A DNA stretch of 36,284 bases. Source: a virus. Positions 1 through 36,284 of this stretch are shown here, in pieces. Both the position numbers and the translations under genes were made by a program. The notes under the pieces are model-generated. The model was not told the origin of the DNA, made no database searches, and saw nothing but the letters and a program-made list of their open reading frames with translations. Every line of letters begins with the position of its first letter. The stretch's first letter is position 1. Location of the stretch: positions 1 to 36,284 of IMG/VR virus record IMGVR_UViG_3300035698_005679. One strand, written 5' to 3'.

Positions 1-174
1 CTTGCCGTAGACCGTCAGGCCGTCACTGACGGACACGTTTTTGCAGGAGGGGAACATGGTCTTGAACGCCGTCGCAATAGGGCAGTCTGCCGTATCGAGA
101 AATCCTTTGGATTTGGCGTAGTTGGCCGCGTCGAGCATCAACACAATAGTTTTTTGTTTGCGGAAGCGAGACAT
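1..174 (-). CDS. Unknown small protein, partial (runs off left edge)
   Basis: An open frame begins at ATG 174 and stays open for 58 codons to the window edge. AAAAGGA lies six bases before the ATG, a good ribosome site. The protein begins MSRFRKQKTIVLMLDAANYA and contains a hydrophobic stretch followed by D-A-A-N; I do not recognise a family. It is the last visible member of a minus-strand run of tiny genes, each preceded by a copy of the structured repeat (here 193-279). A longer overlapping frame at 23-322 reads through the repeat and is a shadow. Real gene likely; function unknown. Confidence 0.55.
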   Translation of the reverse strand, partial: MSRFRKQKTIVLMLDAANYAKSKGFLDTADCPIATAFKTMFPSCKNVSVSDGLTVYGK

Positions 175-192
175 AACAGGTCCTTTTGAGTA

Positions 193-279
193 GTGGGTGA
201 CTGGAAACCTGCCGACTAGGGCAGACCGCCGCCCTCCCACTTTGGGAGGCCGACAGTCTGGCCTGTGGGCAGACTAGGC
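193..279 (-). repeat. Structured intercistronic repeat, copy 1
   Basis: First of three copies (193-279, 503-589, 813-894) of an ~87-bp element. On the minus strand bases 222-238 and 244-260 form a 17-bp stem (one G/G mismatch, two G.T pairs) with a 5-base loop. A second short hairpin, CTGCC-CTAGTC-GGCAG, follows on the minus strand. No T-run follows, so it is not a classical terminator. It lies between the stop of the 274-483 gene and the ribosome site of the gene at 1-174, and its first bases supply that upstream gene's TAG stop. Confidence 0.85.
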
Positions 280-483
280 GGTCAACCAGGCCAGCGCCCA
301 AGCTCTCCGTTCTCCCGTCCAATGATATTGGACGTGGGCGACTAATGAGGCCTTGCCGTACGGAATGGCGAGCGTCATCATATTATTTTTGAGGTGGCGG
401 TCTGCAAGTATGCGCAGTATTACGCAGGGTGTGCAGTCGTAAACTTTGACCATCAGCACGCGTAGTTTTGCATCATCGTCCAT
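274..483 (-). CDS. Unknown small protein (69 aa)
   Basis: ATG at 483 follows TTGGAG with good spacing. The product starts MDDDAKLRVLMVKVYDCTP and ends WALAWLTA; the last codons and the TAG stop come from structured repeat copy 1. The ending resembles that of the neighbouring 584-796 product (WLVAWLA), as expected if both C-termini are partly encoded by, or adjacent to, the repeat. No known domain, signal peptide or catalytic motif is recognised. It belongs to the tandem small-gene cluster on the minus strand, a pattern typical of phage early or host-takeover regions; that role is inference only. Confidence 0.55.
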   Translation of the reverse strand: MDDDAKLRVLMVKVYDCTPCVILRILADRHLKNNMMTLAIPYGKASLVAHVQYHWTGERRAWALAWLTA

Positions 484-502
484 TTGACTTCTCCAATAGG
501 GG

Positions 503-589
503 GTGGGTGACTTGAAACCTACCTACTAGGGCAGGCCGCCGCCCTCCCACTTTGGGAGGCCGACAGTCTGGCCTAGGGGCAGACTAGGC
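503..589 (-). repeat. Structured intercistronic repeat, copy 2
   Basis: Second copy, nearly identical to copy 1 across 87 bp, including the shared GTGGGTGA edge. Differences bear on structure. In the small hairpin the closing T.G of copy 1 becomes C-G here, and a G-C pair becomes G.T, so the stem is kept; one pair in the basal part of the large stem is lost. It sits between the genes at 584-796 and 274-483 and supplies the TAG stop of the former. Confidence 0.85.
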
Positions 590-796
590 AAGCCAGGCGA
601 CTAGCCATGTGTGGAATTCCATTTGATATTCCTCACTTTCCTTCTCCATTTTATGAACGATGTGAATCGGTGCGATGGCGACCAACATTTTCCGCCAATG
701 GTGCGATAGTGCGGAGATATCGTTTCTAGTTTTAGCCTTGAAAATGTCTCCTACGATATCGCAGGCTTGACGAAACAACAATGTTTCACAATCCAT
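584..796 (-). CDS. Unknown small protein (70 aa)
   Basis: I place the start at ATG 796, preceded by TGGAG. An upstream in-frame start at 856 would lie inside repeat copy 3 and is rejected. The protein begins MDCETLLFRQACDIVGDIFK and is predicted helical, with basic and acidic residues interspersed and a hydrophobic WLVAWLA end. No family is recognised. The stop codon lies in repeat copy 2. It is the third gene of the minus-strand run of tiny genes. Confidence 0.55.
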   Translation of the reverse strand: MDCETLLFRQACDIVGDIFKAKTRNDISALSHHWRKMLVAIAPIHIVHKMEKESEEYQMEFHTWLVAWLA

Positions 797-812
797 TCTA
801 CTGCTCCAGAGG

Positions 813-894
813 AGTGATTGAAACCTGCCGACTAGGGCAGACCGCCGGCCTCCCACTTTGGGAGGCCGACAATCTGGCCTGGTGGAGGACTAGC
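813..894 (-). repeat. Structured intercistronic repeat, copy 3
   Basis: Third copy, slightly shorter at the downstream edge. In the large stem the G/G mismatch of copies 1 and 2 is a G-C pair here, and one basal C-G pair has become T.G. The loop and the flanking GCCCTAGT block are unchanged. It supplies the TAG stop of the 890-1093 gene and ends just before the ribosome site of the 584-796 gene. Sequence changes that keep pairing support an RNA structure rather than a DNA site. Confidence 0.8.
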
Positions 895-1093
895 CGATAA
901 TTCTTAAATTCCCTATCTTCGCTTGCGTATATGTTCTGGGCCCATCCTCAGTCAAACCGCTAATATACGGTTGAGAGGTTTTTCCAATCGGCTCATTACC
1001 GATTACGGAAACCAGCATGGTTCGTAGTTTCCCGTTGTACTCGCAAGCGATGATATCATCGACTCGAATCGTTTCAATTCCGACAATCGTCAT
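890..1093 (-). CDS. Unknown small protein (67 aa)
   Basis: ATG at 1093 follows AAGGAAAA. The product begins MTIVGIETIRVDDIIACEYN and alternates short hydrophobic strands with charged or glycine turns, which suggests a small beta-barrel (SH3-like) fold; that is inference from pattern only. Its stop lies in repeat copy 3. It is the first gene of the minus-strand cluster running to the left edge, downstream of the gene-free region at 1094-1762. Confidence 0.6.
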   Translation of the reverse strand: MTIVGIETIRVDDIIACEYNGKLRTMLVSVIGNEPIGKTSQPYISGLTEDGPRTYTQAKIGNLRIIG

Positions 1094-1222
1094 TGGAAAT
1101 TTTCCTTGAACTAGTGTGGTAAACTCGAAAATTTGTTTCTGCGTTCGTTGTCAGTCCTTTGTGAAATGTTGTTGAGAATGTTTTGCGGTTGCGTTGTGTG
1201 TTACTTACATCCCTCATTACTA

Positions 1223-1251
1223 ATAGTATTGGCGTATGCATCGCATTGCAA
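1223..1251 (-). promoter_or_regulatory. Weak sigma70-like promoter candidate
   Basis: On the minus strand TTGCAA (1246-1251) and TACTAT (1223-1228) are separated by 17 bases. Each matches the consensus box at four of six positions. It would drive the small-gene cluster starting at 1093, leaving a leader of about 120 bases. The match is modest and could be chance. Confidence 0.25.
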
Positions 1252-1393
1252 GTAGTCTGTTTAAAATATAGCGTGAGATTGTTGGGCGGATGCATCGTAA
1301 CTTGTGTGATACCAATAGGTTATATTGTTGGAAACTATTTTATTTTTTTCCGTTGAATTTTTGTTGAAAAGCCTGTCGGATACCTATTTGTCT

Positions 1394-1613
1394 GGCGAGC
1401 ACCTCCCTGTCTGGGCGGATACCTCCTTGTCTGGCGAGCACCTCCTTGTCTGGCGAGCACCTCCTTGTCTGGCGAGCACCTCCTTGTCAGGCGGATACCT
1501 CAGGGCTGGCGGATACCTCAGGGCTGGCGGAGGCCTCCTTGTCTGGCGGATACCTCCGCGGATACCTCCTTGTCTGGCGGATACCTCCTTGTCTGGCGGA
1601 TACCTCCTTGTCT
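1394..1613. repeat. Direct-repeat array, ~19-bp unit resembling the 16S rRNA 3' tail
   Basis: About eleven head-to-tail units (18-20 bp, one compound unit at 1545-1575), with degenerate flanking half-units. Two main flavours occur on the plus strand: GGCGGATACCTCCTTGTCT and GGCGAGCACCTCCTTGTCT. ACCTCCTT occurs exactly seven times (starting 1421, 1440, 1459, 1478, 1564, 1583, 1602) and GCCTCCTT once (1533). The minus strand therefore carries seven perfect AAGGAGGT Shine-Dalgarno cores. The unit aligns with the common bacterial 16S 3' end GGCTGGATCACCTCCTTTCT with only single-base gaps. There are no unique spacers, so this is not CRISPR. Confidence 0.9.
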
Positions 1614-1681
1614 GGCGAGAACATACGCCCGCGCGCGTAGCAATTATCATGCCAAACGTCGAATTCTTTGTTTTTTTGGCC

Positions 1682-1714
1682 GGGGGGTATGGCACCCCCC
1701 CAGACGGTGGGGGG
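1682..1714. other. Mutually exclusive G/C-tract hairpins
   Basis: A G6 tract (1682-1687), a C7 tract (1695-1701) and a G6 tract (1709-1714) are separated by 7-base spacers. The C tract can pair with either G tract but not both, giving two alternative hairpins. On the minus strand the second is followed by GGCC and an A-run, not a T-run, so it is not an intrinsic terminator in the direction of the flanking genes. It lies just after the GIY-YIG stop codon and before the repeat array. Confidence 0.5.
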
Positions 1715-1762
1715 TTCCTGCACAATTGATGCCCCCAATACTAAATGACACCCCTCCAACAA

Positions 1763-2479
1763 TCAAGCACCTTCACCCCCATCCCCCTTCTCTTTCCTCT
1801 CTTTTCGACTCACATAATCTGGGTGTCTAGAAATAGCTACGTATACCGCCGCATAATGTCGTTCCAAATCTAGCTCTTTAGTCACCTTTAAGACAGAGCC
1901 AGTCTCTTTCCATTTGCGGACCAATTCCTCCTGCCTATCTTGAAACATCAACACGTTAAAACGAACCCTCTCATCCCTTATAGCAGAAAAGGCCGGGGTC
2001 ATATTATATGTATTTGCCCAGCCCCTAATTTTTTCATGCTCAAACCTTAGTAGCTCATGCTCTTCACAATAATATAAAGCGCCCCATAGAAAATTTTCTT
2101 TATGTTCGTTCCAGTCTTGTTGTAAGACGGGATTCGTATGAGAGCCAGATGTCAAACAGGAATGGTGATGTGTAAATCTACTAGAGATATCGTAAGACGA
2201 CCCAATATAGGTCATATTCTTTTTCTGATTATAGATTCCATAAACCCCGCACCCCTCAATCTCCCTATAGTCTACGGACACCTTCAAGAAATATCGCTTA
2301 ACAAGCCCCAACTTCTTTGCCTGCCTGAGTACTGTCGACAGACTCTTCCCCAGGTGTTCCACCAACTCCGCATTCGGCCTCACAGCAAAATGCTCAGTCA
2401 GATAGTCAAGTTGACTCTCATCCCACCCATTCGCCCGCTCTCTCTTTTTTCTATCTTTCGAACCCTTATGTCTACCCAT
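1763..2479 (-). CDS. GIY-YIG homing endonuclease
   Basis: A free-standing site-specific endonuclease of 238 aa. The N-terminal ~60 residues hold a helix-turn-helix DNA-binding segment of the type common in phage homing enzymes (W-D-E-S-Q-L ... P-N-A-E-L ... LGKS ... KKLGL). The nuclease core has GIY at residues 81-83, YIG at 91-93 followed by SS, a conserved Arg at 101, and a Glu-containing LLRFEHEKI segment that carries the metal-binding Glu. The C-terminus is basic with another likely helix-turn-helix. I chose ATG 2479, preceded by AAAGAGG; the longer frame to 2563 overlaps a terminator. No intron boundary is seen around it, so it appears to be an independent mobile gene inserted downstream of the NAMPT operon. 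Confidence 0.9.
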   Translation of the reverse strand: MGRHKGSKDRKKRERANGWDESQLDYLTEHFAVRPNAELVEHLGKSLSTVLRQAKKLGLVKRYFLKVSVDYREIEGCGVYGIYNQKKNMTYIGSSYDISSRFTHHHSCLTSGSHTNPVLQQDWNEHKENFLWGALYYCEEHELLRFEHEKIRGWANTYNMTPAFSAIRDERVRFNVLMFQDRQEELVRKWKETGSVLKVTKELDLERHYAAVYVAISRHPDYVSRKERKEKGDGGEGA

Positions 2480-2537
2480 TTTTGTTGCCTCTTTCTGCCA
2501 ACATTTTCTTCTGCCTGACGAATTGAAATTTAAAACG

Positions 2538-2567
2538 AAAAAAGGGGATAGGCTTTTGCCCACCCCC
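2538..2567 (-). terminator. Rho-independent terminator of the NAMPT operon
   Basis: On the minus strand GGGGGTGGGC (2558-2567) pairs with GCCTATCCCC (2544-2553) over 10 bp, with two G.T pairs and an AAAA loop, followed directly by six T (2538-2543). It ends the minus-strand transcript after the DUF2784-like gene and separates it from the GIY-YIG gene. Confidence 0.9.
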
Positions 2568-2638
2568 TGAATACTAGACTTAACCGCTCTAGCTGCGAAG
2601 ATTTTAAATCACCCCCTTTCAAGAAATTTGTCGAAAAA

Positions 2639-2956
2639 TCACGCTTTCCTCCTTTTCTTTAGGGGTTTAATTAGATAGTGGCCGATGAATCCTTTTACCT
2701 TCGGTAGGCCCAACTTCTCTCTATATACGTTTTCCAACTCTGTTATGGGGCACTTATCCCATTTCCAGCCCAACCTCACAATGAAGGAGATTAGGGGGGT
2801 TGCCAGGCAGATTCCCATAAGGATGGAATAGGGGCCTGGTTGTAACAGATAAAAATAGAAGGGGAGAGTTATGAGGGCCGGTATGGCAAGTCCATTAACG
2901 ACAATCAGTAGGATATGAAACCAGACGATAACCAATAAGATGAGTTTATCAATCAT
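2639..2956 (-). CDS. Small membrane protein, DUF2784-like
   Basis: A 105-aa membrane protein. Hydrophobic segments at about residues 3-22, 25-40 and 45-61 suggest three membrane spans. The C-terminal half carries the hallmarks of DUF2784: a tryptophan-containing stretch, then C-P-I-T-x-L-E-N, then a F-I-x-H-Y-L block. The family's molecular role is not known. I start at ATG 2956, eight bases after AAGGAG; a GTG three codons upstream is too close to that site. It follows the NAMPT gene after a gap that holds a GGTGTATGAT promoter-like motif, so it may be transcribed both from the operon promoter and independently. It could alter the host envelope, but that is inference. Confidence 0.7.
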   Translation of the reverse strand: MIDKLILLVIVWFHILLIVVNGLAIPALITLPFYFYLLQPGPYSILMGICLATPLISFIVRLGWKWDKCPITELENVYREKLGLPKVKGFIGHYLIKPLKKRRKA

Positions 2957-3010
2957 AGGGGCCACTCCTTTTCGTTTAGTTTGAAATTGTTTGGGAACTT
3001 ACTCCACCAT

Positions 3011-3020
3011 ATCATACACC
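3011..3020 (-). promoter_or_regulatory. Phage promoter-like motif GGTGTATGAT
   Basis: The minus strand reads GGTGTATGAT in the gap between the NAMPT stop and the DUF2784-like start (about 55 bases from the ATG). It differs by one base from the GGTGTATAAT motif found before tail and head genes on the plus strand. No TTGACA-like box lies upstream. Confidence 0.45.
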
Positions 3021-3033
3021 ATTTCAATACCGT

Positions 3034-4848
3034 CTAGGACCTCCGAGTTAAGGTGAGGTTGGCTCTTGTTCTGATTGAGTCAAGACTATGGTTCCTTTTA
3101 AGGCGTCCGTTTAGGAAGACGGTTTCTAGTTCGTCGGGAATATCGTTATTTATGTAGCTGTCACGAACAGTAATATAGGAGGGGCCATGAGACCCGGTCG
3201 TTTTTTCTAGTTTGAGGCGACCCTTTTTGCTGGCTTTGTCGGGGGCATCAACAGGGTCTTTATAAACGTCTTTCCAGCCGTACTCCCTTTCAATGGAGCT
3301 ACACTTGAAGGCGAACTTCAAGGTGTCCCTATCTAGTTTTTGTAGGAGCCCACCGCCGCTACCGAAGGCAATGTTCTCAGCAGACCATCCGAAGGACTTC
3401 ATCCTCTTAAGGATTACCTCTATCATTTCGATGTCGATTCCGTCGCCCTGAATGAGGCGGACTTTTGGGTTTAGAATCTTGTGGCCGCTTGAAGTGATAG
3501 TTCCGCCGAAAGCCTTCCAGAGGATTGAAAGGCATTTTAATACTACTTCTGGGGGGTCCCCACTGTCAGGGCGAATGACGGTGACGCCCTCCCTCTCTAA
3601 TACTTGGTCCCTCAAGACTCCGCCCCACATATTCCTGCAGGCATCATAAATATCATAGCTGTCGCTTACACAGGCAATCGTACCAGTCGGATATTCGTCG
3701 AGCATATTCTGCATGGCGTCAACTTCGTGTTGTCTACCCCAACTAGTAATAGTGGAGTGTTCGGAGGCGGGAATCGAAAAGCCCGCCATCTCACAACCAT
3801 AGTAGTCCTTAGCAAACTCTAATGCCTCCATAGTATCGGTGCCTCGGAAATTAACTAGGTGGGCGCAACCTCCAAGTCCCGCCGTCTCATCGCTAGAGAC
3901 TCCCCTATATCCAAAGTCGTGAAGTTTAAAGTCTAGGCCCTCCATATCCCCTTCTGTCTCTCCCATATATCTCAAAATAATCTTCTTCATTTCGCGAGAC
4001 TGAGTACAAACAGTTGTAGGATACCAGACCTTAACAAGTAGGGTCTCTAGGAGGTTGGGCAGCCAAAAACAGCGGTCGTCTGTATTCTCGATGGTCATGA
4101 GGGCGTTTTTAGTAGGAACGACCGTACCCTCTGGAACCGCCCTAATATGTACGGGCAGTCTCCCCTCATAGGTATCCAGAATATATTCCCAGCCCTTCCT
4201 ATTAAAGGAGCCCTTGCCCATGTGCAATTCTATACGCTCCTCAGCATAGTCTATTTTTTCCTGCGTAACGACCTTCCCCTCCAAATATTTCTTCAGGTAG
4301 TATTGGAGACCGAAGAAGGTGGTCGTATTCCATTTTCCACCACGGCTCTCAAAGTAGGAGTGGATTTTCTTCGTATCCTTAGGATATTGCTTCCAGTGGG
4401 ACTCTTTATAGCTGTCGGTCTTTAGAATAATGTTGTGAGACATATTGTGTGAGTTCCTTGGAAAAAAGTCTGTTTTCTCTTTCTTTTTCCATGCTACTAG
4501 TTTATCAAGCTCATTCAGAGCCCTATCAAAATCATCTCTACCGTTTTTCTGGGGCTGGACGGAAATCGCCCTATCGTCAAAATAGGCGGTCGCCTCAGGT
4601 TTACATCCCTCAGTGAAAATCCTATCATAGGGAAGGTCATGCTCTTGCATGTATTGCTCCATCTTCTTATGGGCCGTCTCCGTACTTGGCCTACACGAAT
4701 AAATAAGGATGAAGTAGCCCCTCTCTCTTAGGGCTTCCAAAAACTCCCTGGCCCCTTCAAGAGGAGCCCCCATATTATAGGGCCCAGTCCACTTATAGTA
4801 CTTGGAGATTGTCCCATCAAAGTCAACCGCCACCGTTCGCTTGCTCAT
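3034..4848 (-). CDS. HAD-like domain fused to nicotinamide phosphoribosyltransferase (NAMPT)
   Basis: A 604-aa two-domain protein. Residues 1 to ~115 are a HAD-type phosphatase fold: nucleophile motif D9-F-D11-G-T, motif II Ser51 with C-R following, Lys83, and acidic D91-D92. Residues 136-604 match full-length NAMPT, which makes nicotinamide mononucleotide from nicotinamide and PRPP in NAD salvage. Visible hallmarks are KTDSYK, YFESRGG, D-F-G-Y-R315-G, F-R-G-T-D338, S-E-H364 (the catalytic His), V-I-R426-P-D-S-G and Q-G-D-G-I-D, equivalent to the nicotinamide- and PRPP-contacting residues of human NAMPT. A Met at 136 (ATG 4443) has AAGGA upstream, so NAMPT alone may also be made. Phage NAMPT-family enzymes are known to rebuild NAD during infection, including against NAD-depleting defences; some relatives use ADP-ribose pyrophosphate instead of PRPP, which sequence reading cannot settle. 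The start overlaps the upstream stop by four bases. Confidence 0.93.
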   Translation of the reverse strand: MSKRTVAVDFDGTISKYYKWTGPYNMGAPLEGAREFLEALRERGYFILIYSCRPSTETAHKKMEQYMQEHDLPYDRIFTEGCKPEATAYFDDRAISVQPQKNGRDDFDRALNELDKLVAWKKKEKTDFFPRNSHNMSHNIILKTDSYKESHWKQYPKDTKKIHSYFESRGGKWNTTTFFGLQYYLKKYLEGKVVTQEKIDYAEERIELHMGKGSFNRKGWEYILDTYEGRLPVHIRAVPEGTVVPTKNALMTIENTDDRCFWLPNLLETLLVKVWYPTTVCTQSREMKKIILRYMGETEGDMEGLDFKLHDFGYRGVSSDETAGLGGCAHLVNFRGTDTMEALEFAKDYYGCEMAGFSIPASEHSTITSWGRQHEVDAMQNMLDEYPTGTIACVSDSYDIYDACRNMWGGVLRDQVLEREGVTVIRPDSGDPPEVVLKCLSILWKAFGGTITSSGHKILNPKVRLIQGDGIDIEMIEVILKRMKSFGWSAENIAFGSGGGLLQKLDRDTLKFAFKCSSIEREYGWKDVYKDPVDAPDKASKKGRLKLEKTTGSHGPSYITVRDSYINNDIPDELETVFLNGRLKRNHSLDSIRTRANLTLTRRS

Positions 4849-5069
4849 TCTTTAATCGCCCTATCGTCCTGGGTAGTAAAATAATTCTGTAACCTAACAT
4901 TATTAAATAGGTAGGGGTCCCTAAACAAAACACTACACCCCTTACAAGAGTGCTGCTTACCAACAAACACAAAGCCGCCCCCCTCTTTCAAGACCTTCTC
5001 AGACCTCACAGTCTCATAGCGAACGTCCAGACAGACAGGACACTGCCACGTTATTTCGCCCTTACCCAT
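4845..5069 (-). CDS. Zinc-ribbon-like small protein
   Basis: A 74-aa protein with two CxxC pairs, C10/C13 and C42/C45, about 28 residues apart: the spacing of a zinc ribbon. The remainder is unremarkable (MGKGEITWQCPVC at the start, acidic end). Its TGA overlaps the ATG of the HAD-NAMPT gene (ATGA), so the two are probably translationally coupled. It is the first gene of the minus-strand operon, about 90 bases from a strong promoter. Its ribosome site is weak (AAGAAAT). The substrate or partner is unknown; a structural zinc protein or regulator fits. Confidence 0.65.
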   Translation of the reverse strand: MGKGEITWQCPVCLDVRYETVRSEKVLKEGGGFVFVGKQHSCKGCSVLFRDPYLFNNVRLQNYFTTQDDRAIKE

Positions 5070-5127
5070 AGTACATATTTCTTTTCTGCATAACTTTTTC
5101 TAGTTTATTTCAACTAAAATAGCTATA

Positions 5128-5156
5128 TTGGTGTAGTTGGTACGACATTCTATACT
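5128..5156 (+). promoter_or_regulatory. Candidate plus-strand promoter of the rightward operon
   Basis: TTGGTG (5128-5133) and TATACT (5151-5156) are 17 bases apart. The -10 box matches five of six consensus bases, the -35 box three. It would start RNA near 5163 and drive the plus-strand genes from 5229. It faces the minus-strand promoter at 5167-5197, so the two may interfere. Confidence 0.4.
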
Positions 5157-5166
5157 CTCACTGTGT

Positions 5167-5197
5167 ATTATAGTAATAGATATTTAGGTTTTGTCAA
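5167..5197 (-). promoter_or_regulatory. Strong sigma70-type promoter for the NAMPT operon
   Basis: On the minus strand a perfect TTGACA (5192-5197) and a perfect TATAAT (5167-5172) are separated by 19 bases; an overlapping TACTAT gives a 16-base spacer. Both boxes being consensus makes this the clearest host-type promoter in the window. It reads into the zinc-ribbon, HAD-NAMPT and DUF2784-like genes, consistent with early expression by host RNA polymerase. Confidence 0.75.
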
Positions 5198-5228
5198 GGG
5201 GTTGTCTTTTAAAAAGGGAAAAATAATT

Positions 5229-5402
5229 ATGGCAGATAGTAAAGTTAATAAGGGGACTGGTGTTGCTAGTCAGCTCATAGTGCAGGCTCGCGAGAGTCTT
5301 CAAGCTAGTATCAATGAGGACCTGAGGAAACCTGACCCCAGCTATAGTCAGGCTAAAGCTGCCCTAGAAGAAGATGAGAATTCTAATTCAGACGGACCAT
5401 AA
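5229..5402 (+). CDS. Unknown small acidic protein (57 aa)
   Basis: First gene of the rightward operon. I place the start at ATG 5229 after AAGGGA; a GTG-start extension to 5163 would overlap the promoter region and is rejected. The protein (MADSKVNKGTGVASQLIVQA...) is short, helical in the middle and acidic at the end (EEDENSNSD). No family recognised. It is followed after 14 bases by the sigma-like gene. Confidence 0.6.
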   Translation: MADSKVNKGTGVASQLIVQARESLQASINEDLRKPDPSYSQAKAALEEDENSNSDGP

Positions 5403-5416
5403 AGTAGGAAGTTATA

Positions 5417-6058
5417 ATGAAGACTCCAGAGGGGATGACAGAGCAGGAGGTACTTGACATAATTGATAATATTGCGAATCGCCTGGCTTACAAGTTTAAG
5501 TTTGGTTACCACACTGTGGAAGACATGAAGCAGCAGGCCAGGCTATATGCTTTACAAAAAATAGATAAGTATGATGGGAAAAGACCACTTGAGAATTTTC
5601 TGTGGACCTGTGTTCGAAACCTGTTGTTCAACAATAAGAGGGACAACTATGAGAGGCCAGACCTCCCATGTTTGAATTGTCCACTAAACGCCCACGACCC
5701 ATATTGCGATAAGTCAACTAGCGGGTGTCTGGATTTTGCAGACAAAGCTAGTTGCGAACTATACGCCAAGTGGATGAAGAGAAATTCAGCCAAGAAGAAT
5801 TTGATGGCCCCTATTACATTTGGTAATGTGGTAGATGAAAAAGAAGACGGTATGAAGACCAGCGTTGAACTAGATAAGCAGTTGGATTTGAAGACCTTCT
5901 TTGAGATAATAGAGGAAGACATTCCATTAGAATTTAAGGCCGACCTGATTAGGTTGAAACACGAAATTAGTATCCCAAAGATTCGCAGAGAAAAGGTTTA
6001 TAGGGCCGTGAGGGCTATTTTAGAAGAGAGGGGACTCAATGAGCCGGAAGCGTGGTAA
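5417..6058 (+). CDS. Sigma-factor-like protein (sigma70 region 2 type)
   Basis: A 213-aa protein whose residues ~12-78 have the pattern of sigma70 region 2: I-A-N-R-L-A-Y-K-F, a V-E-D-M-K-Q-Q-A-R helix, then Y-D-G-K-R-P-L-E-N-F-L-W-T-C-V-R-N-L-L. This arrangement is shared by distant phage late sigma factors such as T4 gp55. Five cysteines at about 85, 88, 97, 104 and 113 follow and may bind zinc. A basic C-terminal helix (IPKIRREKVYRAVRAIL) could be a small region-4 substitute. It would direct host RNA polymerase to phage promoters, and the GGTGTATAAT motif upstream of structural genes is a natural candidate target. Assignment rests on pattern, not alignment. Confidence 0.65.
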   Translation: MKTPEGMTEQEVLDIIDNIANRLAYKFKFGYHTVEDMKQQARLYALQKIDKYDGKRPLENFLWTCVRNLLFNNKRDNYERPDLPCLNCPLNAHDPYCDKSTSGCLDFADKASCELYAKWMKRNSAKKNLMAPITFGNVVDEKEDGMKTSVELDKQLDLKTFFEIIEEDIPLEFKADLIRLKHEISIPKIRREKVYRAVRAILEERGLNEPEAW

Positions 6059-6878
6059 ATTATCGAAGGCCGAAGAACAGTTCATTCGTCAGAATGTCCA
6101 TGACTTGACCATGTTGGAAATCGCAGAGTCTATCAATAGGACTGAGGCGACCGTAGAAAGATTTTTGCAGAAGAAGAATGTTAAGAAACTGGGAGTCTTA
6201 GAAGAAGAACAGTATCAGCGCAATCTACTGCTGAGGTCTCTTAAGGAAAGGAGTTACTATCCTAAATTGGGAGACATGCTAACACCCTCAGAATTAGAGC
6301 AGTTCGAGGAAGATTGGGTAGAGGTAATGTTGCAGTTCGATAGCAACATCATGTATACGGAAGAGGTTCAGCTAAAACAGTGGATTCTTCTTCAAATCTT
6401 GGCTGACCGCTCTATGAAAAGTAGAAAGAGCGCCATGCAGGAGTCTGAGAATTTGCAAGTTCAAGTAGACATGCTTACCCAGATGGATGAGGAGGAGAGA
6501 GATGACAATCTCCTGAACAGTTTAAACCAGCAGTTGGGTTTCGCAAGAGAGGGTATGATTGCCTTCACTAGAGAACATGGAACTATCCTGGACAAGATTA
6601 AGGATATTGAGAGAAGCTTGAAGGCTACGAGAGAGGCTCGTGTCAAAAAGATTGAGGATTCTAGAACTAGCTGGCAGGGCTATTTGAGGGCCCTCGAAGA
6701 TGAGCAGAAGAGAGGTAATGTGGGCGAAGACGCCGAATATAAGAAGTTGGCGAAAGATAAGGCCATAGAGAGGTTGGGCGCCTGGCACAAATATGAGGAT
6801 GGCGCTGTAGACCAGCCCTTATTGACTCCAGAAAACGCCATCAGCCAGTTCGATAAGCCGGAGGATGAAGATGGATAG
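6039..6878 (+). CDS. Helix-turn-helix/coiled-coil protein, possible small terminase subunit
   Basis: A 279-aa protein overlapping the sigma-like gene by 20 bases, with GAGAGGGG before the ATG. Residues ~8-48 form a helix-turn-helix (LSKAEEQFIRQN ... LEIAESINRTEATVERFL). Residues ~95-230 are long charged helices likely to form a coiled coil. The C-terminal tail includes D-Q-P-L-L-T-P-E-N. An N-terminal HTH plus central helices fits small terminase subunits that recognise phage DNA for packaging, and it lies upstream of the large subunit, though with about eleven genes between. A plain DNA-binding regulator is the alternative. Confidence 0.45.
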   Translation: MSRKRGKLSKAEEQFIRQNVHDLTMLEIAESINRTEATVERFLQKKNVKKLGVLEEEQYQRNLLLRSLKERSYYPKLGDMLTPSELEQFEEDWVEVMLQFDSNIMYTEEVQLKQWILLQILADRSMKSRKSAMQESENLQVQVDMLTQMDEEERDDNLLNSLNQQLGFAREGMIAFTREHGTILDKIKDIERSLKATREARVKKIEDSRTSWQGYLRALEDEQKRGNVGEDAEYKKLAKDKAIERLGAWHKYEDGAVDQPLLTPENAISQFDKPEDEDG

Positions 6879-7143
6879 TAAAGAAGATTATAGTGTTGCC
6901 ATAACGACTGACTTAAGTAGAGAGCCAATATGGGAACTACATAGAGTTACACCCTATACAAAATTCGTAACATTTCCAATTAATATAGATGAAGAAGGAA
7001 TCGAAGTATGCCAGGTAAAGCCAGTAAAAAATCAGTACTCAAAGTATCTAGGGATGCAGCAGAACAGCGACCCGTGGACGACACGGTTGTTGGAGTGGAC
7101 GATGGACCAGTTGGTGAGGTTGTTGAGGAGAAGCCTGTGGTAG
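6871..7143 (+). CDS. Unknown small protein, overlapping the next gene in another frame
   Basis: GGAGG at 6860-6864 is correctly spaced for ATG 6871 rather than 6865. Residues 1 to ~50 (MDSKEDYSVAITTDL...) look like a real protein. The last ~40 codons overlap the 7008-7490 gene by 136 bases in a different frame and read like out-of-frame sequence. A slippery heptamer A-AAA-AAT at 7026-7032 is in register for a -1 shift into that frame. The gene is therefore either a short gene with an unusually long overlap or the N-terminal part of a frameshift fusion. Confidence 0.45.
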   Translation: MDSKEDYSVAITTDLSREPIWELHRVTPYTKFVTFPINIDEEGIEVCQVKPVKNQYSKYLGMQQNSDPWTTRLLEWTMDQLVRLLRRSLW

Positions 7144-7490
7144 AGGTGGATGTAGAGTCTCCTGAGACCGAAAATTTCGACCAGCAAATCTTGGCAGAGC
7201 TTAATGCCTTGAAAGCCGCCCTCACCTATGACGATGATAGTGATGATGTTAAACCAGCTTCAGCTCTTACCGTTCATGAACTGCATGAGGAACTAGGGAT
7301 GGCTGGAAGTCGTAATGCCTTCCCTATCAAAGAAGAGGGTGCTAAGAGAACTGGACAACGCCCCGGTATGTTTATCAGCATTCCCAATAGACACCACAGG
7401 AAACATTTGAAGAGCAGGGGAGTCGAGCAGAAAGAAAAGTTGGGCAAGGGGGCCCAGAAGATTGACCCAGATAGACCAGTAAATAATTAA
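7008..7490 (+). CDS. Unknown protein with low-complexity acidic N-terminus
   Basis: A 160-aa protein with its own ribosome site (GAAGGA before ATG 7008). Residues ~15-60 are rich in V, E, D and P and likely disordered. Residues ~75-115 contain two short helices, and the C-terminal ~45 residues are basic (RTGQRPGMFISIPNRHHRKH). The acidic-then-basic charge split suggests a binding or scaffold-type function, but no family is recognised. It may also be made as a -1 frameshift extension of the preceding frame. Confidence 0.6.
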   Translation: MPGKASKKSVLKVSRDAAEQRPVDDTVVGVDDGPVGEVVEEKPVVEVDVESPETENFDQQILAELNALKAALTYDDDSDDVKPASALTVHELHEELGMAGSRNAFPIKEEGAKRTGQRPGMFISIPNRHHRKHLKSRGVEQKEKLGKGAQKIDPDRPVNN

Positions 7491-7501
7491 GGATAACTAG
7501 T

Positions 7502-7723
7502 ATGTTTAAAATAGTAAAGAAGGCAAGTGAGAAGAAGCCAGGAGTTTTTAGTGGCGCTCAGTGGGAATTGACCTACAATTGGGAGCCCATCACATCATTC
7601 TCTTTAAAGATAGAGGCGGACGCCTACCAATCGACCGCCCTCACTCTTGTTTTAGCGGACTTCGAGTTTGAAGGGGATTGTACGGATTCAGAAGTAGTAA
7701 TAGTAAAGGAACATAGGGGATGA
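7502..7723 (+). CDS. Unknown small protein (73 aa)
   Basis: ATG 7502 follows AAGGATAACTAGT. The product starts MFKIVKKASEKKPGVFSGAQ and has alternating strands with a conserved-looking W-E-L-T-Y-N-W core; a small beta-rich protein is likely. Its last codons overlap the start of the GDP-mannose dehydratase gene (ATGA, four bases), which points to co-translation. No function can be given. Confidence 0.55.
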   Translation: MFKIVKKASEKKPGVFSGAQWELTYNWEPITSFSLKIEADAYQSTALTLVLADFEFEGDCTDSEVVIVKEHRG

Positions 7724-8886
7724 GCAAAACAGCTTTAATTTGGGGTGTTGGGGGACAGGACGGTTCATATCTATCTTCTTTTCTGCTTGACAAAGATTAC
7801 GATGTCGTTGGCGTAACAAGACGGACTTCAACTGACAACACTCAGCGTCTGGGGCATGTGCTGGAGGATGAGAATTTTAAGTTGGAGGAAGGGGATATTT
7901 TAGACCCTAGTTCCGTCAACGAACTTCTTATGGACTGTCAGCCAGATGAGGTTTACAATTTGGCTGCCATGTCACATGTGGGGACTTCTTATAAGCAGCC
8001 CGCTTTTACCTTTCAGGTTGACGCGGTAGGCGTCCTTAATATTTTAGAGGGAGTTAGGTTGTTCTCTCCTGATAGTAGGGTATATCAGGCTTCTACTAGT
8101 GAGATGTTTGGTAGTAATTATACTCAATATTCATACAATAGAGTTAATGGAGATATTGTATGGGGTGAATATAAGATTCCTCATACCAATAATGATTATT
8201 TGACTCAGTTGCGAGAGAGGGCGGATTGGAAGTTTCAGAATGAAGATACTCCGTTCGCCCCACGTTCTCCTTATGCTGTAGCTAAGTTGGCCGCTCATAA
8301 TCTCTGTCATACATATAGAGAGGCGTATGGTTTGTTTATATGTTCGGGCATATGCATGAACCATGAAAGTGAACGTAGAGGATACAACTTTGTTACCCGT
8401 AAGGTTACTAGTTATGTTGCTAGTTTAATCCAACAGAGACACAGAGAGATGGGCTCTAAGAACTACATAACCAGCACTTTTGATTCCGGTGATGTAGACT
8501 CGTTAGGGCTGGGCAACCTAGAGGCAAAGAGGGACTGGGGACATGCTCTTGATTTTATCGAGGGAATGTTTTTAATGCTTCAGCAAGATAAGCCGGATGA
8601 CTTTGTGTTGGCGACTGGCCAGACCCGTAGCATCCGAGACTTATTGACTATGGCATTTAACTATGTGGGGATTTCCGACTGGGAACCCTACGTCTATCAA
8701 GACCCAGAATTCTATCGTCCATCAGAAGTAGACTATCTTTGTGGAGATGCCAGTAAGGCTAAGGCCGTCTTAGGTTGGGAGCCAAAGATTTCTTTTGAAC
8801 AGATGATTCACCGAATGATTGATTACGATTATGAGAAGGCGCAAACCAAGACGGGTTCGACCAAAACGTGGTGGACACATTTTTAG
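7720..8886 (+). CDS. gmd: GDP-mannose 4,6-dehydratase
   Basis: A short-chain dehydrogenase/reductase of 388 aa that converts GDP-mannose to GDP-4-keto-6-deoxymannose, the precursor of GDP-fucose, GDP-rhamnose and related sugars. The NAD(P) loop is G9-V-G-G-Q-D-G-S-Y; the active site has the S-T126-S-E block and Y185-x-x-x-K189. Other family signatures are N-L-A-A-M-S-H-V, N-H-E-S-x-R-R-G, F-V-T-R-K-V and K-R-D-W-G-H. Relative to typical Gmd there are two insertions, about residues 132-175 and 238-262. The expected catalytic residues are all present. In phages such enzymes may alter host surface polysaccharide or supply sugars for modification; no partner sugar enzyme is visible here. It overlaps the following HNH gene by 56 bases. 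Confidence 0.92.
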   Translation: MSKTALIWGVGGQDGSYLSSFLLDKDYDVVGVTRRTSTDNTQRLGHVLEDENFKLEEGDILDPSSVNELLMDCQPDEVYNLAAMSHVGTSYKQPAFTFQVDAVGVLNILEGVRLFSPDSRVYQASTSEMFGSNYTQYSYNRVNGDIVWGEYKIPHTNNDYLTQLRERADWKFQNEDTPFAPRSPYAVAKLAAHNLCHTYREAYGLFICSGICMNHESERRGYNFVTRKVTSYVASLIQQRHREMGSKNYITSTFDSGDVDSLGLGNLEAKRDWGHALDFIEGMFLMLQQDKPDDFVLATGQTRSIRDLLTMAFNYVGISDWEPYVYQDPEFYRPSEVDYLCGDASKAKAVLGWEPKISFEQMIHRMIDYDYEKAQTKTGSTKTWWTHF

Positions 8887-9142
8887 TGAGTTGGAGAAGA
8901 AGTGGAGAAGGGCCATTTACAAGAGAGATAAGAGAACTTGCTCTTGGCCTGGTTGTGGTAGTAAGTTAAGAATACAAATCCACCATATCAAGAGGTGGGT
9001 GGATTTTCCGTCGTTACGATACAATGTAGATAACGGCATTTGCTTGTGTAAAATTTGTCATCAGAGGGTAAAGGGTTATGAGGAATCGTATGCCCTTATG
9101 TTTAGGAGAATAGTTTATGAATCTAACAAAAAGAATAAATGA
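8831..9142 (+). CDS. HNH endonuclease
   Basis: A ~103-aa basic protein with the zinc-containing HNH fold. C-x4-C in the C-S-W-P-G-C segment is followed by I-H-H-I (first catalytic His), N-V-D-N-G-I-C-L-C (Asn), and C-x-x-C-H (last His). I favour ATG 8831 because an upstream TTG at 8819 has no better ribosome site; the true start is uncertain. The first codons overlap the end of gmd in another frame. Could be a free-standing homing endonuclease or a packaging-associated HNH nuclease; the distance to the terminase gene favours the former. Confidence 0.82.
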   Translation: MRRRKPRRVRPKRGGHIFSELEKKWRRAIYKRDKRTCSWPGCGSKLRIQIHHIKRWVDFPSLRYNVDNGICLCKICHQRVKGYEESYALMFRRIVYESNKKNK

Positions 9143-9545
9143 GTTACTGGTAGACCTAAGTAAGTGCGAGAGGCCGTCTGTAAGTCAATTTAGTGAGGTT
9201 CTGCAAGCTAATATTCGTAGAGAGCTAGAGACAAAGGTACGTTGTTTTGATTATGTAGTGGGTCTTCCTAGCAAGACAATTCCACTGTCTACTACTATTT
9301 CTGTTGAAAAGAGCTATTTTGTAGAGACTAGATGGGATGTTGTTCAGAGGGCTGTCAAAATACTTATTGAGACTGTTAAGGAGATGAGTATAATAAGAAG
9401 GGCTTTTTGGTATGATAATTTGTTTGTGAGAATAGATACTGGTCTTACTATGAATAGTGAAGTAACACTTACTGTTGAGTGGGATGTGTATACAGACGAA
9501 GCTAATGATATTGAGATTATGAAGAAGGAGGCATACTTACTATGA
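9117..9545 (+). CDS. Unknown protein (142 aa)
   Basis: ATG 9117 lies inside the end of the HNH gene and follows AGGAGAA at good distance. The protein has an N-terminal helical part (MNLTKRINELLVDLSKCE) and a C-terminal beta-rich part ending M-K-K-E-A-Y-L-L. No signal peptide, membrane span or known motif. It begins a run of three short overlapping genes of unknown function. Confidence 0.6.
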   Translation: MNLTKRINELLVDLSKCERPSVSQFSEVLQANIRRELETKVRCFDYVVGLPSKTIPLSTTISVEKSYFVETRWDVVQRAVKILIETVKEMSIIRRAFWYDNLFVRIDTGLTMNSEVTLTVEWDVYTDEANDIEIMKKEAYLL

Positions 9546-9874
9546 ACAAAAAAATAATCTACGAATATGAAAAACCAAATGTAATCACCTTAATAGTAAT
9601 CGAATATGAATGGAAAGATTCTCTACCAGGTATCATTCCTCTCAACGAAAGAACAACAGAAACTCATTATGATGTAAACATGTGCATCCATTTATTGGGA
9701 TGTTATGATGGTCCATTAAATTATAGGGTTGGGTTCTATACAGATAGAGATGCGTGCATGAAGTTTGTAGACGATGTTAAAAAGAGTAAGATGGAGTTTT
9801 ACATAGAGTATGCACCGTTGAACGGAAAATATCATATGCGACACTCCCTAAAAGGGGACTTCAAAAATGTGTGA
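9542..9874 (+). CDS. Unknown protein (110 aa)
   Basis: Starts at ATG 9542, overlapping the previous TGA by four bases, with AGAAGGAGG upstream (strong). The product is alternating strands and helices (IIYEYEKPNVITLIVIEYEW at the start; Y-T-D-R-D-A-C-M-K-F-V-D-D-V in the C-terminal half), a small alpha/beta protein without a recognised family. Confidence 0.58.
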   Translation: MNKKIIYEYEKPNVITLIVIEYEWKDSLPGIIPLNERTTETHYDVNMCIHLLGCYDGPLNYRVGFYTDRDACMKFVDDVKKSKMEFYIEYAPLNGKYHMRHSLKGDFKNV

Positions 9875-10253
9875 CCACAGAGGCTATCCAGCCATCAAAG
9901 ATAAGCTGGGAAATAAGGTGGATGCAGGTCATTTCTATTGTCGTGCTACTACCTACACCTACGAAATGGAACAAAAGCCCCACTATAGAGATGTAGAAGA
10001 GCCTGGTGTTTACTATGTATGCGCAACAGGGTCTTTCTATTCCTATTTCGATGGTCAAGATTGGCATGATGGCTATGGTGATTCTACCTTGATTACTGAT
10101 TCTAATATTAATGGAGAAAATACTCCATACTCCCCCAAATGTGGACAATTCTATTTCGACTTTCCAGAATCCGTTCCTATGGACGTACTATCTGATGTTG
10201 AATTCATAAACTCCTTGGTCGTCAGGTTAAAAAATGTTCACTATAATTGTTGA
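9867..10253 (+). CDS. Unknown protein (128 aa)
   Basis: ATG 9867 overlaps the preceding gene by eight bases. The protein is rich in tyrosine, glycine and aspartate (YFDGQDWHDGYGDS) and carries a few cysteines (C2, C25, C52). The first half, with D-K-L-G-N-K-V-D-A-G-H, resembles small beta-barrel proteins of other phages, but I cannot name the family. It overlaps the ERCC4-type nuclease by 20 bases. Confidence 0.58.
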   Translation: MCDHRGYPAIKDKLGNKVDAGHFYCRATTYTYEMEQKPHYRDVEEPGVYYVCATGSFYSYFDGQDWHDGYGDSTLITDSNINGENTPYSPKCGQFYFDFPESVPMDVLSDVEFINSLVVRLKNVHYNC

Positions 10254-10707
10254 TACAAGAGAGAAGATGCCGTGGACTCTCACGGCATCCACTATTGATG
10301 GTGCTATCTCTAAAAAGTTAGATACGGGCGACTATTCTATCGAAGGCTATGAAGATAAGGTCTGTATTGAGAGAAAGAGGGATGCTGCGGAACTAGCAGC
10401 CAACGTCTGTCAGGCCCGCTTTAAGTCTGAGCTAGAGAGAATGATGACCTATGAATATAGATATCTCATCTTAGAGTTCAACATACAGGATGTCCTAGAT
10501 TATCCGGTGGGTTCTAGTGTACCCCCAGCTAGATGGAAAAAGTTAAAGACCAGGGGGCCCTACATAATGAAGTGTATCTCCCAGTTTCAAGTAAAGTATG
10601 GTATTAATGTGGTGTTTGCAGGGAACTCCAGGAATGCCGAATACGCAGCAACCAATATAATGAAGAGAATATATGAGCGACTACATACCGATTCGCCTGA
10701 GAACTGA
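10234..10707 (+). CDS. ERCC4/XPF-type nuclease domain protein
   Basis: A single-domain nuclease of 157 aa. The XPF-family core is clear: I-V-D7-T-R-E10, K-L-D30-T-G-D33-Y-S, and the signature I-E46-R-K-R-D50 followed by D/E-rich helices. These residues bind the catalytic metal in structure-specific nucleases that cut branched DNA. No helicase or HhH domain is attached, so it is the minimal phage form. It overlaps the terminase gene by 35 bases, which suggests a role resolving branched replicating DNA before packaging; that link is inference. Confidence 0.85.
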   Translation: MFTIIVDTREKMPWTLTASTIDGAISKKLDTGDYSIEGYEDKVCIERKRDAAELAANVCQARFKSELERMMTYEYRYLILEFNIQDVLDYPVGSSVPPARWKKLKTRGPYIMKCISQFQVKYGINVVFAGNSRNAEYAATNIMKRIYERLHTDSPEN

Positions 10708-13700
10708 GGAGGATAATGCCTGGTTAGGACTAGGCAATGTCTCAAAACTAGACATTAAAAATCCTCTGGCAGATTACGACGAAGAACGCCCAGGTTATGC
10801 AGAGATGAAACTTATGCGTAATCCTGAGTACCTTTCTTTTGCTGCCGAAACTCTCATGGGAATTGATAATATCCCAGAACAAAGTATGGTTTTGGAAGAG
10901 CTGTGGAAGCGGCCTTTTCCTATGTTCGTTGCAAGTAGAGGATTCGGAAAAGCGGCACCCTTGAACACTAAAGTTAGAGTTAAAGGTGGGTGGAAATACA
11001 TACAAGATGTAATGCCTAATGACCTAGTATATGGGTCTGATGGTAAGCTAGCTAAGGTGACTTGGGTTAGCGGAAAACAACCTAATCTCAAAATGTATAG
11101 AATTACATTAAGGGATGGTCGTGAGGTTGAGTGTTGTGAAGACCATATGTGGAAGGTGTGGGATAAGAACAAGAATAGAAATAAGAAGGAGGTTGTTTGG
11201 TCTGAACTTACTACTAAGGAGATGGTGGTTCGCTATTACTATGATAGAATTGGGGAGAAGTCTTCAGGTAGAGAGTATGTATACGCACTCCCAATTAATG
11301 AGCCTCTATCTTGTGAAGACGATGTTGACCTACCTTTACATCCTTATATCTTAGGGGTGTTGCTTGGGGACGGCTCCATTACCACTAAAGGTATTGGGAT
11401 TACCTCTGCAGACACTGAAGTTATAGATAGAGTTGCAGGCTTTCTTCCTAATGGATATAAGGTACACAGTATAGGTGCTGGAGATATATCATACAGTATT
11501 GTTCGTACAGACGAAGAAGTTCCGGCCTTTTGGACCATCTTAGAAAAGATTGGAGTTCTAGGATGTGGCTCTAAAACCAAATTCATCCCCGACCTATACA
11601 AATTCGCCAGTTCTGAGCAGAAGCTAGAACTAATCAAGGGCTTAATGGATACTGACGAGTATTCTAATGGACAGTCTACATTAGAGTATTATACAATATC
11701 TGATGCTTTGAGTAACGACTTCCTAGAGGTCGCCAGGTCTCTTGGCCTACACTGCTCCCATAAAATTAGACAGGCATGGTTTCAAAAGAAGAGATATAAC
11801 GACTGCCATAGAATCTCCATCTATACAGATAAGGCTATATTCTCTCTGCCAAGGAAATTGAGTTATTTGAATCATACTATTTCTAAGCAGGGTCAGTCTA
11901 GATACACAAAAGTATTCATAGTAGATATAGAAGAGATTGATAGGGCTGATGGTTATTGCATGTCGGTAGACAACTATGACCATACCTACATCATTGATAA
12001 TTATGTGGTCACCCACAACTCCTTCCTCCTGGCAGAATACGCCATGCTCCGCTGTGCCCTAGTCCCAGGGTCCAAAATAGTTATTGTAGGCGCAGCCTTC
12101 CGTCAATCTAAAGTCATCTTTGACTATATGGTAAACATCTGGGATAACGCCCCCATCCTACGTTCAGTGTGTGGTTCTAGTTCTGGTCCTCGTTCTAGTC
12201 CAGACCGCTGCCTAATGACTATCAATGATAGTTGGGCTATGGCTATCCCTCTAGGTAATGGTGATAAAATTAGAGGTTTGAGAGCGCATACTATTCTTGC
12301 CGACGAATTCGCCTGCCTAGTAAAAGATAGTCTTGTTGAGACTGATGGGGGCTTCGTCCGTATACAAAGTGGTCATGGTCACCTTGTTCTTACTGGGGAC
12401 GACGCAGTTCAAACTGAAAGGCCAATGGCCTTCATTCATACTCCTCCTAGCGTTGTCTATGAGATTAAGCTTAAGAATGGGTATGTCATCAGGTGTTCGG
12501 AAAACCATAAGGTGAAGACTCAGGGGGGCTGGAAGAAGCCGTTGGAATTGTCTGAGGCGGATGCTATAGAACAGTCTGTGTGTGGAGAAGCTATTTTTGG
12601 GCAGCACTATATAGAGGGTTTTAGCGATAAGGAAGCTTATTCTTTGGGTTTAGCTATAGATAGGGCTTGCCTAGACTATAAGGTCCCAGATGAAATACTA
12701 GTATCCCCTAAGTCTATAATACAGAGCTATGTCTTAGGCGTTCTATCTTCTTGTGAAAACCCCCTATTCTCTTCTGAAAGATTCTGTCGAGACATCCAAT
12801 TCTTACTATACAAATTAGGTTTTGATGGATGCGTTGAAAAAGAGGGAGATTTATGGAGGTGGTCTCTGAGTTTAGAACCTACTGTAGACCATAGACAGGT
12901 ACTCTCCGTAACCAAACTAGACGGCCTTCAAACCCTCTACGACTACTATCTTCCAAAGACCCACAGTTTTTATGCTGAGGGACATAGGCAGCACAACTCT
13001 ATCCCTCCAGACATCTTCGAAACAGTCGTCCGTGGTTTCACCGCCGTATCCGCCAAGCCTATTGATAATGTGAAGGCCGCTGCTCGTAGAAAATTTCTGA
13101 AGTCTACAGGCAATTGGTCCAAGAAGAAGGAGGGCCAATACGGTAATCGTCGAGTAAACCAAGTTATCATTTCTGGTACTGCCGACTATGACTTTAAACA
13201 TTTTGCGGACTACTGGAAGAGATATTGTAAGATTATCCGTAGTGAGGGCAAGCCAGGAAAGTTGAAAGATATCTTTGGTACAGAAGAAGACATTCCAGAA
13301 AACTTCAGCTACAAGGATTTCTCTGTTATAAGAATTCCCTACAAACTAATACCAGAAGGCTTCATGGATGATAAGCAGGTCGCTCAGGCTAAGGCCACTG
13401 TACATTCTGGAGTGTACCAAATGGAATATGGTGGCGTTTTTACTGCTGACAGCGATGGCTTCTTCCGTCGTAGCCTCATCGAAAAATGTGTAACCACCAC
13501 CCCCATCGAAGTATCGTCTGGGGCAGTCCAGTTTGATGCTATGGTAGAAGGTAATCATGGATATGAATACGTATTCGGAGTTGACCCCGCCTCAGAAGCG
13601 GACAACTTCTCCATCGTTATCCTTGAGGTAAGAGAAGACCACAACAGGGTCGTATATTGCTGGACCACAACAAGAAAAGACTTTACGCAGAGAAAGAAAG

Positions 13701-14482
13701 ATGGCCTTACAGATGTCGCGGACTTCTATGGCTTCTGTGCCAGAAAGATTAGGGACTTAGCCAGGGTATTTCCCAGCCAACATATTGCCGTGGATGCACA
13801 AGGTGGCGGTATCGCCGTCATGGAGGCTTTACACGACCCAGCTAAACTATATAAGGGTGAGAGATTGCTATGGCCCATCGTAGACCCAGAAAAAACCCAG
13901 CTAACCGACGATGAGAGCGGCGACCACTATCTCCACATGATTCAGTTCGCAGACGGTAAGTGGACTGAACAAGCTAATCATGGCCTTCGTAAAGATATGG
14001 AAGATAAGGTTATTCTGTTCCCTCGATATGACGGCATTTCCCTGGCAATGGCCACAGACTATGATGAGCGGATGACTCAAATCCATGAGGCCAAAGTCTC
14101 CAAGTATGATTCTATGGAAGATTGCATCATCGAAATAGAGAAGCTAAAAGACGAACTTTGTACTATCACCCATACTAGAACAGGAACCGGAGTTAGTGCT
14201 AGAGACCGCTGGGATACGCCCGAACTCATTATGGCGAACGGCAGAAAGGGGCGACTGCGTAAAGACCGCTACTCCTCCCTGGTGATGGCCAACATGGTTG
14301 CCCGTCAATTGGCTCGCGCCCACTCTCCTGTAAGATTTGGTATTATTGGGGGCCTGGCTAAAGATTTGGCGCAGACCTCTGACAATAAGACCCAAGGAAT
14401 GTATGCGGGCTCTCCCGCCTGGCTACAGAATGGGGCCGGTGGAGCTTCCTGGATGAAGGCGATTTCTCGCCAGAACAAATAG
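10673..14482 (+). CDS. Terminase large subunit containing two inteins
   Basis: A 1269-aa precursor; removal of the two inteins (residues 94-449 and 548-775) leaves a 685-aa packaging ATPase-nuclease. Walker A is assembled only after splicing: V-A-S-R-G-F-G-K93 joins S450. Walker B is I-L-A-D-E-F-A547, which joins S776-I-P-P-D. The C-terminal RNase H-like nuclease shows F-G-V-D971-P-A and I-A-V-D1041-A-Q-G-G-G. Without splicing neither ATP site would be intact. The start at 10673 lies inside the ERCC4 gene, with a weak AAGAGA ribosome site. The portal gene follows after 57 bases that hold a promoter-like motif. Confidence 0.95.
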   Translation: MSDYIPIRLRTEEDNAWLGLGNVSKLDIKNPLADYDEERPGYAEMKLMRNPEYLSFAAETLMGIDNIPEQSMVLEELWKRPFPMFVASRGFGKAAPLNTKVRVKGGWKYIQDVMPNDLVYGSDGKLAKVTWVSGKQPNLKMYRITLRDGREVECCEDHMWKVWDKNKNRNKKEVVWSELTTKEMVVRYYYDRIGEKSSGREYVYALPINEPLSCEDDVDLPLHPYILGVLLGDGSITTKGIGITSADTEVIDRVAGFLPNGYKVHSIGAGDISYSIVRTDEEVPAFWTILEKIGVLGCGSKTKFIPDLYKFASSEQKLELIKGLMDTDEYSNGQSTLEYYTISDALSNDFLEVARSLGLHCSHKIRQAWFQKKRYNDCHRISIYTDKAIFSLPRKLSYLNHTISKQGQSRYTKVFIVDIEEIDRADGYCMSVDNYDHTYIIDNYVVTHNSFLLAEYAMLRCALVPGSKIVIVGAAFRQSKVIFDYMVNIWDNAPILRSVCGSSSGPRSSPDRCLMTINDSWAMAIPLGNGDKIRGLRAHTILADEFACLVKDSLVETDGGFVRIQSGHGHLVLTGDDAVQTERPMAFIHTPPSVVYEIKLKNGYVIRCSENHKVKTQGGWKKPLELSEADAIEQSVCGEAIFGQHYIEGFSDKEAYSLGLAIDRACLDYKVPDEILVSPKSIIQSYVLGVLSSCENPLFSSERFCRDIQFLLYKLGFDGCVEKEGDLWRWSLSLEPTVDHRQVLSVTKLDGLQTLYDYYLPKTHSFYAEGHRQHNSIPPDIFETVVRGFTAVSAKPIDNVKAAARRKFLKSTGNWSKKKEGQYGNRRVNQVIISGTADYDFKHFADYWKRYCKIIRSEGKPGKLKDIFGTEEDIPENFSYKDFSVIRIPYKLIPEGFMDDKQVAQAKATVHSGVYQMEYGGVFTADSDGFFRRSLIEKCVTTTPIEVSSGAVQFDAMVEGNHGYEYVFGVDPASEADNFSIVILEVREDHNRVVYCWTTTRKDFTQRKKDGLTDVADFYGFCARKIRDLARVFPSQHIAVDAQGGGIAVMEALHDPAKLYKGERLLWPIVDPEKTQLTDDESGDHYLHMIQFADGKWTEQANHGLRKDMEDKVILFPRYDGISLAMATDYDERMTQIHEAKVSKYDSMEDCIIEIEKLKDELCTITHTRTGTGVSARDRWDTPELIMANGRKGRLRKDRYSSLVMANMVARQLARAHSPVRFGIIGGLAKDLAQTSDNKTQGMYAGSPAWLQNGAGGASWMKAISRQNK
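10952..12019 (+). mobile_element. Intein 1 in terminase Walker A (apparent class 3, LAGLIDADG)
   Basis: A 356-residue in-frame intein, precursor residues A94-N449, inserted between K and S of the Walker A motif. It starts with Ala, which cannot perform the usual first acyl shift. Instead it has the W-C-T set that defines class 3 inteins: W160 after D-H158-M in block B, C429 in block F (G-Y-C-M-S-V-D-N) and T447 in V-V-T-H-N. It ends H448-N449 with Ser as +1. A LAGLIDADG homing endonuclease is embedded, with both acidic motifs kept: L-G-V-L-L-G-D233-G and K-G-L-M-D326-T-D328. Confidence 0.9.
12314..12997 (+). mobile_element. Intein 2 after terminase Walker B (class 1, decayed endonuclease)
   Basis: A 228-residue in-frame intein, precursor residues C548-N775, inserted between A547 of A-D-E-F-A and S776. 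It has a standard Cys at position 1, a block B of type C-S-E-N-H-K-V, a block F-like Y-D-Y-Y, and ends H-R-Q-H-N with Ser +1. The central region aligns in layout with a LAGLIDADG domain, but the two motifs read A-Y-S-L-G-L-A-I-D-R and S-Y-V-L-G-V-L-S-S-C. The usual G-D-G and D-x-D acidic ends are largely lost, so the endonuclease is probably inactive while splicing residues are kept. Confidence 0.88.
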
Positions 14483-14485
14483 GTT

Positions 14486-14495
14486 GGTGTACAAT
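14486..14495 (+). promoter_or_regulatory. Phage promoter-like motif GGTGTACAAT before portal
   Basis: GGTGTACAAT lies 44 bases before the portal ATG, in the short gap after the terminase stop. It differs by one base from GGTGTATAAT. A second TATACAAT follows at 14499-14506. No -35 box is evident. Confidence 0.5.
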
Positions 14496-14539
14496 AGGTA
14501 TACAATACCCTTTCAATACCCCCCGGACAATAAACTCCC

Positions 14540-16738
14540 ATGAGCGAAAAACGAAAATACCCTAGAGGCTCCCTGAGAGACCCCGCCGTTTCCCAGACCG
14601 TCCCATCTGCTGGTCAGTTGGTCAATGGGGTTAATCCCATAATGACCACATTTTCTTCTGCTTCACAATTTTATTCTGTACATAGAAGCGAGGCTGCTGC
14701 TGGTCGATATAACGACTTTTCTAATCTAGATACCAATACGTCTGGGCGACCTGGGCTAGGTTGGAAGGATTATGATGCGTTTAGGCCGGGGGAAGCTAGG
14801 CCCGAAAAACACCAAGACATCTTAATGCAGGTGGACCACTTCTATAAGGGAGAGGGTATTGTTAGAAATATCATCGACCTGATGGGGGATTTTGCTTGTC
14901 AGGGCGTTAGGCTCGTTCATCCTAACAAGAAGATTGAGAGATTTCACCGTAATTGGTTTGTCAGGATTGAGGGTAAGGAGAGGTCAGAGAGGTTCCTAAA
15001 CTATTTATATAGGACGGGCAACGTCGTAGTTCGTAAGCAGACTGCTAGGATTCCTGTTAAACTAGAGAAGCAAATCTATAAGTCTGTCGCTAAGCCTGAT
15101 ATTAAGGTCGTTACACAGGACGTTGCCTCTAGAGAGATACCTTGGAAGTATACCTTTCTTCACCCCGGAACCATTATTGTAGTGGGTGGGGCCCTATCTT
15201 CTTTTGTGGGTGAGCCCATTTATGCCATCCAACTGCCTAGTAAACTTAGGATTATTATCAATAGCCCTCGTAACAGTGCTGAAAAGAGTATCGTAGCACA
15301 GCTACCTGAGGAAATTCGTAGGGCTGCTACTACCAATAGTCCTGTACTCCTGCCTCCTAGTAAGACTAAGGTTTTCCACTACAAGAAGGATGACTGGGAG
15401 GAGTGGGCCCTGCCTATGATTTATGCTATCATGGAAGACCTACATACTCTGAAGAAGTTGAAGTTGGCTGATAGGGCAGCTCTGGATGGTGCCATCTCTA
15501 ATATTAGGGTGTGGAAACTAGGTAATATGAAACACAGCATTCCTCCTACCGCAGAGGGAGCAGCCCTTCTTTCTGACATGCTTGAGAATAATACGGGCGT
15601 GGGAACCATTGATATTGTGTGGGGGCCCGATATTGAGTTGTTGGAATCCAAAACGACGGTCCACCAATTCTTAGGTGAAGACAAATATAAGCCCACTATG
15701 AATAATATTTATGCGGGCTTGGGTATTCCTCCAACCTTGACGGGTACGTTCGGGGCCGCTGGAACAACTAACAACTTTATCTCCCTAAAGACTCTGACTC
15801 AAAGACTACAGTACGGTCGAGACGTATTGAGGAAATTTTGGGAGAGCGAATTAGCAGAAGTCCAGAAGGCTATGGGCTTTAGGTTCCCAGCCAAGCTAGA
15901 GTTCGATGAGACCAATCTGGCGGATGAAGATGTTCAAAAGGCCCTTCTTCTACAGTTGGCCGACAGGAATGTTATTAGTGATGAGAGGCTACAAGAAGCC
16001 TTCAATGTTGAGCCAGACATGGAAAGGGTTAGATTGAATAGGGAGCAGAGAGATAGGGATGCCGGTAGAATGGTTCCCAAGGCTGGTCAGTTCTACGACC
16101 CGCAATTTGGGTTTGCCTTAAAGAATATGGCTCTACAGACTGGCGTTGTTACTCCTGGTCAAGTGGGGCTTAGAGAAGATGAGAGTCGTCAAGACCTAAA
16201 AATGTATCCCAGAGAGAAGGGCGAAAAGAGCGCGTTGGAGATGAGGCCAGCAGCACAATCTCCTGGTGGAGGTAGTAGCACTCCTAAGAAAAAGGGAAAT
16301 CCTAAGGGTAGGCCAAAGACCTCTAAGGATTCGGCTGGCCCTCGTAAGTCTAAGAAGTTTACCCCTCGTGGTAAAGCCTCTCTAGAAATTTGGGCTAACG
16401 CAGCTCAAGAGGCTATCTCGAAATATCTTAATGTTGACTTGATTAAGGTATACGATAAGAAGAGCATGAGAGGGTGGAGTACAGAAGAGATTGCGGAGTC
16501 TGAACAGATTAAGTTTGGTATTTTGTGTCAGTTGGAACCGTTTGGCATAGTTACAGAAGATATTATCTTAGAGTCTCTTAACCATAGTGTATCCTCAGAT
16601 ATCAAACAACTACATAAGAGTTGGGTATATAGTATTCAACAGGACTTGGACAGGCCCCTATCTTTAGACGAAATGAGAAGGCTTCAGGCAGCCCTATATG
16701 TTGAGATTACAGAAGATAGTGATGATTTAGACATTTAA
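14540..16738 (+). CDS. Portal protein
   Basis: A 732-aa protein directly after the large terminase and before the protease, the standard portal position. The portal is the dodecameric ring at the capsid vertex through which DNA passes and to which terminase docks. Residues ~90-420 are the body of the protein, with S-x-V-A-K-P and H-P-G-T-I-I-V-V segments, and a helical stem-like part around 295-330. A long low-complexity basic, proline- and lysine-rich tract (about 585-635) precedes a separate C-terminal domain that is extra to small portals. The assignment rests on position, length and pattern; no single catalytic motif exists for this family. Confidence 0.8.
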   Translation: MSEKRKYPRGSLRDPAVSQTVPSAGQLVNGVNPIMTTFSSASQFYSVHRSEAAAGRYNDFSNLDTNTSGRPGLGWKDYDAFRPGEARPEKHQDILMQVDHFYKGEGIVRNIIDLMGDFACQGVRLVHPNKKIERFHRNWFVRIEGKERSERFLNYLYRTGNVVVRKQTARIPVKLEKQIYKSVAKPDIKVVTQDVASREIPWKYTFLHPGTIIVVGGALSSFVGEPIYAIQLPSKLRIIINSPRNSAEKSIVAQLPEEIRRAATTNSPVLLPPSKTKVFHYKKDDWEEWALPMIYAIMEDLHTLKKLKLADRAALDGAISNIRVWKLGNMKHSIPPTAEGAALLSDMLENNTGVGTIDIVWGPDIELLESKTTVHQFLGEDKYKPTMNNIYAGLGIPPTLTGTFGAAGTTNNFISLKTLTQRLQYGRDVLRKFWESELAEVQKAMGFRFPAKLEFDETNLADEDVQKALLLQLADRNVISDERLQEAFNVEPDMERVRLNREQRDRDAGRMVPKAGQFYDPQFGFALKNMALQTGVVTPGQVGLREDESRQDLKMYPREKGEKSALEMRPAAQSPGGGSSTPKKKGNPKGRPKTSKDSAGPRKSKKFTPRGKASLEIWANAAQEAISKYLNVDLIKVYDKKSMRGWSTEEIAESEQIKFGILCQLEPFGIVTEDIILESLNHSVSSDIKQLHKSWVYSIQQDLDRPLSLDEMRRLQAALYVEITEDSDDLDI

Positions 16739-16757
16739 AGAGAATGTTTAAAAAAGT

Positions 16758-16767
16758 GGTGTATCAT
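16758..16767 (+). promoter_or_regulatory. Phage promoter-like motif GGTGTATCAT before protease/scaffold
   Basis: GGTGTATCAT lies 22 bases before ATG 16790 in the gap after the portal stop. It differs by one base from GGTGTATAAT. The short leader still leaves room for the AAAGG ribosome site. Confidence 0.5.
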
Positions 16768-16789
16768 TCACAATAGAAAGGTAATATTT

Positions 16790-18364
16790 ATGAAACGAGA
16801 CATTCCTGTCTATAAGTCTGAGGCAAGCGTAGAGGGATTGGCTGATAAGATTCAAGCGAATTCTTCCATAGCCTATGTATCTCAACTTGAGTCAGCTAAA
16901 AATACCAAGAGAGAAATTACTGTAGCATCGCTATATGCTAATTTTCAGGAAGCTCATGCTGGACTAAAGGATGAGGACCTATATCCTACTCATTCTATTT
17001 TGGTTTCTTCAAACTGGAACCTAAACGATGACGTTTTTGATAAATATGAAACTTGGTCAGCCAGACATACTCCTGCCCACAAGCCTACTAATTTAGGTCA
17101 TGACGAACATAATATTGTTGGTCACATGACAGATAACTGGGTAGTGGACGACGATGGGAATTTGGTGGCAGACACCTCTAATATTGAGGATGTCCCAGAC
17201 CTATTCCACATTCTAAATGGGGCTGTCATATATACGGCCTGGAAAGATTCTGCCCTAATAGATAGGACGCAGAAGTTGATTGCTGAGATTGAGGCTGGAA
17301 CTAAGTTCGTCTCAATGGAGTGTCTCTTCAGTAATTTTGGATATGCAATCATTTCTCCTGAAGGTAAATATTATACCTTGGCCAGGAACGAAGAGACCTC
17401 TTTCCTCACCAAGCATTTGAGGGCTTATGGTGGGACAGGACTGTTTGAGAACCATAAGATTGGAAGACTACCTAGAAACCTCCTATTTAGCGGTAAGGGC
17501 TACGTAGATAATCCTGGTAACCCCCAATCAATTATCTTTTCTCCAGATAAAAAGTTCGCATTTAGCGAAGCTTCCTCAAAAAATCCATTTTCTGAACAAA
17601 AAGGTGTACCTATATTTATGGATACACGCCCCAATAATACTAAAGCTGAGGAGACATCAAACATGTCTGAAAGCGTTTACAAAGAGCAGGTCGAGAAGGC
17701 CGAAGCTAGAATTGCAAAACTAGAAGCTGCCAACATACAATTGCTAGAGCAATCTACCAAGGCTGGCACAGACAGACTACAAGCAGAAGTCGAAACCTTG
17801 AAAGCCAAGGTAGAAGAACTGACTGTAGAGCGAAATGGGTTGAAGTCTGAGAAAGACAAGACCGACGAAGAGAAGAAGAAGGCTGACGTAAAGATTGCAG
17901 AGTTGACCGAAGCTCACACGGCATTGCAGGCCGAAGTGTCTGCTGCTGTAGCTGAGGCTGTCACAGCAAAAAGAGTCGCTCAGCTAGTCGAGGCCGGAGC
18001 ATCTACTGCCGCCGCAACCGTTCAAGTATCTCAGTTCATCGAACTGAATGATGCTCAATGGGCCGTTGTCGCAACAGCTTTAGTCGCACCGTTCCCTCCT
18101 AAGAAAGACGACGAAGAAGACAAAGACAAAAAGAAGAAGGATGAGGGCAAAGCCAAGAAAGAAGATTCTTCCGAAGATGATTCTGCCGAAGCCAACGCTA
18201 ATGAGGAAGTCCTAGACAGTGCCAAAGCTGAAAAAGAAGTGGCATTAGCTGCTAAAGCTGAAGCAGAAGCCGACACCGAGCTAATGGAAACTCGTGCCGA
18301 ACTACGTCGAGCAATTGCTTCCCGCCTTGGTAGGGAAGAAGTCACACAAGAAACTAAAGAATAA
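16790..18364 (+). CDS. Capsid maturation protease fused to scaffold
   Basis: A 524-aa protein located between portal and capsid genes. Residues ~45-260 resemble phage prohead proteases: an S-I-L-V-S-S-N-W-N strand, a W-S-A-R-H-T-P-A-H-K-P turn, H104 in N-L-G-H-D-E-H followed by I-V-G-H, and S175 in K-F-V-S-M-E-C-L-F as likely catalytic His and Ser. Residues ~292-524 are a coiled coil rich in A, E and K, typical of an internal scaffold that is later degraded. An internal ATG at 17663 with GAGGAG upstream probably makes scaffold alone. The layout parallels lambda C and Nu3. Ribosome site AAAGG before ATG 16790. Confidence 0.78.
   Translation: MKRDIPVYKSEASVEGLADKIQANSSIAYVSQLESAKNTKREITVASLYANFQEAHAGLKDEDLYPTHSILVSSNWNLNDDVFDKYETWSARHTPAHKPTNLGHDEHNIVGHMTDNWVVDDDGNLVADTSNIEDVPDLFHILNGAVIYTAWKDSALIDRTQKLIAEIEAGTKFVSMECLFSNFGYAIISPEGKYYTLARNEETSFLTKHLRAYGGTGLFENHKIGRLPRNLLFSGKGYVDNPGNPQSIIFSPDKKFAFSEASSKNPFSEQKGVPIFMDTRPNNTKAEETSNMSESVYKEQVEKAEARIAKLEAANIQLLEQSTKAGTDRLQAEVETLKAKVEELTVERNGLKSEKDKTDEEKKKADVKIAELTEAHTALQAEVSAAVAEAVTAKRVAQLVEAGASTAAATVQVSQFIELNDAQWAVVATALVAPFPPKKDDEEDKDKKKKDEGKAKKEDSSEDDSAEANANEEVLDSAKAEKEVALAAKAEAEADTELMETRAELRRAIASRLGREEVTQETKE
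17663..18364 (+). CDS. Nested scaffold protein from internal start
   Basis: In-frame ATG 17663 is preceded by GAGGAG nine bases upstream, a stronger ribosome site than the parent gene's. The product (233 aa, MSESVYKEQVEKAEARIAKL...) is almost wholly coiled coil plus an acidic/basic low-complexity tail, exactly the scaffold part without the protease. A nested scaffold is known for lambda-type phages. It would give many scaffold copies per protease. Predicted from sequence only. Confidence 0.55.
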   Translation: MSESVYKEQVEKAEARIAKLEAANIQLLEQSTKAGTDRLQAEVETLKAKVEELTVERNGLKSEKDKTDEEKKKADVKIAELTEAHTALQAEVSAAVAEAVTAKRVAQLVEAGASTAAATVQVSQFIELNDAQWAVVATALVAPFPPKKDDEEDKDKKKKDEGKAKKEDSSEDDSAEANANEEVLDSAKAEKEVALAAKAEAEADTELMETRAELRRAIASRLGREEVTQETKE

Positions 18365-18395
18365 TCCTTAACTTCCCTTAGAGGAGTAAATTAAC

Positions 18396-18863
18396 ATGGC
18401 ACTAAAACCAGATAGAATCGAACGTCATACAGACATCTCATTTTTCATGAATGAGGTTGCAGAACGTGGTATTATTGTCGTCCACGACACTTCTACCTCT
18501 GGACTGGGAGCAAGTATGGATGACGCCGATAACGCAGTCAAAAAGCCTGACGTTGCAGGTGGTTCCGGCGAACAACCAGCAGGTCTATTGCTAAACGATA
18601 TGGTCAACCTTGACCTAACCCGTCAGCATATTAACTGGCACAAGAATGAGATGCAGATTGGTGGCAAAGTAACGCTTCTACGACAGGGCCAAGTTGTTAC
18701 CAACATGGTCGAAAGTGGAGTGAATCCTGCCCCTGGCGACAAAATGTATTTCACTACTGACGGTGAAGTATCTACCACTTCCACTAATTCTACCCAAGTT
18801 GGTCGTTTCCTATCTAGTCTAGATAGCGATGGCTATGTCAAAGTAGAAGTTAACATCACCTAA
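18396..18863 (+). CDS. Capsid decoration protein
   Basis: A 155-aa beta-rich protein directly before the major capsid gene, with a strong AGAGGAG ribosome site. Residues ~85-155 (G-G-K-V-T-L-L-R-Q-G-Q-V-V ... P-G-D-K-M-Y-F-T-T-D-G-E-V) are typical of small head decoration or head stabilising proteins that trim the capsid lattice. No protease or membrane features. Position between scaffold and capsid, and small size, support this; family membership is by resemblance. Confidence 0.72.
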   Translation: MALKPDRIERHTDISFFMNEVAERGIIVVHDTSTSGLGASMDDADNAVKKPDVAGGSGEQPAGLLLNDMVNLDLTRQHINWHKNEMQIGGKVTLLRQGQVVTNMVESGVNPAPGDKMYFTTDGEVSTTSTNSTQVGRFLSSLDSDGYVKVEVNIT

Positions 18864-18889
18864 TCTTCCTTTTTGGAGATAAAGCTATT

Positions 18890-19912
18890 ATGGCACGCAA
18901 CAAACTTTTCTCATCCATAGCTACTGACAAGATGAAGAATCTACTTCGTCAGTCTGGCTCATACAATAAGCCGGAGGCTCTAGCCGCACAGCATGAATTT
19001 GCTATGGCTCTTGAGCAGCCTCTACGCGAAGGTATGTTAATGGGTGACATTCTGAATGGCATTTATGAAACGATTGTCCTAGACCGTTCTGCCACCTCAG
19101 AATTCCCGCTACACTTTCTAGCGCCTGGCACCGAAAAAGATTTCGTAGCATATACGATTCCTAATCACGGTTACATTCCTGAGCGAGCAATCGAGGGCGA
19201 CTATGTCATGGTTCCGACCTATGATATTGGTTCCGCTATTGACTGGACTCTAAAGTATGCACGAGACGCCCGTTGGGATATCGTGGGTGCAGCTATGGAA
19301 GTTCTACAATCTTCCTTCGTGAAGAAACTAAACGACGACGGCTGGCACACCTTGATGAGTGCAGCTTTCGACCGCAACATTGTTGTCCTTGACAGTGATG
19401 CTGCTGCTGGTCAGTTTACTAAGAGACTGATTAGCTTGATGAAGACTGTCATGCGTCGTAACGGCGGTGGCAACTCTACATCCAACAACAAAGGTCATTT
19501 GACCGACGTTTACATCTCTGTCGAAGCTATGGAAGACATCCGTAATTGGAATGTTGACCAAATCGACGAAGTGACTCGTCGCGAAATCTTTGTCTCAGGT
19601 GGCGATGATGACGGCGTTATGAACCGTATCTTCAATGTTAACCTGCACGTTCTTGACGAACTAGGCGAAGGTCAGGAATACCAGTTGTTCTATGACAATG
19701 AGTTGAGCGGCTCTCTACCCGGCGGTGACGTTGAGTTGATTGTTGGTCTTGACCAGAGTCGTAGTGACAGTTTCGTTATGCCGATTCGTGAGCAGGTCCA
19801 AATCTTTGAGGATGACAATCTTCACCGATTCAAGAGAGCTGGTCTTTACGGTTGGGCAGAACAGGGCTTCGCAGTCCTGGACAATAGAAGAGTAGTACTA
19901 GGCTCTCTATAA
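18890..19912 (+). CDS. Major capsid protein (HK97-fold expected)
   Basis: A 340-aa protein in the position of the major capsid gene, after protease/scaffold and decoration genes and before a strong terminator. TTTGGAG precedes ATG 18890. It has the layout of HK97-fold capsids: a helical N-arm (residues 1-50), a long spine helix (~128-165, W-D-I-V-G-A-A-M-E-V-L), then an A-domain-like core with mixed strands. The size matches a single-domain capsid subunit. The sequence has no catalytic motif; assignment is positional plus pattern. Confidence 0.85.
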   Translation: MARNKLFSSIATDKMKNLLRQSGSYNKPEALAAQHEFAMALEQPLREGMLMGDILNGIYETIVLDRSATSEFPLHFLAPGTEKDFVAYTIPNHGYIPERAIEGDYVMVPTYDIGSAIDWTLKYARDARWDIVGAAMEVLQSSFVKKLNDDGWHTLMSAAFDRNIVVLDSDAAAGQFTKRLISLMKTVMRRNGGGNSTSNNKGHLTDVYISVEAMEDIRNWNVDQIDEVTRREIFVSGGDDDGVMNRIFNVNLHVLDELGEGQEYQLFYDNELSGSLPGGDVELIVGLDQSRSDSFVMPIREQVQIFEDDNLHRFKRAGLYGWAEQGFAVLDNRRVVLGSL

Positions 19913-19944
19913 GCCTAGTGCGTTTTTTATAAACACAACTAATA

Positions 19945-19983
19945 TAGTCGGTGGTGGCTTCGCTGCCACCGGCTATTTTTTTT
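19945..19983 (+). terminator. Strong rho-independent terminator after major capsid gene
   Basis: A 14-bp stem (19945-19958 with 19962-19975, a few G.T pairs) is closed by a C-TTC-G loop and followed by eight T (19976-19983). It lies 32 bases after the capsid stop, so it caps the head operon and lowers transcription of the fibre and neck genes downstream. Confidence 0.92.
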
Positions 19984-19996
19984 AGGGTCACAGCAA

Positions 19997-20704
19997 ATGA
20001 AAAATAAGAATAGGGTTGGTGGCAGGTTTACCCCAAGTGTCACTAGAAGGAAGCAAATGCAAGAGAGGACCCGGCTAGACGGCCACTATCTTGTTAAGAA
20101 CTTTGCTCCCGTTAAAGTGTCTGACCCAGAATTGGTAGGGAGATTCTTAGAAGCTAAAGATTTGGCGTTTCTACAAACTACAGGTTATATCTCTCTATCT
20201 AGAGCAGACGAGCTAGTAAGATGGAGTCCAGAACTTGAAAAATACTTCTCTGGAGGCTCATTGGTCTGGCAGGAAGAAATATTTAACCTTGTTGTTAATG
20301 AGGGTTTAGACCACATCCTTGATGTTGTATTGGCTGGGGGCACCCAGGATACTACCTGGTTTGTTGGTCTCTTGGCAGCTTCTCCCTCCCCATTAGCCGC
20401 TTGGACGGCTACAGAAATTGCCTCTAACGACTTTGTTGCTTTCGATGAGGCAACTCTTCCGGCTTTCACGGCAGGTTCAGTTAGTAGTCAGTCCGTAGAC
20501 AATTCTGCGTCGGCTGCTAGTTTCACCATTTCCTCTAACTCAAGCTCTATTGGTGGGGCCTATCTAATTGGGACGAGTGCTAAGGGAACCCCTGCTGGCA
20601 CCCTATATTCCGCTGGGGCCTTCACTGGTGGCAATAAGGCCGCTGATGATGGGGATACCCTGCAAGTTACAGCAACATTTACATCCGCAGACGATGGAGT
20701 CTAA
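19997..20704 (+). CDS. Probable virion structural protein
   Basis: A 235-aa protein starting 13 bases after the terminator T-run. The N-terminus is basic; residues ~90-130 include G-L-D-H-I-L-D-V-V-L-A-G-G-T-Q-D-T-T-W-F-V-G-L-L, a motif I know from structural-region proteins of many tailed phages. The C-terminal ~75 residues are a beta-rich Ser/Thr/Ala/Gly domain with F-T-I-S-S-N-S. Likely a virion protein (head or fibre associated), but the exact role is not known. Confidence 0.55.
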   Translation: MKNKNRVGGRFTPSVTRRKQMQERTRLDGHYLVKNFAPVKVSDPELVGRFLEAKDLAFLQTTGYISLSRADELVRWSPELEKYFSGGSLVWQEEIFNLVVNEGLDHILDVVLAGGTQDTTWFVGLLAASPSPLAAWTATEIASNDFVAFDEATLPAFTAGSVSSQSVDNSASAASFTISSNSSSIGGAYLIGTSAKGTPAGTLYSAGAFTGGNKAADDGDTLQVTATFTSADDGV

Positions 20705-20709
20705 AAACT

Positions 20710-20904
20710 ATGAGTATGACTAATCAAGAAGCTCTAAACGCCCTATACCAGGGCGTAAGACATGTGCAGGCCGCAGCAGAATTTCACGATAAGATGAGGG
20801 AGGCTGCTAGCGCCCTACAAGATTTGATTGTGAGTTGTGAAGCTAAAGAGCAAAAAAGGAAGGAAGAAAGTTTGCCAGACGTAGACGTAGAAACTTTAGA
20901 GTAG
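20710..20904 (+). CDS. Unknown small helical protein (64 aa)
   Basis: Starts five bases after the preceding stop, with GGAG ten bases before the ATG. The product (MSMTNQEALNALYQGVRHVQ...) is almost all helix, with an acidic end (LPDVDVETLE). No family is recognised. Compact size and placement among virion genes suggest an adaptor or chaperone for the fibre encoded next; this is inference. Confidence 0.55.
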   Translation: MSMTNQEALNALYQGVRHVQAAAEFHDKMREAASALQDLIVSCEAKEQKRKEESLPDVDVETLE

Positions 20905-20929
20905 CTAATTAAAAATAGAGGGGTCAATA

Positions 20930-23900
20930 ATGGTAGTAGCAGTCAAATATGCGAATAGGGTGTTGGAAACTAGTACTACTACTGGTACCGTCTCCGTAAT
21001 TTTGGACGGGGCTGTAACTGGTTATCAGGGCTTTATTGCAGGAATTGGCTCTGGCGTAAACTGTTATTACTGTATCGAAGATGGTACAGACTGGGAGGTT
21101 GGCAAGGGCAGTGTGACGGGAGTCACTCTATACAGGGGGACTATCTTGGCGTCTTCTAATGGGGGGTTAGTAGTATCGTTCGGGGCAGGAACCAAAGATG
21201 TCTTCTCTGTTAACCCTGCTAGCTCTGTCCTGTTTGTTGGAGAACCCGAAAGTAGTGTGGGCATTGGTACTTCTACCTTTAATGGTACGGGCACTAAAGT
21301 TTTAGCTCTTGGTACTGGAACGGCCCCAAATGCTGGGCTGACCGATGCCGTACAACTATATAGTAAGGACCGTGGCTCCGGTAATGCAACCCTACATTTT
21401 AAAACTGAGGCTGGCCTAGAGGCTGTCTTAGATGATTGGTTCGACCAGGGCGTAAAGACTACCTCTCAACCAACCTTTGGCAAAATCTTTATTGATGATG
21501 ACCCAGACAATACCTTCTTGGAGATTGATTGGGCTGAGGGGTCTGCGGGTAAAAGGTCTGGAGTATTGTTCGGACAGGTTTCAGGGGCGTCCGCCTCTTT
21601 GACTGAGGAAACTACTGGGGCTGAGGGACTAAGGTTGAGCTGGCTTGATTCGGGCACATCAACGCAAAGTCTACAGTTTTGCTACAATGATTTGGAGGCC
21701 TTTGCATCTCAAACTTTTGTGGAGGCTGCAAGATTCAAACTCACTAATTTTGGATTAGGCCAGACTACCTTTGATGCGACTGGCACTAAGACTTTTGCCG
21801 TAGGTACTGGAACTACCCCCTCTGCTGGTCTTACTGATGCTATCCAATTGTATAGTAAGAACTTCGCAGCAGGCAACGCCTGTCCGACATTCAAAACTGA
21901 GAATGGTACGGAGATACAATTAAATCAAAACCTAGTTACTACTGCTAGCCCATCATTTGCAGCCGCTACGCTGCGTACAGACGCTAACAGCAATGTTCGC
22001 CTGTTAAATTTATACAACACCAATATCAGTTTCGACTTTGCGGCGGGAGCGGAAGTATATCTGGGTGATAATAATAGCGATAACTATCTGAAGTTCAGGC
22101 AGTCCGGCGACGGCGCTTCGCACCACTCTCACATAATCCATAACAGTACCCTGTCTTCAGCTAGCCTGTACATCACAGCCGAGAACTCAGCCGGCAAAGT
22201 AATTATCGAGACAGTAAGTACGCCCAGGTTGACAGTAGATGCGGCAGGTGATGTCAGCATCAATACCAATCAACTTTATATAGATGAGTCTACTGGTTAT
22301 ATCGGAATCGGAAATTCAGTCCCAGCGGCACTAATTCACGTCGGAGGCGCGTCAAGTGTTGGGTCATTCACAACGACCGCCGATAAGGTGGTTGCATTAA
22401 CGTCTACCACCAACGGAGACGAGCTGGCTTATCAGATATATTCAGCAGAAGGTTCGAACAACCGGAGAGTGAAATTCTTCCTTGATGATACCACCGGACT
22501 TTACGGGTTTGACTCTAGCGCAAGCAGTTCGGTTGCAGACTTTACCATAAGTCGAAGCGGAGTCATTTTACTTCGCACTAACAGTGACGGTGACATTAGC
22601 GTAGAAGACAACAAGATTACCAATGTAGCACACGCCACTTCCGGTCTAGACGCAGCTAGCTCCCTGTATGTCCAATCTCGCCTACAAAATCTTGTAACCA
22701 ACGGAAATGGACTACTAGGAGACAATACTAACTTTAGCGACTTTACTTACCAGCCAGCAGAAAGGTTCGCGGGTGGGGGTTCTTTCGAAAAGGTATCTGG
22801 GTCAGTCATCATAAATACTGATGAATTGATTCCGGTAGACCCTAGTCGTACCTATCGAATGTCCTACTACATAAACTTACTGGACGACAACGGAGGGGAG
22901 ACGTTTAAGCACTATGGTATGATAAGTTGCTATGATGCAGACTCACTTTTCATATCCCCTGAATTTGTCCTATATAAGACGGGGACAGAAACAACCTTGG
23001 CGGCAGACCTGGACTATGGTGACACTACCATTACTCTTACTGATGCCACCAACTGGGATAACGCTTCTTCTGTTGGACACGTTCGTAATATAGTCCTCTA
23101 TGGATATCAGAATGCTGATGGATACACTTATGAAGACTATACATATTCCAGAAATTCATCTCATCTGTTATCTGACTTTAGTTCTAATGGGGCTTGGGCT
23201 ATCTCTGGTATTAGCGGCAATGTTATCACGTTGAGGTCGCCATGGACGGGGGCATCCTATACTTCTGGTACGGCTGTAGCGAATAATAAGAGTGGGGCAA
23301 CCTATAACTATATTGCAGGATTGAATGTAGCCACACCCTCAACTTGGACTAAATATAGCGGGACAATTGGTGGGTTAGATTCGAACGGAACAAACCTCAC
23401 TTACAAATTTCGTCAAGGTACGGCTTTTATTGTGGTTGGTTGGCTGCTTAATAGGGATGGTGCCGCAAATGGAACTACCGCTATTGATGCTGTTACCTTT
23501 GAATTAGGTTTCGTTCCTAGTGACGGGATGACAATAACTCTTGAAAATCCCTCAACAGCCTTAGTTGCTGATGATGATATTGGTAGAATTAACTTTTATG
23601 CAAACGATAGTTCTGCTAATGGGGTAGGAGTACAAGCTGCTATTAGGGGATATACTCGGCAATCTACTAATTCGTTTGGCAACCTTGGATTTCTTACAGG
23701 TTCTGATGCTACGACTCTAACTGAAAAACTTTCATTAGACTTTAATGGTAATCTAGGATTGGGATATGCTACGACAGTAGGAAGTAGAAGTCAGGTATTT
23801 ATGATAGCCAACGGTACTGCTCCGTCAGCAAGCATTACAGATGGAATCCAAATGTATTCTGCTGACCAAGCAGCAGGTAACGCCTGTCCTCATTTTCGAA

Positions 23901-24034
23901 CTGAGCTTGGGGATGTTGTAAAATTGTATAAGCAATCCCATATTGTTGACGCTACCAATGCTGCGGATGTCATCACAAGAGTAAATGCTATTTTAGTAGT
24001 GCTTGAAAACCTCGGATTTAATGCGACAAGCTAA
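20930..24034 (+). CDS. Fibre/receptor-binding-type protein with repeated modules
   Basis: A 1034-aa beta-rich protein. A ~50-residue module recurs three times (about residues 113-165, 278-333 and 940-1005): T-G-T-K ... G-T-G-T-A-P-x-A-G-L-T-D-A-x-Q-L-Y-S-K ... G-N-A-x-P-x-F-x-T-E-x-G. This module occurs in fibres of other tailed phages. Residues ~600-900 look like carbohydrate-binding-type beta domains (L-L-D-D-N-G-G-E-T-F). The C-terminus (H-I-V-D-A-T-N-A-A-D-V-I-T-R-V-N-A-I) is a helical trimerisation-type end. Its position between capsid and neck genes leaves open a head or neck fibre rather than tail fibre. Confidence 0.75.
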   Translation: MVVAVKYANRVLETSTTTGTVSVILDGAVTGYQGFIAGIGSGVNCYYCIEDGTDWEVGKGSVTGVTLYRGTILASSNGGLVVSFGAGTKDVFSVNPASSVLFVGEPESSVGIGTSTFNGTGTKVLALGTGTAPNAGLTDAVQLYSKDRGSGNATLHFKTEAGLEAVLDDWFDQGVKTTSQPTFGKIFIDDDPDNTFLEIDWAEGSAGKRSGVLFGQVSGASASLTEETTGAEGLRLSWLDSGTSTQSLQFCYNDLEAFASQTFVEAARFKLTNFGLGQTTFDATGTKTFAVGTGTTPSAGLTDAIQLYSKNFAAGNACPTFKTENGTEIQLNQNLVTTASPSFAAATLRTDANSNVRLLNLYNTNISFDFAAGAEVYLGDNNSDNYLKFRQSGDGASHHSHIIHNSTLSSASLYITAENSAGKVIIETVSTPRLTVDAAGDVSINTNQLYIDESTGYIGIGNSVPAALIHVGGASSVGSFTTTADKVVALTSTTNGDELAYQIYSAEGSNNRRVKFFLDDTTGLYGFDSSASSSVADFTISRSGVILLRTNSDGDISVEDNKITNVAHATSGLDAASSLYVQSRLQNLVTNGNGLLGDNTNFSDFTYQPAERFAGGGSFEKVSGSVIINTDELIPVDPSRTYRMSYYINLLDDNGGETFKHYGMISCYDADSLFISPEFVLYKTGTETTLAADLDYGDTTITLTDATNWDNASSVGHVRNIVLYGYQNADGYTYEDYTYSRNSSHLLSDFSSNGAWAISGISGNVITLRSPWTGASYTSGTAVANNKSGATYNYIAGLNVATPSTWTKYSGTIGGLDSNGTNLTYKFRQGTAFIVVGWLLNRDGAANGTTAIDAVTFELGFVPSDGMTITLENPSTALVADDDIGRINFYANDSSANGVGVQAAIRGYTRQSTNSFGNLGFLTGSDATTLTEKLSLDFNGNLGLGYATTVGSRSQVFMIANGTAPSASITDGIQMYSADQAAGNACPHFRTELGDVVKLYKQSHIVDATNAADVITRVNAILVVLENLGFNATS

Positions 24035-25770
24035 TGAGCAGTTTCGGACCAATCGGCAAATATCCCATATCGGGGCTCTTCGTAACCTTCGACGCCTCGA
24101 TGACTGAGGGGCTTTCATTTGGAGATAGTTATGCTCAAGAGCTGACTCTTCTGGGGGCCCTTGTCGATGGGGTAAAGGTTGGAGATGTTAAGACGGCAGT
24201 GATGAACCTGATAAGGAGCGCCCAGGAAGGTTCTGAGCTTGGCGACCAGTGGGCCGCCATAGCATCTTTAGTTGCTGGTAAATCTGAGGGGGTAGTAGCC
24301 TCAGATATGATGGAGGTGTTAGCTCAGCTTGGTAGTCAAAACCAGGAGGGTGCAGCTTATTCGGATGTTATGGATGTAGTCTTAGCTATAGTTAGGGCTA
24401 CTGTAGACGGGGTAAAAACCGGAGACAACTGGGTAAATAACGCCATCCTTAAGAGTCAGGCAGTAGAAAATATTATACAGGGGGACCTCTATCAGGCGAT
24501 ATCAACCCTGATAAAGAATGTAGAGGAAGGGGCGTCTGTAGGAGATACCTGGGATACTATCCTGTTGGCTAAAAGTGCCCTGACAGAGGGCATAGCGGCC
24601 TCAGATGAGTTTACTGCGATAGTCCTATCAACATTGCAGGGCTTGATTTCAGAGGGGATAAGGGCGGGCGATGACTGGTCTAATAGTGCCCTACTAAACG
24701 CCCTACCCTCCGAGGGCTTCGTTCAGTCAGACTCCTATCAGTCAGCCCTAACCATATTAAAAACCCTCTCAGACGAAATAGAACTGGGAGATGTATGGGA
24801 CTCCCTATTAGTAGCAAGGGCCCCCACCGATGAGGGGACCCAACTTTCCGACACGTTCGCCGCCATCGTTCTGTCGATTGTAGTGGGAGCAGCAAGTGAG
24901 GGTGCTGAAGTTGGGGATAGTTGGTTAAATAGGACTATCCTTAATACGGTATTATCAGAGGGAGTAGTTCAGTCCGATATTTACCAGGCTGTGACTAACC
25001 TTATCAGGACCTTCGACGAGGGAATAACTCTCGGTGAAACATGGGCAACATTTCTTTCTGCTCGACCGAATTTGACTGAGGGCATCTCCCTATCAGATGT
25101 ATTTGCCGCTACAGTTCTATCTCAAATCCAGAACTATCTGTCAGACGGAGTTGGAGTAGGAGAAGAATTCATTACGAGCCTTAATCGTCTAACCAATCTG
25201 GTCGAAGAAGTTCTTTTGGACGAGTCCTTTTCCGCACAGATAGCGGCCTCTAAGGCGGCGGGAGACGGACACGTTCAGGGCGATTCCTATATTACTCAAC
25301 TGCTAATGCTTGGGTCTAAGGCAGAGGGTATTGTTATTGGGGACAGCTTCACAATTAGCCTTCTTCTGGGGCAGCAGCATACCGAGGAGGCTATTTTTGG
25401 TAGTAGTTTCGCAGCCATAATATTGGCTCGTATCCTGCAAACATGGGTATGGTCTCTGTCCGAAAGGAACTCTATCTGGGTATGTTGTGCAAGAACCAAA
25501 GACTGGTTATGTGGGGAAAGGGAGGTTTCGTGGACCTGCGATATCAGAAATATCGTCTGGTTGTGTATTAATAGGAATATAGAGTGGGTATGTGCTAGTA
25601 GGACTTCTATTTGGTCTACCGCCTCTAGGTGTCGAGAATGGATGACCGAGAATAGGGAGATAGGCTGGCTAACCGAAGCAAGGTGTGCAGCCTGGGCGAC
25701 AACAGATAGATGCTCAGAATGGGTATTGTCCACTAAACCAATTACCTGGACTATAGAAGAGAGGCAATAA
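24034..25770 (+). CDS. Repeat-rich virion protein with W/R nonapeptide tail
   Basis: A 578-aa protein whose start overlaps the fibre stop (TAATG). Residues ~22-470 are about 22 repeats of ~20 residues centred on E-G-x4-[GS]-D-x-[WFY]. The last aromatic cycles in places as W-F-W-Y, giving a four-repeat super-unit of ~85 residues. Residues 473-578 are about 12 nonapeptides of the form W-x-[CT]-x-x-R-x-x-x. Similar W/R repeats are seen in other phage structural proteins, but their function is not known to me. It is likely an extended stalk with a beta-rich end. Note the many cysteines in the nonapeptides. Confidence 0.6.
   Translation: MSSFGPIGKYPISGLFVTFDASMTEGLSFGDSYAQELTLLGALVDGVKVGDVKTAVMNLIRSAQEGSELGDQWAAIASLVAGKSEGVVASDMMEVLAQLGSQNQEGAAYSDVMDVVLAIVRATVDGVKTGDNWVNNAILKSQAVENIIQGDLYQAISTLIKNVEEGASVGDTWDTILLAKSALTEGIAASDEFTAIVLSTLQGLISEGIRAGDDWSNSALLNALPSEGFVQSDSYQSALTILKTLSDEIELGDVWDSLLVARAPTDEGTQLSDTFAAIVLSIVVGAASEGAEVGDSWLNRTILNTVLSEGVVQSDIYQAVTNLIRTFDEGITLGETWATFLSARPNLTEGISLSDVFAATVLSQIQNYLSDGVGVGEEFITSLNRLTNLVEEVLLDESFSAQIAASKAAGDGHVQGDSYITQLLMLGSKAEGIVIGDSFTISLLLGQQHTEEAIFGSSFAAIILARILQTWVWSLSERNSIWVCCARTKDWLCGEREVSWTCDIRNIVWLCINRNIEWVCASRTSIWSTASRCREWMTENREIGWLTEARCAAWATTDRCSEWVLSTKPITWTIEERQ
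25450..25767 (+). repeat. Coding repeat: 9-residue W-R units, twelve copies
   Basis: The 27-bp period codes 12 units beginning with Trp. Position 6 is Arg in all but unit 11 (Lys). Position 3 is Cys in units 2-6 and mostly Thr in 7-10. The DNA itself is diverged between units, so the protein pattern, not recent duplication, is conserved. The alternation suggests stacked beta strands with W and R on the same face. Confidence 0.88.
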
Positions 25771-26063
25771 TGTCAGGGGCCCTTACATCAAAAAACATAA
25801 TTTATAAGCAGTCGGGGGAGACCCTAGCTGTTTCGATAGACTTTTCAGCATGGTTGAGTTCTACCGCTATCCTGTCCACTCCTACGTCGTCCGTAGAGCC
25901 TTCGGGTTTGACGGTGGGTAGTTTGACTATTAGCAGTCAGACGGCAACTATGACCCTTGCTGGTGGCGATAATGGCACTACATACAGAGTACAGATTACA
26001 GTAAATGTAGACGATGGTCAAATCTTAGTTGGCGATGGTATTTGTAAAGTAAAGGATAGATAA
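25770..26063 (+). CDS. Small beta-rich structural protein
   Basis: A 97-aa protein overlapping the previous stop by one base, with AGAGG upstream. It has the outline of an Ig-like domain: I-D-F-S-A-W-L, T-V-G-S-L-T-I-S-S-Q-T-A-T-M-T-L-A-G-G-D-N-G-T-T-Y-R-V-Q-I. Ends in V-G-D-G-I-C-K-V-K. Small Ig-like proteins of this kind usually decorate virions. The exact partner is not known. Confidence 0.6.
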   Translation: MSGALTSKNIIYKQSGETLAVSIDFSAWLSSTAILSTPTSSVEPSGLTVGSLTISSQTATMTLAGGDNGTTYRVQITVNVDDGQILVGDGICKVKDR

Positions 26064-26064
26064 C

Positions 26065-26568
26065 ATGAGTTGGCAAGATTCGGGTATAATAATATTGAGA
26101 AATCTGATTTGGGATAATGATACTACAGTGACGTATTCGGACTCCAGACTAGAAGAGCTTTTAGTTGTAGCTGCCTCCCAAATATTGAGGGAGGTTGCCC
26201 TAAGCATTAGTTATGTAGTCAATATAACGACTTCCACTATTACTCCAGACCCAGAAACAGATGTAGACTTCATGTATTTTATGACATTGAAGTCGGCCTG
26301 TATACTAGATAGGGGCAACGCTAGATTGGCAGCCATGAGACATGGTATAGAGGCAAAATGTGGTCCCGCCGTACTTAAGACGTTGGGTCATATCGACGCC
26401 TTTGACCTTCTTCTTAGAGAGGGGTACTGTAAGGCTTACGAAAAGGCTAAGACTGAATATCAGTTTACTAGAAGTAATACCAGAAGAGCTATCCTTAGCC
26501 CCTTCATCGGTAATAATTTTGACCCAGGCAGTTTATCTGCCCTAAATAATAATAGGAGACATTACTAA
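26065..26568 (+). CDS. Putative head-tail connector (neck) protein
   Basis: A 167-aa protein that begins the neck cluster. It resembles phage connector proteins in which a helical N-terminus (L-E-E-L-L-V-V-A-A-S-Q-I-L) is followed by a beta insertion (T-S-T-I-T-P-D-P), an L-K-S-A-C-I-L helix, and a C-terminal L-S-P-F segment. Position just before other joining genes supports a role in closing the head and joining the tail. Family membership is by resemblance only. Ribosome site AGGATAGATAAC. Confidence 0.6.
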   Translation: MSWQDSGIIILRNLIWDNDTTVTYSDSRLEELLVVAASQILREVALSISYVVNITTSTITPDPETDVDFMYFMTLKSACILDRGNARLAAMRHGIEAKCGPAVLKTLGHIDAFDLLLREGYCKAYEKAKTEYQFTRSNTRRAILSPFIGNNFDPGSLSALNNNRRHY

Positions 26569-26771
26569 TGGCATCAGACATTAAAAATAACGCAGATGGT
26601 ACGACCGGTACTAGCCGAATAGGTAAAGTAGTAGTGGCCACAGGTGGTCGTAAGTCTAATGGTTATAAAGTGTATGACCCCACCCAGAATAGGGTTGCAG
26701 ATACAGACATAGCGGACGTAACAACTAAGTTTGATAATAGGTTCGATGACCCAGCTTACTACGGGGCTTAA
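26568..26771 (+). CDS. Unknown small protein (67 aa)
   Basis: Start overlaps the preceding stop (TAATG), with GGAG upstream. The product (MASDIKNNADGTTGTSRIGK...) is Gly/Asp/Thr-rich with D-P-T-Q-N-R-V-A-D-T-D and ends D-D-P-A-Y-Y-G-A. No family recognised; a short neck-region structural protein is likely. Confidence 0.5.
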   Translation: MASDIKNNADGTTGTSRIGKVVVATGGRKSNGYKVYDPTQNRVADTDIADVTTKFDNRFDDPAYYGA

Positions 26772-26773
26772 TT

Positions 26774-26995
26774 ATGGCTAGTTCAAATATATTAACGGGA
26801 AGTAAATCTTCCATTGGTACTAGTGCAGTCCAACTGACTACTACTACGGTTAAGTCCAATCAGGGGGTCCAAGTATTGGCGGATAGTGATAATGATGGTA
26901 CTATCTATGTGGGCTCAAGTACCGTAACGGCAGATGGTGCTGATGCTACCACGGGATTTCCGTTAGCTGCTGGACAGAGTATAACTGAATATTAA
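26774..26995 (+). CDS. Small structural protein, possibly truncated
   Basis: A 73-aa protein (M-A-S-S-N-I-L-T-G-S-K-S-S-I-G-T) of a type seen in other phages, where G-F-P-L-A-A-G-Q-S-I is usually followed by more beta strands. Here the frame stops after S-I-T-E-Y. A long open frame resumes in the +1 frame directly at the stop (26985-27191). So the protein may be truncated by a frame change, or end here and be followed by a remnant. Confidence 0.5.
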   Translation: MASSNILTGSKSSIGTSAVQLTTTTVKSNQGVQVLADSDNDGTIYVGSSTVTADGADATTGFPLAAGQSITEY

Positions 26996-27191
26996 TGCTG
27001 CGGATGACCTGACCTATAGCGACACTGGCCTAACTGAGGGTACTACCTATTATTCTATTGTTGGAGACTACTGGTATGAGGATTTTGAGACTGCTGGGAC
27101 GACTATAGGAGATGGTAATACTGTGTACCAAGTGTCGTTTATTACTGCCGCTGAGGTTGGATGCGGGACGGGTACTATTACTGTTACTTAA
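26985..27191 (+). pseudogene. Frame-broken coding remnant, fibronectin-III-like
   Basis: The frame is open from 26985 to TAA 27191 (about 68 codons) and reads as clear protein: A-A-D-D-L-T-Y-S-D-T-G-L-T-E-G-T-T-Y-Y, then a run ending T-G-T-I-T-V-T. The D-T-G-L-x-x-G-T-x-Y-Y pattern is typical of fibronectin-III domains. No ATG lies in frame; the only ATG nearby (26996) is in another frame and closes after four codons. It is in the +1 frame relative to the gene ending at 26995. Possible explanations: a +1 frameshift at TAT-TAA-T, a disabling indel, or a recombination scar. Confidence 0.5.
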
Positions 27192-27203
27192 GATGGAGTT
27201 AGT

Positions 27204-27725
27204 ATGACCAATCCTTTTTCAGGTATAATTAATGCAGAGATGCACACTCTCTGGACAAACATGATTGATGCCCTGATAGAAGAGGGGGCCCTAAGTGTGC
27301 CCTGTCGCCCAATCTATGAGGGAGATAAGAATGAGGATATCCCAGGGGGAGGTAATGCTACGGACCCCATTGGGAATAAGCCTCCCGCTATCTTCCTACA
27401 TGGTGGACCCAAGCTAGAATTGTCTGGGGAAGATGTTCAGAGTTCCTCTGTTGCAGGGGCCACAATATATTTGTGTGTCATTTGGAATTCCAGAGATTGG
27501 ATTAAGACTAACGTGTCAGAATCCCTCATTAATACTCCAAGTATACATGTTCAAACATTGTCAAGGGTGGCGGATGTGTTGACTTTGAAAAGAGTTAACA
27601 AGCTAGTTATTGATACTGATATTGAGAGTATGATAAGGTATACCTTTCAAAGAGCTAGTGAGCCTGAACCATGCGGGTTTGGTCCAGCTACCCACTTTGT
27701 TACTATGTGGAGAAAGATAGGATGA
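27204..27725 (+). CDS. Putative neck or tail-completion protein
   Basis: A 173-aa protein with GGAG five bases before ATG 27204. N-P-F-S-G-I-I-N-A-E-M-H-T-L-W-T-N-M-I at the N-terminus and P-C-R-P-I-Y match a class of phage joining proteins that follow connectors. The middle is beta-rich (A-I-F-L-H-G-G-P-K-L-E, A-T-I-Y-L-C-V-I-W). The likely role is head closure or tail termination; it acts in the capsid-tail interface. Assignment is by position and pattern. Its stop overlaps the start of the next gene (ATGA). Confidence 0.55.
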   Translation: MTNPFSGIINAEMHTLWTNMIDALIEEGALSVPCRPIYEGDKNEDIPGGGNATDPIGNKPPAIFLHGGPKLELSGEDVQSSSVAGATIYLCVIWNSRDWIKTNVSESLINTPSIHVQTLSRVADVLTLKRVNKLVIDTDIESMIRYTFQRASEPEPCGFGPATHFVTMWRKIG

Positions 27726-28384
27726 GTTTAAGACTCTACGTCACACTGCCTAGGGAAGACCGCATAAAAAAGAAGACTATGAGGGCGCTAAGAGGTTCAC
27801 TTAACTACATGATAACTAGCACCGCCCCTATTATTCAGAGGAAGCTACAAAACATTATTAAGGTAGCTATTCAGAGTACTGAAGAGTATAGAAGTATTCA
27901 TGGGGGAGACCTACAGGGCGCCCTGGGACTATCCTCTCCCTCAATGTTAGACAGTATTATAGACCAGTGGGTCTTAACAGTTCAAGTAACACCAAGGCCA
28001 GTGCGATTTACTAAGAATGCCATTATAGGTGGCTTTAAGTTGGTGGCAATCCAGAAAGACTGGAAAGACGTGCTAGGTAATCCATCGGCGTCAATAACCA
28101 CTAGAAAGGGCGAAGTATTGCCGTGGCTATCATGGCTACTATTAAGAGGAACCTCTTTAATCATTAAGGATTATGGAGTTATTCTGAGGGGCCCCGGAGC
28201 CAGGAAGGGCCGTTCTCGTAAGGGCATCATGGTAAAGGGCCGTAAAGGTAGAAAGAGAAGTTGGAGAGTTCCTGAGAAGTTTAGTGGAACAGCTAGTAAT
28301 AATTTTGTGACGAGAGCCCTCGGCACCGTCAACGCTTCTGTAGAGAAAATGATAGAAACAGAATTTCTAAAAAGAGTCAGATAA
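27722..28384 (+). CDS. Putative neck/tail-completion protein with basic C-terminus
   Basis: I start at ATG 27722 (TGGAGAAAGATAGG upstream, overlapping the previous TGA by four bases); the frame open from 27671 would overlap more with no better site. The 220-aa protein is helical at the N-terminus, beta in the middle (L-P-W-L-S-W-L-L-L-R-G-T), and strongly basic at ~165-190 (G-A-R-K-G-R-S-R-K-G). W-R-V-P-E-K-F-S-G-T-A-S-N-N-F follows. It resembles tail-completion/neck proteins of large tailed phages. Role inferred. Confidence 0.55.
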   Translation: MSLRLYVTLPREDRIKKKTMRALRGSLNYMITSTAPIIQRKLQNIIKVAIQSTEEYRSIHGGDLQGALGLSSPSMLDSIIDQWVLTVQVTPRPVRFTKNAIIGGFKLVAIQKDWKDVLGNPSASITTRKGEVLPWLSWLLLRGTSLIIKDYGVILRGPGARKGRSRKGIMVKGRKGRKRSWRVPEKFSGTASNNFVTRALGTVNASVEKMIETEFLKRVR

Positions 28385-29373
28385 TGCCTAATCTAAACCA
28401 TACAAAGTTTAAGCTTGTTCCGCAAGCCCTGGGAGATGTCCTTCTACTTAACAATCTAGAAAATAATCTGGAGATGTTCTTGAATTGGGGCTTCTTACAG
28501 ATGGGGGCCTGGTGGGATGTAGACTATGTTCCTGGTGGGGGCAGCAATACTTCCTTTCCTGCTACGACAGACCCCGCTAGATTAAGGTTGGTGGACGCCC
28601 CCAACTATGCTAATGGGCGAGTATGGGAGGGATTTAGGATGCAGTGGGTATGGGAACAAGGGGTAGACTACCTTAGCCCCGTAGATAGCAATACCTATAA
28701 TCCCAACACAGTGTCTGTATATGTTGATAATATCCTACAAGATTCAGACGACTATGTAGTAAATTATAGATTGGGTAGGGTGATTTTTAATACAGCCCTT
28801 GCGACCACAGCTACTGTAAGAGCCCAATATTCTTTTCGTTGGATTCATACCTATGGTATTGAGAATGCTCGATGGTTTAGGGAATTACAGTTCGGGTCTT
28901 TTGACGCCGATAAAGACGATTTTTTGCAACGAGATTCCGCTGGGGGGAGTTGGTCTATAGGTGGTGAACACCGCGTACAACTTCCCTCTATAGTGATTGA
29001 ATGCTCAGCAAGGGGGACATCAGAAGGATATGAGTTAGGAAACGGGTCTTTGTCCGTACACCAAGATGTTTTATTTCATATTGTGGCGGAAGACTCTTTT
29101 ATTAGAAACAATTTATTAGACGTAATGAGGGTCCAAAAGGATAAGACCCTACTATTGTTTGATACAGATGGCATTAACGCTGCTTCTGCTTGGCCCCTAG
29201 ATTCGAATGGCGACATAGCCAATTCTAACGTGTATCCAGACCTAGTGACCAACTATATTTATCGAAGATGTCAATTTGAAGAAGTAGTTTTGTCTGATGT
29301 GGATATGGTCCACCCAGACCTTTATGAAGGCACCGTTACCACTACCTTCCGAATAGTTTACGGAAATGTTTAA
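28384..29373 (+). CDS. Virion structural protein (neck or tail)
   Basis: A 329-aa beta-rich protein sharing a base with the preceding stop. Residues 1-50 are hydrophobic and helical (L-G-D-V-L-L-L-N-N-L-E-N-N). Beyond ~100 it alternates strands and loops (Y-V-D-N-I-L-Q-D-S-D-D-Y-V-V). Its place before the tail tube gene suggests a tail-terminator, neck whisker or minor tail protein; I cannot separate these. It is the last gene before the next promoter-like motif. Confidence 0.5.
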   Translation: MPNLNHTKFKLVPQALGDVLLLNNLENNLEMFLNWGFLQMGAWWDVDYVPGGGSNTSFPATTDPARLRLVDAPNYANGRVWEGFRMQWVWEQGVDYLSPVDSNTYNPNTVSVYVDNILQDSDDYVVNYRLGRVIFNTALATTATVRAQYSFRWIHTYGIENARWFRELQFGSFDADKDDFLQRDSAGGSWSIGGEHRVQLPSIVIECSARGTSEGYELGNGSLSVHQDVLFHIVAEDSFIRNNLLDVMRVQKDKTLLLFDTDGINAASAWPLDSNGDIANSNVYPDLVTNYIYRRCQFEEVVLSDVDMVHPDLYEGTVTTTFRIVYGNV

Positions 29374-29377
29374 TTTC

Positions 29378-29387
29378 GGTGTATAAT
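29378..29387 (+). promoter_or_regulatory. Phage promoter-like motif GGTGTATAAT before tail tube
   Basis: GGTGTATAAT, the reference form of the recurring motif, starts five bases after the preceding stop and lies 48 bases before ATG 29436. It precedes a gene expected to be highly expressed. No TTGACA-like box is visible at the usual distance upstream. Confidence 0.6.
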
Positions 29388-29435
29388 CCAAACACATTCA
29401 TCGCTTAATCACGCGAATCCAATGGGAGTTTTCTG

Positions 29436-30593
29436 ATGGCAAATAAGCGAATTTACTATGCTGTGCAAGCAGTAGGCGTTAAGGGTTTGGATAGTAACGG
29501 AGACGTACTATCATCCAACCTAAACGCTATCCGTGGCGCACAATCTGTAGGTATGACCACCAACTTTAACTTGGAGCAAGTCTTCCAGTTGGGTATGTTG
29601 GCTATCTACGAAAACATCGAAGACTTACCTGATGTTGAAGTTTCTTTGACTAAGGTATTAGATGGTTTTCCATTAATTTACCACGAATCAACAACTAACG
29701 GCGCCAACCCAACCCTAGCTGGTCGGTCTAATGCTCGTTGTACCGTAGGTCTAGAAATCTTTGATGATACTGTTGAATCTGCTAGTGGAGACCCAGGTGG
29801 TCGAGTAAACTGCTCCGGCATGTATATCTCTTCCGTTGCCTATAACTTCCCCCTAGACGATAACTTTACAGAAGACGTAACCCTTGTAGGGAACAATAAG
29901 GTTTGGAGTAATGACCCAAATGCTACAGCGACATTGCCAGCCAATGAAGCTATTGTTATTACGGCTTTTGCAGATAATGCCGACACCCCTACTGGTTCTG
30001 GCGGTGTAAACCGTCGAGAAAACCTAATCATGGGCTCTGGACTACCAGGCATTGGCATTGAGGTTTATGATGTCTGTATTTTCCCAACGGAAATTCCAGG
30101 TATTACTGCCGTCAATGGCACGGGTTATAATATCGACAGCGGCCAAGAGTTTGGCGCCCACTTCTCATCTATTAGCGTGTCTGTTGACCTCGGTCGAGAG
30201 AACATTAATGAGCTGGGACGTAAAGGCCCCTATCACCGCAGCGTTACCTTCCCTATTGAAGTCACTACAGAATTTGAGCTAACCTCTCACTCTGGAGACT
30301 TGATTTCTCATACGGAAGATGGTATTTACAATACTAGCTCTCACCCTTGCGGTGGCGGTGGTAACCTTGCAGATGCCGCAATTCGTATTTCGACCTGCGA
30401 AGGAACCAGAATCTATCTGGGCAACAAGAACAAGCTATCCTCTGTAAACTATACTGGTGGTGATGCTGGTGGTGGAAACGTCTCTGTTTCCTACACATAC
30501 ACTACCTTTAATGACTTTACTGTGGTGCATACTCTAGACCCCCATGCAAGTGGTACGGCCTGGTGGGCTGCCCGTGGAACATACTTGTCCTAA
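29436..30593 (+). CDS. Major tail tube protein
   Basis: A 385-aa beta-rich protein with GGGAG before ATG 29436, its own promoter-like motif, and a strong terminator after it: the pattern of a very highly expressed virion gene. It precedes two chaperone-like genes and the tape measure, the conserved order for the tail tube subunit. It has extended strands (Y-Y-A-V-Q-A-V-G-V-K-G-L-D, L-E-V-F-D-like segments) and a Gly-rich C-terminal region (H-P-C-G-G-G-G-N and G-G-D-A-G-G-G-N-V). The absence of a sheath gene next to it favours a non-contractile tail. Assignment is by position and expression signals. Confidence 0.75.
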   Translation: MANKRIYYAVQAVGVKGLDSNGDVLSSNLNAIRGAQSVGMTTNFNLEQVFQLGMLAIYENIEDLPDVEVSLTKVLDGFPLIYHESTTNGANPTLAGRSNARCTVGLEIFDDTVESASGDPGGRVNCSGMYISSVAYNFPLDDNFTEDVTLVGNNKVWSNDPNATATLPANEAIVITAFADNADTPTGSGGVNRRENLIMGSGLPGIGIEVYDVCIFPTEIPGITAVNGTGYNIDSGQEFGAHFSSISVSVDLGRENINELGRKGPYHRSVTFPIEVTTEFELTSHSGDLISHTEDGIYNTSSHPCGGGGNLADAAIRISTCEGTRIYLGNKNKLSSVNYTGGDAGGGNVSVSYTYTTFNDFTVVHTLDPHASGTAWWAARGTYLS

Positions 30594-30608
30594 GTAGTTA
30601 AAAATTAA

Positions 30609-30640
30609 GGGCGTAGTCCACTAGGATTACGCCCTTTTTT
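30609..30640 (+). terminator. Strong rho-independent terminator after tail tube gene
   Basis: An 11-bp stem (30609-30619 with 30624-30634, one G.T pair) has the loop ACTA and six T (30635-30640). It ends the tail tube transcript and is followed at once by a new promoter-like motif (30661-30670). Confidence 0.93.
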
Positions 30641-30660
30641 CTTACCTTTTTAGCCTGTGT

Positions 30661-30670
30661 CGTGTATAAT
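30661..30670 (+). promoter_or_regulatory. Phage promoter-like motif CGTGTATAAT with leader hairpin
   Basis: CGTGTATAAT lies 21 bases after the terminator. A small hairpin AGGGG-TCA-CCCCT (30674-30686) sits at the expected start of the RNA, which would cap the 5' end. Terminator directly followed by motif supports its role as a promoter for the chaperone-like genes. Confidence 0.55.
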
Positions 30671-30776
30671 ATAAGGGGTCACCCCTGTTTTGCGATAGCC
30701 CAACGTCGCCCATATTACAGATTGGTGGGGCGAGTAGAATAGAGAGACCTTGACCACTAGGATTCCAGAGGATTTT

Positions 30777-31841
30777 ATGGATAAGCATAGAGCTGAGATA
30801 TTACTATATCAAATCATGTCGGGATACACTAAAGTCAGTGTTGCAGAAAAAACACTGTTAGTTCAAACCCCCACTCTAGCCCAAAAACGAGAAGCATTCG
30901 AGGTATACCAGCGAGCATATGACAGCTCCGCCTACGACCTCTGGATGACAGATGCTCAAAACAAAAATCTCCTCGTATCTCTAGGCGTAATATCAAAAGA
31001 AATAGACGAAAACTTTAAGGAAATTGAGAAGAGAATTGAAGACCTTAAAGTAGACATGTTCGAATGTGCTTTCGACACCAAGAAGAAAGAGACCGCCCGT
31101 CTCCTCTTGAATAAAGTAAGAGATAAGCACATAGACATGCTAACAAAACGCCACCAATATGACTCCACAACCAGACATGGTTATGCCGACATAATAAAGG
31201 CCCAATTCCTAATCGCCTCTACCCTCACAGATGAGGACGGTCGCCCACTCTTTGATAACCCCCACACTGCTACTTTCTTTCTGCTTGAAAAAGTTATTCT
31301 TCAATTAAACCAGAATAGAGTTAACGAATCAACCTTTCGATATATAGCCAGGTTAGAGGAGTGGAGGGGATATTGGTCACTAGGTAAGGCGACAGGTAAT
31401 CCTTTTGGCAAGGCCCCCATATTATTGTCTGATGACCAGAAGCTCCTCTGTCAGATTTCCCGTATGTATGATAGTGCCTATGAACATACTGAGTGTCCTA
31501 GCGATGTAATTATTGAGGACGATGACTGTTTCGACGGTTGGATGATTAAGGAAAGACGTAAGAATGAACAAGAAAAGAGTAAGAAGATGGTAGAAGATAC
31601 AGCAGGAAAGAAGCATGGTAAGGCTCAGGAACTATTTATTGTTACTGGTTCCAAAGAAGATGCTAGAAAAATCAACAGTCTTAATGATGCCGAAGCACGA
31701 CTTGTGAAGAAGCAAAGAGAGGCTGCCCTTAAGCAAAAGGGGACTATAGCAGAATCTGATTTGCCCGACCAAAAACGTAAGTTACAAATTGAAGCCTCTC
31801 GGATGATGTCTGAGACAATTAAAAAGGGTAAGGGAAAGTAG
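30777..31841 (+). CDS. Tail assembly-type protein (chaperone-like)
   Basis: A 354-aa protein; I start at ATG 30777 after AGAGGA (a TTG at 30750 is less likely). It is helical and highly charged throughout (I-S-K-E-I-D-E-N-F-K-E-I-E-K-R-I-E-D-L), with a lysine-rich C-terminus (K-G-K-G-K). Located between tail tube and tape measure, as are tail assembly chaperones. No known fold is recognised and no -1 slip site into the next gene was seen. Could be the G-type chaperone. Confidence 0.5.
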   Translation: MDKHRAEILLYQIMSGYTKVSVAEKTLLVQTPTLAQKREAFEVYQRAYDSSAYDLWMTDAQNKNLLVSLGVISKEIDENFKEIEKRIEDLKVDMFECAFDTKKKETARLLLNKVRDKHIDMLTKRHQYDSTTRHGYADIIKAQFLIASTLTDEDGRPLFDNPHTATFFLLEKVILQLNQNRVNESTFRYIARLEEWRGYWSLGKATGNPFGKAPILLSDDQKLLCQISRMYDSAYEHTECPSDVIIEDDDCFDGWMIKERRKNEQEKSKKMVEDTAGKKHGKAQELFIVTGSKEDARKINSLNDAEARLVKKQREAALKQKGTIAESDLPDQKRKLQIEASRMMSETIKKGKGK

Positions 31842-31849
31842 GAAATAAA

Positions 31850-32269
31850 ATGGAAAAGAAAGAAAACAGAGAAGAAATGCTAGATTTCTTAAAGATGAAA
31901 AAGCTAAAAGAGGATGCCAGAAAAGTTAATCAGGCTCGCTCCGAAGCTAATTCTAGTAGGAAACTAGAGTCCGTCATACAAAAGAAATGCCAGACTACGA
32001 TGATAGGGGCCTTGGCTCGTTTCGAGGAAAGGTTTGGTCATTTGTGGGGACATGAGTCGGTCGATGCGCTGACTAGTTCCGAAAAAGTGTGGAGAGAGAT
32101 TTGGGAGGTTGTTAGGACTGAGGTTCTCAATAACGGAAATAATCAGTTGAGGGGCATTAAGGAAGAATTGGCTAGATACACAGTAAACTATAAGGGTTAT
32201 GAGATTAAATTACCAGTAAAGGCTATCGTGATTACTGGGGAACCAACCAAGGAGCAGAGCGATGAGTAA
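31850..32269 (+). CDS. Small helical protein between tube and tape measure
   Basis: A 139-aa protein starting eight bases after the preceding stop (AGGAAATAAA before ATG). The first ~60 residues are lysine/glutamate-rich helices (K-M-K-K-L-K-E-D-A-R-K-V). The middle has a W-x-H-E-S-V-D-A-L-T-S segment, and the C-terminus is acidic. It overlaps the next gene by eight bases. Position points to tail assembly. Confidence 0.5.
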   Translation: MEKKENREEMLDFLKMKKLKEDARKVNQARSEANSSRKLESVIQKKCQTTMIGALARFEERFGHLWGHESVDALTSSEKVWREIWEVVRTEVLNNGNNQLRGIKEELARYTVNYKGYEIKLPVKAIVITGEPTKEQSDE

Positions 32270-33134
32270 AGTTATCAAAACTTTTAAGATTGAAAAAGAG
32301 ATTGATGTACCTGGAGAAGGAAAGGTAACTCAGGAAGTTGAGTATGCCGTTTTTGAGCCAACCAACGAGGATTACAGAGATGCTCGTAAGGTTTACAACA
32401 CAGTATTTTCTGACGCCGTAATGTCGGGAGCTATTGTCCGAGAAAAGATGGACGAAGTGTTGAGGAAGCAGGGCCTTTGGAGCGACGAGAAAGAGGCGGA
32501 ATTTCAGGCTTTTCAAAAGCAGATTTTCGACAAGGAGAAGCAGTTGGCCTCCGGTGGCGTCAAACTTTCCGAAGCCAAGGCTATCGCCCTTGATATTGCT
32601 GAGATTAGAGGGAACATGTCAAAGTTGCTATCTCCCAAGATGGCCCTAGATGGCAATTCTGCCCAAGGACAGGCCGATAATGAGCAGTTCAACTGCTTGG
32701 TTTCTCGCTGTGTGGTGTATAATGATAGTAAGAAGAAGTTCTTCAAAAACTATGAAGACTTTCAAAATAGCATAAGGTCTGATGAGGCGATTCAGGGCGC
32801 CAATATTCTCGCCAAGTATATGTATGGTGTGGATGATACCCAGCAGAAGAATCTGGTGGAAAACCGTTTCCTTCTGGACTTTGGTTTCTGCAACGACAAA
32901 CTTCAACTAGTTGACAAAGAGGGTAAACTGGTAGATAAGAAGGGGCGTCGCATTGATGATGAGGGGTTCCTTTTGGATTCAGAAAACCAGCGGGTTGACG
33001 AAAACGGCATCCGTATAAGCAAGAAGGGGCACTACCTTGTAGACGCTAAGCCCTTTCTTGATGATGACGGCAATGAAGTAGAGACGACTTGGAGCTATGC
33101 TCAAGACGAAGAAGTGAAAACTCCTTCTGAATAA
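32262..33134 (+). CDS. Tail assembly-type protein with heptapeptide repeats
   Basis: A 290-aa protein upstream of the tape measure, with AGGAGCAGAGCG before the ATG. Residues ~1-200 are mixed alpha/beta with several charged helices. Residues 217-273 carry about eight heptads of the form [VIL]-D-x-x-G-x-[LR] (V-D-K-E-G-K-L, V-D-K-K-G-R-R, I-D-D-E-G-F-L ...). Such D-x-x-G heptads suggest calcium-like or beta-turn stacking. Position fits the larger tail chaperone. A promoter-like motif lies inside at 32714-32723. Confidence 0.5.
   Translation: MSKVIKTFKIEKEIDVPGEGKVTQEVEYAVFEPTNEDYRDARKVYNTVFSDAVMSGAIVREKMDEVLRKQGLWSDEKEAEFQAFQKQIFDKEKQLASGGVKLSEAKAIALDIAEIRGNMSKLLSPKMALDGNSAQGQADNEQFNCLVSRCVVYNDSKKKFFKNYEDFQNSIRSDEAIQGANILAKYMYGVDDTQQKNLVENRFLLDFGFCNDKLQLVDKEGKLVDKKGRRIDDEGFLLDSENQRVDENGIRISKKGHYLVDAKPFLDDDGNEVETTWSYAQDEEVKTPSE
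32714..32723 (+). promoter_or_regulatory. Internal exact GGTGTATAAT match
   Basis: A second exact GGTGTATAAT occurs inside the 32262-33134 coding region, in codons for V-V-Y-N. A transcript from here would reach the terminator at 33147-33206 after about 480 bases. It may be a chance hit, as it is the only one not in an intergenic gap. Confidence 0.25.
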
Positions 33135-33146
33135 TAAATAATGGAT

Positions 33147-33206
33147 AGTGGTTATACCGGAAGACTTTCTCAGCTAGAGGTCTACCCCGGTATGACCACT
33201 TTTTTT
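33147..33206 (+). terminator. Hairpin terminator directly before tape measure gene
   Basis: AGTGGT pairs with ACCACT (33147-33152 with 33195-33200); ATACCGG pairs with CCGGTAT just inside, and an inner AGAC/GTCT adds a further short stem around a large loop. A T7 run (33200-33206) follows. The tape measure ATG is only 13 bases further, so the terminator probably attenuates that gene rather than closing the operon. Confidence 0.75.
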
Positions 33207-33219
33207 ATAGGTACACATA

Positions 33220-36200
33220 ATGGCAAACGCATTTAATCTAACGGCAGTACTAAACTTCGCCGGTCCTAATAATTTGGGTCCCGTGATTTCTCGTGCCAAT
33301 AAAATGTTGAGGCAGGGCCTAGATACAAACATAGGCCTTAAGCTGAGTACTAATAGTACGAAGCAGCTAGGGGCCCTAAATAGCCAACTTGTCAAAATTA
33401 ATACCAGTCTTCAAAACATTAGTGGTAATGCTAAACTGGCGTCTGAATCCTTAGAGAAAATGTCGAGGTCTGCTGGTGGGGCTGCTCTTAACGTAAAGAA
33501 GGTGTCTACAAATTCTAAGGGTATTTCTAAGGAAATGGATAAGACGGCTAAGTCTACAGAAAAAGCCTTAACTCAAATGGAAAGTTTGGGCAAGGCTGGT
33601 GGATTGGCGTTGAAAAGATTTCTTGGTTTCACCATTGCTACTGGCGTAGTTTTTGGTTTCGTCAGAGCTATTACTAGTGCTACTGCGGAAGCTATTAAAT
33701 TTGATAGGGAACTTGTAAAGATTGCCCAAGTTAGAGGAAGCTCCACTGCTGCCCTTGCTGGTCTAACCGCTGAGATAGAAAGACTGTCTAAGGCTTTTAG
33801 TGTTTCTGCTAACTCCCTATTGAGCGTATCTCGTGTTCTATCCCAGACAGGTCTGTCTATTCGAGATACTACGGTCGCCCTTGAGGCCCTTGCTAAGTCT
33901 GAACTAGCCCCAACCTTCGGCGATATTGAGCAGACAGCAGAAGGTGCTATTGCTGCCATGCGCCAATTCAGGTTGGAAACTGACCAATTAGAGGCGACCC
34001 TTGGTTCCATTAATGCCGTGGCTGGTAGTTTCGCCGTAGAATCCGAAGACATTATTGCTGCTATTCGTAGAACTGGTGGTGTGTTTGCCGCTGCCAGTGG
34101 AGATATCGGAAGTTTTGATAAGTCTTTGAGGTTGGAGAAGCTACAAGAGTTCGTTGCCATCTTCACATCTGTTAGAGCTACGACTCGTGAGTCTGCCGAA
34201 ACCATTGCTACGGGCCTACGAACCGTCTTTACTCGCGTTCAGCGAGGTTCTACCATTGTTGCTTTGAAGGAGTTGGGCGTAAACCTACAAGATGCAGAAG
34301 GTAATTTTATTGGTACGTTTGATGCTGTCGCACAACTAAGTAAGGGGCTTTCTGACTTAGACCCTCGAAGTTCAAAGTTCAACCAGATTATTGAGGAGTT
34401 GGGCGGTTTCCGTCAGGTTGGTAAGGTTATTCCGTTGATTCAGCGATTTGCTGATGCTCAGAAGGCTCTTGCTGTTGCTCAGGCTGGAGAGGGTTCTTTG
34501 GCTGAGGATGCTGCTCAGGCCCAACAAACCTTAGCTGTTCAAATCGCTAAAGTGCGAGAAGAGTTCGGGGCCCTAATTCGTGACTTAACCAATACAGGTT
34601 CCTTTAGAACTATCATTGGCCTTGTCCTTAAGGCTACCACGGGCTTAATCAAACTAGCAAGTTCTATCAAACCTATCCTGCCTATCTTGGCGGCTTTCGC
34701 TGCCATCAAAGGTCTCTCTGCTATCAGAGAATTTGGTAGTGGATTTGTGGGAGGGTTTAAGGGGTCTTCAGGGGAAGGTTATGCTGATGCTGGTGGGTCT
34801 ATCGCTTCTACTCTTAAGGGAGAAGGAGCGGACAGTCTTGGCAAGTCTACTGCTGTTAAGGCAAATACTGACGCATTGGTAGCCCTAACTACTACGATTA
34901 AGAATTATGGGGGCGCTCAAGGCTTCCACTTTGCAAGTGGTGGTACGGTGCCAGGCTCTGGAAATTCAGATACGGTCAGGGCAAAGTTGACCCCAGGCGA
35001 GTTCGTAATTAAGAAGAGTGCGGCTGCTGCTATCGGCCATGATAATTTGAAGCAGATGAATAAGAATCCGGCCAGGTTTGCATTAGGGGGATTCAGTCAG
35101 TATGCTTTAGCTGTAGTAGACCCATCTTTCCAGTTCGGTGCTATTGTAGGAGATGGTAGAACTGCTGGTACATCAGGCTTACAGTTAATTAAAAGTGGCT
35201 ATAGTAAGGTTGTCAAGGATAATAGTACGGCTAAAGATAGGCTAAAAACGGAGGTCAAGGTAACTTCTGGTTCTTTGGAGGCTATGGCTCATATAGTTCC
35301 AGTTGATGCAACTAAAACTCATGCTATGGCTGACAACATTGTCGATGTTGCAATTCCAAACGCTATTCAAGGTGCCATAGCTACCTATGACGGCGTACCA
35401 GCTCCCGACCAAGTAATTATTAATTCTCTCAAAGCCCTAGAAGACCAAAGAGAGGCTTTAAAAGGAAATATATTTGAAGCTTCTATAAGAGCTTATACAT
35501 CAACCTTTGCTGACAGAAAATCTCCACTACTTGACTTCCCTGAAGGTTTAGATGGAGAACAGCTTACGTTTTTAACTGGAACTTTGGGAAATGTCTTAAA
35601 AGACCTTCCTACAGACGCTAAAATCAACTTGAATCCAGACAATACAGGTTCCCTTATTGGAAAGGCTATCAGTTCTGGTGCGCCACTTATCAGCCAGAAT
35701 AAACTAACGGAGTTCACGGACGAAGAAACGGCTGCCGCTGAGGCAGCAAAAAATAAGAAGGCCAAGGGCGGGCAAGTCGATAGCATCAACGCCCTTCTAA
35801 CTCCAGGCGAGTTCGTCATCAATAGGGGGGCCGCAAGTACGCTGGGAGCCAAGAAACTACACGAACTAAACAATGCTGATAAGGTACAAAAATTCAATAC
35901 TGGGGGACCAGTAGGGCGAGTTCATAGAAGATTTTCAGGTGCCACTTCTACTCAAGTTGTAGACCCATCCATCCTAAATAGTATTAAGGCACTGGGGGCC
36001 AACAGTCAAAGTGGCGCTGATACAATCAGACAGTTGACTAATGAGGCGATTAAGGTTGGGGCAACCTTCAAGGAATTGGTTCAGGTGTTGTCTGCTGCTG
36101 TAGAAGGAGCTAGGAATGCCTCCAGAATACCTACCGGGAGTAGGGCTGCTCTTTCTCCAAGAGTAGCGGAAAGTCGGGCAGCTAAAAGGGCTGGACAGTC

Positions 36201-36284
36201 TGCCATTTCTGATATTCCAGGCACAAGGGCCGAGGCTGAGAATCTTGAGAAGTTGTACACCGATGCGCTAGATGCGATAGCTAC
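33220..36284 (+). CDS. Tail tape measure protein, partial (runs off right edge)
   Basis: An open frame of 1021 codons from ATG 33220 to the edge with no stop. Tape measure proteins set tail length and are ejected with DNA. Residues ~1-110 are helical and Ser/Lys-rich. At ~165-480 lies the TP901-type core, with R-T-G-G-V-F-A-A-A and A-T-G-L-R-T-V-F-T-R-V-Q. Hydrophobic segments are at ~130-155 and ~480-510. Two copies of the G-G-x-V ... L-T-P-G-E-F-V-I motif lie near residues 590 and 860. The ribosome site is weak (ATAGG). Position after tube and chaperones fits exactly. Confidence 0.93.
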   Translation, partial: MANAFNLTAVLNFAGPNNLGPVISRANKMLRQGLDTNIGLKLSTNSTKQLGALNSQLVKINTSLQNISGNAKLASESLEKMSRSAGGAALNVKKVSTNSKGISKEMDKTAKSTEKALTQMESLGKAGGLALKRFLGFTIATGVVFGFVRAITSATAEAIKFDRELVKIAQVRGSSTAALAGLTAEIERLSKAFSVSANSLLSVSRVLSQTGLSIRDTTVALEALAKSELAPTFGDIEQTAEGAIAAMRQFRLETDQLEATLGSINAVAGSFAVESEDIIAAIRRTGGVFAAASGDIGSFDKSLRLEKLQEFVAIFTSVRATTRESAETIATGLRTVFTRVQRGSTIVALKELGVNLQDAEGNFIGTFDAVAQLSKGLSDLDPRSSKFNQIIEELGGFRQVGKVIPLIQRFADAQKALAVAQAGEGSLAEDAAQAQQTLAVQIAKVREEFGALIRDLTNTGSFRTIIGLVLKATTGLIKLASSIKPILPILAAFAAIKGLSAIREFGSGFVGGFKGSSGEGYADAGGSIASTLKGEGADSLGKSTAVKANTDALVALTTTIKNYGGAQGFHFASGGTVPGSGNSDTVRAKLTPGEFVIKKSAAAAIGHDNLKQMNKNPARFALGGFSQYALAVVDPSFQFGAIVGDGRTAGTSGLQLIKSGYSKVVKDNSTAKDRLKTEVKVTSGSLEAMAHIVPVDATKTHAMADNIVDVAIPNAIQGAIATYDGVPAPDQVIINSLKALEDQREALKGNIFEASIRAYTSTFADRKSPLLDFPEGLDGEQLTFLTGTLGNVLKDLPTDAKINLNPDNTGSLIGKAISSGAPLISQNKLTEFTDEETAAAEAAKNKKAKGGQVDSINALLTPGEFVINRGAASTLGAKKLHELNNADKVQKFNTGGPVGRVHRRFSGATSTQVVDPSILNSIKALGANSQSGADTIRQLTNEAIKVGATFKELVQVLSAAVEGARNASRIPTGSRAALSPRVAESRAAKRAGQSAISDIPGTRAEAENLEKLYTDALDAIA

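Follow-up and report, generated by a model that had tools for sequence, protein, structure and literature searches.

Palindromic elements between tiny phage genes as a possible diverged array of regulator sites

Three copies of an 87-nt element lie between tiny genes at the left end of IMG/VR record IMGVR_UViG_3300035698_005679, a linear viral sequence of 36,284 bases that was analysed in its entirety and is referred to here as the window. An earlier note on this DNA had taken them for a structured RNA, and the question raised by the locus is whether such elements act in the message or are read as DNA. The question bears on large uncultured phages, which carry long stretches of tiny genes of unknown function and for which the elements offer a handle on the control of these genes.

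The element copies and their neighbourhood

The record probably represents part of a larger genome. For its capsid protein there are 188 relatives in IMG/VR (top identity ca. 75%), whose contigs are as long as 230 kb, and the sole isolate matched is Bacillus phage G (20.7%). The minus strand encodes the genes left of ca. 5 kb, and the plus strand the structural genes. The sigma-70 region 2 gene (Table 1) is the first of a block, p5417-p6039-GMD-p10234-terL, that is syntenic in relatives and whose stretch from sigma factor to terL served as the marker placing the early region in these. Searches for homologues of the four tiny genes, including among the relatives, returned none.

The tiny genes and the sense of the element share the minus (coding) strand. 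On this strand each copy opens with GSCTAG and closes a short distance ahead of the next gene's ribosome site. That gene has its own Shine-Dalgarno sequence and ATG. The 77-nt core is the most conserved part of the element. The position of the three copies between tiny genes, as given in the earlier note, was confirmed, and so was its statement that the preceding gene takes its stop codon from the element, with the TAG (274-276, 584-586 and 890-892 in copies 1, 2 and 3) falling on core columns 4-6 in all three cases. Its view that a terminator is unlikely also holds, the stable hairpin having no T-run and no terminator-like site being called at any copy. An integron attC site was considered as well and rejected, since its ends, read by eye as GCCTAGT (5') and GGTTTC (3'), do not fit the boxes RYYYAAC and GTTRRRY.

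Searches with the element itself pointed to no homologue: the window core sequences had no exact-pattern match in IMG/VR or in GTDB genomes, blastn against phages and plasmids gave nothing meaningful, and Rfam had 0 matches in the window at gathering score. A covariance-model search, which the earlier note had called for over phage genomes, was performed with a model (R1), together with blastn, over 40 related records and found the window copies only. The top match of a whole-element profile search (L211, 6334-6401) was not significant (E = 1.7).

Several other features were seen in the window. A GIY-YIG endonuclease-like gene (1763-2563) adjoins the tiny-gene region, and 3034-4848 is occupied by a single long gene, for the C-terminal part of which one relative (45% identity) turned up, in G030, among 37 related records searched. 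Between 1376 and 1640, in minus-strand sense, there are about 12 tandem units of 19 nt, several of which contain the strong Shine-Dalgarno-like AAGGAGGT; all seven minus-strand copies of this motif in the window lie within that interval. Finally, the terminase gene (10673-14482) combines intein splicing (two splicing stretches) with homing endonuclease domains.

Table 1. Positions of the element copies, their dyads and the genes discussed, numbered from the first base of the window
Feature	Position	Strand	Remarks
Tiny gene 1	1..174	-	reading frame and Shine-Dalgarno; truncated by the left end of the record
Element copy 1	193..279 (core 203-279)	-	repeat; fold z -5.5
Copy 1 dyad B	209..224	-	CTGCCCTAGTCGGCAG; perfect CTGCC/GGCAG arms, score 19.2
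Copy 1 central dyad	234..248	-	CTCCCAAAGTGGGAG
Copy 1 dyad A	258..272	-	CTGCCCACAGGCCAG; CTGCC-type arm score 13.0
Tiny gene 2	274..483	-	69 aa; TAG within copy 1
Element copy 2	503..589 (core 513-589)	-	93% identity to copy 1; fold z -3.2
Copy 2 dyad B	519..534	-	CTGCCCTAGTAGGTAG; arm score 11.2
Copy 2 central dyad	544..558	-	CTCCCAAAGTGGGAG
Copy 2 dyad A	568..582	-	CTGCCCCTAGGCCAG; arm score 13.0
Tiny gene 3	584..796	-	70 aa; TAG within copy 2
Element copy 3	809..895 (core 819-895)	-	84% identity to copy 1, 92% over 74 nt; fold z -5.2
Copy 3 dyad B	825..840	-	CTGCCCTAGTCGGCAG; perfect arms, score 19.2
Copy 3 central dyad	850..864	-	CTCCCAAAGTGGGAG
Copy 3 dyad A	874..888	-	degenerate; arms broken
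Tiny gene 4	890..1093	-	67 aa; TAG within copy 3
Sigma-70 region 2 protein gene	5417..6058	+	Pfam PF04542, E 7.5e-6; synteny; first of syntenic block

Fold of the element and the case for a structured RNA

The minus strand of each copy folds in silico into one long imperfect hairpin (z-scores against dinucleotide shuffles in Table 1), and this sense-strand fold is stronger than the antisense one. None of the 26 pairs of the consensus fold has undergone a two-sided change among the three copies. In the long hairpin, the change found in copy 2 at column 55 disrupts an A-U pair and copy 3 loses two outer pairs. All three copies maintain an alternative with two hairpins (columns 25-53 and 55-72), in which there are two one-sided changes, a mismatch that copy 3 repairs and, here too, no two-sided change. 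The substitutions pointed out in the earlier note do occur, the G/G mismatch at columns 30/48 being repaired in copy 3 and the U.G pair at columns 55/72 of the second hairpin becoming C-G in copy 2, but both repairs are one-sided and do not stand as compensation. With three copies only, a structure can be neither proved nor excluded.

It is doubtful that the element acts as a structured RNA in the polycistronic mRNA, that is, as a site of RNase III-type processing or as a protecting hairpin, separating and stabilising the message of each tiny gene. The very stable sense fold, the location between co-oriented genes with neither promoter nor terminator, and the three variable positions of the central and second hairpins, which keep or improve pairing, would all suit such a role. 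Against it, no pair shows a two-sided change, the outer stem is broken in copies 2 and 3, Rfam provides no match and, as described below, the stems of relatives are not kept by compensation. The proposal of an RNA element conserved through compensatory change was not upheld: the three copies hold 0 pairs with two-sided changes and the 122 dyads of one family in relatives no compensatory change, so that the compensatory change beyond chance by which the earlier note had meant its proposal to be judged is missing from both. In the window phage, a further effect at the level of RNA is conceivable.

Palindrome arrays in related phages

In relatives, dispersed intergenic repeats sit just upstream of the syntenic sigma-factor/terminase block. 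Arrays of palindromes were detected in 35 of the 43 related IMG/VR loci having at least 3 kb upstream, several of which are near-duplicates so that the counts are not independent: 20 loci have a TAAGT type, 13 a CTGCC type, one has both and one has a third type, TTATTGAGA, which is confined to few loci, while 8 have none. Almost always, a locus carries one type only. The typical element is composed of two short palindromes flanking a G+C-rich core, lies in gene sense, often right after a stop codon, and in most cases has a sigma-70-like promoter next to it on the downstream side. Within one phage the palindrome hardly varies, whereas from lineage to lineage it differs.

The TAAGT type was collected by iterative nhmmer as 51 copies in six records, all within a single early region in each phage, and consists of two dyads around a core that is rich in G and C and variable in sequence. 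Promoter scores, which are consensus matches, reach 10-12 of 12 for 34 of the 51 copies in sense and for none in antisense. For 28 of the 51, the called stop upstream is at most ca. 40 nt away, two elements with an opposite-strand gene called upstream being omitted from the count; gene calls in relatives were made by a simple script that may miss tiny genes and misplace starts. This family displays no helix-wise covariation, and the consensus fold of its extended alignment is empty.

The CTGCC type is represented by 122 clustered dyads in six records, including 51 dyad pairs at exactly 29 nt, with spacers rich in GGCCGCG and an AAA centre on the sense strand in 91 of the 122 dyads. Promoter scores of 10-12 of 12 were obtained for 41 of the 51 in sense versus 1 of 51 in antisense. 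Where pairs have changed in these dyads they have done so by single changes that mostly break the pair on the sense strand, where A-C mismatches outnumber G-U, and compensatory changes number 0. The dyads are near-uniform within a phage while the spacers drift.

Two further observations concern these early regions. The sigma-54 promoter consensus, TGGCAC-N5-TTGC, is far commoner than in shuffles in those of G008, G022, G031, L188, L211, L225, L242 and L245, and in CTGCC-type phages it is nearly always directed against the early genes. In G026, at ca. 90.7-96 kb, tRNA-like sequences share the tiny-gene region and its spacers with palindrome elements.

The window copies also contain dyads, which lie at core columns 8, 32 and 56, i.e. 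in steps of 24 nt (Table 1). When scored with the CTGCC-family profile, the three central dyads are the top full-profile matches in the window, bar one other site, and the triple-dyad scores of the copies (37.1, 29.2 and 23.6) are the best window-wide, with the next-ranked also falling inside the elements. Base-pair permutation within the same fold reached the triple score in 0 of 4000 cases for each copy, and structure-preserving permutation reached the pair score in 1 of 20000. The likeness to the CTGCC family is confined to the short arms, and the 24/24 spacing departs from the 29 nt of the CTGCC pairs; triple dyads with a 24-nt step do occur in relatives, e.g. L211. No promoter is recognisable at the window copies, which score 6-8 of 12 against mostly 10-12 in relatives.

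With regard to the dyad-core-dyad class as defined here, the window element thus has the fixed-spacing dyads, the G+C-rich spacers and the gene sense, and synteny places it, like the class, among the tiny genes that precede the sigma/terminase block; the adjacent sigma-70-like promoter, which is usual in the class and not universal, is lacking. Judged from sequence, its assignment as a diverged and promoterless member of the intergenic palindrome-array class of this clade appears fairly secure. What looked like an isolated RNA oddity would then belong to a widespread class.

The cassette-like placement described in the earlier note was also found beyond the window, many early gene boundaries in relatives carrying such an element, usually with its own promoter. 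This raises the possibility of a recombination module, in which palindromic cassettes would serve to duplicate, lose or swap tiny genes in the manner of the promoter-early stem-loops (PeSLs) of T4-like phages, regulation being secondary. The presence of like elements at many boundaries of the tiny-gene region, the lack of homologues of the window tiny genes in relatives and the promoter plus palindrome cassettes of the latter are consistent with this, yet it is rather unlikely, as spacers and flanks in relatives vary between copies, with no apparent homogenisation by recombination. Stop-codon readthrough, by which a hairpin after the UAG would let some ribosomes run into the next gene, is very improbable: in copies 1 and 3 the post-UAG frame does run on without a stop into the next start codon, and 4 of the 6 later core differences are at third codon positions of that frame (alignment count), but copy 2 is out of frame and then stops, the next genes each have a Shine-Dalgarno sequence and ATG, and the stop codon is generally outside the elements of relatives.

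A putative regulator and its precedents

The reading that we favour, at a probability of about 0.5, is that the window copies form a diverged array of DNA sites, operator- or stoperator-like, controlling transcription through the early tiny-gene operon. The dyads would be recognised by a putative DNA-binding regulator of the phage (or host), which would in relatives work from a position immediately ahead of each early promoter and in the window act on polymerase as it passes between genes, in the way of a stoperator. That the dyads hardly vary within a phage and are exchanged outright from one lineage to the next points to a reader of DNA acting in trans rather than to selection for the fold alone. 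Likewise, because the 122 dyads hold no compensatory change, the TAAGT helices do not covary and the dyads stay uniform as their spacers drift, a role as a DNA site for a regulator protein is more likely than one as a structured RNA. We infer both the reading of the sites by a protein and an effect on elongation or early shut-off. Several points count against this site array. The window copies lack the promoter of relatives and have a 24/24 spacing, their likeness to the CTGCC family is limited to short arms, and the whole-element profile search gave no better than E = 1.7. Moreover, a dimeric repressor would not usually have symmetric sites that all face one way, and the fold of the window element is far stronger than a simple operator requires.

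On a broader scale, and more tentatively, these arrays may constitute a clade-wide control system, undescribed in the open-access literature searched, in which lineage-specific tandem palindromes are placed on many early tiny genes, a co-evolving phage regulator switches early transcription, and the window copies represent promoterless road-blocks within an operon. The elements mark gene boundaries and early promoters, and their differences between lineages resemble those of immunity-type operators. They also predict a cognate regulator, for which one could search by matching site type to gene content.

The nearest precedent for the promoter plus palindrome cassettes of relatives is found in the PeSLs of the T4-like phages RB49 and phi1, reportedly described by Arbiol et al. 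in 2010, in a paper that PMC4177764 cites, as cassettes of a sigma-70-like promoter and a stem-loop between small genes, in variable regions. In relatives, however, the palindromes are paired around a G+C core and lie upstream of the promoter, and the window copies have neither an early sigma-70 promoter nor a terminator tail.

For the window copies, a comparison can be made with the stoperators of cluster A mycobacteriophages (L5, Bxb1), which are many short intergenic sites oriented with transcription, with a lineage-specific consensus, some located at promoters and most not (PMC6550527, PMC9283540). The window copies and the elements of relatives are similarly intergenic, in gene sense and lineage-specific. 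Stoperators are, however, asymmetric sites of 13-14 bp bound by a monomer (PMC6550527, PMC9283540), whereas the present elements are tandem palindromes around a G+C-rich core, and elongation is halted at stoperators by a phage repressor, whereas the regulator proposed here is putative. Finally, the SPBRE of Bacillus phage SPbeta is a repeated 15-bp site found in many intergenic regions and read by the master repressor MrpR (PMC10516654). SPBRE sites are located in prophage promoter regions, and the window copies inside an operon with a regulator that is putative. With SPBRE and MrpR there is, besides the stoperators, another known case of a single repressor that reads an intergenic site repeated across a large phage.
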